Of a stretch of DNA of 61,352 nucleotides, positions 1 through 61,352 are shown piece after piece. The stretch is from the NCBI GenBank assembly GCA_003670925.1, contig QWQG01000182.1:1-61352 (forward strand), read 5' to 3'. Origin of the DNA: Planctomycetota bacterium. Lineage in GTDB: Bacteria; Planctomycetota; Planctomycetia; Planctomycetales; Planctomycetaceae. A program made the translations under genes and the position numbers. The notes below the pieces were generated by a model. The model saw only the letters and a list, made by a program, of their open reading frames with translations, made no database searches and was not told the origin of the DNA. Numbering within the stretch: the stretch's first letter is position 1; each line of letters begins with the position of its first letter.

Positions 1-99
1 AACAGAAGTTTACGTGGTTTGTCCGCAGTGGTGGTTACGTCGTCGGATGCGGGATTTATGGATCAGCGCATTAATCGGCTAGTCTATAAGCGGCTCTGA
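1..99 (+). CDS. C-terminal tail of an unidentified protein, cut by the window edge
   Basis: Frame 1 is open from the first base to a TGA at 97-99 and gives 32 residues ending in NRLVYKRL. The other two forward frames also stay open for over 70 bases, so this call rests mainly on codon composition and on the need for something upstream. No family is recognised. It could equally be non-coding sequence. Confidence 0.35.
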   Translation, partial: NRSLRGLSAVVVTSSDAGFMDQRINRLVYKRL

Positions 100-417
100 C
101 ACGATGTTGCAAATCGCTGAAATTGTGCGGAGCAAAGAGCGTGTTCTTAACCGCACAGTTTCGCGGCACGGAAGTCGGGAAGGTTATCTTTTCAACTACA
201 CATCGGACATCCTCGCCGTTTCGGTGGTGGGGCAATGAAAAGAGGAGGTCAAACGGGCGGTTGGTTACGAGTCGGATGCCGGTCGAATGATTCGTAATGG
301 TTTGCCGAAACCTGTTGGATGTCTGGTCGTCTTGGTTGGCGGCGTTGTTGGTTTATGGTGCATGTTGAGTTGTGCTGGTTTTTAACGGCGAGCGATTGCC
401 AATTAACGGAGACTTTG
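100..417. other. intergenic stretch, nothing recognised
   Basis: No open frame with a credible start or family match, and no clear hairpin or promoter. It forms the upstream region of the hydroxyisourate hydrolase gene; a GGAG ribosome binding site lies at 408-411, six bases before that gene's ATG. Confidence 0.5.
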
Positions 418-858
418 ATGTTTAGCATCCGATTGCATTTGCTGGTTCTTTGCGGCTCGATTGCACTCTCGCTTTTGACTGTGGGTTTTGCTGGATCAGA
501 GGAGACGTCGGCTGCGTCCCCACCGCTTAGTACGCATGTGCTGAATACAACAACAGGTAAACCGGCATCCGGGGTGAATCTTATTCTTCAGAAGCAAACA
601 GGTGGGGGCTGGGAAGAACTGAGGAAGGTCCAGACGGATGCAAAGGGGCGAGCAAGCGATTTGTCCATTTCTGGAAAAGGATTGCAGGCGGGAACGTATC
701 GTTTAATCTTCGAGACGGGTGAATATTTCAAAACCCAAGGGTTATCGACCTTCTTCCCCCGTGTCGAGATTGTTTTTGCAATCGATAAGACTGACGAACA
801 TTACCACATTCCCTTGCTAATCAGTCCATACGGCTATTCCACCTATCGGGGCAGTTAA
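418..858 (+). CDS. hiuH: 5-hydroxyisourate hydrolase (transthyretin-like), exported
   Basis: Hydrolyses 5-hydroxyisourate, the urate oxidase product, on the way to allantoin. The 146-residue product has the family hallmarks: a THVLN block with His40 near the start of the mature domain, a TDAKGR segment supplying the conserved Arg, a YHIPLL block near the end and the C-terminal YRGS signature. Residues 1-26 form a hydrophobic signal peptide, so the enzyme is probably periplasmic, as in some other Gram-negatives. The ATG at 418 is preferred because GGAG lies six bases upstream; an in-frame extension to 319 has no such site and would bury the signal peptide. No other purine-degradation gene is visible nearby, so it stands alone here. 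Confidence 0.9.
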   Translation: MFSIRLHLLVLCGSIALSLLTVGFAGSEETSAASPPLSTHVLNTTTGKPASGVNLILQKQTGGGWEELRKVQTDAKGRASDLSISGKGLQAGTYRLIFETGEYFKTQGLSTFFPRVEIVFAIDKTDEHYHIPLLISPYGYSTYRGS

Positions 859-1058
859 GCTTTGAAGTTGTCATGGTTGTTGTCACAAAGTTCGGCTCGT
901 TCGCAGGATCTGTGGGTGAAATTGATTAGGAAAAGTGGCGTTGAGTCTTGGGAGGGCGCGGGCAAGTGGGCGTTAAGTTTATCGCATTCGGAGGGTGTCT
1001 TAACGGTGCGACCTTGACGATGCCAGGACGAATGGCACTGTCATGATTGGAAGTTACT
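859..1058. other. intergenic stretch, nothing recognised
   Basis: Region between the hydroxyisourate hydrolase stop and the transposase remnant. No gene, clear terminator or promoter could be supported. Confidence 0.5.
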
Positions 1059-1372
1059 TCAAGTGCAGTGTTTACGCAATTCAGCTCTGAGCACGTCGCG
1101 TGGCTTCTGCATCAGCGGGTAACCGTGACGGCGGCGCTTGATCACGCGCGGCTCCAGCCGTCCCGGACGATCCCCGACTCGACATTCGGCGATCCGTTTC
1201 AGAAGGTCATCGCACTCCTTCCGCAATGCCTCCCGCGACATCAGCCCGCTCGCATGCACGGCCCAGCCGGAGAGAACGAATTGACAGGTACTCGTGAAAC
1301 TGATCGTTCGCGGTTTCTGTTTGCTGCGAATGGCGCCATCATCTGTCGCAGCAGCGCGGATTCCCCCGTTTC
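1059..1372 (-). pseudogene. C-terminal remnant of an IS4-type DDE transposase
   Basis: Read on the minus strand, the frame is open without a start codon from about 1372 to the stop at 1059-1061. It contains KPRTISFTS, then RVGDRPGRLEPRVIKRR and a YPLMQKPR block. Those segments match my recollection of the extreme C-terminus of IS4-family transposases (VGxRPxRxEPRxxKRRxxxYPxLxxPR). An in-frame TAA just upstream (about 1373-1375) and the lack of the DDE catalytic core show it is a broken fragment, about 100 residues of a protein normally near 400. No terminal inverted repeats or target duplications were identified. The identification is by motif memory only. Confidence 0.7.
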
Positions 1373-1488
1373 TTTACCTTATGTATGGACACGTGGAATT
1401 TCTGTGGAATTCGGAGTTGCGTTGATGGGTTCAAAGTTGCATTGGATCCCGTCATTCAGATGAGTCCAGCTAGACTCCGGTGGTGCGT

Positions 1489-1555
1489 CGGACAAGAATG
1501 TCCAACCTCCGAAAACGCCCGGCGTCGCCGGCCAGTCGGATGGGCATTCGTGTCC
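1489..1555. repeat. REP-like imperfect palindrome, copy 1
   Basis: Two arms, 1489-1508 (CGGACAAGAATGTCCAACCT) and 1536-1555 (CGGATGGGCATTCGTGTCCC), are near-complementary with about three mismatches. The left arm can itself fold as GGACA-AGAA-TGTCC. Two other copies of the same family lie at 17413-17468 and 26887-27014. Such elements are common between planctomycete genes; no function is known to me. Confidence 0.7.
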
Positions 1556-1582
1556 CTTCTCCCCTGTCGTCAGGGGAGAAGG
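1555..1582. repeat. perfect 12-bp hairpin abutting REP-like copy 1
   Basis: CCTTCTCCCCTG at 1555-1566 pairs perfectly with 1571-1582 across a TCGT loop. It is followed by a GGTGGCCGCGAGGCCGGATG segment. This hairpin-plus-tail resembles a dispersed intergenic repeat seen in many environmental bacteria. No T-tract follows on either strand, so it is unlikely to be an intrinsic terminator. Confidence 0.7.
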
Positions 1583-1980
1583 TGGCCGCGAGGCCGGATG
1601 AGGGGTTTTGCCCCCGGAAGAATGGCAACAGCCATTCATTGTGTTTCTTCTTCGAGTACTCCGTGGAACACATTGCGATTCTTGGTTTTGTCGGCTGTGC
1701 TGTTTAATCGCTGAAGACTACGGTGGTGCGTGGGAGAAGGGGCGGGGTGGGTGATGCAATGGATCGTCGCCATGCAAATTTCTCTGCGTAGCGAGTCGTG
1801 GGGGATCATGGGTACTTCTTACAGACTTCAACTACGCCAGTGTCGCGACCCAAATCGCTGCCACGAAGCCGGAACGAAGGTGAATCACGGATTGAATCGT
1901 AATTGTTCCTAAAAACACGAGTGACTTTTGCCGCTCGCGAACCTTGTCTCGCGAAGATCAGTCGGCGACGGAGCACACCG
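1583..1980. other. intergenic stretch, nothing recognised beyond the repeat tail
   Basis: Downstream of the HD-domain gene, which reads leftwards into this region. The first 30 bases belong to the repeat tail; the rest shows no supported gene, terminator or promoter. Confidence 0.45.
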
Positions 1981-2550
1981 TTACGCACTAGGCTCGGGCA
2001 CCAAATCCAGTTCGGCGGCAATGGGTTGCAGTGCAGAGATGACGAAGGCGATGTGTGCGTTGAGATCCACACCCAAATCGGCAGCTCCGAGGGTGATGTC
2101 GTCGCGATTGACGGCGGCGGCGAAGGAGAGTTGTTTCATTTTTTTGCGGACGCTAGCGGGGGCCATTCCGTCCAAGCGGCCGGGGCGCATCAGAGCACAC
2201 GCGACAATAAAGCCGCAGAGTTCGTCGCAGGCGTACAGGGTCTTGTCAAGGCGTGAAACGCGGGGACAGTCGGTCAGGTAATCGGCGTGCGATTTAATGG
2301 CGTAGACCACGTCGTCCGGATAGCCGTGCTGTTTCAGAATCTCAGCACCCTGCAAAGGATGGTCAGGCGGATTGGGCCAGCGTTCGTAGTCGAAGTCGTG
2401 CATGAGGCCGACGGTGGCCCACTTGTCAGGATCTTCGGCGAAATGCACGGCGTACGCACGCACAGCTGCCTCAACAGCCAGCATGTGACGGATGAGGCTG
2501 ACACTTTGTGTGTACTCATGCAGCAGTTTCAGGTCATCGTCTCGTGACAT
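1981..2550 (-). CDS. HD-domain metal-dependent phosphohydrolase
   Basis: A 189-residue cytoplasmic protein with an HD-superfamily signature: an IRHMLAVEAAVR helix with the first His, GLMHDFDYE as the HD dyad, and SHADY as a further His/Asp pair. Family members hydrolyse phosphoester bonds in nucleotides or cyclic nucleotides using a bound divalent metal; the substrate here cannot be told. The start at 2550 (MSRDDDLK) is preferred over a 35-residue upstream extension because GGGAG lies about a dozen bases upstream and the extension is not family-like. The gene is monocistronic, next to regions with no genes. Confidence 0.8.
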   Translation of the reverse strand: MSRDDDLKLLHEYTQSVSLIRHMLAVEAAVRAYAVHFAEDPDKWATVGLMHDFDYERWPNPPDHPLQGAEILKQHGYPDDVVYAIKSHADYLTDCPRVSRLDKTLYACDELCGFIVACALMRPGRLDGMAPASVRKKMKQLSFAAAVNRDDITLGAADLGVDLNAHIAFVISALQPIAAELDLVPEPSA

Positions 2551-3130
2551 TTTTTCAGAACTCTCCCAACACTTCACTGCCCTAGATTGAGGCACGCGAC
2601 CGGTAGACACCGCTGTCAATATTTTCAGAAACAAAGTCAACAGATCCAGATCCATGGCCTAGGCAGAACTACAGGCCACCACCGCGATAACTGCTGAAGA
2701 TTCGCGAGCATGGTTTGCCGTCTGATGATCAGTCGGGCAGGAAATAATGTTCATGTGTTCAGTTAAGTGCTTATGAGGCGGATGGGATGCGCCTGTTGAT
2801 TGTGAGCATTTATTTCCACCCCCGTCTGTTCCAGGCGATGCAACCGTTGACCAAGGCATGACATCGTCAGAAATCCCACGCAGTCGACAAATCTGGCAAA
2901 TGAGTCAATTCAAGGCTTCAAAAACGGACTTTATGGCTTCAGGGGAGTTTGGCAATTAGAAAAACGGATTTCCTGTGTTATAGGAGTGCGGGGAGAGTCA
3001 ATTTGTTTCAAGGGCGGAAAAGCTAATTCAACGAATACGCCTCTTCGCGAGAACCGGGGTCTATTTGAGGATTGTATCAGGCGTGGTGGAATTTCGGGTT
3101 ATTGCGAATCGAGCTGAGGAAATCTCGCCG
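2551..3130. other. divergent intergenic region, nothing recognised
   Basis: Separates the HD hydrolase (minus) from the anti-sigma-type ATPase (plus), so promoters for both should lie here. Open frames in it have no recognisable product. An alternative TTG start for the ATPase at 3065 lies inside. Confidence 0.5.
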
Positions 3131-3727
3131 ATGGAAGATGAATGTTCAATCTCGGAAGAAATCGTAGTACTGTCACGGCATGTAAGATTAGCGCGGTTGC
3201 GTTCGCCCATGTTCTGTCGTTTGATTCCGCAATTGCGCGACCGCTTGATGCTTAGTCTGGCTGAATATCAAGTCGTCGCTGGAAAGCGGGAGATTCAATT
3301 CTGCATGGCGTTGGAAGAAGCGTTGAACAATGCCTTCTATCATGGGAATTTGGAGCTCAGTTCACAACTGAAGGAAGACGGATCGTCAAGATTCATAGAA
3401 TTGGCGGCCGAACGCGAAGCACTGTCACCTTGGCGTGAACGATCAGTGCAGGTCACAGAACTGGTAAGTGTGTTTGGTTTGTGGCTGACAATTCAGGATT
3501 CGGGCAGTGGGTTTGATGTTCAGGCCATGCAGGAACGCTGCAATGACCCGGAGTTAATGTTCGCTAGTGGTCGCGGCTTGATGCTGATGCGTGCATTTGC
3601 AGACGAGATATTTTTTAATCGCGAGGGAAATTCCGTCACACTTGTACTGTATGCGGACGGAGAGGAACGAGAACTGCCGTTGGGGACATCGTCGTCTGGT
3701 TCAAAGGGCTGTTGCATTGTCGCGTGA
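3131..3727 (+). CDS. HATPase_c-type anti-sigma regulatory factor (RsbW-like)
   Basis: A 198-residue GHKL-fold ATPase without histidine-kinase dimerisation or sensor domains. Visible motifs are the N box ALEEALNNAFYHGN, the G1 box DSGSGFD and the G2 box GRGLMLMRAFADE. This stand-alone form is typical of RsbW/SpoIIAB anti-sigma serine kinases that act in partner-switching modules. A roughly 40-residue linker rich in charged residues separates the N and G1 boxes. The start at 3131 follows GAGGA ten bases upstream; a TTG at 3065 is possible. Neither a cognate sigma factor nor an STAS anti-anti-sigma gene is in the window. The next gene, 71 bases downstream on the same strand, is an FHA-GGDEF cyclase, which could share its transcript. 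Confidence 0.82.
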   Translation: MEDECSISEEIVVLSRHVRLARLRSPMFCRLIPQLRDRLMLSLAEYQVVAGKREIQFCMALEEALNNAFYHGNLELSSQLKEDGSSRFIELAAEREALSPWRERSVQVTELVSVFGLWLTIQDSGSGFDVQAMQERCNDPELMFASGRGLMLMRAFADEIFFNREGNSVTLVLYADGEERELPLGTSSSGSKGCCIVA

Positions 3728-3798
3728 CGCCGGAATCTTGTCCGACGGCAATGTCGGGCCGGGTGGGCGATTGAAGATAGAAAAGCCGAGAACTGTTT

Positions 3799-4743
3799 AT
3801 GAAGCAGGTTAACAACGAACTGAATGAAAAGCTTTCAATCGGCAATTCTCAGACCGAGATATTCGATTTTTTGCTGGCCACGGAAGTAAGCTCCGTTCAC
3901 GACTCGTTTCACGGCTGCGTCGTCCAGATCTGTCCGGTGATGCCACAATCCGAAATGTTTCGTATGCTCAAGCAGCGTACGGTGATCGGCCGCGAACTCG
4001 CCTGCGATATTGTGCTCAACGACAACGCGGTTTCTAGACGTCATGCTGCGATTGATCTGAGCGATATGAATTATTTTGTCACTGACCTTGGAAGCCGCAA
4101 CGGGACGTTTGTCGATGACAAGCTGCTGCAGGAAAGACGCAGCCTGAAAGGCGGAGAGCAGATTCGGCTGGGCGGCACAATTCTCAAATTCATGGAATCC
4201 GTGGATAAAGAAGCGAGTTACCATGACGTAGTCAACAATCTGATGGCGCGCGATCCGCTCACAAATGCCTTCAATCGCAGTTACATGACGTCAACGCTAG
4301 AGAAATTGCTGGCGAGTCTCCCGTTTTCGAAGCAAAATCTAGCGCTCATCATGATCGACATTGACCACTTCAAGAAAGTGAACGATACGAACGGACATCT
4401 GGTTGGTGACGAGGTACTTCGAGTTTTCAGTGAACGAATCCGGTATATCCTGCGCGAGACTGATGCACTCTGTCGCGTGGGCGGCGAAGAGTTTGTCGTC
4501 ATCTGTGAACAGACTGTGCTGCAGGATGCTGTGCGGATCGCTGAGCGGATTCGGCTGACGGTATCAGCGACACCTTTAAGCACGCAGTCCGGCCCTGTGA
4601 GTGTCACCTGCAGCCTTGGCGTGATGACCTTGGATCAGGCAAACTTCGCCACGGTCGAGGACTTATTGTGTGGTGCGGACGAGCGACTGTATCTCGCGAA
4701 AGCCTCTGGACGGAATTGTGTTCGATCCGCGTTGCATCAATAA
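3799..4743 (+). CDS. FHA-GGDEF diguanylate cyclase
   Basis: A 314-residue protein predicted to make cyclic di-GMP from two GTP. The N-terminal half is an FHA phosphothreonine-binding domain (about 60-133) with the GR, SRRH and GSRNGTF signatures. The C-terminal half is a GGDEF domain (about 150-310): DPLTNAFNR entry motif, MIDIDHFKKVND substrate loop and active-site GGEEF at 228-232. RETD at 219-222, five residues before GGEEF, matches the RxxD inhibitory site for product feedback. FHA input implies control by a Ser/Thr kinase, which fits the anti-sigma kinase encoded just upstream. The 3' end overlaps the convergent thioredoxin gene by seven bases. Confidence 0.93.
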   Translation: MKQVNNELNEKLSIGNSQTEIFDFLLATEVSSVHDSFHGCVVQICPVMPQSEMFRMLKQRTVIGRELACDIVLNDNAVSRRHAAIDLSDMNYFVTDLGSRNGTFVDDKLLQERRSLKGGEQIRLGGTILKFMESVDKEASYHDVVNNLMARDPLTNAFNRSYMTSTLEKLLASLPFSKQNLALIMIDIDHFKKVNDTNGHLVGDEVLRVFSERIRYILRETDALCRVGGEEFVVICEQTVLQDAVRIAERIRLTVSATPLSTQSGPVSVTCSLGVMTLDQANFATVEDLLCGADERLYLAKASGRNCVRSALHQ

Positions 4744-5600
4744 AATGCGGTCGCCAGCCGTCTGCGGAAATCTGCAGCCAGCCGGGATTTTGGGCCCATC
4801 ACCGTCAGCAGACCAACCATTACTTCTTTGGCTGGCACGCCAACGCCGCCGCGATCGTGCGTGACGATCGCCAGACACATTTCACAGGCCTCTTCAAAGC
4901 GGCTGTCCGCGCCGAGCGCTTCTGCCAGTTTGAGTTGCAGCTTGAGGTCTGCTGGGCTCACCTCGAGAGCCTTCTTTGCTTCGGCGACTCCGCCAGATTC
5001 TTCCACCTGACTTCGCATTTCCAGTTGCGCGACCAATGCCTGAGCTTCCGGTTCCAGATAGCCACGTTTATTGAGTTGATCAATTATCTCACGGGCTTCC
5101 TGATCGCGATTCAGTTCCAGCAGAACGCGTGCGTGCGTAATGCGAAATTCGGCAATCTCGGGTTCCAGTTCGCCAGCCTTGCGATAACTGCTTTCCGCGA
5201 GTTCCAGCGAACCGTCGGTCTCATGCTGCTGACCCTGCGCAAAAGCTTCCGCTGCAGGAGACGGCATGAAAGATTTCAGCCATGCCCGCAATTCGGGTTC
5301 CGCCTTAACTCCCGCAAATTGACTCACTGGTTGCCCATCTAACATGGCCACCACAAATGGGATCGACTGCACACCGAACGCCTCGGCGATCTCCGGACAC
5401 TGATCGACATTTACTTTTACGAGGCAGAACGCGCCGTTGGCATCGGCGGTTAGCTTTTCCAGAATCGGAATGAGTTGCTTACAGGGACCGCACCAGTCCG
5501 CCCAAAAATCTACAATGACCGGCCGGACTGTAGACTGCTGGATGACATCATTCTGAAATGTCTCCATGGTGGTGTTGATGATGGACGGTGTGTCTGACAT
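4737..5600 (-). CDS. cnoX: thioredoxin-TPR protein, CnoX/YbbN-like
   Basis: A 287-residue cytoplasmic protein with an N-terminal thioredoxin domain (about 1-110) with WCGPC at Cys37/Cys40 and the cis-Pro in QSIPF. A helical TPR-like region follows to the C-terminus. That architecture is characteristic of YbbN/CnoX, which protects folding proteins from oxidation and passes them to GroEL and DnaK. E. coli CnoX has lost the redox pair, whereas this protein keeps the complete CXXC, so it may also be an active disulfide reductase. It converges on the GGDEF gene with a seven-base overlap and diverges from the TlpA-like gene at 5808. Confidence 0.88.
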   Translation of the reverse strand: MSDTPSIINTTMETFQNDVIQQSTVRPVIVDFWADWCGPCKQLIPILEKLTADANGAFCLVKVNVDQCPEIAEAFGVQSIPFVVAMLDGQPVSQFAGVKAEPELRAWLKSFMPSPAAEAFAQGQQHETDGSLELAESSYRKAGELEPEIAEFRITHARVLLELNRDQEAREIIDQLNKRGYLEPEAQALVAQLEMRSQVEESGGVAEAKKALEVSPADLKLQLKLAEALGADSRFEEACEMCLAIVTHDRGGVGVPAKEVMVGLLTVMGPKSRLAADFRRRLATAFY

Positions 5601-5807
5601 GGGAGAGTACTTTGAAGGTTCGGGAGGCGGAAAACGAGGATCATACTTATCTCGAGCGCGGCGATCAATCAGCCTGATCTAGCCAGAAACCCCGGTTTCT
5701 GTGTTATCATTGCGTTTTCGCAGAGTCGCGTACTCGGGGCAACAGTTGTTTCCGCAGTCAATCGGCGGCTCCTAGACACAGTTCTTTCAGGTAAGGTGTG
5801 ATCTCTC

Positions 5808-7340
5808 ATGTCCAAACGATTCGGAACATGGATGCTCGAATTGGCGGCGATTGCCGTATTTTTCAATGGATCGTGCCCGTCAGCTGCGGCACAGGCGAAG
5901 TCGCCTCAGAGTAAGCCTGCGCAAACAAAGCCCGCCGCCGAGAAAGCCGCGTCTGGAAAAACTGCGGCGGAGAAAGCCGTTCAGGGAAAAGCAGCGCCGG
6001 TACGCTCGGCCGCCGCAGAAAAACCAGTTGCTGCAGTCAAATCGCCAGCGGGAAAGGCAGCCCCCGAAAAAGCTGCCGCGGCAGAAACGGTACTGCTCAC
6101 GATCGGTTCCAAGGCCCCGCCGATCAGCATTGAGCACTGGATCAGCAATGGAAAAGGTAAGTTCAAGCCGGTGACAAAATTTGTACCAGGCAAAGTGTAC
6201 GTCGTCGAATTCTGGGCGACATGGTGTGGTCCATGCATCGCCAGCATGCCGCATCTGGCAGAAATGCAGGCCAAATACGCCGACACAGGTGTCCAGATTA
6301 TCAGTATCAGTGACGAAGACGTGGAAACAGTTCAGGGCTTTCTGGCGACCAATGTACGCAGTTCCAAACCGGCCGAAGCCGAGGCAGCAGACGAAGCCGA
6401 AGGCGCAGGCAAGAAGGCCGTCGAAAAATCTGCTCAAGGGGAACCATCTGTGAAGCAAACTTATGCGCAGCTCACAAGTGCTTACTGTCTGACAACCGAC
6501 CCCGACGCTTCGGTCAGCATCGACTACATGGAAGCCGCCGCCCAGAACGGGATTCCCACATCGTTCATCGTAGGTAAGACCGGGCTCGTGGAATGGATTG
6601 GGCACCCGATGAGTCTGGATAAACCGCTGGAACAGATCGTCGCCGACAAATGGGATCGAGCAGCGTTCCTAGTCCAGTTCAAGAAGGAACAGGACCACGA
6701 CTCACTGATGTCAAAACTCGGCGCAAAAATGCGCAAGGGTGACACGCCAGGCGCACTGGCGATTATTGCAGATGCCAAGCAGGCTGCCGCAGGCGACGCC
6801 GCGTCAATTATGATGCTGGACAAGTTGGAGTTTCAGATCCGGGTGACGCCGATATTTGCAAAGATTGAAGCTGGTGACGTGAAGGAAGGCATCGCCGAAT
6901 TGGATGAAATCATCAAGACGGGCACCTCCGCCCAGAAGTCTGAGCTGTGCATGATGAAATTCAAGTTGTTGATGGATTCGGAAGAATTCGATGCTGCTGC
7001 TCAGGCTCTGCTGGTAGTCGCCAGCGACAAAAATATTGATGCCGATTCGATCAATCAGCTCACATGGCAAATCTACGAAGCTGCCAGAGACGACGCCAAG
7101 TTTCCGAAGGTGCTCGTGAATGCCGCGGCGGCAGCCACAGAAAAAGCTCTGGTTGCATCCCCGAAGAGCGGCATGATCTTCGACACGCTGGCGCACCTCG
7201 TGCACCATCAAGGTAAACTGGACCGCGCAATCGAACTTGAGACTCAGGCGCTGGCAAACTCCGATGACTCCAGTGACGAAGGCAAGCAGCAAATGCTAGC
7301 ATTCCTGAAGGAGCTCAAACAGGAAAAAACGGGCAAATAG
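5808..7340 (+). CDS. secreted TlpA-like thioredoxin protein with Ala/Lys/Pro-rich spacer
   Basis: A 510-residue exported protein. Residues 1-29 form a signal peptide ending near AAAQA. Residues 30-93 are a low-complexity Ala-Lys-Pro spacer with repeated AAEKA/GKAA units. A TlpA/ResA-like thioredoxin domain follows with WCGPC (Cys140, Cys143) and the cis-Pro segment GIPTSF. That domain is interrupted at about 184-213 by a second Ala/Glu/Lys-rich insertion. The C-terminal 230 residues are helical, TPR-like. Family members reduce or isomerise disulfides on the outer side of the membrane. The spacer suggests a tether crossing a polymer layer; that is inference. The ATG at 5808 gives a good signal peptide, with AAGGTG about ten bases upstream. 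Confidence 0.85.
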   Translation: MSKRFGTWMLELAAIAVFFNGSCPSAAAQAKSPQSKPAQTKPAAEKAASGKTAAEKAVQGKAAPVRSAAAEKPVAAVKSPAGKAAPEKAAAAETVLLTIGSKAPPISIEHWISNGKGKFKPVTKFVPGKVYVVEFWATWCGPCIASMPHLAEMQAKYADTGVQIISISDEDVETVQGFLATNVRSSKPAEAEAADEAEGAGKKAVEKSAQGEPSVKQTYAQLTSAYCLTTDPDASVSIDYMEAAAQNGIPTSFIVGKTGLVEWIGHPMSLDKPLEQIVADKWDRAAFLVQFKKEQDHDSLMSKLGAKMRKGDTPGALAIIADAKQAAAGDAASIMMLDKLEFQIRVTPIFAKIEAGDVKEGIAELDEIIKTGTSAQKSELCMMKFKLLMDSEEFDAAAQALLVVASDKNIDADSINQLTWQIYEAARDDAKFPKVLVNAAAAATEKALVASPKSGMIFDTLAHLVHHQGKLDRAIELETQALANSDDSSDEGKQQMLAFLKELKQEKTGK

Positions 7341-7589
7341 CTGGCCCGCGACGGGTCAGACTGCGATGAGGCGTGGAGCTGCCAACCCTATTGTCGAGGT
7401 GCGTTGTTTGATCGGTCTCGCCTAGACTCCGCGCGGTCATGAGTGAGACAATTGGCGAGCGGCATGCGTCAGCTTGCCGGAACAAGAACGAGGTACCTGA
7501 AGGCTCACGCCGCTTCGCTCGCCGGACTCATTTCTGGCCGCGCGGAGTATTGCACGTGAAGAAACAAGGTTGATTCGCATTTTGAGCAA
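7341..7589. other. intergenic region between convergent genes
   Basis: Holds the 30-bp repeat element at 7451-7480. Nothing else recognised. Confidence 0.5.
7451..7480. repeat. 30-bp dispersed hairpin repeat, copy A
   Basis: An exact 30-base copy occurs at 15194-15223. The core GGCGAGC ... GCTTGCC pairs over seven bases (one G-U) around an 11-base loop containing GCATGC. It lies between convergent genes. It looks like a REP-type element; no function can be assigned. Confidence 0.8.
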
Positions 7590-7955
7590 TCACAATTCAT
7601 CATGTGTCGAACGCTCTGGCGCAGGAATCTGTTTCTCAAATCTCCAAACGCCTGCCACCTGTTGGCCCATGATTTTCCTTGAAAACGTGTAGTCGTCCAA
7701 CACGCCTTTGCATGCCTCAAATTTTGAGATTTCAACGAGATACGCCAGCTCGATTGAATCACCGGCGATCGACACCCGAGTCATTCTCACACGTTCAAGG
7801 ATTGCTTGTCGATCTGCCTGATCGCATGTCAGATCTAGGGCCTCCGAAACACGGCCCCCGATGTTCTCAAGCTGATCCTGAAAATAACGGATAAGCGATT
7901 TTTCATCGTGGTTTTCAATGTCGTCGGGAACAGGAATCTCAATGACTCCATCCAT
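7590..7955 (-). CDS. hypothetical protein, 121 aa
   Basis: An acidic, soluble 121-residue protein starting MDGVIEIPVPDD, with no signal peptide, membrane segment or motif I recognise. It is very probably translated: AGGAGGG lies immediately upstream of the ATG at 7955, one of the strongest ribosome binding sites in the window. It sits alone between a convergent TlpA-like gene and the beta-propeller gene on its own strand. Confidence 0.72.
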   Translation of the reverse strand: MDGVIEIPVPDDIENHDEKSLIRYFQDQLENIGGRVSEALDLTCDQADRQAILERVRMTRVSIAGDSIELAYLVEISKFEACKGVLDDYTFSRKIMGQQVAGVWRFEKQIPAPERSTHDEL

Positions 7956-8015
7956 GAAACCCTCCTGCTAGTCGCGCACATTTAGTTAGGGTGCGTTTGC
8001 CAATGGCCCGTGTTT

Positions 8016-9266
8016 TTATTGGACGTCGTGGGTTTTTGGCAGAGTCACGCAGACCAGTTTTCCTGCTGCGTTGCGGCCATACACCCACCCATCTGAGAGA
8101 ATGGGGGCCGTCCAGCAGCGGCCTTCGAGAAATGCGGATCGAGCAAGTTCGACATAGGCATCCGGCGACGCTTTAGCGAGGACGAGCGTTCCATCTTCTG
8201 TCAACACGAGAAGCTTGCCGTCCGCGATCAAGACAGATCCGCAGCCAAGTCCACGCTGTTTCCACGTCAGCTTTCCAGTCGTGAAATCGATGCAGGCTAG
8301 GGTGACAAGTCGCCCGAGGTGCGCGTCTCCATCAAAGCCGTACAGATGCCCGTCCAAGAGGATGGAATTATTGAAATGATTTCGCATCTCCGTGTTCTTG
8401 TAAACCAGTTCCAGCGAATCACTCTGAAGTCGAAATAGACCGCATCCGATCTTGTAACCCGTCGAAACAAAGATCTGATCGCCCACAATGATCGGGGTTG
8501 TGGCGTTGGTTCTGTAGGGAGATTTCCATTCGGCAAATGCCACGTGTGTCCCATCTGCGGAATCGACAATTCTCAGGCCGTCACAATCCAGCGTGGCGAT
8601 CAACGTTTTGCCGCCATACTCGAAAACAGCGGCAGATCCGTAACCAGCTTCATGGAGTTCTGTTTGCCATAATTTGACGCCGTCCGATTTATCGAATGAG
8701 ACAACCCGACCGCACTCAAGGATGAGCTGGTTCCCCAGAATTCGAGGTGAACTGCTGAAGCCCCATTCGGGAAGTTTGACTTCAAGGTCCTGCTGCAGCA
8801 TCTTTTCCCACAGGACTTTTCCGTCAGCCATGTTCAGGCAGAAAAGTTGACCTTCCTTGCCGACGGTGTAGACACGATCACCATCGACCGTCGGTGTGGC
8901 ACATGGACCACCTTCGTGCAGATTCGGGATGAGTTCGCCCGGATATCTGTGCGTCCAGAGAACTTGGCCAGTCCGACGATTCAGACACCAGACAGTTTCC
9001 TCGCCATCTTTGTGTCCCATGGCAAACAAACGTTCCCCCGCGGCAGACATTGAACTAAAGCCAGTGCCGATTTCAAGAGTCCACTCAATCGGCAATCCGT
9101 CTTTGGGCCATGCATCGGCAAAGCCGGTCTCGCGGGAAATGCCGTCGTGATTTGAACCGTTCCAGTTCGGCCAGTCATCCGCCTGCACGGCGCAGAGACT
9201 CGTCATCCAGACCAACATGGCCAGCAAGGTTCGGTGGATAAATTTGCTGCTTAACATCGGAATCAT
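8016..9266 (-). CDS. secreted PQQ-like beta-propeller repeat protein
   Basis: A 416-residue exported protein. A signal peptide (cleavage near AVQA-DD, about residue 30) is followed by DWPNWNGSNHDGIS, which closely matches the DWPxWRGPxxDGIS opening of many planctomycete beta-propeller proteins. Repeated blades follow, each with a GxVLW or GKxLWE segment (for example RTGQVLW, ADGKVLWE, TTGKLTWK) as in PQQ/BamB-like propellers. No partner gene identifies a substrate and the family is functionally heterogeneous: alcohol dehydrogenase-like, BamB-like or purely structural. The ATG at 9266 has AGGA about nine bases upstream; a second ATG three codons later is possible. Confidence 0.85.
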   Translation of the reverse strand: MIPMLSSKFIHRTLLAMLVWMTSLCAVQADDWPNWNGSNHDGISRETGFADAWPKDGLPIEWTLEIGTGFSSMSAAGERLFAMGHKDGEETVWCLNRRTGQVLWTHRYPGELIPNLHEGGPCATPTVDGDRVYTVGKEGQLFCLNMADGKVLWEKMLQQDLEVKLPEWGFSSSPRILGNQLILECGRVVSFDKSDGVKLWQTELHEAGYGSAAVFEYGGKTLIATLDCDGLRIVDSADGTHVAFAEWKSPYRTNATTPIIVGDQIFVSTGYKIGCGLFRLQSDSLELVYKNTEMRNHFNNSILLDGHLYGFDGDAHLGRLVTLACIDFTTGKLTWKQRGLGCGSVLIADGKLLVLTEDGTLVLAKASPDAYVELARSAFLEGRCWTAPILSDGWVYGRNAAGKLVCVTLPKTHDVQ

Positions 9267-9608
9267 CGACCGCGATCCTGATCACTGGACTACGAATGTT
9301 CAACTCTTCGCACGGCGCCCAAATCCCAGCACGCATTAACCGCGAACACTCATCGATGCTGATCTTCCCTGACGGTGTGATTGCCATGGATCAATGTCGC
9401 TGAGTGTTTCCTGCGTTTGACACTTTCGGTTGCGGGCGAAGCTTACGCCATGTGCGAATCCTAGTCGGAGTTTACCTCATCGACCAGAATCAGCAACACG
9501 TGGAGAGCCAGTGAGTCGCTGCGGCTGGTGATTGTCGCTGGTCACGCCCTCCAAATTCGAAAAATGCCCAGCCGCGGGGATTTCGATCGAACGACAGCGG
9601 GAAGTCTC
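9267..9608. other. intergenic stretch, nothing recognised
   Basis: Lies between the FAD oxidoreductase stop and the beta-propeller start, both on the minus strand, so the beta-propeller promoter should be here. A short minus-strand frame starting MAITPSGK at 9387 runs into the beta-propeller gene in another frame; it has no family match and was not called. Confidence 0.45.
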
Positions 9609-10940
9609 TTACAACTTCACGGCTTCGGTGTAGTACCACTCGTTCGACTTGGACTGCGCCTGTTCGCCGGGAATGCCTCCCGTCCAATTACCGGGAGCCG
9701 TCTTGCCCTCGTTGTAGAGCGATTCCATTGGTTCCCATACGACATCCACTTTGTCTGTGAAAAGATCGCCGATCAACAGATCGGTGACGGTTCCCTGCAT
9801 CTCCGGGAAAGTTTTGATGAAGCGTCCGAAGCTGAAGCCATCGTAATACTCGCAGACCAGACGTCGCATTCGGTCAATGCCAGCGTTGAGAGCCGGGCCC
9901 CATTTGCCCAGTTGAGCTTCTGTGAGATCGTTCTTTTCGAGTCCCTCCACGACGACATCTGCTGCCATTTCGCCGGACTTCAATGCCAGCAAAACTCCGG
10001 ATGAATACAGCGGATCTAGGAATCCAAACGCATCACCAACCATGACATAGCCGTCGCCCGCAACTTTTGTCGAACGATAAGAATAGTCACGCGTCGCATG
10101 GTAACCAGAAACTCGTGTTGCGCCCGAGATACGTTGTTTAACCGCAGGGCATGCTTCGATTTCTTCGTGATAGACTTCTTCATGAGTTCCTCGCCCTTTG
10201 AACAGATAGTCAAACGGAGCGACAATGCCGATGCTCACGCGATTGTTGTGCAGCGGGATGTTCCAGAACCAACCGTTCTTGCTCTCGGTCTGCAGCACCA
10301 CCGTGGCTCCTTCGTCACGACCCGTGTCGCGATAGGCACCTTCCCAGTAAGTCCAGATCGCACCCTTGTTCAGGACGGGATCCCAGATTCGGAGTTTGAG
10401 ACGATTCATCAACATGCCACTTTGACCACTGGCATCCACAACGACTTTGGCGTTCACCTGTGCCGTCGTCCCATCGGGCCGCTGAATTCGAATGCCCGTG
10501 GCCCGCTCACCGTCAAACAGGACATCCAGCACGCGCACACCTTCGTGGGCATCCACGCCGTGTTCGCGGGCATTGTTGAGCAGCATCAAGTCGAACTCAC
10601 TGCGTTCGACTTGCCATGTCTGTGAGCACTCATGCGGCTTGTTCTCGGAGAAGTAAAACGGAGCGGACGATTTACCGTTGGCACTGACGAACTGCACACT
10701 GTGTTTATGCACAAAGTGGCTCTTCCGCATCTTGTCCAGCATATTGAGACGCTGAAGAACCCAATACGTTTCCGGAATCAATGATTCACCGATATGGTAG
10801 CGAGGAAATTTTTCGCGCTCAAACAACTGAACTTTGTAGCCCTTTTGGGCGATCAACGTGGCGGTGGTTGAACCAGCTGGCCCACCGCCAATTACCACGA
10901 CATCGCTTTCAATAATGGATTCGGGAACGTCGTTAAACAT
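9609..10940 (-). CDS. FAD-dependent oxidoreductase, halogenase/geranylgeranyl reductase-like
   Basis: A 443-residue flavoprotein. The N-terminus has the Rossmann FAD motif VVVIGGGPAGSTTA (Gly18, Gly20, Gly23), then FEREKFPRYHIGESL, a segment shared by flavin-dependent halogenases and geranylgeranyl reductases. GDAFGFLDPLYSSGV is the second FAD-binding motif. The halogenase WxWxIP motif is represented only by NGWFWNIPL. The substrate cannot be named; membrane-lipid reduction and hydroxylation or halogenation of an aromatic are both possible. The start at 10940 has GAGG six bases upstream; a 48-residue extension to 11084 lacks such support. It is read from a predicted promoter at 11113-11141 with an overlapping palindrome. 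Confidence 0.85.
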   Translation of the reverse strand: MFNDVPESIIESDVVVIGGGPAGSTTATLIAQKGYKVQLFEREKFPRYHIGESLIPETYWVLQRLNMLDKMRKSHFVHKHSVQFVSANGKSSAPFYFSENKPHECSQTWQVERSEFDLMLLNNAREHGVDAHEGVRVLDVLFDGERATGIRIQRPDGTTAQVNAKVVVDASGQSGMLMNRLKLRIWDPVLNKGAIWTYWEGAYRDTGRDEGATVVLQTESKNGWFWNIPLHNNRVSIGIVAPFDYLFKGRGTHEEVYHEEIEACPAVKQRISGATRVSGYHATRDYSYRSTKVAGDGYVMVGDAFGFLDPLYSSGVLLALKSGEMAADVVVEGLEKNDLTEAQLGKWGPALNAGIDRMRRLVCEYYDGFSFGRFIKTFPEMQGTVTDLLIGDLFTDKVDVVWEPMESLYNEGKTAPGNWTGGIPGEQAQSKSNEWYYTEAVKL

Positions 10941-11112
10941 CGAAAACCTCAGAGTTGTAAGTGATCCTGATTCGCAGTCAGCAACTTGATCTAACCGCCC
11001 CCCAGCACCAAACTGGGATATGGAGTCTTGCGGCGATCGCCTTTTGACAGGCCGCCGCCGGATGGCATTCCAAAGTGACTTCACGCCAAGAATTGCCGCG
11101 TTGACACTCTTG

Positions 11113-11141
11113 ATAATAGACTGGCAGCAAACACTTGTCCA
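11113..11141 (-). promoter_or_regulatory. sigma70-type promoter for the FAD oxidoreductase
   Basis: On the minus strand, TGGACA (11136-11141) and TATTAT (11113-11118) are separated by exactly 17 bases; each matches the consensus at five of six positions. It is about 170 bases upstream of the oxidoreductase ATG and directly downstream of the terminator of the preceding lipoprotein gene. Confidence 0.6.
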
Positions 11142-11151
11142 GACAAGTGTT
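11130..11151. promoter_or_regulatory. 22-bp perfect palindrome overlapping the -35 element (candidate operator)
   Basis: AACACTTGTC at 11130-11139 and GACAAGTGTT at 11142-11151 are perfect inverted repeats around CA. The site covers the predicted -35 hexamer and part of the spacer, where a dimeric repressor would block RNA polymerase. No T-tract or coding function explains the symmetry. The cognate regulator is not evident in the window. Confidence 0.6.
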
Positions 11152-11213
11152 GTCTAAACATACAATATGCCGTCACAGAAACCCGTCGCTTTCCGTAGCA
11201 AATCGTTCACAGC

Positions 11214-11253
11214 GCAAAGAGAAAGGGCACTCGTGTCGATGACTCGAGCGCCC
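11214..11253 (-). terminator. Rho-independent terminator of the small lipoprotein gene
   Basis: On the minus strand a nine-pair stem (one G-U) is formed by 11245-11253 and 11225-11233, followed by TTTCTCTTT (11216-11224). It lies 50 bases past the lipoprotein stop and before the oxidoreductase promoter, so it separates the two transcription units. Confidence 0.6.
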
Positions 11254-11302
11254 TGTCGGGTGTTCTTGGTGCGTGAATTTACGGAGAATCAGCGGTCAGA
11301 AC

Positions 11303-11539
11303 TCAAAAGCTCTCCTGCATTTTTTTCTTTTCCGCGGCCTGCTTTTGGGCAGCCTGCACCTGATTGGTGAGCTTGAACTCCGGTCCAGCCGGGAAGTACT
11401 GCACGTCGTCGGACAGGTAATCGGGGGAGGGCAGAGTTTGCCCGCCGACAGTTGTCTGACAACCGGTCAGGAGGGCACTTGAGGCAAGAGTTGCGACAAG
11501 CGTCAACAGAATTCCGGGTCGGGCTGGGATTGTCTTCAC
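11303..11539 (-). CDS. small lipoprotein, 78 aa
   Basis: A 78-residue protein with a signal peptide ending in the lipobox LLTGC (Cys27), so it should be lipid-anchored. The short mature part ends in a charged Gln/Lys/Glu-rich helix (QAAQKQAAEKKK). It starts at a GTG with AGG about eight bases upstream. No functional family is recognised. Its own terminator lies 50 bases downstream, so it appears to be monocistronic. Confidence 0.75.
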   Translation of the reverse strand: MKTIPARPGILLTLVATLASSALLTGCQTTVGGQTLPSPDYLSDDVQYFPAGPEFKLTNQVQAAQKQAAEKKKMQESF

Positions 11540-11775
11540 GGATCTTACCTTAGTTCGACAGTGACAATTCGGTCAACAGATCGCTAACCGATGACGATCG
11601 TTGCCTGCATTCGGCGCGTCTCATTCGTCCTTGGTGTTCATCGGCGTGACTCATCGCTAGATTTCATAGAATCGTTCCTATCGTTACATCTTTTCTTCGG
11701 ACCATATGCAGATCGAATGAGCGTCGGCAAAATCTGCCGCTGACAGTTCGAGACTACTTTGAAGGAATCGTTCCC

Positions 11776-12627
11776 ATGCGCATTGCCGGTATTCAGACGG
11801 ACGTCGTCTTTGGCGACATCGACGCCAACTTAAGGACTCTGGAATCTCACGTGCGTTCGGAAGTGACATTAGGTACCCATCTGACTGTTTTTCCTGAGTG
11901 CTTCAGCACGGGCTACTGCTTCGATTCGCTTGAAGACGCGATGTTGCTGGCGGAGCCTGTTCCGGGGCCGACGACAGAGCGGATCGCGCGACTTTGCAAA
12001 GAGCTCGATACATTTGTGGTCTGCGGAATGCTGGAAAGATCTGGTACGCAATTGTTTAACACGGCATTGCTCATCGGGCCTGAGGGGCTGATTGGCAGTT
12101 ATCGCAAGGTGCATTTGCCGTATCTGGGAGTCGATCGGTTTACAACGCCAGGCGATCGTCCGTTTGAAGTGTTTGAAGCTAGCGGCGTCCGTATCGGGAT
12201 GCTGATTTGCTACGACGGTGCATTTCCGGAAGCCGCTCGAGTGTTGGCAATTCGTGGAGCCGACATCATTCTGCTGCCCACCAACTGGCCACCTGGCGGT
12301 GCGTACATGGCGGAGTTTTCAATCAACTGCCGGGCGATGGAGAACGGTGTGTACTTCGCTGCGGTGAATCGGATTGGCACCGAAAACGGATTCGTGTTCA
12401 TAGGCAAGAGCCGCATCTGCAGCCCTGTCGGCGCAACCATGGCAACCATCGAGGACGACACGCCCGGAATCATCCGCGCCGACATTGATCCTGTCGCGGC
12501 GCGGACAAAGCGGATCGTGCGCGTACCGGGAAAACATCTCATCGACCGCATGGCCGATCGCCGCCCGGAAACGTATGCTGCGGTGTGCGAACCGCATGAT
12601 CTCAAACGTCCGGGGCGAGACGAGTAG
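11776..12627 (+). CDS. carbon-nitrogen hydrolase (nitrilase superfamily)
   Basis: A 283-residue cytoplasmic amidase. The catalytic triad is clear: Glu41 in FPECF, Lys111 in YRKVHLP and Cys145 in LICYDGAFPE. Members hydrolyse amides or nitriles (omega-amidase, carbamoylputrescine amidase, deaminated glutathione amidase). The tail after residue 220 diverges from those subfamilies and the substrate is not determined. The ATG at 11776 has AAGGA about ten bases upstream. Its immediate neighbours are not a pathway I recognise; the next gene on the same strand is 420 bases away. Confidence 0.88.
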   Translation: MRIAGIQTDVVFGDIDANLRTLESHVRSEVTLGTHLTVFPECFSTGYCFDSLEDAMLLAEPVPGPTTERIARLCKELDTFVVCGMLERSGTQLFNTALLIGPEGLIGSYRKVHLPYLGVDRFTTPGDRPFEVFEASGVRIGMLICYDGAFPEAARVLAIRGADIILLPTNWPPGGAYMAEFSINCRAMENGVYFAAVNRIGTENGFVFIGKSRICSPVGATMATIEDDTPGIIRADIDPVAARTKRIVRVPGKHLIDRMADRRPETYAAVCEPHDLKRPGRDE

Positions 12628-12660
12628 TTTTGGCCGAAGCGTTGTACGATGGACATGCAG

Positions 12661-12728
12661 GTCGGTCGGATACCAGGTCGGTCGGATGGTATGTCGGTCG
12701 GATGGCATGTCGGTCGGATGGCATGTCG
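12661..12728. repeat. 16-bp tandem repeat, four units
   Basis: The unit GTCGGTCGGATGGCAT occurs at 12661-12676 (diverged end TACCAG), 12677-12692 (one change), 12693-12708 and 12709-12724, with a partial GTCG after that. GTCG is itself doubled inside the unit. The array starts 34 bases after the amidase stop and lies outside any supported gene, so it is a minisatellite likely to vary in copy number. Confidence 0.9.
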
Positions 12729-13050
12729 TGTAATAGTTGCGACTGCTCGACCTGATGATGCCAGCGGTCTTCAAGTGCCGTCGGGATCGAGTCCTCTCGA
12801 CTATGTCGAGGTGTGGCGACCTCATCTTGTCACGTTGGGGGTAATCGTGGAGTCCGGATCTCATTTGCTGCCAGCTCAGAACATCGTTGCGTTTCCAGAA
12901 AACATTTTTGCGAGCGGATGGTCGATCGTCCTCAAAAAATGTAAAGTGCGACAGCGGAAGTAAGTTGTCAGAAACTGTTCGAACGTGATCACAGGCTTTC
13001 GCTCCCCGCCAATTTGATCCTGCCAAACCAATCCAAGATGAGTAAAAACC
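12729..13050. other. intergenic stretch, nothing recognised
   Basis: Lies between the tandem repeat and the creatininase gene. No credible gene; it should carry the promoter of the creatininase/Tat-protein pair, but no confident hexamers were found. Confidence 0.45.
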
Positions 13051-13809
13051 ATGTTCCTGAGTGAACTCACATGGCCAGATGTGGCTGGTCTTTCGAAGGA
13101 CACGCCGATCTTGATCCCCATCGCGGCGATCGAACAGCATGGTCACCATCTGCCGGTTTACACGGACAGCATGTTACTGACCGAAATCGTGCGACGTGTA
13201 GAATTAGCGATGCACGATGAGATGCTGGTGACTCCGCTCATGTGGCTGGGAAATTCGCACCACCATATGGATTTCCCGGGCACGCTGTCCGCGCCGCCGC
13301 GCGTGTATCTGGATCTTCTGGTTGGACTGCTTGACAACCTAATTTTTCATGGATTCACGCGTCTGTTTCTCATCAACGGGCATGGGGGCAACGATGTTCC
13401 CGGCAAGCAGGCTGTCTTTGAGGTGCGTCAGAACTATCGCCAGCGGAAGGATTTGCTGTTGCTGTTTTCCACATACTGGGGACTGGGCGACGAAGCAGTC
13501 ACGGGCCGCCCTGAGTTCACGCAGCACGAGATGGGCCATGCGTGTGAATGGGAAACCTCCATGATCCTGCGGATCGCGCCGCAACTGGTGCGCGAGTACA
13601 AGAACCTAGAAGTGGTCAAACACGGCAATCCATTTCTGCCGGCGACTCGCGGCTGGATTACGAAGGATCGTACGGTCCTCGGCCATATTGGTTCGCCGCA
13701 TCTGGCTTCGGCGGAAAAAGGTGAGACGCTGTTTGAGACATTTAGCAACGGCGTGCAGCAACTGGTGAAGCGGATGATTCAGTGGGATGGAAAATCTTGG
13801 GAGGGTTAG
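13051..13809 (+). CDS. creatininase-family amidohydrolase
   Basis: A 252-residue cytoplasmic metalloprotein. Metal ligands sit in the family positions: AAIEQHGHHLP (Glu28, His30) followed by Asp39 in YTDS, the NGHGGND block, and the late Glu in GHACEWETS. Relatives open cyclic amides (creatininase) or act on formamidopyrimidine intermediates (ArfB, MftE-like), so the substrate is open. Only three bases separate its stop from the ATG of the next gene, whose ribosome binding site GGGAGGG lies in this gene's last codons. The two must be co-expressed. Confidence 0.87.
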   Translation: MFLSELTWPDVAGLSKDTPILIPIAAIEQHGHHLPVYTDSMLLTEIVRRVELAMHDEMLVTPLMWLGNSHHHMDFPGTLSAPPRVYLDLLVGLLDNLIFHGFTRLFLINGHGGNDVPGKQAVFEVRQNYRQRKDLLLLFSTYWGLGDEAVTGRPEFTQHEMGHACEWETSMILRIAPQLVREYKNLEVVKHGNPFLPATRGWITKDRTVLGHIGSPHLASAEKGETLFETFSNGVQQLVKRMIQWDGKSWEG

Positions 13810-13812
13810 TTT

Positions 13813-15099
13813 ATGCTCAATCGACGCCAGTTCGGGAAAAATCTCGCGGCAGCTGCGTTACTTGCAGCACTCAACCCTGCCAGTGGCGTCAGTGCCGCCA
13901 CACTCGGTGCTGATCAACCTCGAAAGAAGATCGCATTCCTTGGAACCAAAGTTTATGTGCACTCCCACGCTCAGCATTTTTTAGATCGCTTTGCGATAGG
14001 GTTTGCTTCGGGCGGAAAATGGCATCAGCCGCGGGTGGATGTCGCGTCGGTGTTTATTGATCAGGTGGACGAGCACGATCTCAGTCAGCAACGTATCACG
14101 CGATATGGGCTGAAACAGTTCCCGACAGTGGCCGAAGCTCTGACGCTGGGTGGTTCGGAGCTGGCTGTGGATGGTGTCGTGATTATCGGTGAGCATGGTG
14201 AGTATCCGAAGAACGAAAAGGGCCAGACGCGTTATCCACGTTATGCGTGGTTCAAAGAATGCGTCAAAGTGTTTGAAGCATCTGGTCGATCGGTCCCCGT
14301 GTTCAACGACAAACATTTATCGACCGACTGGAATGAATGTCGCGAAATGGTGGCTGATTCCAAACGCCTAGGATTTCCCTTTTATGCAGGTTCGTCCCTC
14401 CCCGTGACATGGCGCCTGCCGGCGTTGGAACTCCCGCTCGACACGCCGCTGAAAGAAAGCGTGTGCGTCGCGTACGGCGAGATCGACAGTTACGATGTTC
14501 ACGCGTTAGAAACTGCGCAGTGCATGTCCGAACGTCGCGCCGGCGGCGAGGTTGGTATTCGGTCCATCCGTGCGGTAAAGGGTGAAAAACTTTGGGCCCT
14601 GCTGGAAACCCCGCAACGAAAGCACACACGCGACTTATTCGTATCGGCTCTGAGCCGCAGCCACAATCTTCCCGTGGACAACGGTTTCCTCACAGCGCCG
14701 GTCACGTTTGAGTGGGCTCGCCAAGCACTGCCGGACACAATCGGATACCTAATTGAACATCTTGACGGTTTTCATACGGCCATTTTTCTGACAGACATTC
14801 GCGACTTTAACTACGCGGGTCTCCGCGCCGACAACGGAGAAATCGTCGGCTGTCAAATGTATCTCCCGATGCCTGGCCGCAGCGCGACCACAGCCGACTT
14901 CTTCAACCAGCTCTGCCAGCATGTGGAAGACATGTTCTTGCAGGGCACAACGCCGTACCCGATCGAACGCACGTTGTTGTCCTCCGGCATGGTGATTGGC
15001 GGCGTCGAATCCTTATTCACTGGAGGAGAACCATTCGTCACAAACGACATGGCGATCAAGTATAAGGCTCCGGAACAGTCGATGTATTGGCGGATGTGA
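13813..15099 (+). CDS. Tat-exported protein of unknown function, paired with the creatininase
   Basis: A 428-residue protein starting NRRQFGKNLAAAALLAAL, a twin-arginine signal followed by a hydrophobic stretch and an Ala-rich cleavage region near residue 30. Exported in folded form, it may carry a cofactor or metal. Notable segments are IAFLGTKVYVHSHAQHF near the start and conserved-looking VDGVVIIGEHGEY at about 115-128. I do not recognise a characterised family. It may resemble uncharacterised planctomycete proteins with an oxidoreductase-like fold, but no Rossmann Gly motif is evident. Translation is coupled to the creatininase gene, so a shared pathway is likely. Confidence 0.75.
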   Translation: MLNRRQFGKNLAAAALLAALNPASGVSAATLGADQPRKKIAFLGTKVYVHSHAQHFLDRFAIGFASGGKWHQPRVDVASVFIDQVDEHDLSQQRITRYGLKQFPTVAEALTLGGSELAVDGVVIIGEHGEYPKNEKGQTRYPRYAWFKECVKVFEASGRSVPVFNDKHLSTDWNECREMVADSKRLGFPFYAGSSLPVTWRLPALELPLDTPLKESVCVAYGEIDSYDVHALETAQCMSERRAGGEVGIRSIRAVKGEKLWALLETPQRKHTRDLFVSALSRSHNLPVDNGFLTAPVTFEWARQALPDTIGYLIEHLDGFHTAIFLTDIRDFNYAGLRADNGEIVGCQMYLPMPGRSATTADFFNQLCQHVEDMFLQGTTPYPIERTLLSSGMVIGGVESLFTGGEPFVTNDMAIKYKAPEQSMYWRM

Positions 15100-15406
15100 A
15101 TTGTTAAGCCGCTGTTCACAGAACGGGTGATTTGCATTCGGCTGTCGAATTTGCATGTCCGAAAGGCCCATCACGGCGGAGTGTGATGGCCACATTGGCG
15201 AGCGGCATGCGTCAGCTTGCCGGTACGATGCGATTCACTTTTCCAGCAACGGTGGCAGCTCTTGCCGATTCGCCTCAGCGTGAGCGTTCCGTGAACAACC
15301 AATTGCGCCATAACATCACGTGGCTCCGGCGGCGATGTGATACAAATTGCATGGTTGTTCCGAACATCGGAGGGCAAGGTCGCGGATCTTTGTAGGGATT
15401 CACATC
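15100..15406. other. intergenic region
   Basis: Contains the second copy of the 30-bp hairpin repeat (15194-15223). Apart from that nothing is recognised; it is the upstream region of the lipoprotein gene at 15407. Confidence 0.45.
15194..15223. repeat. 30-bp dispersed hairpin repeat, copy B
   Basis: Identical over 30 bases to 7451-7480, with unrelated flanks on both sides, which defines the element's borders. It has the same seven-pair stem with GCATGC in the loop. Confidence 0.8.
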
Positions 15407-16096
15407 ATGTGGCAAACAATCGTCGGTCGATTCTCGTGCGCAGTCCTAACCACATGCTTCGCAGGTTGCTCACTGGTTCAGCCACCCGATTCCGTCGTGA
15501 GCACAGAAGATCGACCGCCGCTTGTCGGCCAGCCCGTGGCGACCTTGGAAGTCTTGCTGTTCAACGAACAAGGCCCTCTGCCGAAGATCGACCCAAAGGA
15601 ATTGAAACCAAGGCAACATGTACGGTTGATAACCGGCGAGACACCGAGTTGCGACGATCTCGATATTCGGGACGAGGTGTTGATCATGTCCCGGTCGTTC
15701 GCTGGCACAGTCAAAGCAAATGATGGCGAGCGCCTGGTGCTGCAGGATGTCGTCCTTATCAATGAGGGTCGCTCACAGACCGGCGTCCCCATCGTAAACA
15801 AGGTGCCGTATTTCAGTCGATGTTTCAAAAATACCAGCGTAGCCCGACAGGGCATTTCGATCCCGGGAGAAATGGCCCTCGAACGATCCAAAATCCTGCA
15901 CGCCTGTGAGTTGACCGACGACAATTTTAAGAACATTCGACAAAACGGCGGCGACGAACGCATTGGTGTGGATTTTGATTTTAATATTGCAGATGGCGAG
16001 GATGCGAAATCCACGGTAAAGGAGTTCACGGCAGACGAGGCTGCTCATTTTGAATTCATTGTCGCAGATGGCCTGGAAGCGAAATCGCACCAATAA
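15407..16096 (+). CDS. hypothetical lipoprotein, 229 aa
   Basis: Starts MWQTIVGRFSCAVLTTCFAGC, a signal peptide ending in a CFAGC lipobox with Cys21 as the acylation site. The mature part has a beta-rich region (about 50-120, with RDEVLIMSRSFAGTVKA and LVLQDVVLIN) and an acidic tail. No family is recognised. The ATG at 15407 is chosen because TAGGGA lies about eight bases upstream and the upstream extension would displace the signal peptide. It is monocistronic as far as can be seen. Confidence 0.72.
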   Translation: MWQTIVGRFSCAVLTTCFAGCSLVQPPDSVVSTEDRPPLVGQPVATLEVLLFNEQGPLPKIDPKELKPRQHVRLITGETPSCDDLDIRDEVLIMSRSFAGTVKANDGERLVLQDVVLINEGRSQTGVPIVNKVPYFSRCFKNTSVARQGISIPGEMALERSKILHACELTDDNFKNIRQNGGDERIGVDFDFNIADGEDAKSTVKEFTADEAAHFEFIVADGLEAKSHQ

Positions 16097-16144
16097 CGCG
16101 ACTTTCCGTTATCGCGTGAGTTTCGTGCTCGCCCCGCGCTTCGC

Positions 16145-16259
16145 ATTTCAAATTTCAAATACGAAATTTCAAATAGAACAAGCGCGGCCCGCGGTTAAAC
16201 TTGCCAATGCCGGCCGCGTTCAGCATCGTCGTAATTGATTAAGATTATGATTAAGATTA
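16145..16259. repeat. short direct repeats in the lipoprotein-trxB spacer
   Basis: ATTTCAAAT occurs three times (16145-16153, 16152-16160, 16166-16174), and GATTAAGATTA twice (16237-16247 and 16249-16259). The spacer separates convergent genes and has no coding potential. Confidence 0.6.
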
Positions 16260-16287
16260 GGAATCGCAAGGCTGCTCTGCCTCGCGG

Positions 16288-17340
16288 CTACTCAATTCCC
16301 TGCGCCGCCAGCCAGCGTTCGGCGTCTAGGGCCGCCATGCAGCCGGTGCCCGCTGCGGTGATCGCTTGGCGGTAGTAGTCGTCGGCGACGTCGCCCGCTG
16401 CAAAGATGCCTTCTACGCTGGTGTACGTTCGCTGTGGCGTAGTCCAGACAACATAGCCTTTGGCATTCGTCGTCAACTGCCCTTTCAGGAAGTCCGTGTT
16501 GGGTGTGTGACCGATTGCGGCAAAGTAGCCGGTCGCGGGAACGTCTTCCGTTTTTGAAGCATCAACAGTGCTGCGAATGCGGACACCCGTGACGCCCGTC
16601 TTTTCGTCGCCCAGAACTTCATCAACCGTCGAATTCCACTTTACCTGAATCTTGTGGTTTGAGAGGACTCGTTCGGCCATGATCTTGCTTGCGCGAAACG
16701 AATCGCGGCGATGGATGATGTACACGACCGACGCGAACTTGGTGAGGAAATTGGCTTCTTCCATTGCACTGTCCCCGCCGCCGACAACAACCACAGGATG
16801 GTTACGGAATCGGGGCAGGGCTCCGTCGCAGACAGCACAGGCTGAGACGCCCATGTTCTTGAGACGATCTTCAGACGGTAGTCCCAGATAATTTGCGCGG
16901 GCACCGGCGGCGATAATGATCGCGTGCGATGTGAACTTGTCGCCACTGAGCGTCGTGAGTTCGAACGGACGCTTCGACATATCGATATCGACGATGTCGT
17001 CCGTGACAATACGAGTCCCGAAATTCATGGCTTGCTGGCGCATGAGTTCCATGAGTTCCGGACCACTGACCCCGTGCTTTCCATGCGGAGCCATGTACCT
17101 GCGTTTGGAGTCCTCAATCGACGTGTCGAGGTAGCCCGTCATATCGCCGGATGGAAATCCAGGGAAATTTTCGACTTCGGTCGTGAGCGACAATTGTCCG
17201 AGAGGCAGCGTGCCCTTCTGGCGATTTTCCTCATTGAACGCACCTTCGTAAACGACAGGCTTCAGCTCCGCGCGAGCCGCATAAATCGCGGCCGTCCAGC
17301 CTGCAGGGCCTGATCCAATGATTGTGATTCGTTCTGTCAT
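16288..17340 (-). CDS. trxB: thioredoxin reductase
   Basis: A 350-residue flavoenzyme that uses NADPH to reduce thioredoxin. It has the FAD motif [12 protein letters not shown] at the N-terminus, the redox centre SACAVCDG (Cys168, Cys171), the NADPH motif [12 protein letters not shown] with HRRDSFRAS, and the C-terminal FAD motif [24 protein letters not shown]. It is about 30 residues longer than E. coli TrxB, owing to an insertion around residues 70-95 ([18 protein letters not shown]). The ATG at 17340 has AAGG eight bases upstream; a long N-terminal extension would run through a REP-like repeat and is rejected. Thioredoxin-fold genes occur elsewhere in the window but not adjacent. Confidence 0.96.
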
Positions 17341-17742
17341 CTTGCGCGCCTTGTCAACATTCCCGTTCAACACATCCCAAAGACCGGTGCTTCGTCCTGC
17401 TAGGAACCTAGAGTAGGATGGGCATTCTTGCCCGTCGAATCGCAGTCGGACAAGAATGTCCAACCTACATCCAAGGCTCGACAATGCACCACGCGGGAAC
17501 ACTAACGGACGAAACACGGTCCAGCAATCGTGGCCTGCAGCATTTCCCCGAACTCCGACACTGCCAAGGATTTGTCGGGCATTTGCAATGCTGGGAACGC
17601 GATTCTGCGGAGATCCGGGACGTTCAGGGCAAGTGACTTGAAAATCGCGCGTTTATCGCCTTAACTCTCTGCCTGAATGCTGTCTGAATGACTGACGTCG
17701 TCGTTGCCTCGGACGATCCTTCCTCTTGAAAGCCCTCGTTGC
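17341..17742. other. divergent intergenic region with a REP-like palindrome
   Basis: Separates trxB (minus) from the MFS gene (plus). The only structured element found is the palindrome at 17413-17468. Confidence 0.5.
17413..17468. repeat. REP-like palindrome, copy 2 (best-preserved)
   Basis: Arms 17413-17434 and 17447-17468 are inverted copies with three mismatches in 22 positions. Each arm contains its own small hairpin: GGGCA-TTCT-TGCCC on the left and GGACA-AGAA-TGTCC on the right. The element can therefore form either one long stem or a cruciform of two short ones. Confidence 0.8.
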
Positions 17743-19251
17743 ATGTCCTCACCCTCCGCACCTCGCCTCACCGGCGTTCAATGGCTTGTCTGTGTCATTG
17801 CCGCCATCGGATTTGCGTTTGATATCTACGAACTGCTGATGCTGCCGCTGATTATCAAACCAGCCGTTGCAGCGCTCAGCGAACCAATCATCTTACAACT
17901 GATTAAAGACGGAACGACACGGCCGGACGCCATGAAACTCTGGCTACCGGGTGGTACGGAATATGTCGCTTGGGCGCGAACGTTGTTCTTCGTGCCAGCC
18001 CTTGTGGGAGGCATCTTTGGGCTTTGGGGCGGCTGGCTGACTGACCGACTAGGACGCCGCCGTGTGCTGACATTCAGTATCTTGTTGTATGCTTTCGGCG
18101 CCTTCGCGGCCGGCTTCGTAACTTCGCTTTCCCAGTTGCTCGTTTGTCGATGCTTCGTCTTTGTGGGAGTCTGCGTGGAATTCGTCGCTGCGGTCGCGTG
18201 GCTGGCGGAACTGTTCCCGATTCATCACCAGCGTGAGAAAGTGCTGGGGTGGACTCAGGCATTTTCATCGCTCGGCGGGCTGATGGTGGCAGGGATGAAT
18301 ATTATGGCCGGGAAACTCGCGTCCGAGCTGCCGGAGATCGCCGGCGGACACGAAGCCTGGCGTTATACACTGATCTCGGGCGTGATTCCGGCCCTGCCAT
18401 TACTGTTGATTCGCCCGTTCCTGCCAGAATCACCCGAGTGGCAGAAAAAGAAAGATGCCGGCACCCTGAAGCGTCCTTCGATTGCCGAACTCTTCAGCCC
18501 GGCGCTGTGCAAGACGACGATCGTGACCACATTGATTTTTGCGGCCAGCTATGGTCTTGCACTCGGCGCAATTCAGCAGTTGCCTTCGATCATCGGTGCC
18601 CGTGCATTAGGCTCCCCGGCCGAGTCTGGTCAGAAAGAGATCATCGCGGCCGCGAAGGCAAAAGTTGGCGAGCCCGGTGGAAAGAATGCAAAGACTGGTA
18701 AACCGGAATACACGCCAAAACAAAAGATGGAAGCGGGAAATGAAAGCGATGCCGTGGTCGCTGGAGTGACGTTGTGGCAGGAGCTGGGCGGTTTGTTAGG
18801 ACGCGCGTTGCTGGCCATTTTGGCGATCAGGATCGTCAGTCGCCGGAATCTGTTTCGCATCTTCCAGATCCCATCCCTGTTTGTCGTACCGGCTCTGTTT
18901 GTGTGGATCGGCAGTGCGTTGCAGACAGATTCGCTCATGATGATCAAGATCGGAATCTTTGTCGCTGGCGTGCTGGTTGTCGGCCAGTTCAGTTTTTGGG
19001 GCAACTACATTCCGCTGGTCTTTCCGGTCCACCTCCGCGGGACCGGCGAGAGTTTTGCCGCCAATATCGGAGGGCGAGTTATCGGTACGGCTGCGGCGTA
19101 TTTGACAATCACGTTTTCCGAGTCTGCGACACCAGACCCGGCCCGAATCGCCTATGTCGGTGCCTGCGTGGCCGCGGCTTATGCCGTCGTGGGTACGATC
19201 CTGACCGGCATGCTGCCTGAGCCGAATTTGGGCGATGAATCCGCGCATTGA
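17743..19251 (+). CDS. MFS transporter
   Basis: A 502-residue inner-membrane transporter with about 12 hydrophobic helices. The MFS signature between helices 2 and 3 is GGWLTDRLGRRRV, and LPESPEWQKK in the mid-region is typical of the sugar/metabolite:H+ symporter branch. A cytoplasmic insert of about 50 residues rich in Lys and Ala (around 290-335, with PGGKNAKTGKPEYTPKQK) is longer than usual. The substrate is unknown. The ATG at 17743 is preferred over an upstream TTG at 17704 because it starts just before the first helix; the ribosome binding site is weak. A CDGSH gene follows 53 bases downstream. Confidence 0.88.
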   Translation: MSSPSAPRLTGVQWLVCVIAAIGFAFDIYELLMLPLIIKPAVAALSEPIILQLIKDGTTRPDAMKLWLPGGTEYVAWARTLFFVPALVGGIFGLWGGWLTDRLGRRRVLTFSILLYAFGAFAAGFVTSLSQLLVCRCFVFVGVCVEFVAAVAWLAELFPIHHQREKVLGWTQAFSSLGGLMVAGMNIMAGKLASELPEIAGGHEAWRYTLISGVIPALPLLLIRPFLPESPEWQKKKDAGTLKRPSIAELFSPALCKTTIVTTLIFAASYGLALGAIQQLPSIIGARALGSPAESGQKEIIAAAKAKVGEPGGKNAKTGKPEYTPKQKMEAGNESDAVVAGVTLWQELGGLLGRALLAILAIRIVSRRNLFRIFQIPSLFVVPALFVWIGSALQTDSLMMIKIGIFVAGVLVVGQFSFWGNYIPLVFPVHLRGTGESFAANIGGRVIGTAAAYLTITFSESATPDPARIAYVGACVAAAYAVVGTILTGMLPEPNLGDESAH

Positions 19252-19304
19252 GTTCCTAATTCTTCCACGTACTTTAATCTTTTTTGCTTGCTGAAAGTTC
19301 GTAA

Positions 19305-19514
19305 ATGTCTGATGTCAAAGTGCTTGTGAAAGATAACGGCCCGCTCCTGATTACCGGATCGGTGACGGTGACGGATGCTGCTGGCAACGTGTTCGATCTC
19401 AAAGGCAAAGAAACGTTTGCTCTCTGCCGCTGCGGTGCATCTGCCATCCGCCCTTTCTGCGACGGTGCCCATAAGACATGCGGATTCCAAGCCGTAGAAC
19501 GAGCGATCACCTAA
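19305..19514 (+). CDS. CDGSH-type [2Fe-2S] protein
   Basis: A 69-residue protein with a complete CDGSH signature: Cys41-x-Cys43-x2-Ser46-x3-Pro50-x-Cys52-Asp-Gly-Ala-His56. Three cysteines and one histidine bind a [2Fe-2S] cluster. Unlike mitoNEET there is no membrane anchor, so it is cytoplasmic; roles proposed for the family are electron or cluster transfer. It follows the MFS gene by 53 bases and is probably co-transcribed. A large palindrome lies 30 bases past its stop. Confidence 0.92.
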   Translation: MSDVKVLVKDNGPLLITGSVTVTDAAGNVFDLKGKETFALCRCGASAIRPFCDGAHKTCGFQAVERAIT

Positions 19515-19543
19515 TTGGACAGCGCCATTTTTTCGGCCATACA

Positions 19544-19619
19544 AGCACGAAGCGCAAGCGAGTGAATGACTTGCGGCAAACTCACTCACTCACTCACTCA
19601 CTCGCTTGCGCTTCGTGCT
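19544..19619. repeat. 22-bp perfect inverted repeat flanking a CTCA microsatellite
   Basis: AGCACGAAGCGCAAGCGAGT plus GA (19544-19565) is perfectly complementary to 19598-19619. The 32-base loop holds most of five tandem CTCA units (19581-19600), whose last bases also form the right arm. The CGAAGCGCAAGCGAGTG core is, as I recall, a very abundant intergenic repeat in some planctomycete genomes. It could end transcription of the CDGSH gene, but no T-tract follows. Confidence 0.88.
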
Positions 19620-19741
19620 AGTATTGGCGGCGGTTTATGACAAAGTGGCGCGGTTCAACTAATTGGGGTGTGTGCAGCGCCAGCGGAACACACCTTTTAT
19701 CTTGCATCGCACTTTCCACAAATCTGCAGGAAGTTGCTCCG

Positions 19742-21775
19742 ATGAAATCTGCCCTCCTTCGTCGCACAACATGCCTGCGGCCGATGTTGCTCTGTGTCGT
19801 CATGTTTGCGCAGGTCCCCCTCTTCGCACAGGACAATGAAAAAGTTGAGCCACCATCTGCCGCAGATCTGAAACCGATCCAAGAGCAAAACGAGAAACTG
19901 CGTGCAGCGCTCGATGTCCTGCGCGGAAAACAGGCACTGCAGACACGCGATGGGCAGGCACTGCTGGCAGACGTCGCTGTCTTCGAAAAAGCAGCGACAT
20001 GGATGTTGCGTTTCGAAGAATTTCCAAAGAAGGACTATATCGATCAACTGCGGCAGGTCAGCGAAAAAGGCACTGCCCGTGCTGAGAAACTGCAACAGGA
20101 AAAGGCCGACTGGCCCCTGCAATCCGGAACCACAGTTCGCGGATACGTCAGTGCTGTTGATGGCAGTGTGCAACCCTACGCGATCACTCTGCCGGACGAC
20201 GTCAATCCAAAAGAAGCACGCCGCTGGCCGCTGTATGTAGTGCTGCATGGCCGTGCGGATCAGATGAATGAGGTGAATTTCATGCATCGTATGGACGGGA
20301 AACCACTCTCGCAGAAAGATGACCAACCTCCGCAGAACTGGATTCAGCTGGATGTCTACGGACGCGGCAACAACGCGTATCGCTGGGCGGGCGAAACGGA
20401 TGTGTTCGAAGCTATGGCCGATGTGAAGCGGCGATACCGTATCGACGACAATCGGATCACGCTGCATGGATTTTCGATGGGCGGTGCGGGAGCATGGCAT
20501 CTGGGAATGCACTCTCCGTCCCTGTGGGCATCGGTCGGCCCCGGGGCAGGCTTTGTGGACTATTATCGCTACCAAAAAAAGGATCCGGAAAAACCCGATC
20601 AGCGGCTACCCGAACCGCAGCACACAACTCTGGGCATCTACGATTCGATCGACTATGCATTGAACGCGTTCAACGTCCCGGTCTGTACCTACGGCGGCGA
20701 AAACGATCCGCAGTTGCTTGCAGGAGCCAGCATGACGGAAGCTGCGAAGCAGCTGAATGTCCCGCTCACGCTGATCGTCGGCCCGAAGATGGGTCATGCG
20801 TTCGACCCCGAAAGCCAGCAGCAATTCATGGCATTTCATCTGGAGAATTCCGCGAAGGGAAAACCTCGCTTCGGTGAACGAAGGCACATTCGCTTTACGA
20901 CGCGTTCACTGCGATACAACAATTGTGACTGGGTGACGATTGAAGAAGTCGATACCGTCTATGAACCGTCGGTTGTGGAAGCAAAGGTCAACGACGCTGG
21001 GGATGTGGAGGTCACAACCACCAATGTGAGAGCCCTGCGATTGGTCCGCGACGTTGCGACCGATGCCATTATCGACGGCACGGTTTTGGAATGCCGGGCC
21101 GCTGCTGCCGGACTGCTGCCGGATGTCTTCTTCGTGAAGACGGATGCTGCATGGCAGGTCCTGGGGTACGAAGAATCGCGAGGCTTCAGTCGCAATCACG
21201 AGCGTCACAAACGCCATGGACTGCAGGGACCGCTCGATGATGCGTTCATGAGTTCGTTTGTCTGTGTCCGCGGAACAGGCAAGCCGTGGAATGAAAACGC
21301 CCAGCAATGGGCCAACTGGACGCTGGATCGATTCTCGCAAGAATTTGCGCAATGGATGCGCGGAGACGTTCGCACCGTCGATGATTCCGCAGTGGACGAG
21401 AAATTGCTGGCGGCCAATCATCTGATCCTGTTCGGCGATCCAAGCTCCAACGCCGTGTTGAAAAAGATCCTCGGAGATCTGCCGCTCGAATGGACAAAGG
21501 ACCGGATTCGCATCGGTGACCAAGAATGGACTGCCGCTGAGCATGGGTTGAGTCTGATTTTCCCCAACCCGCTGAATTCCTCAAAGTACGTCGTCATCAA
21601 TTCCGGAAATACGTTTCACGAACGAGAATTTCGTTCCACGAACGCCAATCTTTTCCCACGACTGGGGGACATCGCCGTGCAGAAATTTGAGGTGGGAAAA
21701 TCGGGAGGATTCGAGGAGCAGACCGTGTGGGCTGACGTGTTCGACGCAAATTGGCAATTGGATGGGATGCCATGA
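19742..21775 (+). CDS. secreted alpha/beta-hydrolase (esterase/prolyl oligopeptidase-like)
   Basis: A 677-residue exported protein with a signal peptide ending near PLFAQ (residue 29) and a helical N-terminal region to about 125. An alpha/beta-hydrolase domain follows with the LYVVLHG oxyanion strand, nucleophile elbow HGFSMGG (Ser245), likely acid Asp322 in GGENDPQ and His352 in MGHAF. The last 300 residues form a second unassigned domain. Similar planctomycete proteins are annotated as polyhydroxybutyrate depolymerase- or feruloyl-esterase-like; the substrate is unknown. The ATG at 19742 follows AGGAAG nine bases upstream. Its stop overlaps the moaC start (ATGA), so the two are translationally coupled. 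Confidence 0.85.
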
Positions 21776-22254
21776 GTGAATTTACGCATTTTTCTTCCGA
21801 CGGTGCGAGTCGTATGGTGGATGTGGGCGAAAAAGCTGTGACACGCCGCACGGCGCGTGCCGAGGGATTCGTGTTAATGCAGCCTGAGACTTTGCGGTTA
21901 ATCCGAGATCGGGGAGTGGCGAAAGGTGATGTGCTGGAAGTGGCGCGGCTGGCTGGCATTATGGCCACCAAACGCACGGCTGAGTTGATCCCTCTCTGTC
22001 ATGTGCTTCCGTTGGAAAAAGCAGATGTACAGTATTCGTTCCCGACGGAAAATAAGGTGCGGGTAGAGGTAAGCGTGTCTACAGAAGCGAAAACCGGTGT
22101 GGAAATGGAAGCTCTGACAGCAGTTAGCGTGACGTGTTTGACGATCTACGATATGTGCAAGTCGGTCGATCGGGGTATGGAAATCAGCAGCATCCGCCTT
22201 TTAGAAAAAACAGGCGGACGTTCTGGACACTTTCTAAGAAGCTCGCAGGATTAA
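21772..22254 (+). CDS. moaC: cyclic pyranopterin monophosphate synthase MoaC
   Basis: Second enzyme of molybdenum cofactor synthesis, which converts the MoaA product to cyclic pyranopterin monophosphate. The 160-residue protein has the family order [74 protein letters not shown] and the closing GGRSG. The start at 21772 overlaps the TGA of the secreted hydrolase by four bases (ATGA). No other moa, moe or mob gene is in the window, so it is detached from the rest of the pathway. Confidence 0.97.
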
Positions 22255-22261
22255 GCAACGC

Positions 22262-23266
22262 ATGTCGGTAGTCGTGGCAAATCGCGACGAACTCAAACAA
22301 CGGATCCAGCACCTGTTGGCTGCGGATCTGGCAGCCGTTAACGATTTGCTGCAACGGCAGTTTCGCAATCCCAATCTGTTTGTCCAAGATGTCGCGGAGC
22401 ACGTCAGCCGCTTTCAGGGAAAGCAGATTCGGCCAATTCTGGTACTTTTGAGTGCGCAGCTTTTTCACCCAACGGGCGCGGCACGGGAAAATGTGCATCG
22501 CCTTGCTGCAGTGGTGGAAATGATCCACACCGCGACGCTGGTGCATGACGACGTGATTGATGATGCCAGCCTGCGGCGCCACGTTTCCACAGTGCATCGC
22601 CGCTGGAATACGGAAACGAGCGTGCTGTTCGGAGACTACCTCCTTTCAAAAGCCTTTCATTTGGCCGCCACAACTGGAGATGCCGAAGCCTGTCGCTTGA
22701 TTGGATTGGCGACAGATCGCACATGCGAAGGGGAACTCAATCAGATTGCCGCGCGGTTGGAACAATCTACATCGGAACGTGACTACTTCCGCGTGATTGG
22801 CGGTAAGACGGGTCAATTATTTGCGGTGAGTTGCCTTCTGGGGTCTCATGCCGCTGGAAGTTCCATGGCGCACCAGACGCAGATGAAGCAGTTTGGAATT
22901 CGGATCGGGTTGGCCTTTCAGATTGCCGATGATGTGCTGGATCTGACAGCAACTGCCGACACAACCGGCAAGGATGCATCGAACGACTTGACCAATCATC
23001 GCCTGACACTGCCGCTGATTCGGGCTCTGAAGCTGGGTTCGGCTCAGGAGCGGCGACGACTGCATGACTTGCTGATGTCCCGTGATGCCGCTGATCAGGG
23101 ACGCTTACGAGATGAACCTCTCGTGAGGCAAGGTGTGGAATCAGCCCATACCACAGCCGCACACTTCGTCGGGCGTGCACTTCGTAATCTGGTCTCGCTG
23201 CCACCGTGCTCCGCTCGCGAACTTCTCGCCGCGATTGCCCACTTTGCGATCCAGCGTTCTGCGTAG
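22262..23266 (+). CDS. long-chain polyprenyl diphosphate synthase
   Basis: A 334-residue trans-isoprenyl diphosphate synthase that extends allylic diphosphates with IPP, most likely making the quinone side chain (IspB/HepT type). The first Asp-rich motif is DDVID (96-100) and the second is DDVLD (223-227), each in its usual context (MIHTATLVHDDVID; AFQIADDVLDL). GKQIRP near residue 53 is the IPP-binding segment. It starts seven bases after moaC and is probably in the same transcript. Chain length cannot be told confidently from sequence. Confidence 0.93.
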   Translation: MSVVVANRDELKQRIQHLLAADLAAVNDLLQRQFRNPNLFVQDVAEHVSRFQGKQIRPILVLLSAQLFHPTGAARENVHRLAAVVEMIHTATLVHDDVIDDASLRRHVSTVHRRWNTETSVLFGDYLLSKAFHLAATTGDAEACRLIGLATDRTCEGELNQIAARLEQSTSERDYFRVIGGKTGQLFAVSCLLGSHAAGSSMAHQTQMKQFGIRIGLAFQIADDVLDLTATADTTGKDASNDLTNHRLTLPLIRALKLGSAQERRRLHDLLMSRDAADQGRLRDEPLVRQGVESAHTTAAHFVGRALRNLVSLPPCSARELLAAIAHFAIQRSA

Positions 23267-23553
23267 GACGGGAGCGACCAACCATTCACGCCTGCGGATG
23301 TGGCGAGTCAACGTGTTGACAGGTACTGGGCGGCAAGGTGTATTTCCATGATTGGCCCACAGCGTGCCGCGCACGGCAGATAGCCGCAGTTGCCATCGTC
23401 AAGAACGCACGTTGATTTGAGGTACGGGTGTCGGATGTCTGAATTTGCTTGAGTCTCAATTTTTCGGCTCACGAAAGCTTGCTGTCGGTCCGTGTTTGTT
23501 GCAGCATGTCGTCCATATTGCTTTGATCCAGAGAATGCATCGAAAGGAAAGAT

Positions 23554-24315
23554 GTGACAAGTCTATTGAAAATCAACGAATCAGGCGGGTACCGATTCCT
23601 GCCAGGCATCGCGCCTTATTCATCAGGCGTCGTTGCGATGCCGGGATTTGAAATCGTGCATGCGGCCCTGCAGACGCCGCTGCCATGGCATGCCGGTCTG
23701 CACGCCGCTCGTCGGTATCTGGAAGGCAAAAATCTGACTTGCCACAACCTGTGCGCTGTCGAATTACGATGTCCGCAGCCGTATACCATGGAGGGATTTA
23801 TTGATTTCAACACCCAGTACCGCAGCCTGCTGAATGCTTGGGAGATGATAGTAGACGGCCTCAATCCCGTCGCCCGCACCAACGTGGCGCCCATGTTTGA
23901 TCACCCGCGTGAAGCGATGCTCTTCGCGTTTTCGTACTCCCGGCCTTCAGATGTTTCGCGTTCCACGTTTGTCGTGGCGGGTGGTGGTGAATTGCCGGAT
24001 GGCGAGCTCGCGGAACGTCGTATCGTGCGCGTCGGCGAGACCGGCCCAGATGCGTTGCTTGAAAAAGCGGAGTGCGTTGCGGAGATCATGAATTCGCGTT
24101 TGTTGGGACTGGGAGGTAGCAGCGAACTTCTGACGGTGCTGGATGTCTACACAGTTCACCCGCTGCATTCCCTGCTGGAGAGTGTCTTGATATCGCGCCT
24201 GCCCGCCATTGCGAGTCGGGGAGTTCACTGGTTTTATTCACGGCCACCGATTGTCGATATTGAATTCGAAATGGACATGCGGGGCGTGGTGCATGAGGAA
24301 GTGGTGAATTTGTGA
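23554..24315 (+). CDS. hypothetical protein, 253 aa
   Basis: A soluble 253-residue protein beginning at GTG with AAGGA five bases upstream, a strong indication of a real start. It has no signal peptide or membrane segment. Two regions look conserved: NTQYRSLLNAWEMIVDG with NPVARTNVAP around 90-115, and the closing VDIEFEMDMRGVVHEE. The first is loosely reminiscent of RidA/YjgF-type proteins, but I cannot show the fold. It lies 287 bases after the polyprenyl synthase and converges on the prepilin peptidase gene. Confidence 0.75.
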   Translation: MTSLLKINESGGYRFLPGIAPYSSGVVAMPGFEIVHAALQTPLPWHAGLHAARRYLEGKNLTCHNLCAVELRCPQPYTMEGFIDFNTQYRSLLNAWEMIVDGLNPVARTNVAPMFDHPREAMLFAFSYSRPSDVSRSTFVVAGGGELPDGELAERRIVRVGETGPDALLEKAECVAEIMNSRLLGLGGSSELLTVLDVYTVHPLHSLLESVLISRLPAIASRGVHWFYSRPPIVDIEFEMDMRGVVHEEVVNL

Positions 24316-24426
24316 TTTCATGAGCATGATGCGTTGTCGCTCCCCCGGCGTTTGCACCAAGGCGATGAAGCCGAGGGGTTTGGGAGCTACCGTCCCAAGC
24401 ATAATCCCCGGACTCATCACCGGACT

Positions 24427-25422
24427 TCAGCGGAGCCATTTGGAGGGCACGGCTCGAAAGATCCTCAATCCCACCAGCAGCACCCAGAAGGTGATTAAGG
24501 AGCCGGCAACCATTCCGGCGATGGTAGGCCAGTGGCTGAAGATGAGCTTCAGCTGCCAGCCTTCCCACAGCATGCGCCAAGTGCAAAGGACGCTATACGC
24601 TGCGATGCAGAGATAAGGGCCAAAAGCAACGAAGCTGCGACCGGTAACTACGCGGCCTCCTAAGCCCAGCAAAAGTCCGACAAGCGGAGCAACGGCGAGC
24701 ACGCACAGGGTCGGCTGCCAGCCCATGAAGGCACCGATCATCGCCATCAGCGTGACGTCTCCGAAACCGATTGCCGGCATTCCTAGAATGAGATGCGCCG
24801 TGATCCGCGCCGCCCACATCAATCCCGCACCAGTGAGAAGTCCACAGAGACTCCACACAAAGCCATGCAGATGCTGATGCTGCTTCATCCATTCCGGAAG
24901 GTACGGACCATAAAGCATCACGAAGTCGTAGTCCCAATTGACCCAGACATGAATCAACTGCAGCTCGCCGGTGAGCGTGGCAAAGGCAAGTGCGATGAGC
25001 ATGCCGGGAGCGACGATGCTATCGGGAATAACATAGTCCAGCAGGTCAGTCACCGTAGCGGTTGTCAACAGAAACACGAACACAAGGTAATATGGCAGCC
25101 GATTCTGCCAAAGTTCCATCGCAGGGCGGACTTCTGTGACCGTCTGACAGCCGTGCTGCAGAAGCCATGCAAGCCATCCGAACGCAGCAGCAGTCGCAAG
25201 CGACACGGCAATTGGCCATGAGCCTTCAGTTCGTTGGCAACCGCCACACTTCATCGGACGGAGTATCGTCAGAAGTTGCCGTACGATTGGAAATCGTTGA
25301 CGACAGGATGTGCATGCGCGCAATCCGATTTGGATCGACGGATCAATCGATGACGCAGCCCAGACGGCTGCAATTCGGCCAGCGACAAATCCTGCGAGTG
25401 CGATCAAAATTATGAAAAGCAT
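24427..25422 (-). CDS. type IV prepilin peptidase (A24 family), PilD-like
   Basis: A 331-residue polytopic membrane protease that cleaves the leader of type IV pilin-like proteins. The two catalytic Asp sites are TVTDLLDYVIPD (Asp126, Asp129 region) and GFGDVTLMAMIG (Asp222). A zinc-ribbon pair CTSC (37-40) and CGGC (59-62) in the first cytoplasmic loop is typical of bifunctional peptidase/N-methyltransferases. An enlarged extracytoplasmic loop around 150-190 (with YDFVMLYGPYLPEWMKQHQHLHG) is unusual. No pilin or secretion genes are adjacent. It likely serves the many DUF1559-type pilin-like proteins of planctomycetes; that is inference. Confidence 0.9.
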   Translation of the reverse strand: MLFIILIALAGFVAGRIAAVWAASSIDPSIQIGLRACTSCRQRFPIVRQLLTILRPMKCGGCQRTEGSWPIAVSLATAAAFGWLAWLLQHGCQTVTEVRPAMELWQNRLPYYLVFVFLLTTATVTDLLDYVIPDSIVAPGMLIALAFATLTGELQLIHVWVNWDYDFVMLYGPYLPEWMKQHQHLHGFVWSLCGLLTGAGLMWAARITAHLILGMPAIGFGDVTLMAMIGAFMGWQPTLCVLAVAPLVGLLLGLGGRVVTGRSFVAFGPYLCIAAYSVLCTWRMLWEGWQLKLIFSHWPTIAGMVAGSLITFWVLLVGLRIFRAVPSKWLR

Positions 25423-26212
<790 letters not shown>

Positions 26213-26230
26213 GAACCCGTAGCAAGACAG

Positions 26231-26286
26231 GTAGCTGGATTCGCAAGAATTCAGAATGGGGGCTGAATTCTTGCGAATCCAGCTAC
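26231..26286. repeat. 24-bp perfect inverted repeat after the P-II gene
   Basis: Arms 26231-26254 and 26263-26286 are perfectly complementary around an 8-base loop (AATGGGGG). The left arm begins GTAGCTGGATTCGCAAGAAT. No T-tract follows, so it is more like a mobile or REP-type element than an ordinary terminator, although it may still end transcription. Confidence 0.9.
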
Positions 26287-26292
26287 GAAGTG

Positions 26293-26318
26293 GTTGGGAA
26301 AAGATCGCTTTTCCCAAC
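26293..26318. repeat. 11-bp perfect hairpin
   Basis: GTTGGGAAAAG (26293-26303) and CTTTTCCCAAC (26308-26318) pair perfectly around an ATCG tetraloop. It begins seven bases after the larger palindrome. Confidence 0.85.
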
Positions 26319-26322
26319 GCTT

Positions 26323-26340
26323 GAGAAATTCTAGTTTCTC
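26323..26340. repeat. 6-bp hairpin, third in a row
   Basis: GAGAAA (26323-26328) and TTTCTC (26335-26340) pair around TTCTAG, five bases after the preceding hairpin. Alone it would not be notable, but it is the third palindrome within 110 bases. Confidence 0.6.
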
Positions 26341-26529
26341 CGAAAGCAAAATGGGACGTGGGTTTGTGTTGTCGGGAGACGATTGCCGAATTACACTGCG
26401 TGTCTTCCTTTCCCCGCCGGGATTTCAATTCCGGTCCGTCGGGCGGCTCGTTGGCTGTGCAGCCTCGTACGAGTTCCACGGGGTGCATTGCCCGCAGTTG
26501 CCGTATTTCCAAAAGGTATTTCGTATTCC

Positions 26530-26811
26530 ATGGCCACAATTTCCCGTGCTGACCTCAAGAAACTCCGTAAACGCCGCGCTCGCCTCAAAAAGAAAAAAAT
26601 GACCTGCCAGTTTTCTGGTCATGGTTCAATTCCGCGTCCGGTTTATGTGGACTACAAGGATCTTAAAACACTACGAACGTTGATCGACCGAGAAGGACGC
26701 ATTTTGCCGCGCCGCCGCACGGGAACTTCTGCTCTGTATCAACGAGCGGTTCGCACGGCCGTGCTTCGCGCTCGTTTTATCGGTCTTCTGCCATTCGTAG
26801 CCGAAGAATAA
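26530..26811 (+). CDS. rpsR: 30S ribosomal protein bS18
   Basis: A 93-residue protein of the small subunit platform. The C-terminal 60 residues match bS18: [23 protein letters not shown], then [15 protein letters not shown] and [11 protein letters not shown]. The N-terminus is a Lys/Arg-rich extension ([15 protein letters not shown]) and only one cysteine is present where zinc-binding homologues have two or more. It starts at ATG 26530, with AAAGG about a dozen bases upstream. It stands alone with its own terminator, away from rpsF, ssb and rplI, its usual neighbours. Confidence 0.93.
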
Positions 26812-26842
26812 GGTACGTTCAGCAGATGTAAGCAAACTCGCG

Positions 26843-26870
26843 AAGCCGTCTGTTCACAGACGGCTTTTTT
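26843..26870 (+). terminator. Rho-independent terminator of rpsR
   Basis: AAGCCGTCTG (26843-26852) pairs with CAGACGGCTT (26857-26866) around TTCA, and the stem runs into six T residues ending at 26870. This is a textbook intrinsic terminator 31 bases after the rpsR stop. Confidence 0.92.
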
Positions 26871-26886
26871 GTTGCGCTGCTTTCAT

Positions 26887-27014
26887 GTAGGATGGAGATT
26901 CATGTCCGTCGTTTGCCGTGAGACGTTGTCGGCCCGAAAAACGCGCTGCTGCTTGAAATCGTCTTGCTGCAGTGCGTATTCTGGCACGGTCTCGGACAAG
27001 AATGTCCAAGCTAC
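26887..27014. repeat. REP-like palindrome, copy 3 (arms far apart)
   Basis: Arms 26887-26908 (GTAGGATGGAGATTCATGTC plus CG) and 26993-27014 are inverted copies with about four mismatches over 22 bases. Here they are separated by 84 bases instead of 12-27 as in the other copies. The right arm ends 24 bases before the mutase GTG, so it lies in that gene's leader. Confidence 0.7.
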
Positions 27015-27038
27015 AGAAGGCATAGCCGGGAGACAGAC

Positions 27039-28400
27039 GTGGCAACTCGAATACTCAGTATCTCTGGACTACGAGGCATCATAGGCGATGGGCTGGATCC
27101 GATTTACACAACGCGGTTTGCGGCGGCTCTGGGAACCATCTTCTGCGGGGGTAAAGTGGTTGTCGCCCGGGATGGGCGATCGACGGGGCCGATGATTCAG
27201 CACGCTGTCATCGCAGGCTTGCTGGCGACCGGGTGTGAAGTGCTTGATGCCGGCATCTGCACGACGCCGACATGTGGAGTGCTGGTCCGACACCATAACG
27301 CAGCGGGTGGACTGCAGATTACCGCCAGTCACAATCCTATCGAATGGAATGGACTCAAACCTTTTGCGCCAGACGGATCGGTGTTCAATCGAGAACTTGG
27401 ACAGCGGCTCATCGCCATTCTGGATGCTGAATCAATTGCATGGAAGGATTGGGCTGGGCTCGGTAAGGTCACAGTATTGAGCGATCCCGCACAGCCCCAT
27501 CTCGCCAAAGTTCTCTCACTCGTCGATGTCAAAGCCATTCGGAAGAAGAAGTATCGCGTTGTGCTCGACTGTAATCACGGTTCGGGTGCAACCTGTGGGC
27601 CACAGTTGCTCGAAGCCCTTGGTTGCGAAGTCGTCGTATTGGGTGGTATACCGGACGGTCGTTTCGAACACATTCCGGAACCGACGGAAAAGAACCTCGG
27701 CGATCTTTGCAAAGCCGTCATTCAGCACAAGGCGCACGCCGGGTTTGCGCAGGACCCCGACGCCGATCGGATGGCCATTGTCGATAATGAAGGACGTTAC
27801 ATCGGGGAAGAACTGACGCTGGCTCTCGCGGCCGATTTTGTCCTTGAGCACCGTAAGGGGCCATTCGTCGTTAACGGATCGACCAGTCGCGTGACAGCCG
27901 ACATTGCCGCAAAACACGGTTGCCAGTTCCATCGCAGTTTTGTCGGTGAAGCGCATGTCTGCGCCAAGATGCGGTCGGTGCAGGCCGTCTTGGGTGGCGA
28001 AGGCAACGGTGGTGTGATCGAGCCGCAGGTTGGTTATGTGCGCGATAGTCTGGTTTCCATGGCATATGTGCTCGCCGGGATGACGGAGAAGAAAAAGACG
28101 CTGGCAAAATGGGCAGACTCGTTGCCATTTTATACGATAGTTAAGGACAAGATTACCTGTCCAGCCAGTGCAGTACCTGCGGCGTGCGAAGCTTTGCGAA
28201 AAGCGTTTCCTGACGCTGACGCTCGGGACGGAGACGGTTTGCGTTTGGACTGGTCTGATCGCTGGGTTCAGGTGCGTGCCAGCAACACGGAACCGATCAT
28301 TCGGATCATCGCAGAGGCTCCGGAAACGAAGGACGCTCTGACCCTGATCGACCTCGCGATGAAAGTCGTCGAAGCAGCAGTGGGTCCGTTTTTGAAGTAG
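27039..28400 (+). CDS. phosphohexomutase (phosphoglucosamine/phosphomannomutase family)
   Basis: A 453-residue alpha-D-phosphohexomutase that moves phosphate between C1 and C6 of hexose phosphates. Domain markers are all present: SGLRG at the start, active phosphoserine in TASHNP (Ser97), the Mg loop DPDADR (about 239-244), the sugar loop GEGNGG and the phosphate loop RASNTEPIIRI. Substrate could be glucosamine-, mannose- or glucose-phosphate; GlmM is one possibility. The GTG at 27039 has GGGAG six bases upstream. An in-frame extension would run through the REP-like arm and is rejected. The asparagine-synthetase-like gene follows 127 bases downstream. Confidence 0.9.
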   Translation: MATRILSISGLRGIIGDGLDPIYTTRFAAALGTIFCGGKVVVARDGRSTGPMIQHAVIAGLLATGCEVLDAGICTTPTCGVLVRHHNAAGGLQITASHNPIEWNGLKPFAPDGSVFNRELGQRLIAILDAESIAWKDWAGLGKVTVLSDPAQPHLAKVLSLVDVKAIRKKKYRVVLDCNHGSGATCGPQLLEALGCEVVVLGGIPDGRFEHIPEPTEKNLGDLCKAVIQHKAHAGFAQDPDADRMAIVDNEGRYIGEELTLALAADFVLEHRKGPFVVNGSTSRVTADIAAKHGCQFHRSFVGEAHVCAKMRSVQAVLGGEGNGGVIEPQVGYVRDSLVSMAYVLAGMTEKKKTLAKWADSLPFYTIVKDKITCPASAVPAACEALRKAFPDADARDGDGLRLDWSDRWVQVRASNTEPIIRIIAEAPETKDALTLIDLAMKVVEAAVGPFLK

Positions 28401-28527
28401 CCAGCCGCTTTTTGTTCACACGAATGGTGAGTTTGGACGTAGTGCAGATGCAAGTTGTGTGCGTCACACGGGATAACTTTAATCACGCCTGCCTCTAGGG
28501 CAGATCAGTTCTACTGAAAGTAACACC

Positions 28528-29859
28528 ATGCAGAATCATGCCTACGTCGAACGCTTCATCAACCTGCTTGAACCAACTGCCAATACAATCTTCAACATGA
28601 CTGTGGCGGATGCCGTCGCGCGGCTTGGGTCGGGTGATGCAGCGAAGGTTCGCGAGATCGATGGGCAGTTTGCGATCGTGCATCAGAACGGCCACATCAT
28701 TCGCATGGCCCGGTCGATTGGTCGGCCGATGCGGTACTTCTTGGCAAAACAGGTGGCCGGTCCGTGTCTGATTGTGGCCGAACGCATCGATGAGATAGCC
28801 GCATGGCTGAAGAAAGAAGGGCTCGCCGAACAGTTTCATCCGTCGTACACACGGATGGTGCCGGCGCATCATATTCTGGAACTCGCGCTGATTGGCTGCC
28901 CCGACCCTAGTCCGTCCTGCACCCGTTTTTTTACACCGCAACGTAATCGTCTCAGCAGCAATCTGGATGAAATCGGCCACGCCTATATTGGGGCGATGCA
29001 GCAAGAAATTTATCGCTGGTTGGACCAAATCCCGGCATCGGAGCCGATCGGAGTTTTATTCAGCGGCGGGATCGATAGTGGTGCGGTCTTCCTTGCGATT
29101 TATGACGCGCTGCTGAAACGCGGCGAATCACCGGGTCGTTTGAAAGCCTTTACGTTGTCGCTGGACGCACAAGGCCAAGACGCCGTTCAGGCGCAGAAGT
29201 TTCTGTCGTCGCTGGATCTGGGATTGTTTCTGGAAGTGATTGACGTCCCAGTTGCTGCTGTCGATTACCGTGAAGCGATTCGCGTGATTGAAGACTATAA
29301 GCCACTCGACGTGCAGTCAGCGGCAATGTCCTTGGCGTTATGCCGCGAAATTCGTCAGCGTTATCCGGAATGGATTTATCTGGCCGACGGCGATGGCGGC
29401 GATGAAAACATGAAGGATTATCCGATCGAAGAAAACAGCGAACTCACTATCCGAAGTGTGCTCAACAATTCGCTGCTGTACCACGAAGGGTGGGGCGTCG
29501 ACGCAGTCAAGCATTCACTGACATATAGCGGTGGTCAAAGTCGCGGGCATGTGCGTTCATGGGCACCGGCAGCATCACTCGGCTTCCGGGGCTTGAGTCC
29601 GTTCGCTCTGCCAAATGTCATCGAAGTGTCTGAAGGCATTCCGTTTATTGAACTGACCGCCTGGGACCACGCCAAACTTTATGAATTGAAAGGCGAAGTT
29701 GTCCGCCGTGGCATTGAGCAGATTACGGGGCACTCTATGCCTATTTTCGAAAAACGCAGGTTTCAACGTGGTGCGGTGGCTCAATCCAGATTCGACTCGC
29801 TCTTCCCTGCGAATGAACTTCCATACCGGCAGGCATTTGCCGAGTTGTATGCGCGTTGA
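28528..29859 (+). CDS. asparagine synthetase-like protein without the N-terminal cysteine
   Basis: A 443-residue member of the asparagine synthetase superfamily. The C-terminal synthetase domain has the ATP pyrophosphatase loop LFSGGIDSG (Ser179-Asp183) and YLADGDGGDE (about 285-293), which binds AMP and Mg in AsnB. The N-terminal 150 residues resemble the glutamine amidotransferase domain (REIDGQFAIV) but start MQNHAYVERF, with no Cys at position 2, so glutamine hydrolysis is not expected. That combination recalls beta-lactam synthetase and related amide-forming enzymes. At 443 residues it is shorter than AsnB (about 550). The phosphohexomutase upstream is the only neighbour on this strand. 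Confidence 0.85.
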   Translation: MQNHAYVERFINLLEPTANTIFNMTVADAVARLGSGDAAKVREIDGQFAIVHQNGHIIRMARSIGRPMRYFLAKQVAGPCLIVAERIDEIAAWLKKEGLAEQFHPSYTRMVPAHHILELALIGCPDPSPSCTRFFTPQRNRLSSNLDEIGHAYIGAMQQEIYRWLDQIPASEPIGVLFSGGIDSGAVFLAIYDALLKRGESPGRLKAFTLSLDAQGQDAVQAQKFLSSLDLGLFLEVIDVPVAAVDYREAIRVIEDYKPLDVQSAAMSLALCREIRQRYPEWIYLADGDGGDENMKDYPIEENSELTIRSVLNNSLLYHEGWGVDAVKHSLTYSGGQSRGHVRSWAPAASLGFRGLSPFALPNVIEVSEGIPFIELTAWDHAKLYELKGEVVRRGIEQITGHSMPIFEKRRFQRGAVAQSRFDSLFPANELPYRQAFAELYAR

Positions 29860-30046
29860 GAATAGGGCTGCGTTGCCCATTTTGGTGCACAGATGCAATC
29901 AGAGCCGTTGATCGGCCACGACAAATCCGTTTGGTGGGATCTGAATTGTTGAGCGAGATGCTGCTGGCCGCTGGTAATGGTCTCCAAACTGATCAGAAGA
30001 AACCGGTAGAAAAACACACTGCAAATTTAGAAATCCGGCATTCGAA

Positions 30047-31432
30047 CTACACGAGTTCGCGGACAGGTTCCTTGACATCCAACAAGGTTTGTGGCTGGCC
30101 GGCGAGATCTTTAAATACAGTATTTTTGACGTCGATCCCGAGACGGTTGTACAATGTGGCAAATACCTCTTGGAAATGGACGGGGCGTTCCTTAGCCGAA
30201 TCTGCGTGCCGGTCGGTTGAACCGATGACCTGCCCCACGCGCATGCCTCCTCCCGCGAGTACGGCGCTCATCACTTGCGGCCAATGATCGCGTCCACCAT
30301 GGTTTGCATTGATTTTTGGCGATCGTCCGAACTCACCCCAGACGATGACGCTGACATCGCGATCGAGTCCGCGTTGATGAAGATCTGCAACCAGCGTGGC
30401 GACTCCGTGATCCAGCATCGGTAACGTGTGGCGAGCTTCTCGAAAATTATGATCGTGCCAATCGTATTTACCGAAGTTCAGGGTCACACAACGTGCACCA
30501 GCTTCGACTAATCGTCGGGCCATTAAAAAATGCCGCAGGTCACCGGTGGCATCTGGTTGATCCATACTGGTCGGATGAAGCGGTGGTCCCCCTTGACCGT
30601 AGGCCGCAACGGTGCGAGGATCCTCCAGTGAAAGATCCAGTGCGTGAATAAGTTTTGGTGATGTGAGAATCTCGAAGGCCGCTGCTTGGTAGGCATCCAT
30701 CCCGGTCAACATACCCGATTGATCGACTTCGCGGCGCAGCCGATCCAGACCATTCAGCAGGGTTCGGCGATCACTGAGCCGCGTGATTGGCATGCCCCGC
30801 AAAACCATATCCTGCACCGAGCTTTCACGGGGTTGAAATGCGGCATGTTGCAGTCCTAGATATCCAGATGAGCCTGGGTCAGCCCACTCTTTCAACTTCA
30901 TATTTGGCGCCAAACCCACAAACGGTGGCATGGACGGATACACGGGGCCATGGATTTTGGAGACCACGGCACCGAGCGCCGGCCAGCCTCCCGCGGGTTG
31001 CGGAGCAGGGGTTGCTAATGTGGTGCGGGGGTGTCCAGTCAAACAATGAAAAGCCGCATGGTCGTGCGGCGTCGCCACGATCGACCTGATGATCGCCAAC
31101 TTGTCCATGATCGCTGCCATCTTTGGCATAAGCTCACAGATTTCGATTCCGGCCACATTGGTTTTAATAGGTGAAAACTCACCGCGGATCTCGACGGGAG
31201 CGTCCGGCTTCAAATCGAACATGTCCAGATGCGGAGGACCGCCGGCCAGAAATATCATAATCACTGCTTTGTGACGCCCTGTCTGACCTGTCGCAGACGG
31301 CACATTTTCAGCGCGGAGAATTTCGGCCAGCGACAATCCGCCCAGCGCCATACCACCCACTCGTAGAATTGATCGGCGAGGTCGTCGGTGCCCCGAAATC
31401 TCGGTATGGTGGCTTATGCTGGAGGGCATCAA
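30047..31432 (-). CDS. DUF1501 Tat-exported protein
   Basis: A 461-residue DUF1501 protein. The N-terminus has a twin-arginine region (RRPRRSILRVGGMALGGLSLAEIL), then the family opening VIMIFLAGGPPHLDMFDLKPDAPVEIRGEF. Later blocks VIVWGEFGRSPKIN and GGRDHWP match the sulfatase/phosphatase-like (alkaline phosphatase fold) metal motifs. In planctomycetes DUF1501 genes normally form pairs with DUF1549/DUF1553 cytochrome-like genes, but no such partner lies beside this one. Biochemical role unknown; proposed to act in the periplasm on polysaccharides or sulfated compounds. Confidence 0.93.
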   Translation of the reverse strand: MMPSSISHHTEISGHRRPRRSILRVGGMALGGLSLAEILRAENVPSATGQTGRHKAVIMIFLAGGPPHLDMFDLKPDAPVEIRGEFSPIKTNVAGIEICELMPKMAAIMDKLAIIRSIVATPHDHAAFHCLTGHPRTTLATPAPQPAGGWPALGAVVSKIHGPVYPSMPPFVGLAPNMKLKEWADPGSSGYLGLQHAAFQPRESSVQDMVLRGMPITRLSDRRTLLNGLDRLRREVDQSGMLTGMDAYQAAAFEILTSPKLIHALDLSLEDPRTVAAYGQGGPPLHPTSMDQPDATGDLRHFLMARRLVEAGARCVTLNFGKYDWHDHNFREARHTLPMLDHGVATLVADLHQRGLDRDVSVIVWGEFGRSPKINANHGGRDHWPQVMSAVLAGGGMRVGQVIGSTDRHADSAKERPVHFQEVFATLYNRLGIDVKNTVFKDLAGQPQTLLDVKEPVRELV

Positions 31433-31636
31433 GCAAAATCTTTACAGGTGAATTGATTCCAACAACAACATGGAGATCTGCTTGAACGTACCATTTTAAA
31501 TTCAACAACGCGAGCAGAAAAAAATATCTAACAGAATGGGGCAGGGCGGAATGTATGCGGGACGGTGGTTGTTGGTGGGTTGGCAAGCTGAAATAATGAC
31601 GAGTGCGGAGGCAATTAACGCGGAGGTAACAGGGCC

Positions 31637-32764
31637 TCAGCGAGAGCTACTACAGACCATATCGTAGATGTCCAGCGTCTTACGTAACATGGTCTCTTTT
31701 TCAAAGATGTTGGGACCGGGTAAAAGGCGTGGTGTGTGCTTGAGAAGAGATGCGACGGTTTCCGTCAGGGCATCGAGGTTTCCTGTTTCCACGGCACCGG
31801 ATGGAAATTGGCCAGCTAGAAGTTCGGCGACGCCCCCATGGTTGTAGCCGACAACGGGGGTTCCGATCGACAGGGCTTCGGCAACTGTACGACCGAAGGA
31901 TTCGGGCGTGGACGACAGTGAGAGCACGATCGCGGACATCGCGTAGATTTGTTTCAGATCCGATCGCTGGCCGGTGAATGTGACATGGTCTGACAAATTC
32001 AATGATGCCGCCAGCGTCTGGATTTCAGCGGCATAGGCAACTTTGCGAGGATCCGTGTGGCCGACAATGAGTCCGTGCGCTGCAATTCCGCGATCTCTCA
32101 AACGCGCCAGCAGTTTGAGCAAATCTGCGTGACCCTTCAGACGCGTGAGCCTTCCGACCATGGTCAGCAGTGATTGCTCGCGTGTCTCGGGAAACTGTTG
32201 AAAGAAATCGGACTTCCATGCGTCGTTCGGTTGAAAGCCGGAAGGATATTCATGTCCATCGATGCCGCGATGGATCAGATGCAGTCGGTCGCGGGGGACA
32301 AACTTGTAGTTCCTCCGCACGTACTCACGCACGGTTTCGGAAACAGCGATAACGTGTTCGCCGCGGCACATCACACTGCTGTAGAACCCGGTGGAATGCA
32401 GGCCATGCAGAGTTGAAATGAACGCGGGGCGTTTTGCGACTGGCAGACTTTTCCATGCTAGCCATGTGATCCAGCCGGGCATGCGTGAATGAATATCAAC
32501 AACATCCACACCCTGTTTTGTCAACAGGTCTCGCAGCCAGACTACGTGTCGCAGTGTCACCGGAGATTTTGTGCCAAGAGCCTTCTCAATGTGCTCACTG
32601 CCACGATTTGTGAGTTCCGCGACCATACGGCCGCCACCAGAGATCACCAAGGACCGATGTCCCGCGGCAACAACTCCCTCCGCTACTTCGAGCACACCGC
32701 GTTCCACACCGCCGCTTTCAAGTGCGGGGAGAACCTGCAGCACGGTGAGTCTACGAGGCACCAT
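31637..32764 (-). CDS. GT4-family glycosyltransferase
   Basis: A 375-residue retaining glycosyltransferase of GT-B fold. N-terminal features are VLQVLPALESGGVERGV, with the acceptor-side GGVERG glycine loop. The C-terminal donor site has MVGRLTRLKGH and the EX7E motif in SSTPESFGRTVAEAL. Such enzymes add sugars to lipid carriers or surface polysaccharides at the inner face of the membrane. It is 63 bases downstream of a small hypothetical and may share a transcript with it and gcvT. Confidence 0.9.
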   Translation of the reverse strand: MVPRRLTVLQVLPALESGGVERGVLEVAEGVVAAGHRSLVISGGGRMVAELTNRGSEHIEKALGTKSPVTLRHVVWLRDLLTKQGVDVVDIHSRMPGWITWLAWKSLPVAKRPAFISTLHGLHSTGFYSSVMCRGEHVIAVSETVREYVRRNYKFVPRDRLHLIHRGIDGHEYPSGFQPNDAWKSDFFQQFPETREQSLLTMVGRLTRLKGHADLLKLLARLRDRGIAAHGLIVGHTDPRKVAYAAEIQTLAASLNLSDHVTFTGQRSDLKQIYAMSAIVLSLSSTPESFGRTVAEALSIGTPVVGYNHGGVAELLAGQFPSGAVETGNLDALTETVASLLKHTPRLLPGPNIFEKETMLRKTLDIYDMVCSSSR

Positions 32765-32827
32765 TTTTCTATTGTGATCCCCATGATAGGTCCGGCAAGC
32801 TGCACCTCACGACGCGCAGAATTTCAC

Positions 32828-33106
32828 TCAACCACGTTTGATGACACCCTTCTGGAGTTCTTCCACAACTTTTGCCAGCACGGCAACATCCTTTGACTCC
32901 ATCACATGTGCGATGCGACTCGCGGGCAATTTCATGCGTGTCATGAGTTCTTCAGCGGACTCCCACATTTTGGGCTGTTTTTTGGGTGGAGCCAGATACA
33001 GATTCGTGACGAGTTCGCTCAGTCGCTGCTCGTCGATCTGATCTTTGTTGTCATAGTAGCGTTTAATGACTTTTTGTTGAAATGCACTGTAGTTTCGGTC
33101 GGTCAT
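32828..33106 (-). CDS. hypothetical protein, 92 aa
   Basis: A charged, helical 92-residue protein starting MTDRNYSAFQQKVIKRYYDNKDQID. It has no signal peptide or membrane segment. Its composition suggests a small all-alpha fold. The ATG at 33106 has AGG nine bases upstream; a 48-residue extension to 33250 has no ribosome binding site and low-complexity content. It lies between gcvT and the GT4 gene on the same strand. I do not recognise a family. Confidence 0.68.
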   Translation of the reverse strand: MTDRNYSAFQQKVIKRYYDNKDQIDEQRLSELVTNLYLAPPKKQPKMWESAEELMTRMKLPASRIAHVMESKDVAVLAKVVEELQKGVIKRG

Positions 33107-33246
33107 CGTCAGAAACCTGAGGTAGGAAAGAAGAATGTAAGCGACCAATTTTAGCGAACCACAGGAATCATCGGAACCTCGATTCGAGCCGTGTTTCGTG
33201 CGGGAATCAACTACGAATGTGACGGACGTGAATGCCCTTCCGACAT

Positions 33247-34332
33247 TCATGCGATGCGTTTGTAGAAGGGCAGGGCGACGATTGTGGCAGGGATCAGCGT
33301 GCCGCGAAGATTCACCTGAACGACCGTGCCCAAGGCCGACGAAGCGACTGGAACATAGGCCATGGCAATAACTTTTTGCAGCGTCGGTGAAAACGTCCCA
33401 GACGTTACTTTGCCAACATCCAGCCCATTGATCTGAATGGGTGATTCTTCACGAGCAATGCGGCGACCCTCGAGCAATAGACCGACGCGAGCAAATTGCC
33501 GGCCCTGACTTTTGATCGATTCGAGGGCTGCCTTGCCAAGGTAATCTGGCTTATGAAATTTTACGGCGAATTCAAGACCCGCAGTGAGCGGATCAATGGT
33601 CTCATTCAATTCATGTCCATACAGCGGCATTCCCGATTCCATGCGCAACGTATCGCGACAACCAAGACCTGCCGGTAGGATGCCATATTTTGCGCCGTGT
33701 GCGAGCAGCGTCAGCCAGATTCGTTCCGCATCAGCAGATGGCATGACGAGTTCAAATCCATCTTCGCCCGTGTAGCCTGTGCGTGAAACAACCCCGCTGG
33801 TTTCCAGAAATTTCAATTCCGTCGCTGTAAAATATTTCATCAATGTCAGATCGAGTTTGGTTGCTGCAGTCAGTAACGTCAGGGCATGTGGTCCCTGCAC
33901 GGCAAGCATGCCGGTGCTGAGCGTACAGTCTTGGAAATCAACTGCCGCGAAGCCTGCAGCATGCTTCAGCCAGTTCACAATATTTTCGCGGTTGGACGCA
34001 TTGACGACCAGTTCCCAGCGGTCGGGAAGGCGATAGACGAGGACATCGTCGAGAATGCCTCCGTCTTTGCCGCAGATTAAAGAGTACCGCACATCGCCGA
34101 CTTGCAGTTTTTCCGTATCGTTCGTCAATACTCCGTTCAAGAATGCCTGACTGCAATCGCCACGAAACTGGAGTCGTCCCATGTGTGAAATATCAAACAG
34201 TCCGACAGCGGTTCGCACGGCCGTGTGCTCATCGACGATCGACGAGTACTGTACGGGCATTTCCCAGCCGGCAAAATCGACCATCCGGCCATGATGTGTG
34301 TGATGCCACTGATTGAGAGGTGTTGTATTCAT
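33247..34332 (-). CDS. gcvT: glycine cleavage system aminomethyltransferase (T protein)
   Basis: A 361-residue folate-binding enzyme that releases ammonia from the aminomethyl-lipoyl H protein and transfers the one-carbon unit to tetrahydrofolate. Typical features are MVDFAGWEMPVQYSSI at the N-terminus, DISHMGRL, VVNASNRENIVNW near the catalytic Asp region, TGYTGEDGFEL and LGCRDTLRMESGMPLYGHEL. The start at 34332 (MNTTPLNQW) is the family-typical one; no clear ribosome binding site is visible. gcvH and gcvP are not in the window. It diverges from the cyanophycinase-like gene with 64 bases between. Confidence 0.96.
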   Translation of the reverse strand: MNTTPLNQWHHTHHGRMVDFAGWEMPVQYSSIVDEHTAVRTAVGLFDISHMGRLQFRGDCSQAFLNGVLTNDTEKLQVGDVRYSLICGKDGGILDDVLVYRLPDRWELVVNASNRENIVNWLKHAAGFAAVDFQDCTLSTGMLAVQGPHALTLLTAATKLDLTLMKYFTATELKFLETSGVVSRTGYTGEDGFELVMPSADAERIWLTLLAHGAKYGILPAGLGCRDTLRMESGMPLYGHELNETIDPLTAGLEFAVKFHKPDYLGKAALESIKSQGRQFARVGLLLEGRRIAREESPIQINGLDVGKVTSGTFSPTLQKVIAMAYVPVASSALGTVVQVNLRGTLIPATIVALPFYKRIA

Positions 34333-34396
34333 CCGGGAAAGTGTATTCTGCTCAGACGCTAGGATCAAACACGGTGTATTTTTCAGGATTCTTCCC

Positions 34397-36022
34397 GTGG
34401 CAGCATTTGTGCTCCTTCGAATAATGGTCGTGATTTTTCTGGGCGCTGGCATAGCCATGGGTCAAGATTGGGCAGTGCCGACCGCTGATGGCTGGCCTGG
34501 GACGCTGATCATCGTCGGTGGCGGCACTGTTCCGGACGATGTCGCAATTGCACTCAAGGAATCTTTGCACGGCGAGGGATCGTTGGTGGTGATCGCGGAT
34601 GCAGCATCCGATCCGATGGAAGCAGCGGAGTCAGCGACGAAGTGGTTGGCCGAGGCCGAGATTTCCCGTGTTGTTGTTGTCGATTCGTCGCTCGCGGAAA
34701 GTACACGTGGCTTACTGACGGTCGCGGCGATTGATGCAGCCTCGGCTGTGTGGATTTGCGGTGGGCAGCAGTCCAAACTGCTAACGACATTCGCTGCGTC
34801 GGGAGTTGAAGGAGCATTGCAGAGACTGTTGCACCGCGGCGGTACAGTTGGAGGAACTTCTGCCGGCGCGGCAAGCATGTCAAAGGTGATGATTGCGGGC
34901 GGGGCAGAACAGCCGGAGATATCCGAAGGCTGGGATCTATTGCAAGGCGCGATTGTGGATCAGCACTTCACGAATCGCAACCGCCTTGCTCGATTGCAGA
35001 TTGCTGTCGAAATGCATGCCGCGTGTGTAGGTATCGGGATCGATGAAGATACGGCCGTCTTCATCCATGGGCGTCAACTGCGTGTCACAGGGCGCGACAG
35101 CGCATCGGTGGTGCTTGCGAAGACGGACTATCGTGACGCCGAAGTCCTGCGGTTGGCGGCAGGCGAGGTTGCGGACCTGACGCAGCTGCGGCGCGCTGCC
35201 CGCCAGCGGGCATCGCGCGTTGATCCCGGTGAACCTCAATCAGGCAGTCCGGAAGTTCGAGCCGGTTCGCTCGTGATTGTGGGTGGTGGTGCAATGCCGG
35301 AAGACGTCGTGCAGCGTTTCGTGGAACTCGCTGGAGGAGCATCTGCAAACATCGTGGTGCTGCCAACGGCCGTGCCTCGTGAGGAAACGAGTTCGCAGAG
35401 TCCTGGCTTTCTGAAAAAAGAAAGCGTGGCCCACATCACCGTGTTGACTCAACGCGGGCCTGCTGAAGTTGCAAGTGAAGAGTTCCGCACATCGCTCAAA
35501 TCCGCCACAGGGATTTGGTTCGGCGGCGGTCGGCAGTGGCACTTCGTGGATGCGTACGAAGGGACCGAGGCCCTTGAATTGTTGCGAGATGTCCTGCGAC
35601 GCGGGGGAGTCATCGGTGGCAGTTCGGCTGGTGCCACCATTCAGGGTGAGTTTCTGGTTCGAGGACATCCTCACGGAAATTCGGTGATGATGGCCGAAGG
35701 CTACGAACGCGGTTTTGCGTTTCTTCCGGGGATGGCCATTGATCAGCATTTTTCGCAGCGGGGGCGATTTCCAGATTTGCTCCCAGTTGTGCGGCGTCAT
35801 CCAAAAATGCTGGGTGTTGGGATCGACGAAGGCACGGCAATCGTCGTGACGGGCACAAAAGTCGAAGTGATTGGGCAACACTCCGCTCACTTTGTCTCGG
35901 CAAAGCTGTTGATGTCCATTCCAGCAGAACAGCCACTGCCTTCGACTGCGGAAGAAGCAGCCAAGTTCTATGTGTCCATCAAGACCGGGGAATCAGGAGA
36001 CTTGAAGGCACTTTCACAATAG
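34397..36022 (+). CDS. tandem two-domain cyanophycinase-like peptidase (S51), exported
   Basis: A 541-residue protein with a signal peptide (about 1-22) followed by two consecutive peptidase S51 domains. Domain 1 (about 37-245) opens TLIIVGGGTVPDDV and has the nucleophile GGTSAGA (Ser155) plus VDQHFTNRNRL. Domain 2 (about 289-500) opens SLVIVGGGAMPEDV and has GGSSAGA (Ser410) plus IDQHFSQRGRF. Both keep the Gly-x-Ser-Ala-Gly elbow, so both may be active. Cyanophycinases cleave arginine-aspartate dipeptides from cyanophycin. Typical family members have one domain near 270-400 residues. The GTG at 34397 is preferred, with AGGA eight bases upstream; ATG 34424 is an alternative. Confidence 0.88.
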   Translation: MAAFVLLRIMVVIFLGAGIAMGQDWAVPTADGWPGTLIIVGGGTVPDDVAIALKESLHGEGSLVVIADAASDPMEAAESATKWLAEAEISRVVVVDSSLAESTRGLLTVAAIDAASAVWICGGQQSKLLTTFAASGVEGALQRLLHRGGTVGGTSAGAASMSKVMIAGGAEQPEISEGWDLLQGAIVDQHFTNRNRLARLQIAVEMHAACVGIGIDEDTAVFIHGRQLRVTGRDSASVVLAKTDYRDAEVLRLAAGEVADLTQLRRAARQRASRVDPGEPQSGSPEVRAGSLVIVGGGAMPEDVVQRFVELAGGASANIVVLPTAVPREETSSQSPGFLKKESVAHITVLTQRGPAEVASEEFRTSLKSATGIWFGGGRQWHFVDAYEGTEALELLRDVLRRGGVIGGSSAGATIQGEFLVRGHPHGNSVMMAEGYERGFAFLPGMAIDQHFSQRGRFPDLLPVVRRHPKMLGVGIDEGTAIVVTGTKVEVIGQHSAHFVSAKLLMSIPAEQPLPSTAEEAAKFYVSIKTGESGDLKALSQ

Positions 36023-36081
36023 CCATCGTAAGCTAGAATTTTGCGGCTGGCGGGGATTGAAAGATCGTCTGAATACCAATC

Positions 36082-36101
36082 CTGCAGGATTTATCCTGCA
36101 G
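36082..36101. repeat. 8-bp perfect hairpin in intergenic spacer
   Basis: CTGCAGGA (36082-36089) pairs with TCCTGCAG (36094-36101) around TTTA. It sits 60 bases past the cyanophycinase stop with no T-tract. It is probably another small dispersed repeat. Confidence 0.6.
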
Positions 36102-36216
36102 CCAAATTTAGCGCATCATTTTGCGGGTGAAATGACGTAAGCGAAGCTCAGACGGCAGCGTGTTTTACCAGTGGGATGATGCCGAATCGTTCGCCGGGTT
36201 GCCATAAAAGATCAAC

Positions 36217-37836
36217 ATGTTTCGCCTCTCTTGGATTTCAATAGGCTCATTCTTCGCAGCTTTGATTCTGTCGTCGATGCTCGTGGATCCCGGCATTGTT
36301 GAAGGTCGGCTCCTTGGCCCCGGTCTAACAATCGATGAACCGTTCGACATTCAGCAAGGGGTGTATCTATTTGATGCGCTGGTACAGCATGGGCCACTGC
36401 TTTTTTCGCCGTCTGGAGCAAGGGAAGTTTTCGGTTCCCCAGCATATTTTCCCGACCATCCACCATTGGGCCGCATCGTGGTGGGTGCCGCACATGATTT
36501 GACGTCTTGGTGTATCGCCGGATCAGAATCGATGGGCTACAACGTGCCTGCGGCCAGACTCGGATCCTGCTTTGCCTTTGCGATGACCGTCCTGCTGCTG
36601 TCAGAGTTCTGTCAGCGGCGATACGGCTGGGCGTCTTCAGTTTGCGTCGCCATCCTGATGATTAGCACGCCATGCCTGATGGGACATGCCAGACTGGCCG
36701 GATTGGAATCGGCGACAAATCTGGCATGGGTCGCGTCGCTGTTGCCACTTTTAGCTTGGTGGACCGAATCACGCCCACCGTCCACATTGCGCGCATGTCT
36801 CTCGGGTGTATTCTGGGGAATGCTGCTGTTGACCAAAATTCAGGGTGTTCTGTTACCACCGATTGTCTTCCTGTGGGCGGTGTGGCAGTTTCGCTGGCAA
36901 AGCCTGCGTCCACTCGGATGCTGGACTATTTGCGGCGGCATTGTGTTTCTGTCGGCTTGGCCATGGCTGTGGCTGGATCCAATTCATAACCTGCAGCAGT
37001 ATCTTGGTCGCATGTCAGATCGTTCGACACTTTACTGCTGGTATTTCGGCGAACGCTTTGCCGACAAACTGGTACCGTGGCATTATCCGTTCGTCATGAC
37101 GCTCTTCACATTACCTGTTGGCATGCTGCTGTGTTTGCTCGCAAGAGTCAAACGAAAGCAACCGGATGTGATCGATCAACTCCTGCTGTTAAGCATTACC
37201 GTGCCGCTCATCGTGTTCGCGTTACCAGGAACTCCCGTATACGACGGCAATCGCTTGTTTCTTATTGTCATGCCAGCGATCGCTGTCCTTGCAGCGCGAG
37301 CGTTCAGCCAATTCAACGAAAAGCCCAAAGGCACCAGAGATCCGTTGCAGACACCGATTTCATCGACAGTGGTGCGGTGGCAAGTGGCTGTGCTCAGTCT
37401 GCTCGCGCTGCAACCGTTCGGCTCACCAATCTTTTCTCCATATGCCATTTGTCAATACGGCCCGCTGGCAGGAGGCAGTAACGGCGCTGCTTGGATGGGA
37501 ATGGAGTCCAGCTATTGGTCCGATGGCCTGAACGGTAGTTTCTGGCAACAGGTTCCGGAGAACTCGACGGTGTTCGTCGCGCCGGTCAGCCATCAGTATC
37601 AATTGCAGGACATCATGTCGTTGGTGCCGATTGTCCAGCAGCGAAATATCCGACTGGTCGCGTATGAATACGATCCCAACAGGCAAAAGGGATTACTGCT
37701 GCTGATCCATCGGCTGGCCGATCTGCGACCTGAACTCCGCACCGTGACTCCCGGAACCAAAGTGGTCGCAGAGACCAGCCTCGACGATGTTGTCCTCGCC
37801 CGACTCATTGATACCAGCACCGGCAAAAGTCCATGA
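36217..37836 (+). CDS. polytopic membrane glycosyltransferase, GT39/ArnT-like
   Basis: A 539-residue inner-membrane protein with around ten to twelve hydrophobic helices. The first extracytoplasmic loop carries TIDEPFDIQQG, an Asp-Glu pair as in the catalytic site of GT39/PMT and ArnT-like enzymes. DHPPLGRIVVG matches the family HPP motif. LLTKIQGVLLPP and PGTPVYDGNRLFL mark later helices. These enzymes transfer sugars from polyprenyl-phosphate donors at the outer face of the membrane. Acceptor unknown. It converges on the dehydrogenase gene with 31 bases between the stops. Confidence 0.8.
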   Translation: MFRLSWISIGSFFAALILSSMLVDPGIVEGRLLGPGLTIDEPFDIQQGVYLFDALVQHGPLLFSPSGAREVFGSPAYFPDHPPLGRIVVGAAHDLTSWCIAGSESMGYNVPAARLGSCFAFAMTVLLLSEFCQRRYGWASSVCVAILMISTPCLMGHARLAGLESATNLAWVASLLPLLAWWTESRPPSTLRACLSGVFWGMLLLTKIQGVLLPPIVFLWAVWQFRWQSLRPLGCWTICGGIVFLSAWPWLWLDPIHNLQQYLGRMSDRSTLYCWYFGERFADKLVPWHYPFVMTLFTLPVGMLLCLLARVKRKQPDVIDQLLLLSITVPLIVFALPGTPVYDGNRLFLIVMPAIAVLAARAFSQFNEKPKGTRDPLQTPISSTVVRWQVAVLSLLALQPFGSPIFSPYAICQYGPLAGGSNGAAWMGMESSYWSDGLNGSFWQQVPENSTVFVAPVSHQYQLQDIMSLVPIVQQRNIRLVAYEYDPNRQKGLLLLIHRLADLRPELRTVTPGTKVVAETSLDDVVLARLIDTSTGKSP

Positions 37837-37867
37837 ACTTTCGCCAAGAGAGATTGGTGCTGGTGTC

Positions 37868-38848
37868 TTACCACTTCCAGTTGGTGACGCCTTTCAGATT
37901 CTGAATGCAATCCGCAGGCCATTCACCGCGATGTAGACGAATGATAATGTTTGCTCCTAGAGCCCATGTGCCGTCATGAGATTCGTTGTCCATGCCAGCA
38001 ATATGCCCACTCAGCAGCACGTTTGGCATCGAAATCAATGGACTGTCGGCTGGCAGCGGCTCAACTTCGAACACATCCAGCCCGGCTGCGCGGAGCTTGC
38101 CTGATTTCAGGGCCCGAATCAATGCCGGCTCGTCAATCAATGGCCCGCGAGCCGTATTGATGATCACGGCGCCGTTCTTCATCGTGGCGATGGAGTTGTC
38201 ATTGATCAGATGCTTTGTCGCCGGTGTCATCGGCGAATGCAGTGAGACGAAATCAGACTTCGCGAGCAACTCTTCCAGTGACACCATCCTAATCCCGTGC
38301 TGTTTCACAAAATCTACCGGTGGATAGGGATCGTAGCCAAGCACCTGCATTCCCAGTCCAATCGCGCGCGTCGCAGTGGCTTGACCGATGCGTCCCAACC
38401 CCACCAGACCCAAGGTGCATTCGGAAATCCGTGGCAACGGAATACGACTCCATGCACAGCGTCGTACTTCCTGATCCTGTGCCGGAAATCCTCGACCAAT
38501 CGCCATCAACATCGCAATCGCATGCTCGGCCACAGCATGATGATTTACACCTGGCGTGGTTGCCACTACCACTTTCTGCTCGTCACAGGCCTGCAAATTG
38601 ATGGAATCAAATCCTACGCCAGCGCGAGCCAACACACGCAGTTGCGGACTGGCGACGATGACCGCGGCAGGGTAGGGCTCTGATCCAGCAATGATCGCGT
38701 CAAATCCTGCGATCGCCTGAGTTAGGACTTCATTGTTCCAAAGATTCAACGCCCGATCTGGAACTAGGCATTCGTGTCCGGCTTCCGTAAAGAGTTTGAA
38801 ATGAGGACCGGTCTCAGCATTCAATGCTGTGCACAAAACGCGTACCAT
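37868..38848 (-). CDS. D-isomer-specific 2-hydroxyacid dehydrogenase
   Basis: A 326-residue NAD-dependent dehydrogenase of the phosphoglycerate/glyoxylate reductase family. The Rossmann motif is GLVGLGRIGQ (147-156); catalytic residues are Arg234 in NTARGP, Glu263 in FEVEP and His282 in GHIAG. It lacks the ACT domain of long SerA proteins, so its substrate could be 3-phosphoglycerate or another 2-hydroxyacid. The ATG at 38848 has AAGGA about six bases upstream. Confidence 0.93.
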   Translation of the reverse strand: MVRVLCTALNAETGPHFKLFTEAGHECLVPDRALNLWNNEVLTQAIAGFDAIIAGSEPYPAAVIVASPQLRVLARAGVGFDSINLQACDEQKVVVATTPGVNHHAVAEHAIAMLMAIGRGFPAQDQEVRRCAWSRIPLPRISECTLGLVGLGRIGQATATRAIGLGMQVLGYDPYPPVDFVKQHGIRMVSLEELLAKSDFVSLHSPMTPATKHLINDNSIATMKNGAVIINTARGPLIDEPALIRALKSGKLRAAGLDVFEVEPLPADSPLISMPNVLLSGHIAGMDNESHDGTWALGANIIIRLHRGEWPADCIQNLKGVTNWKW

Positions 38849-38951
38849 ATTGGTTCCTTAGTAAGTAGTATCGCAAGAAAAAAGCGGCATATTGCAGGAC
38901 AAAATAAGAACCCCTCCCGCTGGATTTAATCGACAGAACCCGGATGAATTC

Positions 38952-39440
38952 ATGCCAAACGTATCAGTCAGTCTTAATGCCGACAATCAGATCGAGGTTC
39001 ATGTCGGAAGCGAATCCCGTGCGGGCGAATGTTATTATCTCGGACTCCAACCAAACAGCGAGAACTATGAATTTCTTCCAGTCGTGGGAGCCATCCAACT
39101 TGTCGGTGAATGGATTCGATTGCTGATCGAACTGAAAGACGGACAGCAGATGTTTGTGCCGTTCGATTTCTCAGACGAATCTACCCGTTGGCTAACGATG
39201 CTCCGCGACGGACGCGACGTTACAATCGTCTTCGGCTGGGCGCCAGTAGAAGGCTGGTTGATCTCCCCTCGAGACCTCTCAAAGTACGCTTTCGGCCTCC
39301 CCAGCTTCATGCCAGATGAACCTCTCCTCCCCCAGACGTTTTATCTGCCTCTCGTCCTCAGCAACCTGCGCCAAAGTCTGGCAAACTTGACAGCCCAAAC
39401 AAGCCACTCCGAAATTCTTCGCTGCTCCAAAAATTATTGA
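38952..39440 (+). CDS. hypothetical protein, 162 aa
   Basis: A soluble 162-residue protein starting MPNVSVSLNADNQIEVHVG. The first 120 residues look beta-rich (IRLLIELKDGQQMFVPFDF, VTIVFGWAPVEGWL) and the C-terminus is helical. No motif or family is recognised. The ATG at 38952 is preferred to an upstream TTG at 38892; neither has a clear ribosome binding site. It diverges from the dehydrogenase and converges on the ribosomal operon terminator. Confidence 0.6.
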   Translation: MPNVSVSLNADNQIEVHVGSESRAGECYYLGLQPNSENYEFLPVVGAIQLVGEWIRLLIELKDGQQMFVPFDFSDESTRWLTMLRDGRDVTIVFGWAPVEGWLISPRDLSKYAFGLPSFMPDEPLLPQTFYLPLVLSNLRQSLANLTAQTSHSEILRCSKNY

Positions 39441-39506
39441 TTGGCAGAAGCCGATAGCAAGACTAGGCGGCGCGCCGGCTCAAGTGACGCGACAAACATC
39501 AGACGC

Positions 39507-39539
39507 AAAAAAACCCCAAGCTCCTTAAGAACTCGGGGT
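39507..39539 (-). terminator. Rho-independent terminator of the ribosomal operon
   Basis: On the minus strand ACCCCGAG (39532-39539) pairs with CTTGGGGT (39513-39520) over eight pairs with one G-U, around an 11-base loop, followed by seven T residues. It lies 28 bases after the rplQ stop and marks the end of the S10-spc-alpha transcript. Confidence 0.88.
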
Positions 39540-39567
39540 CATGTTTTACATTTTGAATGTTCGTTGC

Positions 39568-40143
39568 TTAGATCCCAGCAGTCTCCACGACCGGCCCGCT
39601 TCGCTTTCGGGACTTGACTCGATCACGTACGCCGCAGAACTCAATGATCGCCTGCTGCCCAGCATCACCAAGACGAACTGCAGCCAAACGTACGATCCGT
39701 GTGTAACCTCCGTCCCGATCTGCAAAGCGTTTTGCTAAATCGTCGAAAAGTATATCCACAGCATTTGTATCGCGAAGCTCAGAAAAGGCTCGCCGACGTA
39801 ACGTCAACGCTGAGGCATTCGAATTCACCCAGTTCTTACCTTGCTCGGACTGCCGCCACGCATTCCACGCATCACTCCCTCGTTCAGCTGCCGTCCCATA
39901 TTTTGCAGCTGCCTCGGAGATTTTGAGCGCCTTTCGAGCCATCGTGATCAGTTTTTCCACGATCGGACGCAGTTCCTTCGCTTTTGGCACTGTCGTCACG
40001 ATGCGCCCAGCCACCTTAGGCTGCCCTTTGACACCTTCTTCGATGCGCACAGTGGAGATCAGGCTTGTGGCCATATTGCGAAACATTGCTTTGCGATGCG
40101 AAGCGTTTCGACCCAGTTTTCTACCAGCAACACGGTGTCTCAT
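39568..40143 (-). CDS. rplQ: 50S ribosomal protein bL17, enlarged form
   Basis: A 191-residue bL17, near the peptide exit site. It opens [24 protein letters not shown], the family signature. E. coli bL17 has 127 residues; here an insertion of about 40 (around 80-120, with [16 protein letters not shown]) and a longer tail enlarge it. The ATG at 40143 matches the universal MRHR start; a GTG three codons upstream is possible. It is the last gene of the operon, 76 bases after rpoA. Confidence 0.95.
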
Positions 40144-40219
40144 GTCAGACACTTACCCACTATAAACGAAATGCGTATCTCGTCCGAGCCGCCCCGAACC
40201 GACCAAACCTATGTTCACG

Positions 40220-41230
40220 TTACTTCAATTGTTGATTTGGCAACCGCATACCCAGCCGCAAATCAATCCCGCCTAGACGCTCACGTACCTCATCTAGAGT
40301 CGTTTCACCGAAGTTTCTGACCTGCAGTAACTCGTCCTCTGTTCGCACCACCAAATCCCGCACGGTGTTAATTCCCACCGACTCAAGACAGTTTGTGGCA
40401 CGTACCGACAAGTTTAACTCCGCCAAACTCTTGTTGAGTTTCTCTTCCAATTCCATGTCTACTGGCGAATAACCTGTCGCTTCCATCATCCCACGCAGAC
40501 CGCCCTCTGGCCCTGACTCCGGTCCGGGTTCCCGGAACGTGATGAAGCAGTTCAAATGCTTACGCAATATCTTAGCAGCTTCGACCAACGCCATCTCCGG
40601 CGTGATGGTCCCATTTGTCCAAAGTTCAAGGTTCAGCTTGTCGTAGTTTGTTCGCTGTCCAACACGCGTTTCTTCAATGTGATGACGAACTCTAGTGACC
40701 GGCGAAAATGCAGCGTCTAACGGGATGATCCCAACTTCAGGTTCGTGCTGATACTGCTCCGTTGCAGCCACGTACCCTCGCCCATTTTCGACCGTCATCT
40801 CAATATGAAACGGCACGTCGTCAGTCATAGTCGCAATCACGAGATCCCGGTTGATCACTTCAACTTGATCATCACAGATTACGTCAGCACCCGTTACCAC
40901 TCCGCGGGTATTTTTCTCAATTCGCAGCGTCTTGCTTGACGAACTGTGATTCTTCACAACCAATGATTTCAGATTTAAACAAATGTCCGTGACGTCTTCA
41001 ACAACACCAGGAATCGTAGTGAATTCATGCTGCACGCCTTGGATTCTGGCCCGTGTAATCGCAGAACCCTCAAGGCTCGACAGAAGTATCCGCCGCAGAC
41101 TATTTCCGATCGTCGCGCCAAAACCTCGTTCAAAGGGTTCTGCCACAAATTTTCCATATGTTCCAGTTCGTGTTTCACGATCAACTGCAACTCGACTTGG
41201 CAACTCAAGCCCACGCCAACGAATTCTCAT
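40220..41230 (-). CDS. rpoA: RNA polymerase alpha subunit
   Basis: A 336-residue subunit that nucleates RNA polymerase assembly. The N-terminal domain has [20 protein letters not shown] and the C-terminal domain has the [20 protein letters not shown] and [10 protein letters not shown] helix-hairpin-helix blocks used for UP-element and activator contacts. The start at 41230 ([10 protein letters not shown]) is chosen; a long upstream extension would overlap rpsK. rpsD, its usual upstream neighbour, is absent, so it follows rpsK directly by 52 bases. Confidence 0.98.
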
Positions 41231-41282
41231 TTCCGCCCCTACACAAAATACTGAACAAAACAACAACGCGTTCCAGAAACCT

Positions 41283-41663
41283 TTATACGCGGCGACGCTT
41301 GGGCGGCCGACACCCATTATGAGGCAACGGTGTAATATCTTCGATCGACTTGATGGACATCCCTGACGACTGCAGACCAGTGATCGCACTCTCGCGACCA
41401 GCACCTGGCCCCTTTACCCGAATCTCTAACTCACGCACGCCTACCTTGACGGCTTTCTCGGCAACAGTCTCCGCCGCTCGTTGCGCCGCAAACGGGGTAC
41501 TCTTGCGAGATCCCTTGAAGCCTACTGTTCCTGCCGTCGCCCAGCAGATGACGTCGCCTGTTGCGTCTGTCATCGTGACGATCGTATTGTTAAAGGTCGC
41601 CTTGATGTAGACGATCCCTTTGTTGACATTACGACGAATTTTTTTCTTCTTGACTTTAGCCAC
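41283..41663 (-). CDS. rpsK: 30S ribosomal protein uS11
   Basis: A 126-residue platform protein with [29 protein letters not shown] and the closing [13 protein letters not shown]. It starts at GTG. It lies between rpsM (61 bases upstream) and rpoA. Confidence 0.97.
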
Positions 41664-41724
41664 GCGACTCTCTCATTGATCCAGAAAAATACAAACGCAG
41701 AAAACTTAACGTCCACTCGGCAGA

Positions 41725-42111
41725 TTACCGCTTGGCATCCTTCACGCCCTTCTTCCCAGCGACCGTCTTTTTGCGTCCCTTCCTGGTCCGTGCATTCGTT
41801 TTGGTTCGTTGGCCACGCACAGGCAAACCTTTGCGATGCCGAACGCCGCGGTAACACTGAATCTCCCTTAACCGGCCGATCTCTTGCTGCACCTTACGAC
41901 GCAACGGACCTTCAACCGTATAATTTTTGTCGAGGTGATTGGTGATCCTGCTGACCTCATCCTCAGTCAATTCACCAGCACGAACATGAGGATCAATCCC
42001 CAGTTCATAGCAAATTTGAACTGATAGAAATGGACCAATACCATAGAGGTACGTCAGCGAAATATACGCTGACTTATTATTCGGGATGTCAACACCCAGA
42101 ATACGTGGCAT
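41725..42111 (-). CDS. rpsM: 30S ribosomal protein uS13
   Basis: A 128-residue protein of the small-subunit head. Signatures are MPRILGVDIPNNK, LTYLYGIG and the basic tail RHRKGLPVRGQRTKTNARTRKG, which reaches the P-site tRNA. It follows rpmJ by 41 bases. Confidence 0.98.
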   Translation of the reverse strand: MPRILGVDIPNNKSAYISLTYLYGIGPFLSVQICYELGIDPHVRAGELTEDEVSRITNHLDKNYTVEGPLRRKVQQEIGRLREIQCYRGVRHRKGLPVRGQRTKTNARTRKGRKKTVAGKKGVKDAKR

Positions 42112-42152
42112 CTAAGAACTCCGAAACAAACAGCCGTTGACCCAACAAACAC

Positions 42153-42269
42153 TCAGCCCTGACGCTGCTTATGCCGTGGATTTGACGAACAAATTACGAA
42201 AATACGCCCGCGACGACGCACGAGCTTGCAATGATCACAGATCCGCTTAACGCTTGATCGAACTTTCAT
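42153..42269 (-). CDS. rpmJ: 50S ribosomal protein bL36
   Basis: A 38-residue protein whose product starts [20 protein letters not shown] and ends NPRHKQRQG. It has the zinc-binding CDHC, Cys and His of the C+ form. Only 117 bases long, it sits between secY and rpsM as in many bacteria. Confidence 0.97.
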
Positions 42270-42313
42270 GGTAACACCTTTGGTTTGATTCTGATACCTA
42301 CCGAGCAGAACTT

Positions 42314-43690
42314 TTACTTATCGGAATCAAGCAGACCCGGATAATTCCGCATCACCAGATGCGAATCGATCTTTTGTACCAGATCCAAAGCCACTGAAAC
42401 AATAATCAATAGACCCGTCCCGCCGAAGAAACTCGCAGTGACAAAGTCTCCCGTAATCGTATTTGAAATGATCGTCGGAATTACAGCCACTACAGCCAAA
42501 AAGGCTGCTCCTACGTAAGTGATTCGTAACATCACCTGCTCGAGATGTGCTGCTGTTCTACCACCGGGACGATAACCCGGGATAAAACTTCCATTGTCTT
42601 TGAGGTTCTCTGCCATGTCTTTGGGGTTGAAGGTTATTGCCGTCCAAAAATAGCAGAAGAAGTAGATTAATATGATATACCCAAGACTGTAGATAAATCC
42701 CTGTCCTGGCGAAAAACACTGCCCCAAGTAGGACATTGCTTCACCCCACCTCGAACCGCTCTGCCCCATGAATGCCTGACCCATTTGCGTGAACACAAAG
42801 AACGGGATCATTAACAAACTTGACGAGAAAATGATGGGCATCACGCCCGACTGGTTCACTCGAAGTGGCAACCACTGACGATTTCCACCCATGACGCGCC
42901 GGCCACGTACATGTTTTGCACTCTGAATCGGTATTCTTCTTTGACCCTGTGTGATAAAGACGACAACGGCTATTACCGTCACGAACACAACTGCCATCAC
43001 CAACAGTTTTTCGATTCCGAATTCTGTCCCAATCTGCACGCCACCATTCGTTATCCCTTTAACCCACTTGGTGACGATGGTAGGCATCCTTGCAAGAATC
43101 CCTGCCATGATCAAGAGACTGATTCCATTTCCGATCCCATAGGCGTCGATCTGTTCGCCGATCCACATCAGGAAGACGGTCCCAGCTGTCATTACCAGAG
43201 TGCCAAACAACAGCCACTGAAATCCGTCGTACTCGGGCAGGATGATTGCTTGTCCCGAACCGCCCGAAGACATCGTCCGCAACAAAAAGAAACTTTGCAG
43301 TAAACACACTACGACAGTTGCATAACGCGTATACTCATTGAGCCGTCTCCGTCCGGATTCACCTTCCTTCTGAAGTTGCTCCAGAGGGGGATAAACCGTC
43401 GCTAACAGTTGGAATACGATCGATGCCGTGATATATGGCATGATCCCTAGCCCGAAGACCGATCCATTCTGCAGGTCAGAAGCTGAAAACACCGACACGA
43501 CCTGCAAAAGACCGGCCAGACCGCCCTTGCCGTTGGCTGCATTGTTGACTGCTTGACCGACAGATTCATGGTCGATAAACGGCAGCGTGACATGAAACCC
43601 AAGGCGATAAACTGCGAGCAGCACGATCGTAAGAATAATTTTTCGACGTAGCTCCGGTACGCGGAAAACAGTTAGTAGTTTAGCAAGCAA
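42314..43690 (-). CDS. secY: protein translocase subunit SecY
   Basis: A 458-residue membrane channel for secreted and inner-membrane proteins, with ten expected helices. Recognisable segments are [50 protein letters not shown] (a cytoplasmic loop) and FKPK-like [23 protein letters not shown]. It starts at TTG (43690), supported by AAGGAG seven bases upstream. adk, map and infA do not follow; rpmJ is next. Confidence 0.97.
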
Positions 43691-43731
43691 CCTGCAACTC
43701 CTTCCCGCGATGGATTCATCCCAGGGAAAAC

Positions 43732-44193
43732 CTAGACCGCCCCAGTCGGAATGCGCTCAAATGAACCGCCAGCCGCAGTGATCTTCTGCTCAGCAGAAGA
43801 TGAAAAACGGTGAGCACTAATTCGGAACTGCTTCGACAATTCTCCGTCACCTAGAACCTTGAGTTCATCGTACTTCGTCCGAATCAGACCCTTCTCCATC
43901 AACATCGACGGAGTAATCTCTGTGCCAGTCTCAAACGATTCATTCAACTCTCCAACGTTGACAACAGCAACATCAGGGGCGAAGAAATTGTTATTGAAGC
44001 CGCGCTTTGCCACACGTCTAAACAAAGGCATCTGTCCGCCGTGGAAACCCCTGCGACGGGATGATCCTGACCGACTGAAGAAACCTTTGTGACCGCGACC
44101 GGAAGTTTTTCCGTGACCCGAACCCGAACCGCGTCCAATACGCTTGCGGTTCTTTTGACGCTGAATACCAACATGCACATCGTTCAAAATCAC
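43732..44193 (-). CDS. rplO: 50S ribosomal protein uL15
   Basis: A 153-residue protein with [22 protein letters not shown] and [15 protein letters not shown]. It starts at GTG, and GTGA overlaps the rpsE stop by four bases. In many bacteria rpmD lies between these two genes; here the overlap leaves no room. Confidence 0.97.
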
Positions 44194-44672
44194 AGCGACA
44201 CCCCTCGCAGTCGTTCAATTTGTTCCCGTGTTCGCAGTTTCTTGAGCGCGTCCAACGTGGCTTTCACGAGATTCAATGGATTCGTTGAGCCATAAGCTTT
44301 TGTTAAAATATCGGTGATCCCTGCAGCCTCGACTACCGACCGCACACAGTGACCCGCGATCACACCCGTACCCGGTTTAGCGGGTAGTAACAACACTTGG
44401 GAAGCCCGATACTCTCCCAATACTTGATGCGGGATAGTGGTGCCCACGATCGGGACTGACACTTGTGTTCGATTTGACTGTTTGGTCGCCTTCTCAACTG
44501 CCAACGGCACTTCGATGGCCTTGCCGTAACCGTAACCGACACGGCCGTTGCTGTCGCCAGTTACCACAAGGGCTGCAAAGCTGAAACGCCGCCCGCCTTT
44601 GACCACGCATGCGCAACGACGAATCTGAATTACGCGCTCGCCAGAATCACTTCTGTTATCTGCACTGGACAC
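44190..44672 (-). CDS. rpsE: 30S ribosomal protein uS5
   Basis: A 160-residue decoding-fidelity protein with [28 protein letters not shown] and the [17 protein letters not shown] fold. It starts at GTG with GAGG about six bases upstream. Its stop overlaps the rplO start. Confidence 0.97.
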
Positions 44673-44698
44673 CGATCACCTCAAGCACAAAAAACGAT

Positions 44699-45070
44699 TT
44701 AAAAATCCAAACCCGCTTCGCGAGCCGCATCTGCTAACGCAGCGATACGTCCGTGATAACGAAATGAACCCCGGTCAAAAACGACCTTTGAGATTCCAAG
44801 TTTTTCCGCTCGCTCACCAATGAGCTTGCCAACCTTGCCGGCTGATTCCGCATCACTGCCGACACCGCCTGGGCCCGAGATCTCAGTATCAACGGTGCTG
44901 GCTGCAGCGAGCGTCGTGCCGGACGTATCATCAATAATCTGAGCATACATGTGGCGATTACTGCGAAATACGGATAGCCGTGGTCGACCATGCGCGTCTC
45001 GTACCACACGATTACGTACGCGATACTCACGTCGCTGATGTTGTTTTGCCAGTCGTGAACGAACACCCAT
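44699..45070 (-). CDS. rplR: 50S ribosomal protein uL18
   Basis: A 123-residue 5S rRNA-binding protein with RRxYRVRNRV, [20 protein letters not shown] and [20 protein letters not shown]. The ATG at 45070 (MGVRSRLAK) is preferred over a TTG seven codons upstream. It follows rplF by 36 bases. Confidence 0.97.
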
Positions 45071-45106
45071 TGCTGAACCCAATACCAACAAACAGACAAG
45101 AAATGA

Positions 45107-45649
45107 CTACTTAGACCCGAACGCCTTACCAGACTTCCGACGGACAAACTCATCCTGATACCGGATGCCCTTGCCTTTGTAAGGTTCTGGTGGTCGCACA
45201 GCACGTATATTCGCCGCAAACTGACCACACGCCTGGCGGTCAGAGCTTTTAACTATCACATGAGTCGGGTCCGGCAGCTCGCATTTGACGCCCGCCGGTA
45301 CTTCCAACACGATTTTGTTTGCGAAGCCGACTTGCAAAGTCAGTTTTGTCCCTGCAAGGTTAGCGTTGTAACCAACCCCAATGATCTCTAGTTTCTTTTC
45401 AAATGGCTTGACGAGCCCGGTGATCATGTTTTGAATTAAGCTGCGTGTCAATCCATGCAAGGCTCGGCTGCTCCGTTTGTCATCGGGGCGCGTCACTACC
45501 ACATCGTCGCCCACGACAGCTACGATCATAGTTGGGTGAAACACGACACTTAGCTCGCCCGCAGGCCCAGTAGCGGAAACCTTTGTCTTGGTGACCTCTA
45601 CTTTGACTCCACTGGGTATCGCAACAGGTTTTTTACCGATTCGAGACAT
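45107..45649 (-). CDS. rplF: 50S ribosomal protein uL6
   Basis: A 180-residue protein with the opening MSRIGKKPVAIPSGV and the closing EPYKGKGIRY, which binds near the sarcin-ricin loop. It lies between rpsH and rplR. Confidence 0.98.
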   Translation of the reverse strand: MSRIGKKPVAIPSGVKVEVTKTKVSATGPAGELSVVFHPTMIVAVVGDDVVVTRPDDKRSSRALHGLTRSLIQNMITGLVKPFEKKLEIIGVGYNANLAGTKLTLQVGFANKIVLEVPAGVKCELPDPTHVIVKSSDRQACGQFAANIRAVRPPEPYKGKGIRYQDEFVRRKSGKAFGSK

Positions 45650-45707
45650 GACTCAGTACCCAATCCAAACACAAGACATTCAAACAGCCAGTTGCACTAC
45701 ACTGGCC

Positions 45708-46103
45708 TCACCAGACCTGACAGACTAACTCACCACCAACGCCCTGCTTGTGGGCTTCGCGATTACTCAATACGCCCTTCGAGGTCGACAGCACTGAGAT
45801 CCCAGTCCCTTGCCGCACGGGCTTCATTTCCCCAACACCGACATAAACACGGCATCCCGGCTTGGAGACACGTTCGATGTGCTGAATCACATGTTCGCCG
45901 TTGGGACCGTACTTGAGATTGACTCGTAGCATCTGGCAGACATCGCCTTGAACTACTTCGTGATCCCACACGAAGCCCTCTCTCGACAGGGCTTCAACGA
46001 TGTGGATCTTAATTTTTGAAAGTGGAACGTCAACATACGGACGCTCTACGCGAACACCGTTGCGAATTCTTGTCAGCAGATCTGCTATCGGATCGGTCAT
46101 CAT
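45708..46103 (-). CDS. rpsH: 30S ribosomal protein uS8
   Basis: A 131-residue protein that binds 16S rRNA helix 21, with MTDPIADLLTRIRNG, VSKPGCRVYVG and the C-terminal ISVLSTSKGVLSNREA. Two adjacent ATGs (46103, 46100) are possible starts. In E. coli uS8 represses the spc operon. Confidence 0.98.
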   Translation of the reverse strand: MMTDPIADLLTRIRNGVRVERPYVDVPLSKIKIHIVEALSREGFVWDHEVVQGDVCQMLRVNLKYGPNGEHVIQHIERVSKPGCRVYVGVGEMKPVRQGTGISVLSTSKGVLSNREAHKQGVGGELVCQVW

Positions 46104-46123
46104 ATCAGCACTATTCCTCTATT

Positions 46124-46309
46124 TTACCAACTGGCCTTTTTCACACCAGGTATCAAACCGTCTAACGCCAAGTCACGAAAACAGATGCGACAGACTTTAA
46201 ACTTGCGATAGACTGCTCTTGGACGCCCGCAAAGCCCGCAGCGATGCTCAATTCTGCTGCTGAACTTAGGTGTCCGATTCGCTTTTTCTATTTTTGCTTT
46301 GCTGGCCAT
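46124..46309 (-). CDS. rpsN: 30S ribosomal protein uS14, short zinc-binding form
   Basis: A 61-residue uS14 of the short C+ type with [11 protein letters not shown] and [10 protein letters not shown], that is, two CXXC pairs for zinc. It occupies the usual place between rplE and rpsH, 37 and 20 bases away respectively. Confidence 0.97.
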
Positions 46310-46346
46310 TGACTATTCCCGGGTCCAAAATCCCATTGACGTTGTA

Positions 46347-46892
46347 TTAATCCTCAGCCTTGAACGGCATTCCAAAGGCACGGAGCAAAGCTCGCCCCTC
46401 GTCGTCCGTCATTGCTGTAGTCACAAAAGTAATGTTCATTCCCTGTGTATTCGTCACCGTCTCAGGGTCGATTTCCGGGAAAACCATCTGTTCGTTCAAG
46501 CCGTAGTTGTAATTTCCGCGACCATCAAAACCCTTGGGGCTGACACCGCGAAAGTCACGTACTCGAGGAAGAACAAGCGTGATCAGTCTGTCCAAAAAAT
46601 CATACATTCGCTTGCCACGTAACGTTACTCGGCAACCAATTGGTTGACCCTCACGCAACCGAAAACCTGCGACGGACTTCTTCGCTTTGCAGATCTGGGC
46701 CTTCTGACCAGCTAACTGCGTTAGCTGATCTGCGGCTTGATCCAAGCGTTTACGATCATTAACCGCCTCACCTACACCCATGCTCACCACTATTTTCTGG
46801 AGCTTCGGTATCGAGTGACTGTTAGCGCGGCCCAACGTCTGTTTGAGCTCCGGAACGATCCGTTTGTTGTAATCTTCGAGCAACCGAGCCAT
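46347..46892 (-). CDS. rplE: 50S ribosomal protein uL5
   Basis: A 181-residue 5S rRNA-binding protein with KIVVSMGVGEAVNDRK, GQKAQICKAKKSVAGFR and LPRVRDFRGVSPKGFDGRGNY. It follows rplN directly by 52 bases; rplX is missing from the space between. Confidence 0.98.
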   Translation of the reverse strand: MARLLEDYNKRIVPELKQTLGRANSHSIPKLQKIVVSMGVGEAVNDRKRLDQAADQLTQLAGQKAQICKAKKSVAGFRLREGQPIGCRVTLRGKRMYDFLDRLITLVLPRVRDFRGVSPKGFDGRGNYNYGLNEQMVFPEIDPETVTNTQGMNITFVTTAMTDDEGRALLRAFGMPFKAED

Positions 46893-46944
46893 CTTGTGAA
46901 CTCTTCAAAAACAGCATTCAATTCAGAAACAGACAACAGAAGAA

Positions 46945-47313
46945 CTACACAACTTCGCTTGCGAGACTCACGATTTTCATAAATCGTTTCTCTCTCAACT
47001 CACGAGCTACGGCCCCAAAAATTCGGGTCCCTTTGGGGTTGCCATCGTTGTCAATAATTACGATCGCATTGCGATCAAATTTTACATAGGAACCGTCTGC
47101 ACGACGAGCCGCTTTCTTGGTGCGGACCACTACGCCCTTCACCACCGAACCGGATTTAATCGCGCTGCCAGCCAAGCTTTTTTGTACAGCAACCACCACA
47201 ATATCGCCCAAGCCTGCGTAACGCCTGCGGCTTCCGCCTAAGACCTTGATGCAGCGAGCGGATTTAGCCCCAGAATTGTCGGCTACATCCAGCATTGTTT
47301 GCATCTGAATCAT
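46945..47313 (-). CDS. rplN: 50S ribosomal protein uL14
   Basis: A 122-residue protein with [34 protein letters not shown] and [14 protein letters not shown]-like ([15 protein letters not shown]) blocks. It is separated from rpsQ by 106 bases, the widest gap in this half of the operon, in which no gene was found. Confidence 0.98.
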
Positions 47314-47419
47314 CTGAACACCCCGATCCTGATCTTACAAAAAAACTGCTTCACGGCAGACGTTTAATAACAATCATAACAACTATTGAAGCCCACACCC
47401 CGCTACTAACAGCAGAATG

Positions 47420-47695
47420 CTAGGTTTGAGACGATTCTAGACCCGCCACAACCGCGGCAGCAGCGACCACGCGAACCAAGTCCCAACGCTTCGTTCGTGA
47501 ACGCGGAGGTGCTTCGATAATCTCAACCGTGTCGCCTACTTTGGCAAGCTCACCCTCGTCATGGGCGTGACAGATCGTTCTGCCGCGAATGATCTTTCCG
47601 TATTTCGGATGCTTCATGCGACGTGCGATCTCTACCCGCAGAGTCTTCACCTGACAGCCGGCCACAATTCCAACCAATGTCTTTTTCATCTTCAT
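47420..47695 (-). CDS. rpsQ: 30S ribosomal protein uS17
   Basis: A 91-residue protein with KTLVGIVAGCQVKTLRVEIAR, KYGKIIRGRTICHAHDE and VEIIEAPPRSRTKRWDLVRV. The ATG at 47695 (MKMKKTL) is preferred; a second ATG two codons later is equally plausible, and an upstream TTG is less so. A short Ala/Val-rich tail extends past the usual end. Confidence 0.96.
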   Translation of the reverse strand: MKMKKTLVGIVAGCQVKTLRVEIARRMKHPKYGKIIRGRTICHAHDEGELAKVGDTVEIIEAPPRSRTKRWDLVRVVAAAAVVAGLESSQT

Positions 47696-47713
47696 CTGAA
47701 TTGATACCAAAAA

Positions 47714-47914
47714 TCAGGCTTTTGCGATTTCACGTTCACGCTGAATTGTACGGATCCGGGCGATGCTACGCCGCATCTTTTTCACGTTGCTCGGAACGTC
47801 ATTCCGCTCTGTTGCAGCCTGAAACCGCAGACGAAATAATGCCTGCTGAGTTTCTCGAAGCTCATGCTCCAATTGCTCTACAGACATCTCACGGACCACG
47901 TTTGCTTTCGACAT
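47714..47914 (-). CDS. rpmC: 50S ribosomal protein uL29
   Basis: A 66-residue two-helix protein at the exit tunnel, with MSVEQLEHELRETQQALFRLRFQ and the closing ARIRTIQREREI. It lies between rplP and rpsQ. Confidence 0.97.
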   Translation of the reverse strand: MSKANVVREMSVEQLEHELRETQQALFRLRFQAATERNDVPSNVKKMRRSIARIRTIQREREIAKA

Positions 47915-47947
47915 TTCCTATCACCTTACACACAACATGAACAGCTA

Positions 47948-48367
47948 TCAGATTTCAGGGCGACGCCCAACCAGACGCACCCTCACAGGCAATTTGTGAG
48001 CCACACGCTGAAAACAGCTTTTCGCTGTATCATGCGTGACACCCTTCAACTCAAACAGAACCGTTCCCGGTTTGACAACCGCGACCCAACGATCTGGCTC
48101 GCCTTTTCCCTTACCCATTCGGGTTTCTAACGGTCTCGCAGTTACAGGCTTCTGAGGAAATATCCGAATGTAAACTCGACCCTCTCCGCGAACATACTGC
48201 GTGGCTGCGATTCGACAGGCTTCAATCGTCTGACCAGTAATATGACCTGGATCTACTGACTGCAATGCCCACTCACCAAAGACCACAGTATTGCCGCGAG
48301 TCGCGTTACCTCTTATACGTCCTCTTTGGCTTTTTCGATGCTTGACCCGCTTTGGCATTAACGCCAT
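47948..48367 (-). CDS. rplP: 50S ribosomal protein uL16
   Basis: A 139-residue A-site protein with [29 protein letters not shown] and [20 protein letters not shown]. The ATG at 48367 follows GAGGAG by seven bases. This start is 62 bases inside the 3' end of rpsC, so the two coding regions overlap in different frames. Confidence 0.97.
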
Positions 48368-49007
48368 CTGCAGTCTCCTCGTTCGAATAGTCGCCCAGAT
48401 CAATCCACACTTTTACACCAATAATCCCCATCGTTGTCGCCGATTCAGCAAGGCCGTAATCGATATGACGCCGAAGGGTCGATAGAGGAATCGATCCTCG
48501 ACTCGCCTTCTCCTGTCGTGACATTTCGGCACCGCCCAAACGCCCCGACATTTGAATTTTCACACCGTAAACACCCGAGCTCATCACTTCATCAAGTGTC
48601 TTCTTGATAGCGCGACGAAAACTTCCTCGCTTTTGCAGCTGCTGGGCTATCTTCATCGCAACAAGCTTTGCGTTGCGATTAGGATTTGTGATCTCGACAA
48701 TCTTTACATCCATCCGGCGTCCAGTCAGCTCTTCAAGCTCAGACTTGAGCTTGTCAACTTCCTGGCCCTTACGCCCAATAATCACACCGGGTCGAGCAGT
48801 GTGCATGTGCACCACTACTTGGTCCCTCGTGCGCTCGATCTCTACTCGTGCGATCTCGGCAAACGCATATTTTGTCGCGACAAATTTGCGGATCTTCTGG
48901 TCTTCCAGAAGGAGATCACCAAACTCACGCTTCGATGCGTACCAACGGCTCCGCCAAGTCTCCATGACTCCGACACGAAAACCGGTTGGCCTGACTTTCT
49001 GACCCAT
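48306..49007 (-). CDS. rpsC: 30S ribosomal protein uS3
   Basis: A 233-residue mRNA-entry protein with MGQKVRPTGFRVG, the KH-domain GVIIGRKGQEVDKLK and the C-terminal domain GRLGGAEMSRQEKASRGSIPLSTLR. The start at 49007 is the family start; an upstream extension is not. The last 20 residues ([14 protein letters not shown] region) are encoded by DNA that also carries the uL16 ribosome binding site and first codons. Confidence 0.97.
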   Translation of the reverse strand: MGQKVRPTGFRVGVMETWRSRWYASKREFGDLLLEDQKIRKFVATKYAFAEIARVEIERTRDQVVVHMHTARPGVIIGRKGQEVDKLKSELEELTGRRMDVKIVEITNPNRNAKLVAMKIAQQLQKRGSFRRAIKKTLDEVMSSGVYGVKIQMSGRLGGAEMSRQEKASRGSIPLSTLRRHIDYGLAESATTMGIIGVKVWIDLGDYSNEETADGVNAKAGQASKKPKRTYKR

Positions 49008-49035
49008 AACACGAACCCTGCTTGAAGCAAACCGT

Positions 49036-49386
49036 TTATGAAATACCCAATTCTGGAGCATCCACAGCCACATGAATGTGCGCCGTTCGGCGACGAATTA
49101 AATTAGCCATGCCCCTTGCCCGAGCATGAACGCGCTTAAACATCGGACCGCCATCCACTCGTGCTTCGGAGATCTTCAGACGATCAGGATTACGAACCCC
49201 GCGATCCTCCGCATTCGCGATTGCGCTCTTCAGCACACTCTCAATGAATCTGGCTCCACGGTTAGGTTCATACGCTAATGCGTTGAGCCCTTGTTCCGCG
49301 GACATCCCTCGGATCATGTCCGCGAACGGACGTACCTTTGTGGGGGAAATTCTTGCAAACTGATGTGAGGCACGTACTGACGCCAT
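49036..49386 (-). CDS. rplV: 50S ribosomal protein uL22
   Basis: A 116-residue tunnel protein with RISPTKVRPFADMIRG, SVLKSAIANAED and DGGPMFKRVHARARGMANLIRRRTAHI. Its ATG lies two bases after the rpsS stop, implying coupled translation. Confidence 0.97.
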   Translation of the reverse strand: MASVRASHQFARISPTKVRPFADMIRGMSAEQGLNALAYEPNRGARFIESVLKSAIANAEDRGVRNPDRLKISEARVDGGPMFKRVHARARGMANLIRRRTAHIHVAVDAPELGIS

Positions 49387-49388
49387 GA

Positions 49389-49658
49389 CTACTTCTTACC
49401 TTTTGAACCATGTCCACGAAATGTTCGGGTGGCGGAAAATTCGCCCAGTTTATGCCCGACCATATCTTCCGTTACATACACACTCATGTGCATGCGACCA
49501 TTGTGAACAAGGAATGTGTGACCAACGAATTCTGGTGAAATCGTACAACGACGAGCCCAAGTCTTCACTGGCTCCTTGCGTCCAGCCGAATTCAGCTTTT
49601 CAACTTTTTCCAGCAGACGAGGGTCTACAAAAGGACCCTTTTTCAACGAGCGACCCAT
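49389..49658 (-). CDS. rpsS: 30S ribosomal protein uS19
   Basis: An 89-residue head protein with [42 protein letters not shown] and [16 protein letters not shown]. It follows rplB by 21 bases. Confidence 0.98.
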
Positions 49659-49679
49659 TCAAACACCCTTCCAAAAACC

Positions 49680-50537
49680 TTACAACTTGACCTCACCGTA
49701 ACGCACTGAACGCCGACGCCGGATGATTGCTTTCGCAGATGCCTTCTTCCGATTCCTTGTACGCCCACCTTTTGCTAACTTACCAGTCGGACTACAAGGA
49801 TGACGCCCGCCTGAATTTCTGCCTTCACCACCACCCATCGGGTGAGCGGTTGGGTTCATGGCCGTGCCACGCACCCTCGGTCGAATACCCTTCCAGCGAT
49901 TACGACCAGCTTTGCCGATCACAATGCTGCTATGTTCTGAATTTCCCAAGACCCCAATTGTGGCACGACAGGAACCTGGTAACCGTCGCACTTCGCCGCT
50001 TGGCAAAGTCACCTGCGCCCAGCGACCTTCGCGAGCATTCAAGGTGGCCCCCACGCCAGCGCTTCGGCACAATTGACCACCGCGACCAGGTTGCATTTCT
50101 ATGTTGTGAACCATCGTTCCCGGCGGAATCGAACCCAGCAGCATACAATTCCCAACGTTCGGTTCCAGATTGACACCACTTTCAACGACCATTCCAGCCG
50201 CCAAACCTTCAGGTGCCAATATGTATCGTTTTTCGCCGTCAGCGTACTGCACTAGTGCGATGCGACTGCTGCGATTCGGATCGTACTCAATATGCGTAAC
50301 AGTCCCACGCACGCCGTCTTTATCTCGCTTAAAGTCGATCTTGCGATAGAGCCTTTTGTGGCCGCCCCCGCGATGCAGAGACGTAATCTTGCCTTGGTTG
50401 TTACGACCGCCTTTTTTCTTGGCGCGAATCGTCAACTCTTTTTCCGGGCGCTTCTTCTTGTCCGTGATTTCTGCGAAATCACTGACCGAAGCACCGCGGC
50501 GACCTGGCGTAACTGGTTTGTAAAATCGAATCCCCAT
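49680..50537 (-). CDS. rplB: 50S ribosomal protein uL2
   Basis: A 285-residue protein near the peptidyl-transferase centre. Landmarks are [35 protein letters not shown] and [18 protein letters not shown], which includes the conserved His. The ATG at 50537 is the family start; a GTG three codons upstream is possible. Confidence 0.98.
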
Positions 50538-50588
50538 GACACCCACTCATCCGCACGACCAAATTTTTTTCAGACTTCGACGCCAATC

Positions 50589-50897
50589 TTAAAAGAACGC
50601 AATGCGATCTTCGTCGTGTAGCTTGACCACTGCTTTCTTCCAAGACTTTGTATGCCCAACGACCATCTTGTGCCGGCGCGGTTTGCCGACGCGAGTCTGC
50701 GTTCGTACAGCCACAACCCGCACATTCCATAATTGCTGCACAGCTGCCTTGATGTCCGTCTTCGTGGCGAGCGGATGTACCTCGAACGAATACGCATTCA
50801 GCTTTTCAGAAAGATGCGTACCTTTCTCAGTCACCAACGGTCGACGTATGACCTGATGCGCTTCTAGACTGACACCACTCACAACAAATGAACTCAT
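50589..50897 (-). CDS. rplW: 50S ribosomal protein uL23
   Basis: A 102-residue exit-site protein and docking point for SRP and trigger factor. It has VIRRPLVTEKGT, ATKTDIKAAVQQLWNV and a KPRRHKMVVGHTKSWKKA segment. The ATG at 50897 is preferred over a TTG four codons upstream, with GGA seven bases before it. Confidence 0.96.
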   Translation of the reverse strand: MSSFVVSGVSLEAHQVIRRPLVTEKGTHLSEKLNAYSFEVHPLATKTDIKAAVQQLWNVRVVAVRTQTRVGKPRRHKMVVGHTKSWKKAVVKLHDEDRIAFF

Positions 50898-50936
50898 TGA
50901 ATCATCCAAACCTGAATTTTGCCTTGCAACTGCGAG

Positions 50937-51563
50937 TTACGCTTTGCGACCGAGCAGTCGATCCATTTCGCCGACCGTGATCACTAAATGACGCTGTCGG
51001 AGTAATGTGTATGCGTTAAGATCCGAGCCTGGTAGGATTTCCACGCCCTTAATATTTCTTGCTGACTTCCAAACATTTGGGTTGAGACCTTCAGTCGTCA
51101 ACAATACCGACTTACCAGTCAGTCCGACGGCATTCAGAAATTGGGCAACAACTTTTGTTTTCGGTGCGCTGCACTGCCAACTGTCTAGCATCACTGCCTG
51201 TGCGTCTTGAAATTTGCTGAGTAACGCCATTCGCATTGCTTTACGAATCGCCTTTTTCGGCATTCTGTAGTAATAATCACGCGGCTTCTTAGCGAATGCG
51301 TGACCGCCCCCACGCCGCACGGGCGTTCGAATTGCCCCGGCGCGAGCCCGGCCAGTGCCCTTTTGCTTGAAGAGCTTGCGCGTGCTACCGGACACCATGC
51401 CGCGTGACTTTGTTTGCACCTCACCTAAACGGCGATTTGCGTTATACATCACGACCGCATCGTGCAGCAACTGATTGCAAATGACGTCAGAAACTTCTGA
51501 CGGCTCAAATGCATAAGTGCCACACTCTGCACCAGCCATATTTCGAACAGGAACGGAAATCAT
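50937..51563 (-). CDS. rplD: 50S ribosomal protein uL4
   Basis: A 208-residue tunnel-constriction protein with RKLFKQKGTGRARAGAIRTP and GGGHAFAKKPRDYYYRMPKK. The start at 51563 (MISVPVRN) is the only ATG; it lies 17 bases after the rplC stop. In E. coli uL4 regulates its own operon; the sequence does not show whether that holds here. Confidence 0.97.
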   Translation of the reverse strand: MISVPVRNMAGAECGTYAFEPSEVSDVICNQLLHDAVVMYNANRRLGEVQTKSRGMVSGSTRKLFKQKGTGRARAGAIRTPVRRGGGHAFAKKPRDYYYRMPKKAIRKAMRMALLSKFQDAQAVMLDSWQCSAPKTKVVAQFLNAVGLTGKSVLLTTEGLNPNVWKSARNIKGVEILPGSDLNAYTLLRQRHLVITVGEMDRLLGRKA

Positions 51564-51580
51564 GAAATCACCGACCAATA

Positions 51581-52279
51581 TCAAATGCGATTCTTGACGG
51601 AACGACGCACCACCACATAACCACCGGTTGGGCCAGGGACCGCGCCCCGTACGAGCAATATGTTTGACTCGCCATCAACCCGCACCAGTCTGAGATTCTT
51701 AGATGTCACACGCTCGCAACCATAATGGCCCGGCATCTTAGTACCTGCGAGCACCCTAGAAGGGTCCGCACTTTGACCAATCGAACCACCGTGTCGATGC
51801 ACTCGTTTTGCACCATGGCTTGCTGGCATACCCCCGAAGTTATGCCTTCGCATAACCCCGGTAAACCCGCGACCTCGTGATACGCCTATGACGTCCACGA
51901 ACTTCAAGCCTTCCAGCAGTGTTGGTCCGACAACTTGACCCACTTCTAGGCCGTGAGCAGAGTCTTTACAGCGAAATTCGCGCACAAACCGCTTAGGTTC
52001 ACATTCAGCCTTTGCGATCGGGGCAACGCCAGCCATGCTGCGAGACTGTTGTCTTCGACCATTGAGTACGGCAACATGGCCGCGCACTGAGCGCGACGAC
52101 TTGGCTCGGGAACGATCAGCGAATCCGATCTGCACGGCATCGTAGCCGTCCCGATCCATGGAGCGGATCTGAAGCACAACGCACGGGCCAGCCTCAATGA
52201 CAGTTACAGGCACAATCACGCCGTCGGCGTCATAGACCTGAGTCATTCCAATTTTTCGACCAAGTAAACCAACTGACAT
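51581..52279 (-). CDS. rplC: 50S ribosomal protein uL3
   Basis: A 232-residue protein with GLLGRKIGMTQVYDADG, GRGFTGVMRRHNFGGMPASHG and HRHGGSIGQSADPSRVLAGTKMPGH. It is the second gene of the operon, 86 bases after rpsJ. Confidence 0.98.
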   Translation of the reverse strand: MSVGLLGRKIGMTQVYDADGVIVPVTVIEAGPCVVLQIRSMDRDGYDAVQIGFADRSRAKSSRSVRGHVAVLNGRRQQSRSMAGVAPIAKAECEPKRFVREFRCKDSAHGLEVGQVVGPTLLEGLKFVDVIGVSRGRGFTGVMRRHNFGGMPASHGAKRVHRHGGSIGQSADPSRVLAGTKMPGHYGCERVTSKNLRLVRVDGESNILLVRGAVPGPTGGYVVVRRSVKNRI

Positions 52280-52365
52280 AGCTCTGCACCCGCGAGCAGA
52301 AAGTAGAAAGAGACAAGCCTTAACGGCCCGCCAGAACAGACGACACTAATCACAATCAATCAAAA

Positions 52366-52692
52366 CTAGCTTGTAGCCGTTGCTTTGATTTTTATATCAA
52401 CCCCAGCCGGCAACGAGAGCTTGTTCAAAGCATCCACCGTCTTACCAGTGGGCTGAATGATGTCGATCAGCCGCTTATGCGTCCGAATTTCGAATTGCTC
52501 ACGTGACTTTTTGTCAATGTGAGGACTTCGAAGCACCGTGTACCGCTCTATTCGAGTCGGCAACGGAACCGGACCATGAACGATTGCCCCTGTACGCTTT
52601 GCTGTATCGACTATTTCCGCTGCAGACTGATCCAGCACGGAGTGGTCATACGCTTCCATCCGAATTCGGATACATTCTTCTGCACCAGCCAC
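52366..52692 (-). CDS. rpsJ: 30S ribosomal protein uS10
   Basis: A 108-residue protein, also the NusE antitermination factor. It has [50 protein letters not shown] and THKRLIDI. It starts at GTG (52692) with AAGG about ten bases upstream. It is the first gene of the operon, about 60 bases from the predicted transcription start. Confidence 0.97.
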
Positions 52693-52761
52693 CGCAAACC
52701 GCCTTGAGCAAACTAGTTACGTAAAACGAAACCGTACCCCCCGAGAAACGGGGAATCGCGG

Positions 52762-52790
52762 ATTGTAAAGTTCGTGTGTGTTTCTGTCAA
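52762..52790 (-). promoter_or_regulatory. sigma70-type promoter of the S10-spc-alpha operon
   Basis: On the minus strand TTGACA (52785-52790, perfect) and TACAAT (52762-52767, five of six) are 17 bases apart. Transcription would start near 52755 and give a leader of about 60 bases before the rpsJ GTG. The leader begins with a small hairpin, CCCCG-TTTCT-CGGGG (52739-52753). The promoter lies after the fusA stop, so fusA need not be part of this operon. Confidence 0.75.
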
Positions 52791-52842
52791 TCAATAGGCA
52801 ACAGAAATCACATACTTCGGCAGAACGTCTCTGAAACTGAAA

Positions 52843-54924
52843 TCACATCATGTGATCTACTGCACTTGATGGTGCAATTTCATAGCGGCAGGGCTGCATC
52901 GTGTAGGATGCCCGACCTTGAGAAAGACTCCGGATCTGATTTGAGTAGCCGAACATTTGGACGAGCGGCGCTTCACATTCAAGCACATGCAAGTCGCCAC
53001 GCCGGTTGGAATTCATGATGACTGCCCGTCGAGAATTCAAATCTGACTGGATATTTCCAAGGAATTCCTCGGGTGTTACAACCTCTAATGACATGATTGG
53101 TTCAAGGATCGCCATTTTACCGTCGCTCAAGACTTTTCGAAATGCATCCGCTGCTGCCATTCGAATGGCCACCTCGTTGCTTTCGCCTTCTCGATAACTG
53201 ACCGACGTGATGGTGAGACTCAAACCCATCATAGGGTTGCCGTAAACCCCGCCACCTTCCGCTTCTTTCTGAATAGATTCCAGCAGGATCTGGAGTGCTG
53301 GCTTGGGGAGTGCTTCGGTTGGGAGGTGATGTCCGACGATGATCCCGGTGGTTCCATCTTTGATTTCTTGCGCGCGGAGTGAGACGCCAAAACCAATGAC
53401 TCCCGAAGGCAGATGCTTAGAAAAATCGATGTTTACGGTGATTTCGCCAGTCAATCGTTCCCGATAGCTGACGCGCGGCTTGTGGAATCGCACCTTCAAA
53501 TTGAAATCACGCTCCATGCGGTGTTGAATGACTTCCAGATGCAATTCGCCCATTCCACTGATAATCGTCTGCCCGGTTTCGGCATTGGATTTGACGTGAA
53601 ATGTCGGATCCTGACGCTCCAGTCGCTTGAGTGTTTCATCAAGTTTTTTGCGGTCATTGCTCGATTCTGGCTCAATCGCCATGGAAATTACGGTTTCTGG
53701 AAACACGATGGATTCTAGGGCGATTGGCGACTGCGGGTCGCACAAAGTGTCACCTGTGGCAGAATCCCGCGGTCCAATAATGCCGCAGATGTCTCCTGTC
53801 TCGACTGTTTCCACTTTTTGGCGGGAATCAGACTGAATGTGCCAGAGTTGCGTAACCATCTCCTTCTTCCCGGTGCGTGGGTTCAACAGCTTGGAGTTCC
53901 CGGTGAGAACACCAGAATAGACACGCGCAAAATACAAATCGCCATGTGCTTCCGCTTGGACCTTAAACAACAGCACACAGACCGGTTCATCCACGGCAGG
54001 CTTGCGTACGCTCGTCTGGCCTACCTGTTTTCCGGAGGGAATCAGGCCTTCCACGGGCGGGCGGTCGAGTGGGCTTGGCAGAAAATCGCGGACACCATCG
54101 ATCACCGGCTGGACACCCACATAATCGAGCGATGCTCCGCAAAATACGGGGTATAGTGTGCCGCTGAGAGTCGCTTTTCGGATGGCCGCAATCACGACAT
54201 CGTGGGGCACGGAATCCCCTTCGATGCAGGCTGCCATGACGTCATCATCGATTTCTGACAATACGTCATACAGTTCCGACCGCCACAGAACAGCGTCTTC
54301 CTGATATTCTGAGGGAATCTCTTCCACGCGGAATTCTAGGCCTCTGGACTCAGCATCCCAGTACATCGCCTTCATTGTCAGAAGGTCGATCACACCCGTG
54401 AACCCGTCGGTATTTGTCGTCGGGCCAGCTCCGATCGGAATCTGCAACGGCAGCGTCTTACACTTCAATCGGTCGCGAATTTGATTTAAAACACGGTCAA
54501 AACTCGCCCCGATGCGGTCCATTTTGTTGATAAAACATATTCTGGGCACACCGTATTTCGTAGCCTGACGCCAAACGGTTTCACTTTGAGCCTCCACTCC
54601 CTCAACCGCGCTGAAGATCACGACCGCTCCGTCTAACACGCGCAGACTGCGTTCGACTTCCGCCGTGAAATCCACATGTCCCGGCGTGTCGATGAGATTG
54701 ATCGTGCAGCCTTTCCACGGACATGTCACCGCCGCCGAATAGATTGTGATGCCTCGCTGCGCCTCTTCAGGATCGAAATCGGTCTCGGTGGTTCCATCAT
54801 CAACGTTTCCCATCCGGTGCGAAGCCCCCGTGTAATAAAGGATTCGCTCGGTCGTGGTCGTCTTTCCGGCATCGATATGAGCAATAATGCCAATGTTTCG
54901 GATAGATTCAATTGCGCGAGACAT
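52843..54924 (-). CDS. fusA: elongation factor G with divergent domain IV
   Basis: A 693-residue translational GTPase. The G domain is complete: [13 protein letters not shown] (Lys21), RGITI switch I, DTPGHVDF and NKMD. Domain III has GMGELHLEV and domain [19 protein letters not shown] plus [18 protein letters not shown]. Domain IV lacks the SGGxGQYG block of ordinary EF-G; the same place reads [20 protein letters not shown]. Mitochondrial EF-G2, a ribosome-recycling factor, also lacks that block, and planctomycetes are known to carry two EF-Gs (spdEFG1 and spdEFG2). This may be the recycling-type paralogue. It lies upstream of rpsJ but without rpsL, rpsG or tuf. No obvious ribosome binding site precedes the ATG. 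Confidence 0.9.
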
Positions 54925-55248
54925 GAGCAGGAATGACCGTCAAAAGGAATGTTTCAGAAATCGCCAGACACATAAGGCGAGGGTAATACTACTCTCAGCA
55001 GTGGCAGAGCCGCGAACATTATCAGCTTCATCGATTGATGACTAATGTCCGAAACGACAGTGGAGAATTGTTCAAATTGAATGTGTCCGGCTGATTCTTG
55101 TTTGCGCAGTCCGATGCGATGATCGCGCGCGGGTGTGTTTTTTTGCGGAGACGGATCGCCAACGCCAATGGCTGAATGGCGAGATCGTCATTGTGACACC
55201 ACCCAAATCCCTTGCCGACGTTTCACTTTCGGTCAGTCGGTTGTTCCG
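54925..55248. other. intergenic region upstream of fusA, nothing recognised
   Basis: No gene, clear promoter or terminator could be supported in the 324 bases between fusA and the arrestin-like gene, both on the minus strand. In particular no tuf, rpsG or rpsL fragment is present. Confidence 0.5.
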
Positions 55249-56715
55249 CTAACCAGCATTTTCATCGATCTGCCGTGCGTTGATTCTGTTGTAAAGGCTA
55301 TCCCAGTCGATCAGCGTGAGCTGAGTCTGCCAGATGTCTCCGCGTCGAAGGTCATCGATCCCATTGTTCTGAGATTCGAGGGTGTTGACCTGAATTGCCT
55401 GATCGGTGCCGTCGATTGTGCCTGTCACAGTTTTTCCGTATTCGTACCCAGGATATTTGACCGATGCGCCCATCGATGAGGTGACTCGGTCGATCAAAAT
55501 GGCTGCTTCGAAGATCTGATCGGCTGCGTTGGAGACAAGATGCCCGCGCGCATTTCCGTGTCGCGGGGCCGCATTCATGGTAGCGACAAGCTGGAGAAAG
55601 TCGGACAACATTTTCTGAGTCGCCGATTCGGACGACTCTTCTTCTTCGTCGGATTCAAGCGATTCAGAAGCACACACTGGTGCAAGCGATGTGTGCGGCG
55701 TGCCCAGAAAAGATGCCGTGTTGTCGGGGGAAGTCATCGGCGGGCCATCCGTCAGATTCCTGAGAAACGATTCCGGCACGATCTGAATGTGCTGCGCCTG
55801 CGACCAGTCGGGAAACAAAGGCATATCAATCCGTACGGTAGCCCTCCATTGAATCGTGTTGTCCATTAAATCGAGGCTGAAGGCTGCCGTTGTCGGCAAT
55901 ACAAAAGTAAATTCTTCCGATACCAATTCGCCTGCCGTCAAGATGTCATTGGATCGCACGACCAGCTTCTGTTCCCAAATCTTGTGGGTGTGCGTTGTGG
56001 TTTTTGTTCCGCTCCCGGACGTGGCGGATTCCTCTCCCAGGAGCGTCACTCCGATGCTGTTGATCCGAAACCGCTTGCGCGGCTGGAACTGGATTCGCGC
56101 CGTCCATTGCTCGCCAGGGGCCACGACAACATGCGGAGTCGAAAGCTTTACTTCGCCCAAGCGACCAGCCAGCACATTTTTGCAAAATCGGCTGGGGCCT
56201 TTAATGAGCAGGAAGAATGCGAGCGAGAACATCATGGATAAGATCGCTAAAATGATGTTTGGCGGAGTTGAGGACTGACCTGCCGCTGGCGTCAGGGCGA
56301 TGATCTCATTTCTACTTCCGACAAAATGTGCCGGGGGTTCACCCGGCACAAGGACATAGTCTTCTTCGGCTTTAGGATCGAAGGCCCACGGAACATTCAC
56401 CTCGACTGACACGTAGTGATCTACGTTGAGCATCGTGCCATGATAAGTCACCGGATAAGTTGGTGACCGCAGTGAAAATGAAAACTCCAGCTCTTCGCCT
56501 GGCGAATACGATCTGGCGTCTTCCAATTCAACCGTCTCTTTCGTTCCGCCTGATACATTCCCGCGACCATGCGTCCGCCATTGGTGCGTCAATGTGACCC
56601 CGTTGCTCTTCATGGAGTTGTTGATCCGGATGTAAACCCGCCCCGTAACAGTTTCACCACCAGCGTACGTGCGGTCCTCACGATCGAATTTAATTTGCAG
56701 GTCGCACTTAGACAT
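55249..56715 (-). CDS. membrane protein with arrestin-like domains
   Basis: A 488-residue protein. Residues 1-130 look like an arrestin N-domain (DREDRTYAGGETVTGRVYI, later LEFSFSLRSPTYPVTYHG). A single transmembrane segment follows at about 153-172 (NIILAILSMMFSLAFFLLI). Residues 180-320 look like a second arrestin-type domain (VVVAPGEQWTARIQF, EEFTFVLPTTAAFSLDL). An acidic Ser/Glu-rich linker (LESDEEEESSESA, about 365-380) leads to an unassigned C-terminal region. Bacterial arrestin-fold proteins include Spo0M; a membrane-split version is unusual. The start at 56715 overlaps the upstream ATPase gene by eight bases, with AGGA nine bases before. Fold assignment is by sequence impression only. 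Confidence 0.65.
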   Translation of the reverse strand: MSKCDLQIKFDREDRTYAGGETVTGRVYIRINNSMKSNGVTLTHQWRTHGRGNVSGGTKETVELEDARSYSPGEELEFSFSLRSPTYPVTYHGTMLNVDHYVSVEVNVPWAFDPKAEEDYVLVPGEPPAHFVGSRNEIIALTPAAGQSSTPPNIILAILSMMFSLAFFLLIKGPSRFCKNVLAGRLGEVKLSTPHVVVAPGEQWTARIQFQPRKRFRINSIGVTLLGEESATSGSGTKTTTHTHKIWEQKLVVRSNDILTAGELVSEEFTFVLPTTAAFSLDLMDNTIQWRATVRIDMPLFPDWSQAQHIQIVPESFLRNLTDGPPMTSPDNTASFLGTPHTSLAPVCASESLESDEEEESSESATQKMLSDFLQLVATMNAAPRHGNARGHLVSNAADQIFEAAILIDRVTSSMGASVKYPGYEYGKTVTGTIDGTDQAIQVNTLESQNNGIDDLRRGDIWQTQLTLIDWDSLYNRINARQIDENAG

Positions 56716-57319
56716 CCTGAATATTCCTGAGCTGCTGAAAGGTGTCGTACATCGCATGTTCCATGCTGCGAATATCTGAACCAAACTGCGCGAATAGTTT
56801 CGAGGCTGTGGAAATCGTGATCGCCGGAATCTGTCCGTCAGCACGCCGCGCAGCCTGCACCCTCGCGTTGAGAAGTGTATGAACACGTAACTCGTCGGTG
56901 AATTGATTTGCGGCGACTGTGAGGATGGGCCGACCGGCCCGCCGAAGGGCATTTTCGAAATTCTGATGAGTTCCCAAGATTAACTTCCGATCTGTTCTAA
57001 ACGTCTGCCAGCGTTGCCGCCGAGTTAAGCGTTGGGCTTCGTCGATCAGCAATGGCTCTCCCAATTGAGGAATCGCAGGGCGTTGTCCCTCCGGAAGATG
57101 GACGTAGGCATTATTGGCAAAATGCGTGGCAAGCGCCAGCAGGTGAGTTGTCTTTCCAAATCCCTTTTCTCCGATCACTTGCACGACCGACCGCGGCAAT
57201 GCCAGATGCCGCAGCGCTGCGTCGCAGTCCACAATGGCCCCCGCTGTCCGTTCAGCAACTGTCAGCTCACCAAACGGATTGCGCCGCAAATTCAAATAAG
57301 AAAAAGACAAGGCTGTCAA
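56708..57319 (-). CDS. AAA-type ATPase (ExeA/TniB-like)
   Basis: A 203-residue P-loop ATPase: Walker A GEKGFGKTTHL (Lys56), Walker B LLIDEAQRL (Asp93-Glu94), and a sensor-like TVAANQFTDELR. The opening LNLRRNPFGELT resembles the start of ExeA-type AAA proteins. No ATG precedes the conserved part; the TTG at 57319 is chosen because GAGGTG lies about six bases upstream. A TTG at 57379 is also possible. The stop overlaps the arrestin-like gene's ATG by eight bases, so the two proteins are made together and probably act together. Confidence 0.75.
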   Translation of the reverse strand: MTALSFSYLNLRRNPFGELTVAERTAGAIVDCDAALRHLALPRSVVQVIGEKGFGKTTHLLALATHFANNAYVHLPEGQRPAIPQLGEPLLIDEAQRLTRRQRWQTFRTDRKLILGTHQNFENALRRAGRPILTVAANQFTDELRVHTLLNARVQAARRADGQIPAITISTASKLFAQFGSDIRSMEHAMYDTFQQLRNIQDV

Positions 57320-57412
57320 GCAGCACCTCAAAGAGCGGTGGACAATCCTAATTCGAGTTAGTATGAGACATGATATCAAAGTGGTCAGATTGTCACAGGC
57401 AAAGGGGATTGC

Positions 57413-58774
57413 ATGCGATCAGCAAAATTCAGGCAACTCATGTCCGAAGTCAGCCGACGCCGGATGCTGCAGCTCGGCGCGGCAGGTCTGCCGGGATTGT
57501 TGAGTGCGCGGTCGCTGCACGCGGCGACGGATAAGACTCTGGTTGCCAAAGCCGATCACTGCATCGTGTTGTTTTTGAACGGCGGGCCTAGTCATCTAGA
57601 CATGTGGGACATGAAGCCGGAAGCCGCCGCAGAAATACGCGGCGAATTCGCGCCGATTTCCAGCAGTCTGCCGGGAGTTCCCGTCTCAGAACATCTGCCG
57701 CGGCTTGCGCAACAGATGCACCGCACGACGTTGATTCGGTCCATGCATCACAGCGTCAATAATTCGCACGCCGCCGCGGTTTATGCCGCGTTGACAGGAC
57801 ATGATCGAGGTGAGCAGGGTGGTGGTGCAAAGCCGTCGGATCATCCGTCGCCAGGTTCTGTGATGGCCAAGCTGCGACCGGCCGCCAATCGTACGTTGCC
57901 TTATATCTCGCTGCCGTACAAAACCAAAGAAGGCGCGGGCGGACCGCTGCAGCCTGGATTTCTTGGCGGCTTCATGGGGCCGACATTTGATCCCTTCTGG
58001 GTCCTCAACAATCCTGATGCCGCAGACTTTCACGTCGATAATCTCGCGTTGCCTGCGCCCGTGACACCAGCACGCATGATTGATCGCTCGCGATTGTTGT
58101 CAGACCTCGGACGCGGACTTAAGATTAGCAACGAATCGTCGTTGACGGCGATCGATGACTTCCAATCGCGCGCGTTTGAACTGCTGACCTCCGATGCCGC
58201 TCAGCAGGCGTTTGATCTGAATCGGGAAACTCCAGAAATGCGGGCTCGTTACGGACGCAATATTTACGGGCAGAGTACTCTGCTGGCCCGCCGCCTCGTT
58301 GAATCAGGAACGCGATTTGTCACGCTGTCATGGGCTCCGGATGCCAACGCGACTTGGGATACCCACGGCGACAATTTCAACAAGCTGAAGAAAATCTTGC
58401 TGCCGGAGTTCGACGCTGCCTGCAGCAGCCTGTTGCAGGATTTAGACGATCGTGGTCTGCTGGAGCGAACGCTCGTCTGTGTCCTAGGCGACTTTGGGCG
58501 AAGTCCCAGAATCAACGCCAACGCGGGTCGCGACCATTGGAACTCGTGCTACACAGTCATGCTGGCCGGAGCCGGAATTCGGCAAGGTTTTGTCTATGGT
58601 GCCAGCGACCGAACAGGTTCCGTGCCGGCTGAATCACCGGTCAGCCCCGGTGACGTGATGGCGACAATTTATCGTCTGCTCGGCGTGCAATCGACCACGC
58701 AGATCCTTGATTCCCTCGGACGACCGCACGAAGTCGTGCCCCAAGGCCGGGTGATCAGCGAGATCATGGCGTAG
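57413..58774 (+). CDS. DUF1501 Tat-exported protein
   Basis: A 453-residue DUF1501 protein. The Tat signal is SRRRMLQLGAAGLPGLLSARSLHA at about 14-37; the mature part opens HCIVLFLNGGPSHLDMWDMKPEAAAEIRGEF and later has CVLGDFGRSPRINANAGRDHWN. It resembles the gene at 30047 but the two are clearly diverged. As there, the usual DUF1549/DUF1553 partner gene is absent. The ATG at 57413 follows AAGGGG by about five bases. It diverges from the AAA ATPase gene with fewer than 100 bases between. Confidence 0.93.
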   Translation: MRSAKFRQLMSEVSRRRMLQLGAAGLPGLLSARSLHAATDKTLVAKADHCIVLFLNGGPSHLDMWDMKPEAAAEIRGEFAPISSSLPGVPVSEHLPRLAQQMHRTTLIRSMHHSVNNSHAAAVYAALTGHDRGEQGGGAKPSDHPSPGSVMAKLRPAANRTLPYISLPYKTKEGAGGPLQPGFLGGFMGPTFDPFWVLNNPDAADFHVDNLALPAPVTPARMIDRSRLLSDLGRGLKISNESSLTAIDDFQSRAFELLTSDAAQQAFDLNRETPEMRARYGRNIYGQSTLLARRLVESGTRFVTLSWAPDANATWDTHGDNFNKLKKILLPEFDAACSSLLQDLDDRGLLERTLVCVLGDFGRSPRINANAGRDHWNSCYTVMLAGAGIRQGFVYGASDRTGSVPAESPVSPGDVMATIYRLLGVQSTTQILDSLGRPHEVVPQGRVISEIMA

Positions 58775-58879
58775 GTCCTTTCTGCCGGAAGAACCTATCC
58801 CGGCGCGCTGGGAGATCGATGCTTACTTCGTTACGCTACGATGCCACCGGAAAATTCGAAACGATAGGAATCACTGTTC

Positions 58880-59914
58880 ATGAACCGCCGACGTCTTGGA
58901 AACAGTCCGCTCACCGTCACCGACATCTGCATGGGCACGATGACCTTCGGAGTTCAGTGTGATGAGAAACTCTCCTTTGAAATCATGGATCGTGCCTACG
59001 AGGCCGGGATTGATTTCTACGACGCTGCCGAGATGTATCCCGTCCCACCGACGATCGAGTTGTTCGGACGCACAGAAGAATTTGTCGGTCGCTGGCTAAA
59101 GACAAAGCCACGTGAATCGGTGATCATTGCTACTAAGATTACGGGCCCCGCTCACGGTTGGTTCGTGCCCCCAGTTCGGCATGGTCATTCGGCACTTGAT
59201 CGACTGCAGATCATGCGGGCCGTGGAAGCCAGCCTGCGCCGCTTGCAGACAGACTACATCGATCTGTATCAGACGCACTGGCCCGATCACGGTGCCCGTT
59301 ACGAAGACGTCCTTGAACCACTGACCAAATTGGTGAAGCAGGGCAAGATTCGAGTCATCGGAAGTAGCAACGAAACCTGCTGGGGGCTCATGAAGAGTCT
59401 CGCTGCTGCCGAAAAATATGATCTCTGTCGCTACGATACGGTGCAAAATAATTTCAGTCTGATCAATCGCCGCTGCGAAAGTGAACTGGCTCAGGTTTGT
59501 CGCCGCGAAAACATTGGTCTGCTTCCATTTTCACCACTGGGCGGCGGAGTCCTCACCGGAAAATACATCAACGGCGATCCGCCGGGTGCCCGCTTCACCG
59601 AATACCGCAAGCTGGGTGAACGCCAGCAGAAACTCGCCGATCGATTCCTTAACAATCGAGTCTCCGAAACCGTCAATCGCCTGAAAGTTATTGCCGACGA
59701 TCTGGGGATCACGCTCACCGCAATGTGCGTGGCGTGGAGCAAACAGCACGATTTTGTGACTTCAACAATTATCGGGGCTACCACCGTCGCTCACCTGAAT
59801 GAAAGCCTTGCGGCAGACGGCCTGATCCTCGACAAAGAGACTCTCCGGCGCATCGACGAGATCGACGTGGCGATTCCGAATCCCATGAAAGAAGACGGCC
59901 TGCGACGCTTGTGA
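58880..59914 (+). CDS. aldo/keto reductase
   Basis: A 344-residue NADPH-dependent oxidoreductase of TIM-barrel fold. The catalytic tetrad is Asp48 and Tyr53 (FYDAAEMY), Lys86 (IATKI) and His133 (YQTHWPDH). SSNETCWGL, FSPLGGGVLTGKY and the late IIGATTVAHLNES are cofactor-side motifs. It is closest in feel to the Tas/YghZ group. Substrate unknown. The next gene (SDR) converges on it with 16 bases between. Confidence 0.94.
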   Translation: MNRRRLGNSPLTVTDICMGTMTFGVQCDEKLSFEIMDRAYEAGIDFYDAAEMYPVPPTIELFGRTEEFVGRWLKTKPRESVIIATKITGPAHGWFVPPVRHGHSALDRLQIMRAVEASLRRLQTDYIDLYQTHWPDHGARYEDVLEPLTKLVKQGKIRVIGSSNETCWGLMKSLAAAEKYDLCRYDTVQNNFSLINRRCESELAQVCRRENIGLLPFSPLGGGVLTGKYINGDPPGARFTEYRKLGERQQKLADRFLNNRVSETVNRLKVIADDLGITLTAMCVAWSKQHDFVTSTIIGATTVAHLNESLAADGLILDKETLRRIDEIDVAIPNPMKEDGLRRL

Positions 59915-59930
59915 AGCGCTGCATGTCGTC

Positions 59931-60716
59931 CTACGAATGCATCACGCAGCCGCCGTCCACGTTGATCGTCTGGCCCGTCACTTCGCTGGCTCGCGCACTG
60001 CACAGAAAGACGATCATCGCCGCGATGTCATTAGGCTGCTGCCAGCGTCGTAGCGGAATCACCTGATGAATTTTGGCTGCTGCCCAATCTGCATACGATT
60101 GCCGTTTTTCTGGTGGCTGTTGGTCGTGCCACGATTTCCAGACGGATTCATTCAACGGCGTCTTTACCATCCCTGGACAAACGGAGTTCACGCGCACGCC
60201 GGATGCTGCGAGATCCTTCGCCATGCATTGCGCGAAATTGATATTCGCTGCCTTGCTCGCACTGTACGGCGGGTCCGTCTGCGATCCCATTTGACCGGCA
60301 ACGCTCGACAGAAAAACAATCACCCCTGCCCCACGAGACTGCATCGCCGGTCCGGCCACATGAGCCACATGCACCATCCCCAGGATATTGACATGCAAAA
60401 CTTTTTCCCACGCCGATACGGGAACGCGAGTAAACGGAAACCCGAAGTGCCCGGAACCAATCGCCGCAGCGTGTACGAGGATTTCTACGGGCCCCAACTG
60501 CGCTTCTGTCTCCCGCCATGCGGCTTCCACGGCTGTCAGACTTGTGACATCCACCGACTGGATCATCTCGGCCCCAACCGTCTCTGTGACCGCTATGTCC
60601 CAGACCGCAACGCGAACTCCTTCCTGCGCCAACAACCGTACCGTCGCCGCACCAATCCCACTCGCCCCACCGGTCACAATGGCCACTTTTCCAAGAATGC
60701 CAAGATCCAAATTCAA
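59931..60716 (-). CDS. short-chain dehydrogenase/reductase
   Basis: A 261-residue NAD(P)-dependent enzyme with classical SDR motifs: TGGASGIG (15-22), the NNAG position replaced by VHAAAIG, active Ser138 in FLSSVAG, and YSASK (Tyr151, Lys155). The closing TGQTINVDGGCVMHS is typical. An acidic residue after the second strand (VWDIA, Asp40) suggests preference for NAD. It converges on the aldo/keto reductase. Confidence 0.94.
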   Translation of the reverse strand: MNLDLGILGKVAIVTGGASGIGAATVRLLAQEGVRVAVWDIAVTETVGAEMIQSVDVTSLTAVEAAWRETEAQLGPVEILVHAAAIGSGHFGFPFTRVPVSAWEKVLHVNILGMVHVAHVAGPAMQSRGAGVIVFLSSVAGQMGSQTDPPYSASKAANINFAQCMAKDLAASGVRVNSVCPGMVKTPLNESVWKSWHDQQPPEKRQSYADWAAAKIHQVIPLRRWQQPNDIAAMIVFLCSARASEVTGQTINVDGGCVMHS

Positions 60717-60752
60717 TCTCCTTTAAAATTTCCTGACTCTACCGGATTCTAT

Positions 60753-60802
60753 GTGCATTCAGGAAAAACGGATTTATAACGTGCATTCAGGCCCAACGGG
60801 CC
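60753..60802. repeat. direct and inverted repeat cluster (planctomycete-type REP)
   Basis: GTGCATTCAGG occurs at 60753-60763 and 60781-60791, 28 bases apart. The second copy runs into GGCCC-AAC-GGGCC (60790-60802), a five-pair hairpin, then CGGCGCTATGTCAGCCTAGG. The latter sequence is, as I recall, a dispersed repeat in planctomycete and verrucomicrobial genomes. Confidence 0.65.
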
Positions 60803-61199
60803 GGCGCTATGTCAGCCTAGGGCATCGCCCCAAGGAAGAAAACTGAAGACAGATCTTAAAAGACGATTCAAAACATTCGATGTCGGTGCCGTGGACATTC
60901 AGGTCTGCGCGCTCGGCAAATCCTCCGTGAGATTGTGCGGCCCTCGTATTTCTAATTTGATAACGGCACGCACGATTGGAACAATCCCCTCTCTGAGCAG
61001 CGTACGCAAGGAATTTCCGGAAGTCCACTGACAGCCCGTCTGCGGATCCGTTGGGTGCAGGCTCAAAACACCGAAGTAAACATTCGCCGAAGGCGTGGGC
61101 CGCTTGCGCAGCGTCAAGAACAAAACTGAGCATTTTTCTATCGCAGCCACAGTCAGCAGCCGAAAATGGTGCGGGCGGGACGAAGTCCGGTCACTCCGG
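60803..61199. other. intergenic region, nothing recognised
   Basis: After the repeat cluster no gene could be supported, although open frames exist on the minus strand. The region is probably the 3' flank of the element at the right edge. Confidence 0.45.
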
Positions 61200-61352
61200 T
61201 CAGGATGAGTCGATTTGCCGTTGATCGATGGTCGAATTCTGCAATTCGGACAGGCGATCCGGCGACATGTTCCATGGTAAAAATTCGGAAACGTCGGTCG
61301 GGGCTTTGCCGCCGGAATTGGCACATGCTTCTAGGTACAGCATCAACCAGCG
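61200..61352 (-). CDS. C-terminal 50 residues of a probable IS66-type transposase, cut by the window edge
   Basis: On the minus strand the frame is open from the right edge to a TGA at 61200-61202. It reads WLMLYLEACANSGGKAPTDV, then FLPWNMSPDRLSEL. The AYLxACAxAGGxxPxDxxxFLPWN pattern is what I recall from one branch of IS66 transposase C-termini. Without the catalytic core this remains tentative. If correct, an insertion sequence extends to the right of this window. Confidence 0.5.
   Translation of the reverse strand, partial: RWLMLYLEACANSGGKAPTDVSEFLPWNMSPDRLSELQNSTIDQRQIDSS

Follow-up and report, generated by a model that had tools for sequence, protein, structure and literature searches.

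What could an AAA+ ATPase do together with a membrane protein of the arrestin clan? The question is raised by two overlapping genes in a 61,352-nucleotide stretch of DNA from a Planctomycetota bacterium, the whole of which is called the window below. Computational analysis shows that a two-lobed membrane protein of arrestin/Vps26 fold and an AAA+ ATPase bearing its catalytic residues are inherited as a unit.

The two genes and their products

All features located in this section lie on the reverse strand. The ATPase gene (56,708–57,319; defined by its ORF, an AF2 model and an alignment of 49 rows) encodes 203 residues and runs from a TTG at 57,319 to a TAA at 56,708–56,710; this TTG is the likeliest start because in a sister genome an in-frame TAA immediately precedes the same codon. 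The second gene (55,249–56,715; ORF, Pfam and AF2) starts with an ATG at 56,713–56,715 and encodes a 488-residue protein in which an arrestin N-lobe, a membrane helix, an arrestin C-lobe, a linker and a C-terminal domain follow one another. The genes share eight nucleotides, ATGTCTAA, at 56,708–56,715, just as a preceding sequence-only reading of this DNA had it, and since the ORFs overlap, the two proteins are probably translated together. On one side the pair is flanked by the genes of ribosomal protein L3 and elongation factor G, on the other by DUF1501, aldo/keto reductase and short-chain dehydrogenase genes (Pfam). No tRNA was found between positions 50,000 and 61,352.

In Pfam searches the 488-residue protein exceeded the cut-offs of Arrestin_N (48.4 bits, cut-off 24.9), Arrestin_C (31.8, cut-off 27.7) and Spo0M (25.9, cut-off 23) and stayed under that of Vps26 (17.3, cut-off 27); at E ≤ 0.001, among 51 arrestin members, Arrestin_N was matched by 51, Arrestin_C by 41, Spo0M by 37 and Vps26 by four. 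The AF2 model obtained with the alignment of these 51 proteins, the window's included (mean pLDDT 89.0), contains two beta-sandwich lobes of arrestin fold, residues 4–123 and 190–312, and the two arrestin-like domains proposed from the sequence are thus seen in both Pfam and the model. Its best match among solved structures is retromer Vps26 (5f0l_B, Foldseek E 9.2e-17), with an alignment that spans both lobes (Z 18.5, 256 residues aligned over 1–316) at an rmsd of 5.2, which is loose; at a pTM of 0.65, the packing of the lobes in the model is only moderately defined.

The N-lobe (56,347–56,706; Arrestin_N and AF2 strands from residues 4–10 to 115–123) carries the signature WRTHGRGN (residues 46–53; 56,557–56,580), of which W46, T48, H49, G50, G52 and N53 are found in 51 of 51 proteins. 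It is followed by a 33-residue membrane helix with one hydrophobic peak (residues 154–186 in the AF2 model; 56,158–56,256) and by the C-lobe (55,780–56,148; AF2 and structure match), in which E229, G234, G236 and N286 are equally invariant. Beyond a linker modelled with low confidence (residues 327–359) lies a third domain that is missing from the sequence-only description: a b-b-b-a-b-b arrangement predicted by AF2 at residues 365–482 (55,270–55,623), within a region of about 365–488 that 43 of the 51 aligned proteins possess. By the order of its elements only, it may be called OB-like; no significant match was obtained for it in Pfam or NCBIfam, the one overlap, with Rgp1, being at chance level (E 0.11). 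Two relatives that appeared to consist of the C-terminal domain only (in genome G015) or of the N-lobe only (G048, contig C179) turned out to be genes cut by contig ends.

That the smaller protein is an AAA ATPase was borne out by its AF2 model (mean pLDDT 88.9; alignment of 49 ATPases, the window's included) and by structure matches. The top rows of the structure search are ORC/Cdc6 proteins (Z 12.6, rmsd 3.2, 188 aligned; Z 12.0, rmsd 3.4, 191 aligned), and clamp loaders, DnaA, MuB (Z 10.8) and p97 (Z 11.2) come behind them; because 50 AAA+ rows span at most two Z units, the ORC/Cdc6 clade is not firmly separated from other AAA+ proteins. TnsC also appears among the Foldseek rows (E 9.8e-4), tied with many AAA+ proteins. 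In the model the 203 residues form an AAA+ module only, and neither a winged helix nor a peptidoglycan-binding part is seen in them. Walker A, Walker B and a putative sensor-2 arginine of AAA+ proteins are all present in the family. Walker A reads GEKGFGKT (residues 50–57; 57,149–57,172), with G53, G55 and K56 in all 49 members; Walker B reads LLIDE (residues 90–94; 57,038–57,052), with D93 in 49 and E94 in 47; and R184 (56,768–56,770), the putative sensor-2 arginine, is invariant, as are H118 and R153. Near the N-terminus an NPF motif (residues 14–16; 57,272–57,280) is present in 47 of the 47 rows, out of 49, that have residues there.

The name “ExeA/TniB-like” given to this ATPase from the sequence proved to be a loose label, since the window's protein reaches no Pfam family cut-off, AAA_22 is a weak match and the highest-scoring folds are those of ORC/Cdc6. 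Across the family AAA_22 is the commonest weak label (at E ≤ 0.01, seen in 27 of the 49 ATPases); the window's protein scores 19.7 bits against a cut-off of 27, and a single distant relative, of the split form described below, passes it (L168, 28.2 bits).

The pair in other genomes

Scanning GTDB genomes with the arrestin alignment and fetching loci by two arrestin peptide patterns gave 54 named loci, some of them closely related (L097 and L098, for example, are in one MAG). An ATPase gene adjoins the arrestin gene in 49 of the 54, upstream of it in 48 (gap at most 780 nt) and downstream in one (L113), and in 35 of the 48 the ORFs, with start codons chosen by script, overlap by 8, 14, 17, 26 or 35 nt. 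The five loci with no adjacent ATPase are L082, L110, L111, L115 and L117. The genomes of L110 and L117 contain a complete pair elsewhere, and in the one that L111 and L115 share an ATPase lies close to the end of a contig; a search of the L082 genome revealed none. Phage-integrase pieces lie near the ATPase-less arrestins L082 and L057/L110.

Closer to the window, a set of 99 genomes, made up of the window's own and its relatives, includes 11 with both proteins at full or nearly full length, always adjacent and in the order ATPase, arrestin. When coordinates were compared in 170 genomes of the family, all 19 ATPase matches with E < 1e-60 adjoined arrestin matches. The same holds, within about 0.9 kb, for the 16 ATPases listed with E < 1e-70 in 297 genomes of the class, where 16 of the 17 arrestins listed at that threshold adjoin an ATPase, the exception being in G078. 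With weak matches included, 33 of the 44 class ATPase places listed adjoin an arrestin within about 0.9 kb and 11 do not (a remnant in G014, two places in G367 and one each in G024, G065, G100, G214, G254, G329, G358 and G362). Arrestin-profile matches are far commoner in the class (105 of 297 genomes) than ATPase-profile matches (43 of 297); part of this excess comes from the weakness of the ATPase profile on split forms, and part may stem from arrestins that have no ATPase.

A search with the ATPase only, in genomes sampled from the phyla to which L113, L116 and L120 belong (235, 240 and 111 genomes), yielded 17 new loci at E < 1e-15 outside the genomes already known through the arrestin, and 15 of these contain an arrestin ORF. 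The misses are L201 and L225; the arrestin match is partial at L203 and weak at L207, L227 and L228. L187–L196, from known genomes, and L218, the other half of the L208 gene, were set apart from the 17, and L229–L253 were left out of the count. Among weaker ATPase matches (L209–L217 and L220–L224), an arrestin was seen at four of 14 (L209, L210, L211 and L220) and at none of the other 10. For 47 shared loci the trees of the two proteins agree (patristic r 0.88; they have 30 of 44 splits in common, and splits supported at 0.9 or more never conflict), shared species history accounting for a part of this agreement. The pairing is not due to chance, since the two proteins recur as conserved neighbours in different phyla. 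Neither of the outcomes that the sequence-only reading had named as refuting it, a predicted structure lacking the arrestin fold or homologues that are not kept side by side, was obtained.

No third gene kept with the pair across lineages was found, and the genes flanking it in the window are absent beside most relatives; DUF1501 is an exception, as a scattered neighbour cluster in 7 of 21 sources. In Pirellulaceae, a gene whose tested representative matches VTT and bPH occurs in 22 loci, and 19 loci have a gene represented by a GATase_5 protein. We considered this wider gene order, which also involves 2-oxoglutarate dehydrogenase, as part of the system and rejected it, as it looks like plain synteny.

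The 54 loci include those of the planctomycetes Rhodopirellula, Stieleria, Rubripirellula and Fuerstiella, and the pair is also found in records titled Myxococcales, Schekmanbacteria, Lentisphaeria and Trueperaceae, having been seen in samples of three of those phyla. In the window's own genus it is patchy: 7 of 18 genomes have it, and one of these seven copies is truncated where the contig stops. Another genome of this genus, G014, keeps the DUF1501 and aldo/keto reductase genes at 84–85% identity; homology stops at window position 57,250, so that of the ATPase gene nothing but its 5' end is left, as a fragment with stops, and no arrestin was found in this genome. The two genes seem to have been lost together there, and in the window's genus the function of the pair is accessory, not essential. 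A special tie to the internal membranes of planctomycetes, which the sequence-only reading had envisaged, was not borne out: the pair also occurs outside planctomycetes, so that the argument loses weight, and only some genomes of the window's own genus have it.

In distant relatives within the class the membrane protein is split. A DUF3592-type N-terminal part, hydrophobic segments and the arrestin C-lobe share one ORF, a separate ORF of about 120–240 residues encodes the N-lobe, and in most cases the ATPase follows; DUF3592 (PF12158) is over its cut-off in L168 and under it in L177. From 28 loci around weaker arrestin or ATPase matches, a hand-chosen and non-random set, we obtained 21 split-lobe loci, 16 with an ATPase within 400 nt and five with none (L061, L065, L172, L174 and L183). 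All 16 split-form ATPases keep the P-loop and the NPF motif, and the Walker B of 13 matches the pattern hhhDGxEQ, a STAND-like form; one has a NACHT match below the cut-off (25.4 against 26.7 bits). Two genomes of the Deinococcota sample each have a single ORF that encodes an arrestin N-lobe and, after it, the ATPase (E 7.4e-12 and 2.4e-20 for the two parts at L227, 3e-6 and 2.2e-17 at L228; searched among 1000 shuffles, the best of which gave E 0.4 and 2.5), with a C-lobe ORF just upstream (E 2.7e-8, and a borderline 8.8e-4 at L228). The fusion argues for physical contact and is the strongest hint that the N-lobe may touch the ATPase directly. Next to the L227 fusion there is a piece of an IS110-type transposase.

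Membrane topology and possible mechanisms

The single transmembrane helix described from the sequence is found in the window's copy and is not typical of the family: of the 51 arrestins, the window's included, 44 have two hydrophobic peaks between the lobes, one has three and six have one. The uncharged stretch is 27–35 residues long in five of the six one-peak proteins and, after a shortening by 10 residues relative to a 75%-identical sister, only 18 in the window's. Lysines and arginines average 1.1 before and 2.5 after the hydrophobic segment in the arrestin relatives, and positive residues likewise follow the single peak of the window's protein, which, taken alone, would put the lobes on opposite sides of the membrane. 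Because two segments are usual, the N-lobe is fused to the ATPase elsewhere and positive residues on average flank the segment, a cytoplasmic position of both lobes is the simpler reading; it probably applies to most relatives. The window's copy, exceptional in having one segment, might be arranged either way.

The pair is very probably one machine, since the two genes keep company in several bacterial phyla. On balance, we favour a membrane-bound, ATP-driven machine in which a Vps26-like adaptor is switched by the AAA+ ATPase and acts on membrane-protein clients; from the data above we infer complex formation, which has good support, as well as cytoplasmic placement, switching by ATP and the nature of the clients. 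The membrane segment, ancestrally a hairpin, would place both lobes on the cytoplasmic face, where they would form the adaptor, and the ATPase may dock through the N-lobe. Through ATP binding and hydrolysis the assembly would alternately hold a client and let it go. The likeliest clients are other membrane proteins, gripped by their cytoplasmic tails or loops, which the system would thereby cluster, retain or remodel. Protein remodelling or sorting at the membrane, as suggested in the sequence-only reading, would be plausible. In our judgement, a ligand or assembly switch of the ORC/Cdc6–TnsC–MuB type is a likelier role for the ATPase than that of a threading unfoldase, because it is predicted to be a bare AAA+ module and has initiator/loader ATPases as its top structural rows; the hhhDGxEQ Walker B in 13 of the 16 split-form ATPases was counted as another switch-like sign. 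A wider proposal, which we regard as unlikely, is that the pair represents a general bacterial counterpart of eukaryotic arrestin/retromer adaptors, an ATP-switched, Vps26-like membrane scaffold with interchangeable gene architectures that would select membrane-protein clients to place, cluster or recycle.

An ATPase tethered at the membrane might instead serve the quality control of membrane proteins, the arrestin recognising damaged or unassembled ones and the AAA+ protein extracting or unfolding them, possibly for a protease encoded elsewhere. The presence of p97 among the structural rows (Z 11.2) is consistent with this, and excerpts of PMC5325327 describe Spo0M, a bacterial member of the arrestin clan, as an FtsH substrate that pulled down proteases. 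However, the bare module of 200 residues, topped by initiator/loader matches, and the lack of a prominent protease or chaperone among the shared neighbour clusters speak against such a role, which we find distinctly unlikely. The likeness of the split-form Walker B to STAND proteins, the one NACHT match below the cut-off and the patchy presence of the pair, with its remnant in G014, would suit a switch in signalling or defence. In that case a STAND-like ATPase would sit inactive on the membrane arrestin until infection or stress set it free, and the C-terminal or DUF3592 parts would act as sensors or effectors. Yet for six proteins PADLOC returned nothing beyond weak P-loop matches (E 0.002 at best), no effector domain was found, searches with the arrestin protein as the query gave no phage or plasmid match, and the neighbours in the window, from ribosomal L3 and elongation factor G to DUF1501 and the two oxidoreductase-type genes named above, do not point to defence; this makes the switch decidedly improbable.

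The remaining two explanations deny the pair a common function or tie it to mobile elements. Two unrelated genes, transcribed together and kept only by vertical inheritance of gene order, would fit the wider order shared by Pirellulaceae loci, with the VTT/bPH gene in 22 and the GATase_5 gene in 19, but the pair stays while other neighbours vary by lineage, and it occurs in upstream, downstream, split and fused arrangements with trees congruent across phyla. Because fused and rearranged forms exist, this explanation is strongly disfavoured and very improbable. Still harder to credit is the remnant of a Tn7/Tn5053-like transposon, whether a TniB/TnsC-type ATPase stranded by an unrelated gene or a module carried on mobile elements. 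It could draw on the AAA_22-like character of the ATPase with its NPF motif, on a weak sequence match of Tn7 TnsC to the ATPase alignment (E 0.0067, below several ABC proteins) and on the IS110-type and phage-integrase pieces mentioned above. However, elongation factor G, DUF1501, aldo/keto reductase and dehydrogenase genes, and no transposase, stand beside the window's pair; none was recognised in the commonest shared neighbour clusters, whose representatives were partly tested; and the partner is an arrestin rather than a transposase, with active-site residues kept in 49 ATPase members. The lack of phage or plasmid matches to the arrestin counts against this origin as well.

Relation to known systems

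In eukaryotic cells, Vps26 and the adaptors of arrestin fold have the task of organising membrane traffic. The window's protein resembles Vps26, a subunit of retromer and retriever, in that one alignment covers both lobes and a few members match the Pfam family, and it differs in its sub-cut-off score, its membrane segment and its pairing with an ATPase. Its likeness to eukaryotic alpha- and beta-arrestins lies in Arrestin_N and Arrestin_C scores over the cut-offs and in structural Z values of about 14–15.5; to our knowledge, those proteins are soluble adaptors that have no AAA+ partner gene. The ATPase shares AAA+ fold matches and the weak AAA_22 label with ORC/Cdc6, TnsC/TniB, MuB and ExeA/GspA, and is set apart from them by being a 203-residue AAA+ module alone, by its arrestin partner and by reaching no family cut-off. 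ExeA/GspA is an AAA_22-type ATPase protein with a membrane helix and a peptidoglycan-binding domain, whereas the window's ATPase falls below the AAA_22 cut-off and has no membrane helix or peptidoglycan-binding match (AF2, Pfam). The transposon setting of TniB/TnsC is absent at the window's pair, the IS110-type piece being beside one distant fusion.

We know the bacterial arrestin clan mainly from Spo0M, whose family consists of soluble two-lobe proteins with no membrane segment; in contrast, at least one hydrophobic peak lies between the lobes in all 51 members of the present family. With Spo0M, as presented in excerpts of PMC2515105, the window's protein has in common a Pfam score over the Spo0M cut-off, two arrestin lobes and a prokaryotic origin; the membrane segment between the lobes, the ATPase partner and the C-terminal domain are the differences. 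The same excerpts count both Spo0M and Vps26 as members of the arrestin clan and speculate on a signalling role for Spo0M, and those of PMC5325327 link Spo0M to cytoskeletal proteins and FtsH; the excerpts of PMC5325327 mention no partner ATPase gene for Spo0M, and those of neither paper mention an arrestin–ATPase pairing. A search of open-access PMC text, which holds few subscription journals and no preprints, found no description of a bacterial system joining an arrestin and an ATPase, in agreement with what had been supposed from the sequence. The components belong to known superfamilies, and no described bacterial system known to us or found by this search joins them.

A Vps26-like membrane scaffold tied to an AAA+ ATPase would provide the arrestins of bacteria with a partner as well as a source of energy, and thereby with a testable mechanism. 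Relatives of the Rhodopirellula baltica, Stieleria and Rubripirellula obstinata strains are in culture. The pair is present in named-strain records of Rhodopirellula baltica BR-MGV, Stieleria and Rubripirellula obstinata, which, together with these cultured relatives, opens the question to experiment.

Retention and apparent loss of the pair within the genus

A locus from a genome of the same genus as the window (L062, genome G014) carries a remnant region at 9672-12376, aligned to window positions 57250-59914, in which the DUF1501 and aldo/keto reductase neighbours are retained and the 5' end alone remains of the ATPase gene; the ATPase and arrestin genes of this genome seem to have been lost together, as one unit. 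The pair is present at L067 and L073 (arrestin identity 75% and about 41%, respectively), on contigs whose record title is Candidatus Kuenenia stuttgartiensis. The genome search placed both contigs within the window's genus, and this organism label looks doubtful.

Genes found beside the pair and its relatives

At 22 named loci, a membrane protein gene lies near the pair, with VTT and bacterial PH domains assigned from a tested representative (for example, 3830-5089 of the Pirellulaceae locus L096). Its proximity in Pirellulaceae probably represents synteny. The character of this neighbour is membrane-traffic-like.

Near the split-form genes of L177, where the arrestin lobes occupy separate ORFs, Pfam matched an RNA polymerase alpha C-terminal-domain protein; sequence reading found a similar sequence near the split form of L181, and a reading of neighbouring sequence suggests that such a protein may lie at L182 also. 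Mobile-gene pieces lie close to three loci: an IS110-type transposase piece (L227, 2-394) adjoins the arrestin N-lobe-ATPase fusion, and phage-integrase pieces (L082, 7659-7997; L057, 9858-10433) lie near arrestins lacking the ATPase.

Stand-alone and tandem arrestins

The two-lobe arrestin ORF at 9275-10225 of L066 (genome G057) lacks both an evident hydrophobic segment and a neighbouring P-loop gene, and resembles Spo0M, a bacterial arrestin-clan protein, in form. In Myxococcota-sample genomes, arrestin ORFs stand in tandem alongside a single ATPase (L204, L205 and L208) or, at a contig end, without one (L111); it is possible that these tandem arrestins form hetero-oligomeric scaffolds.
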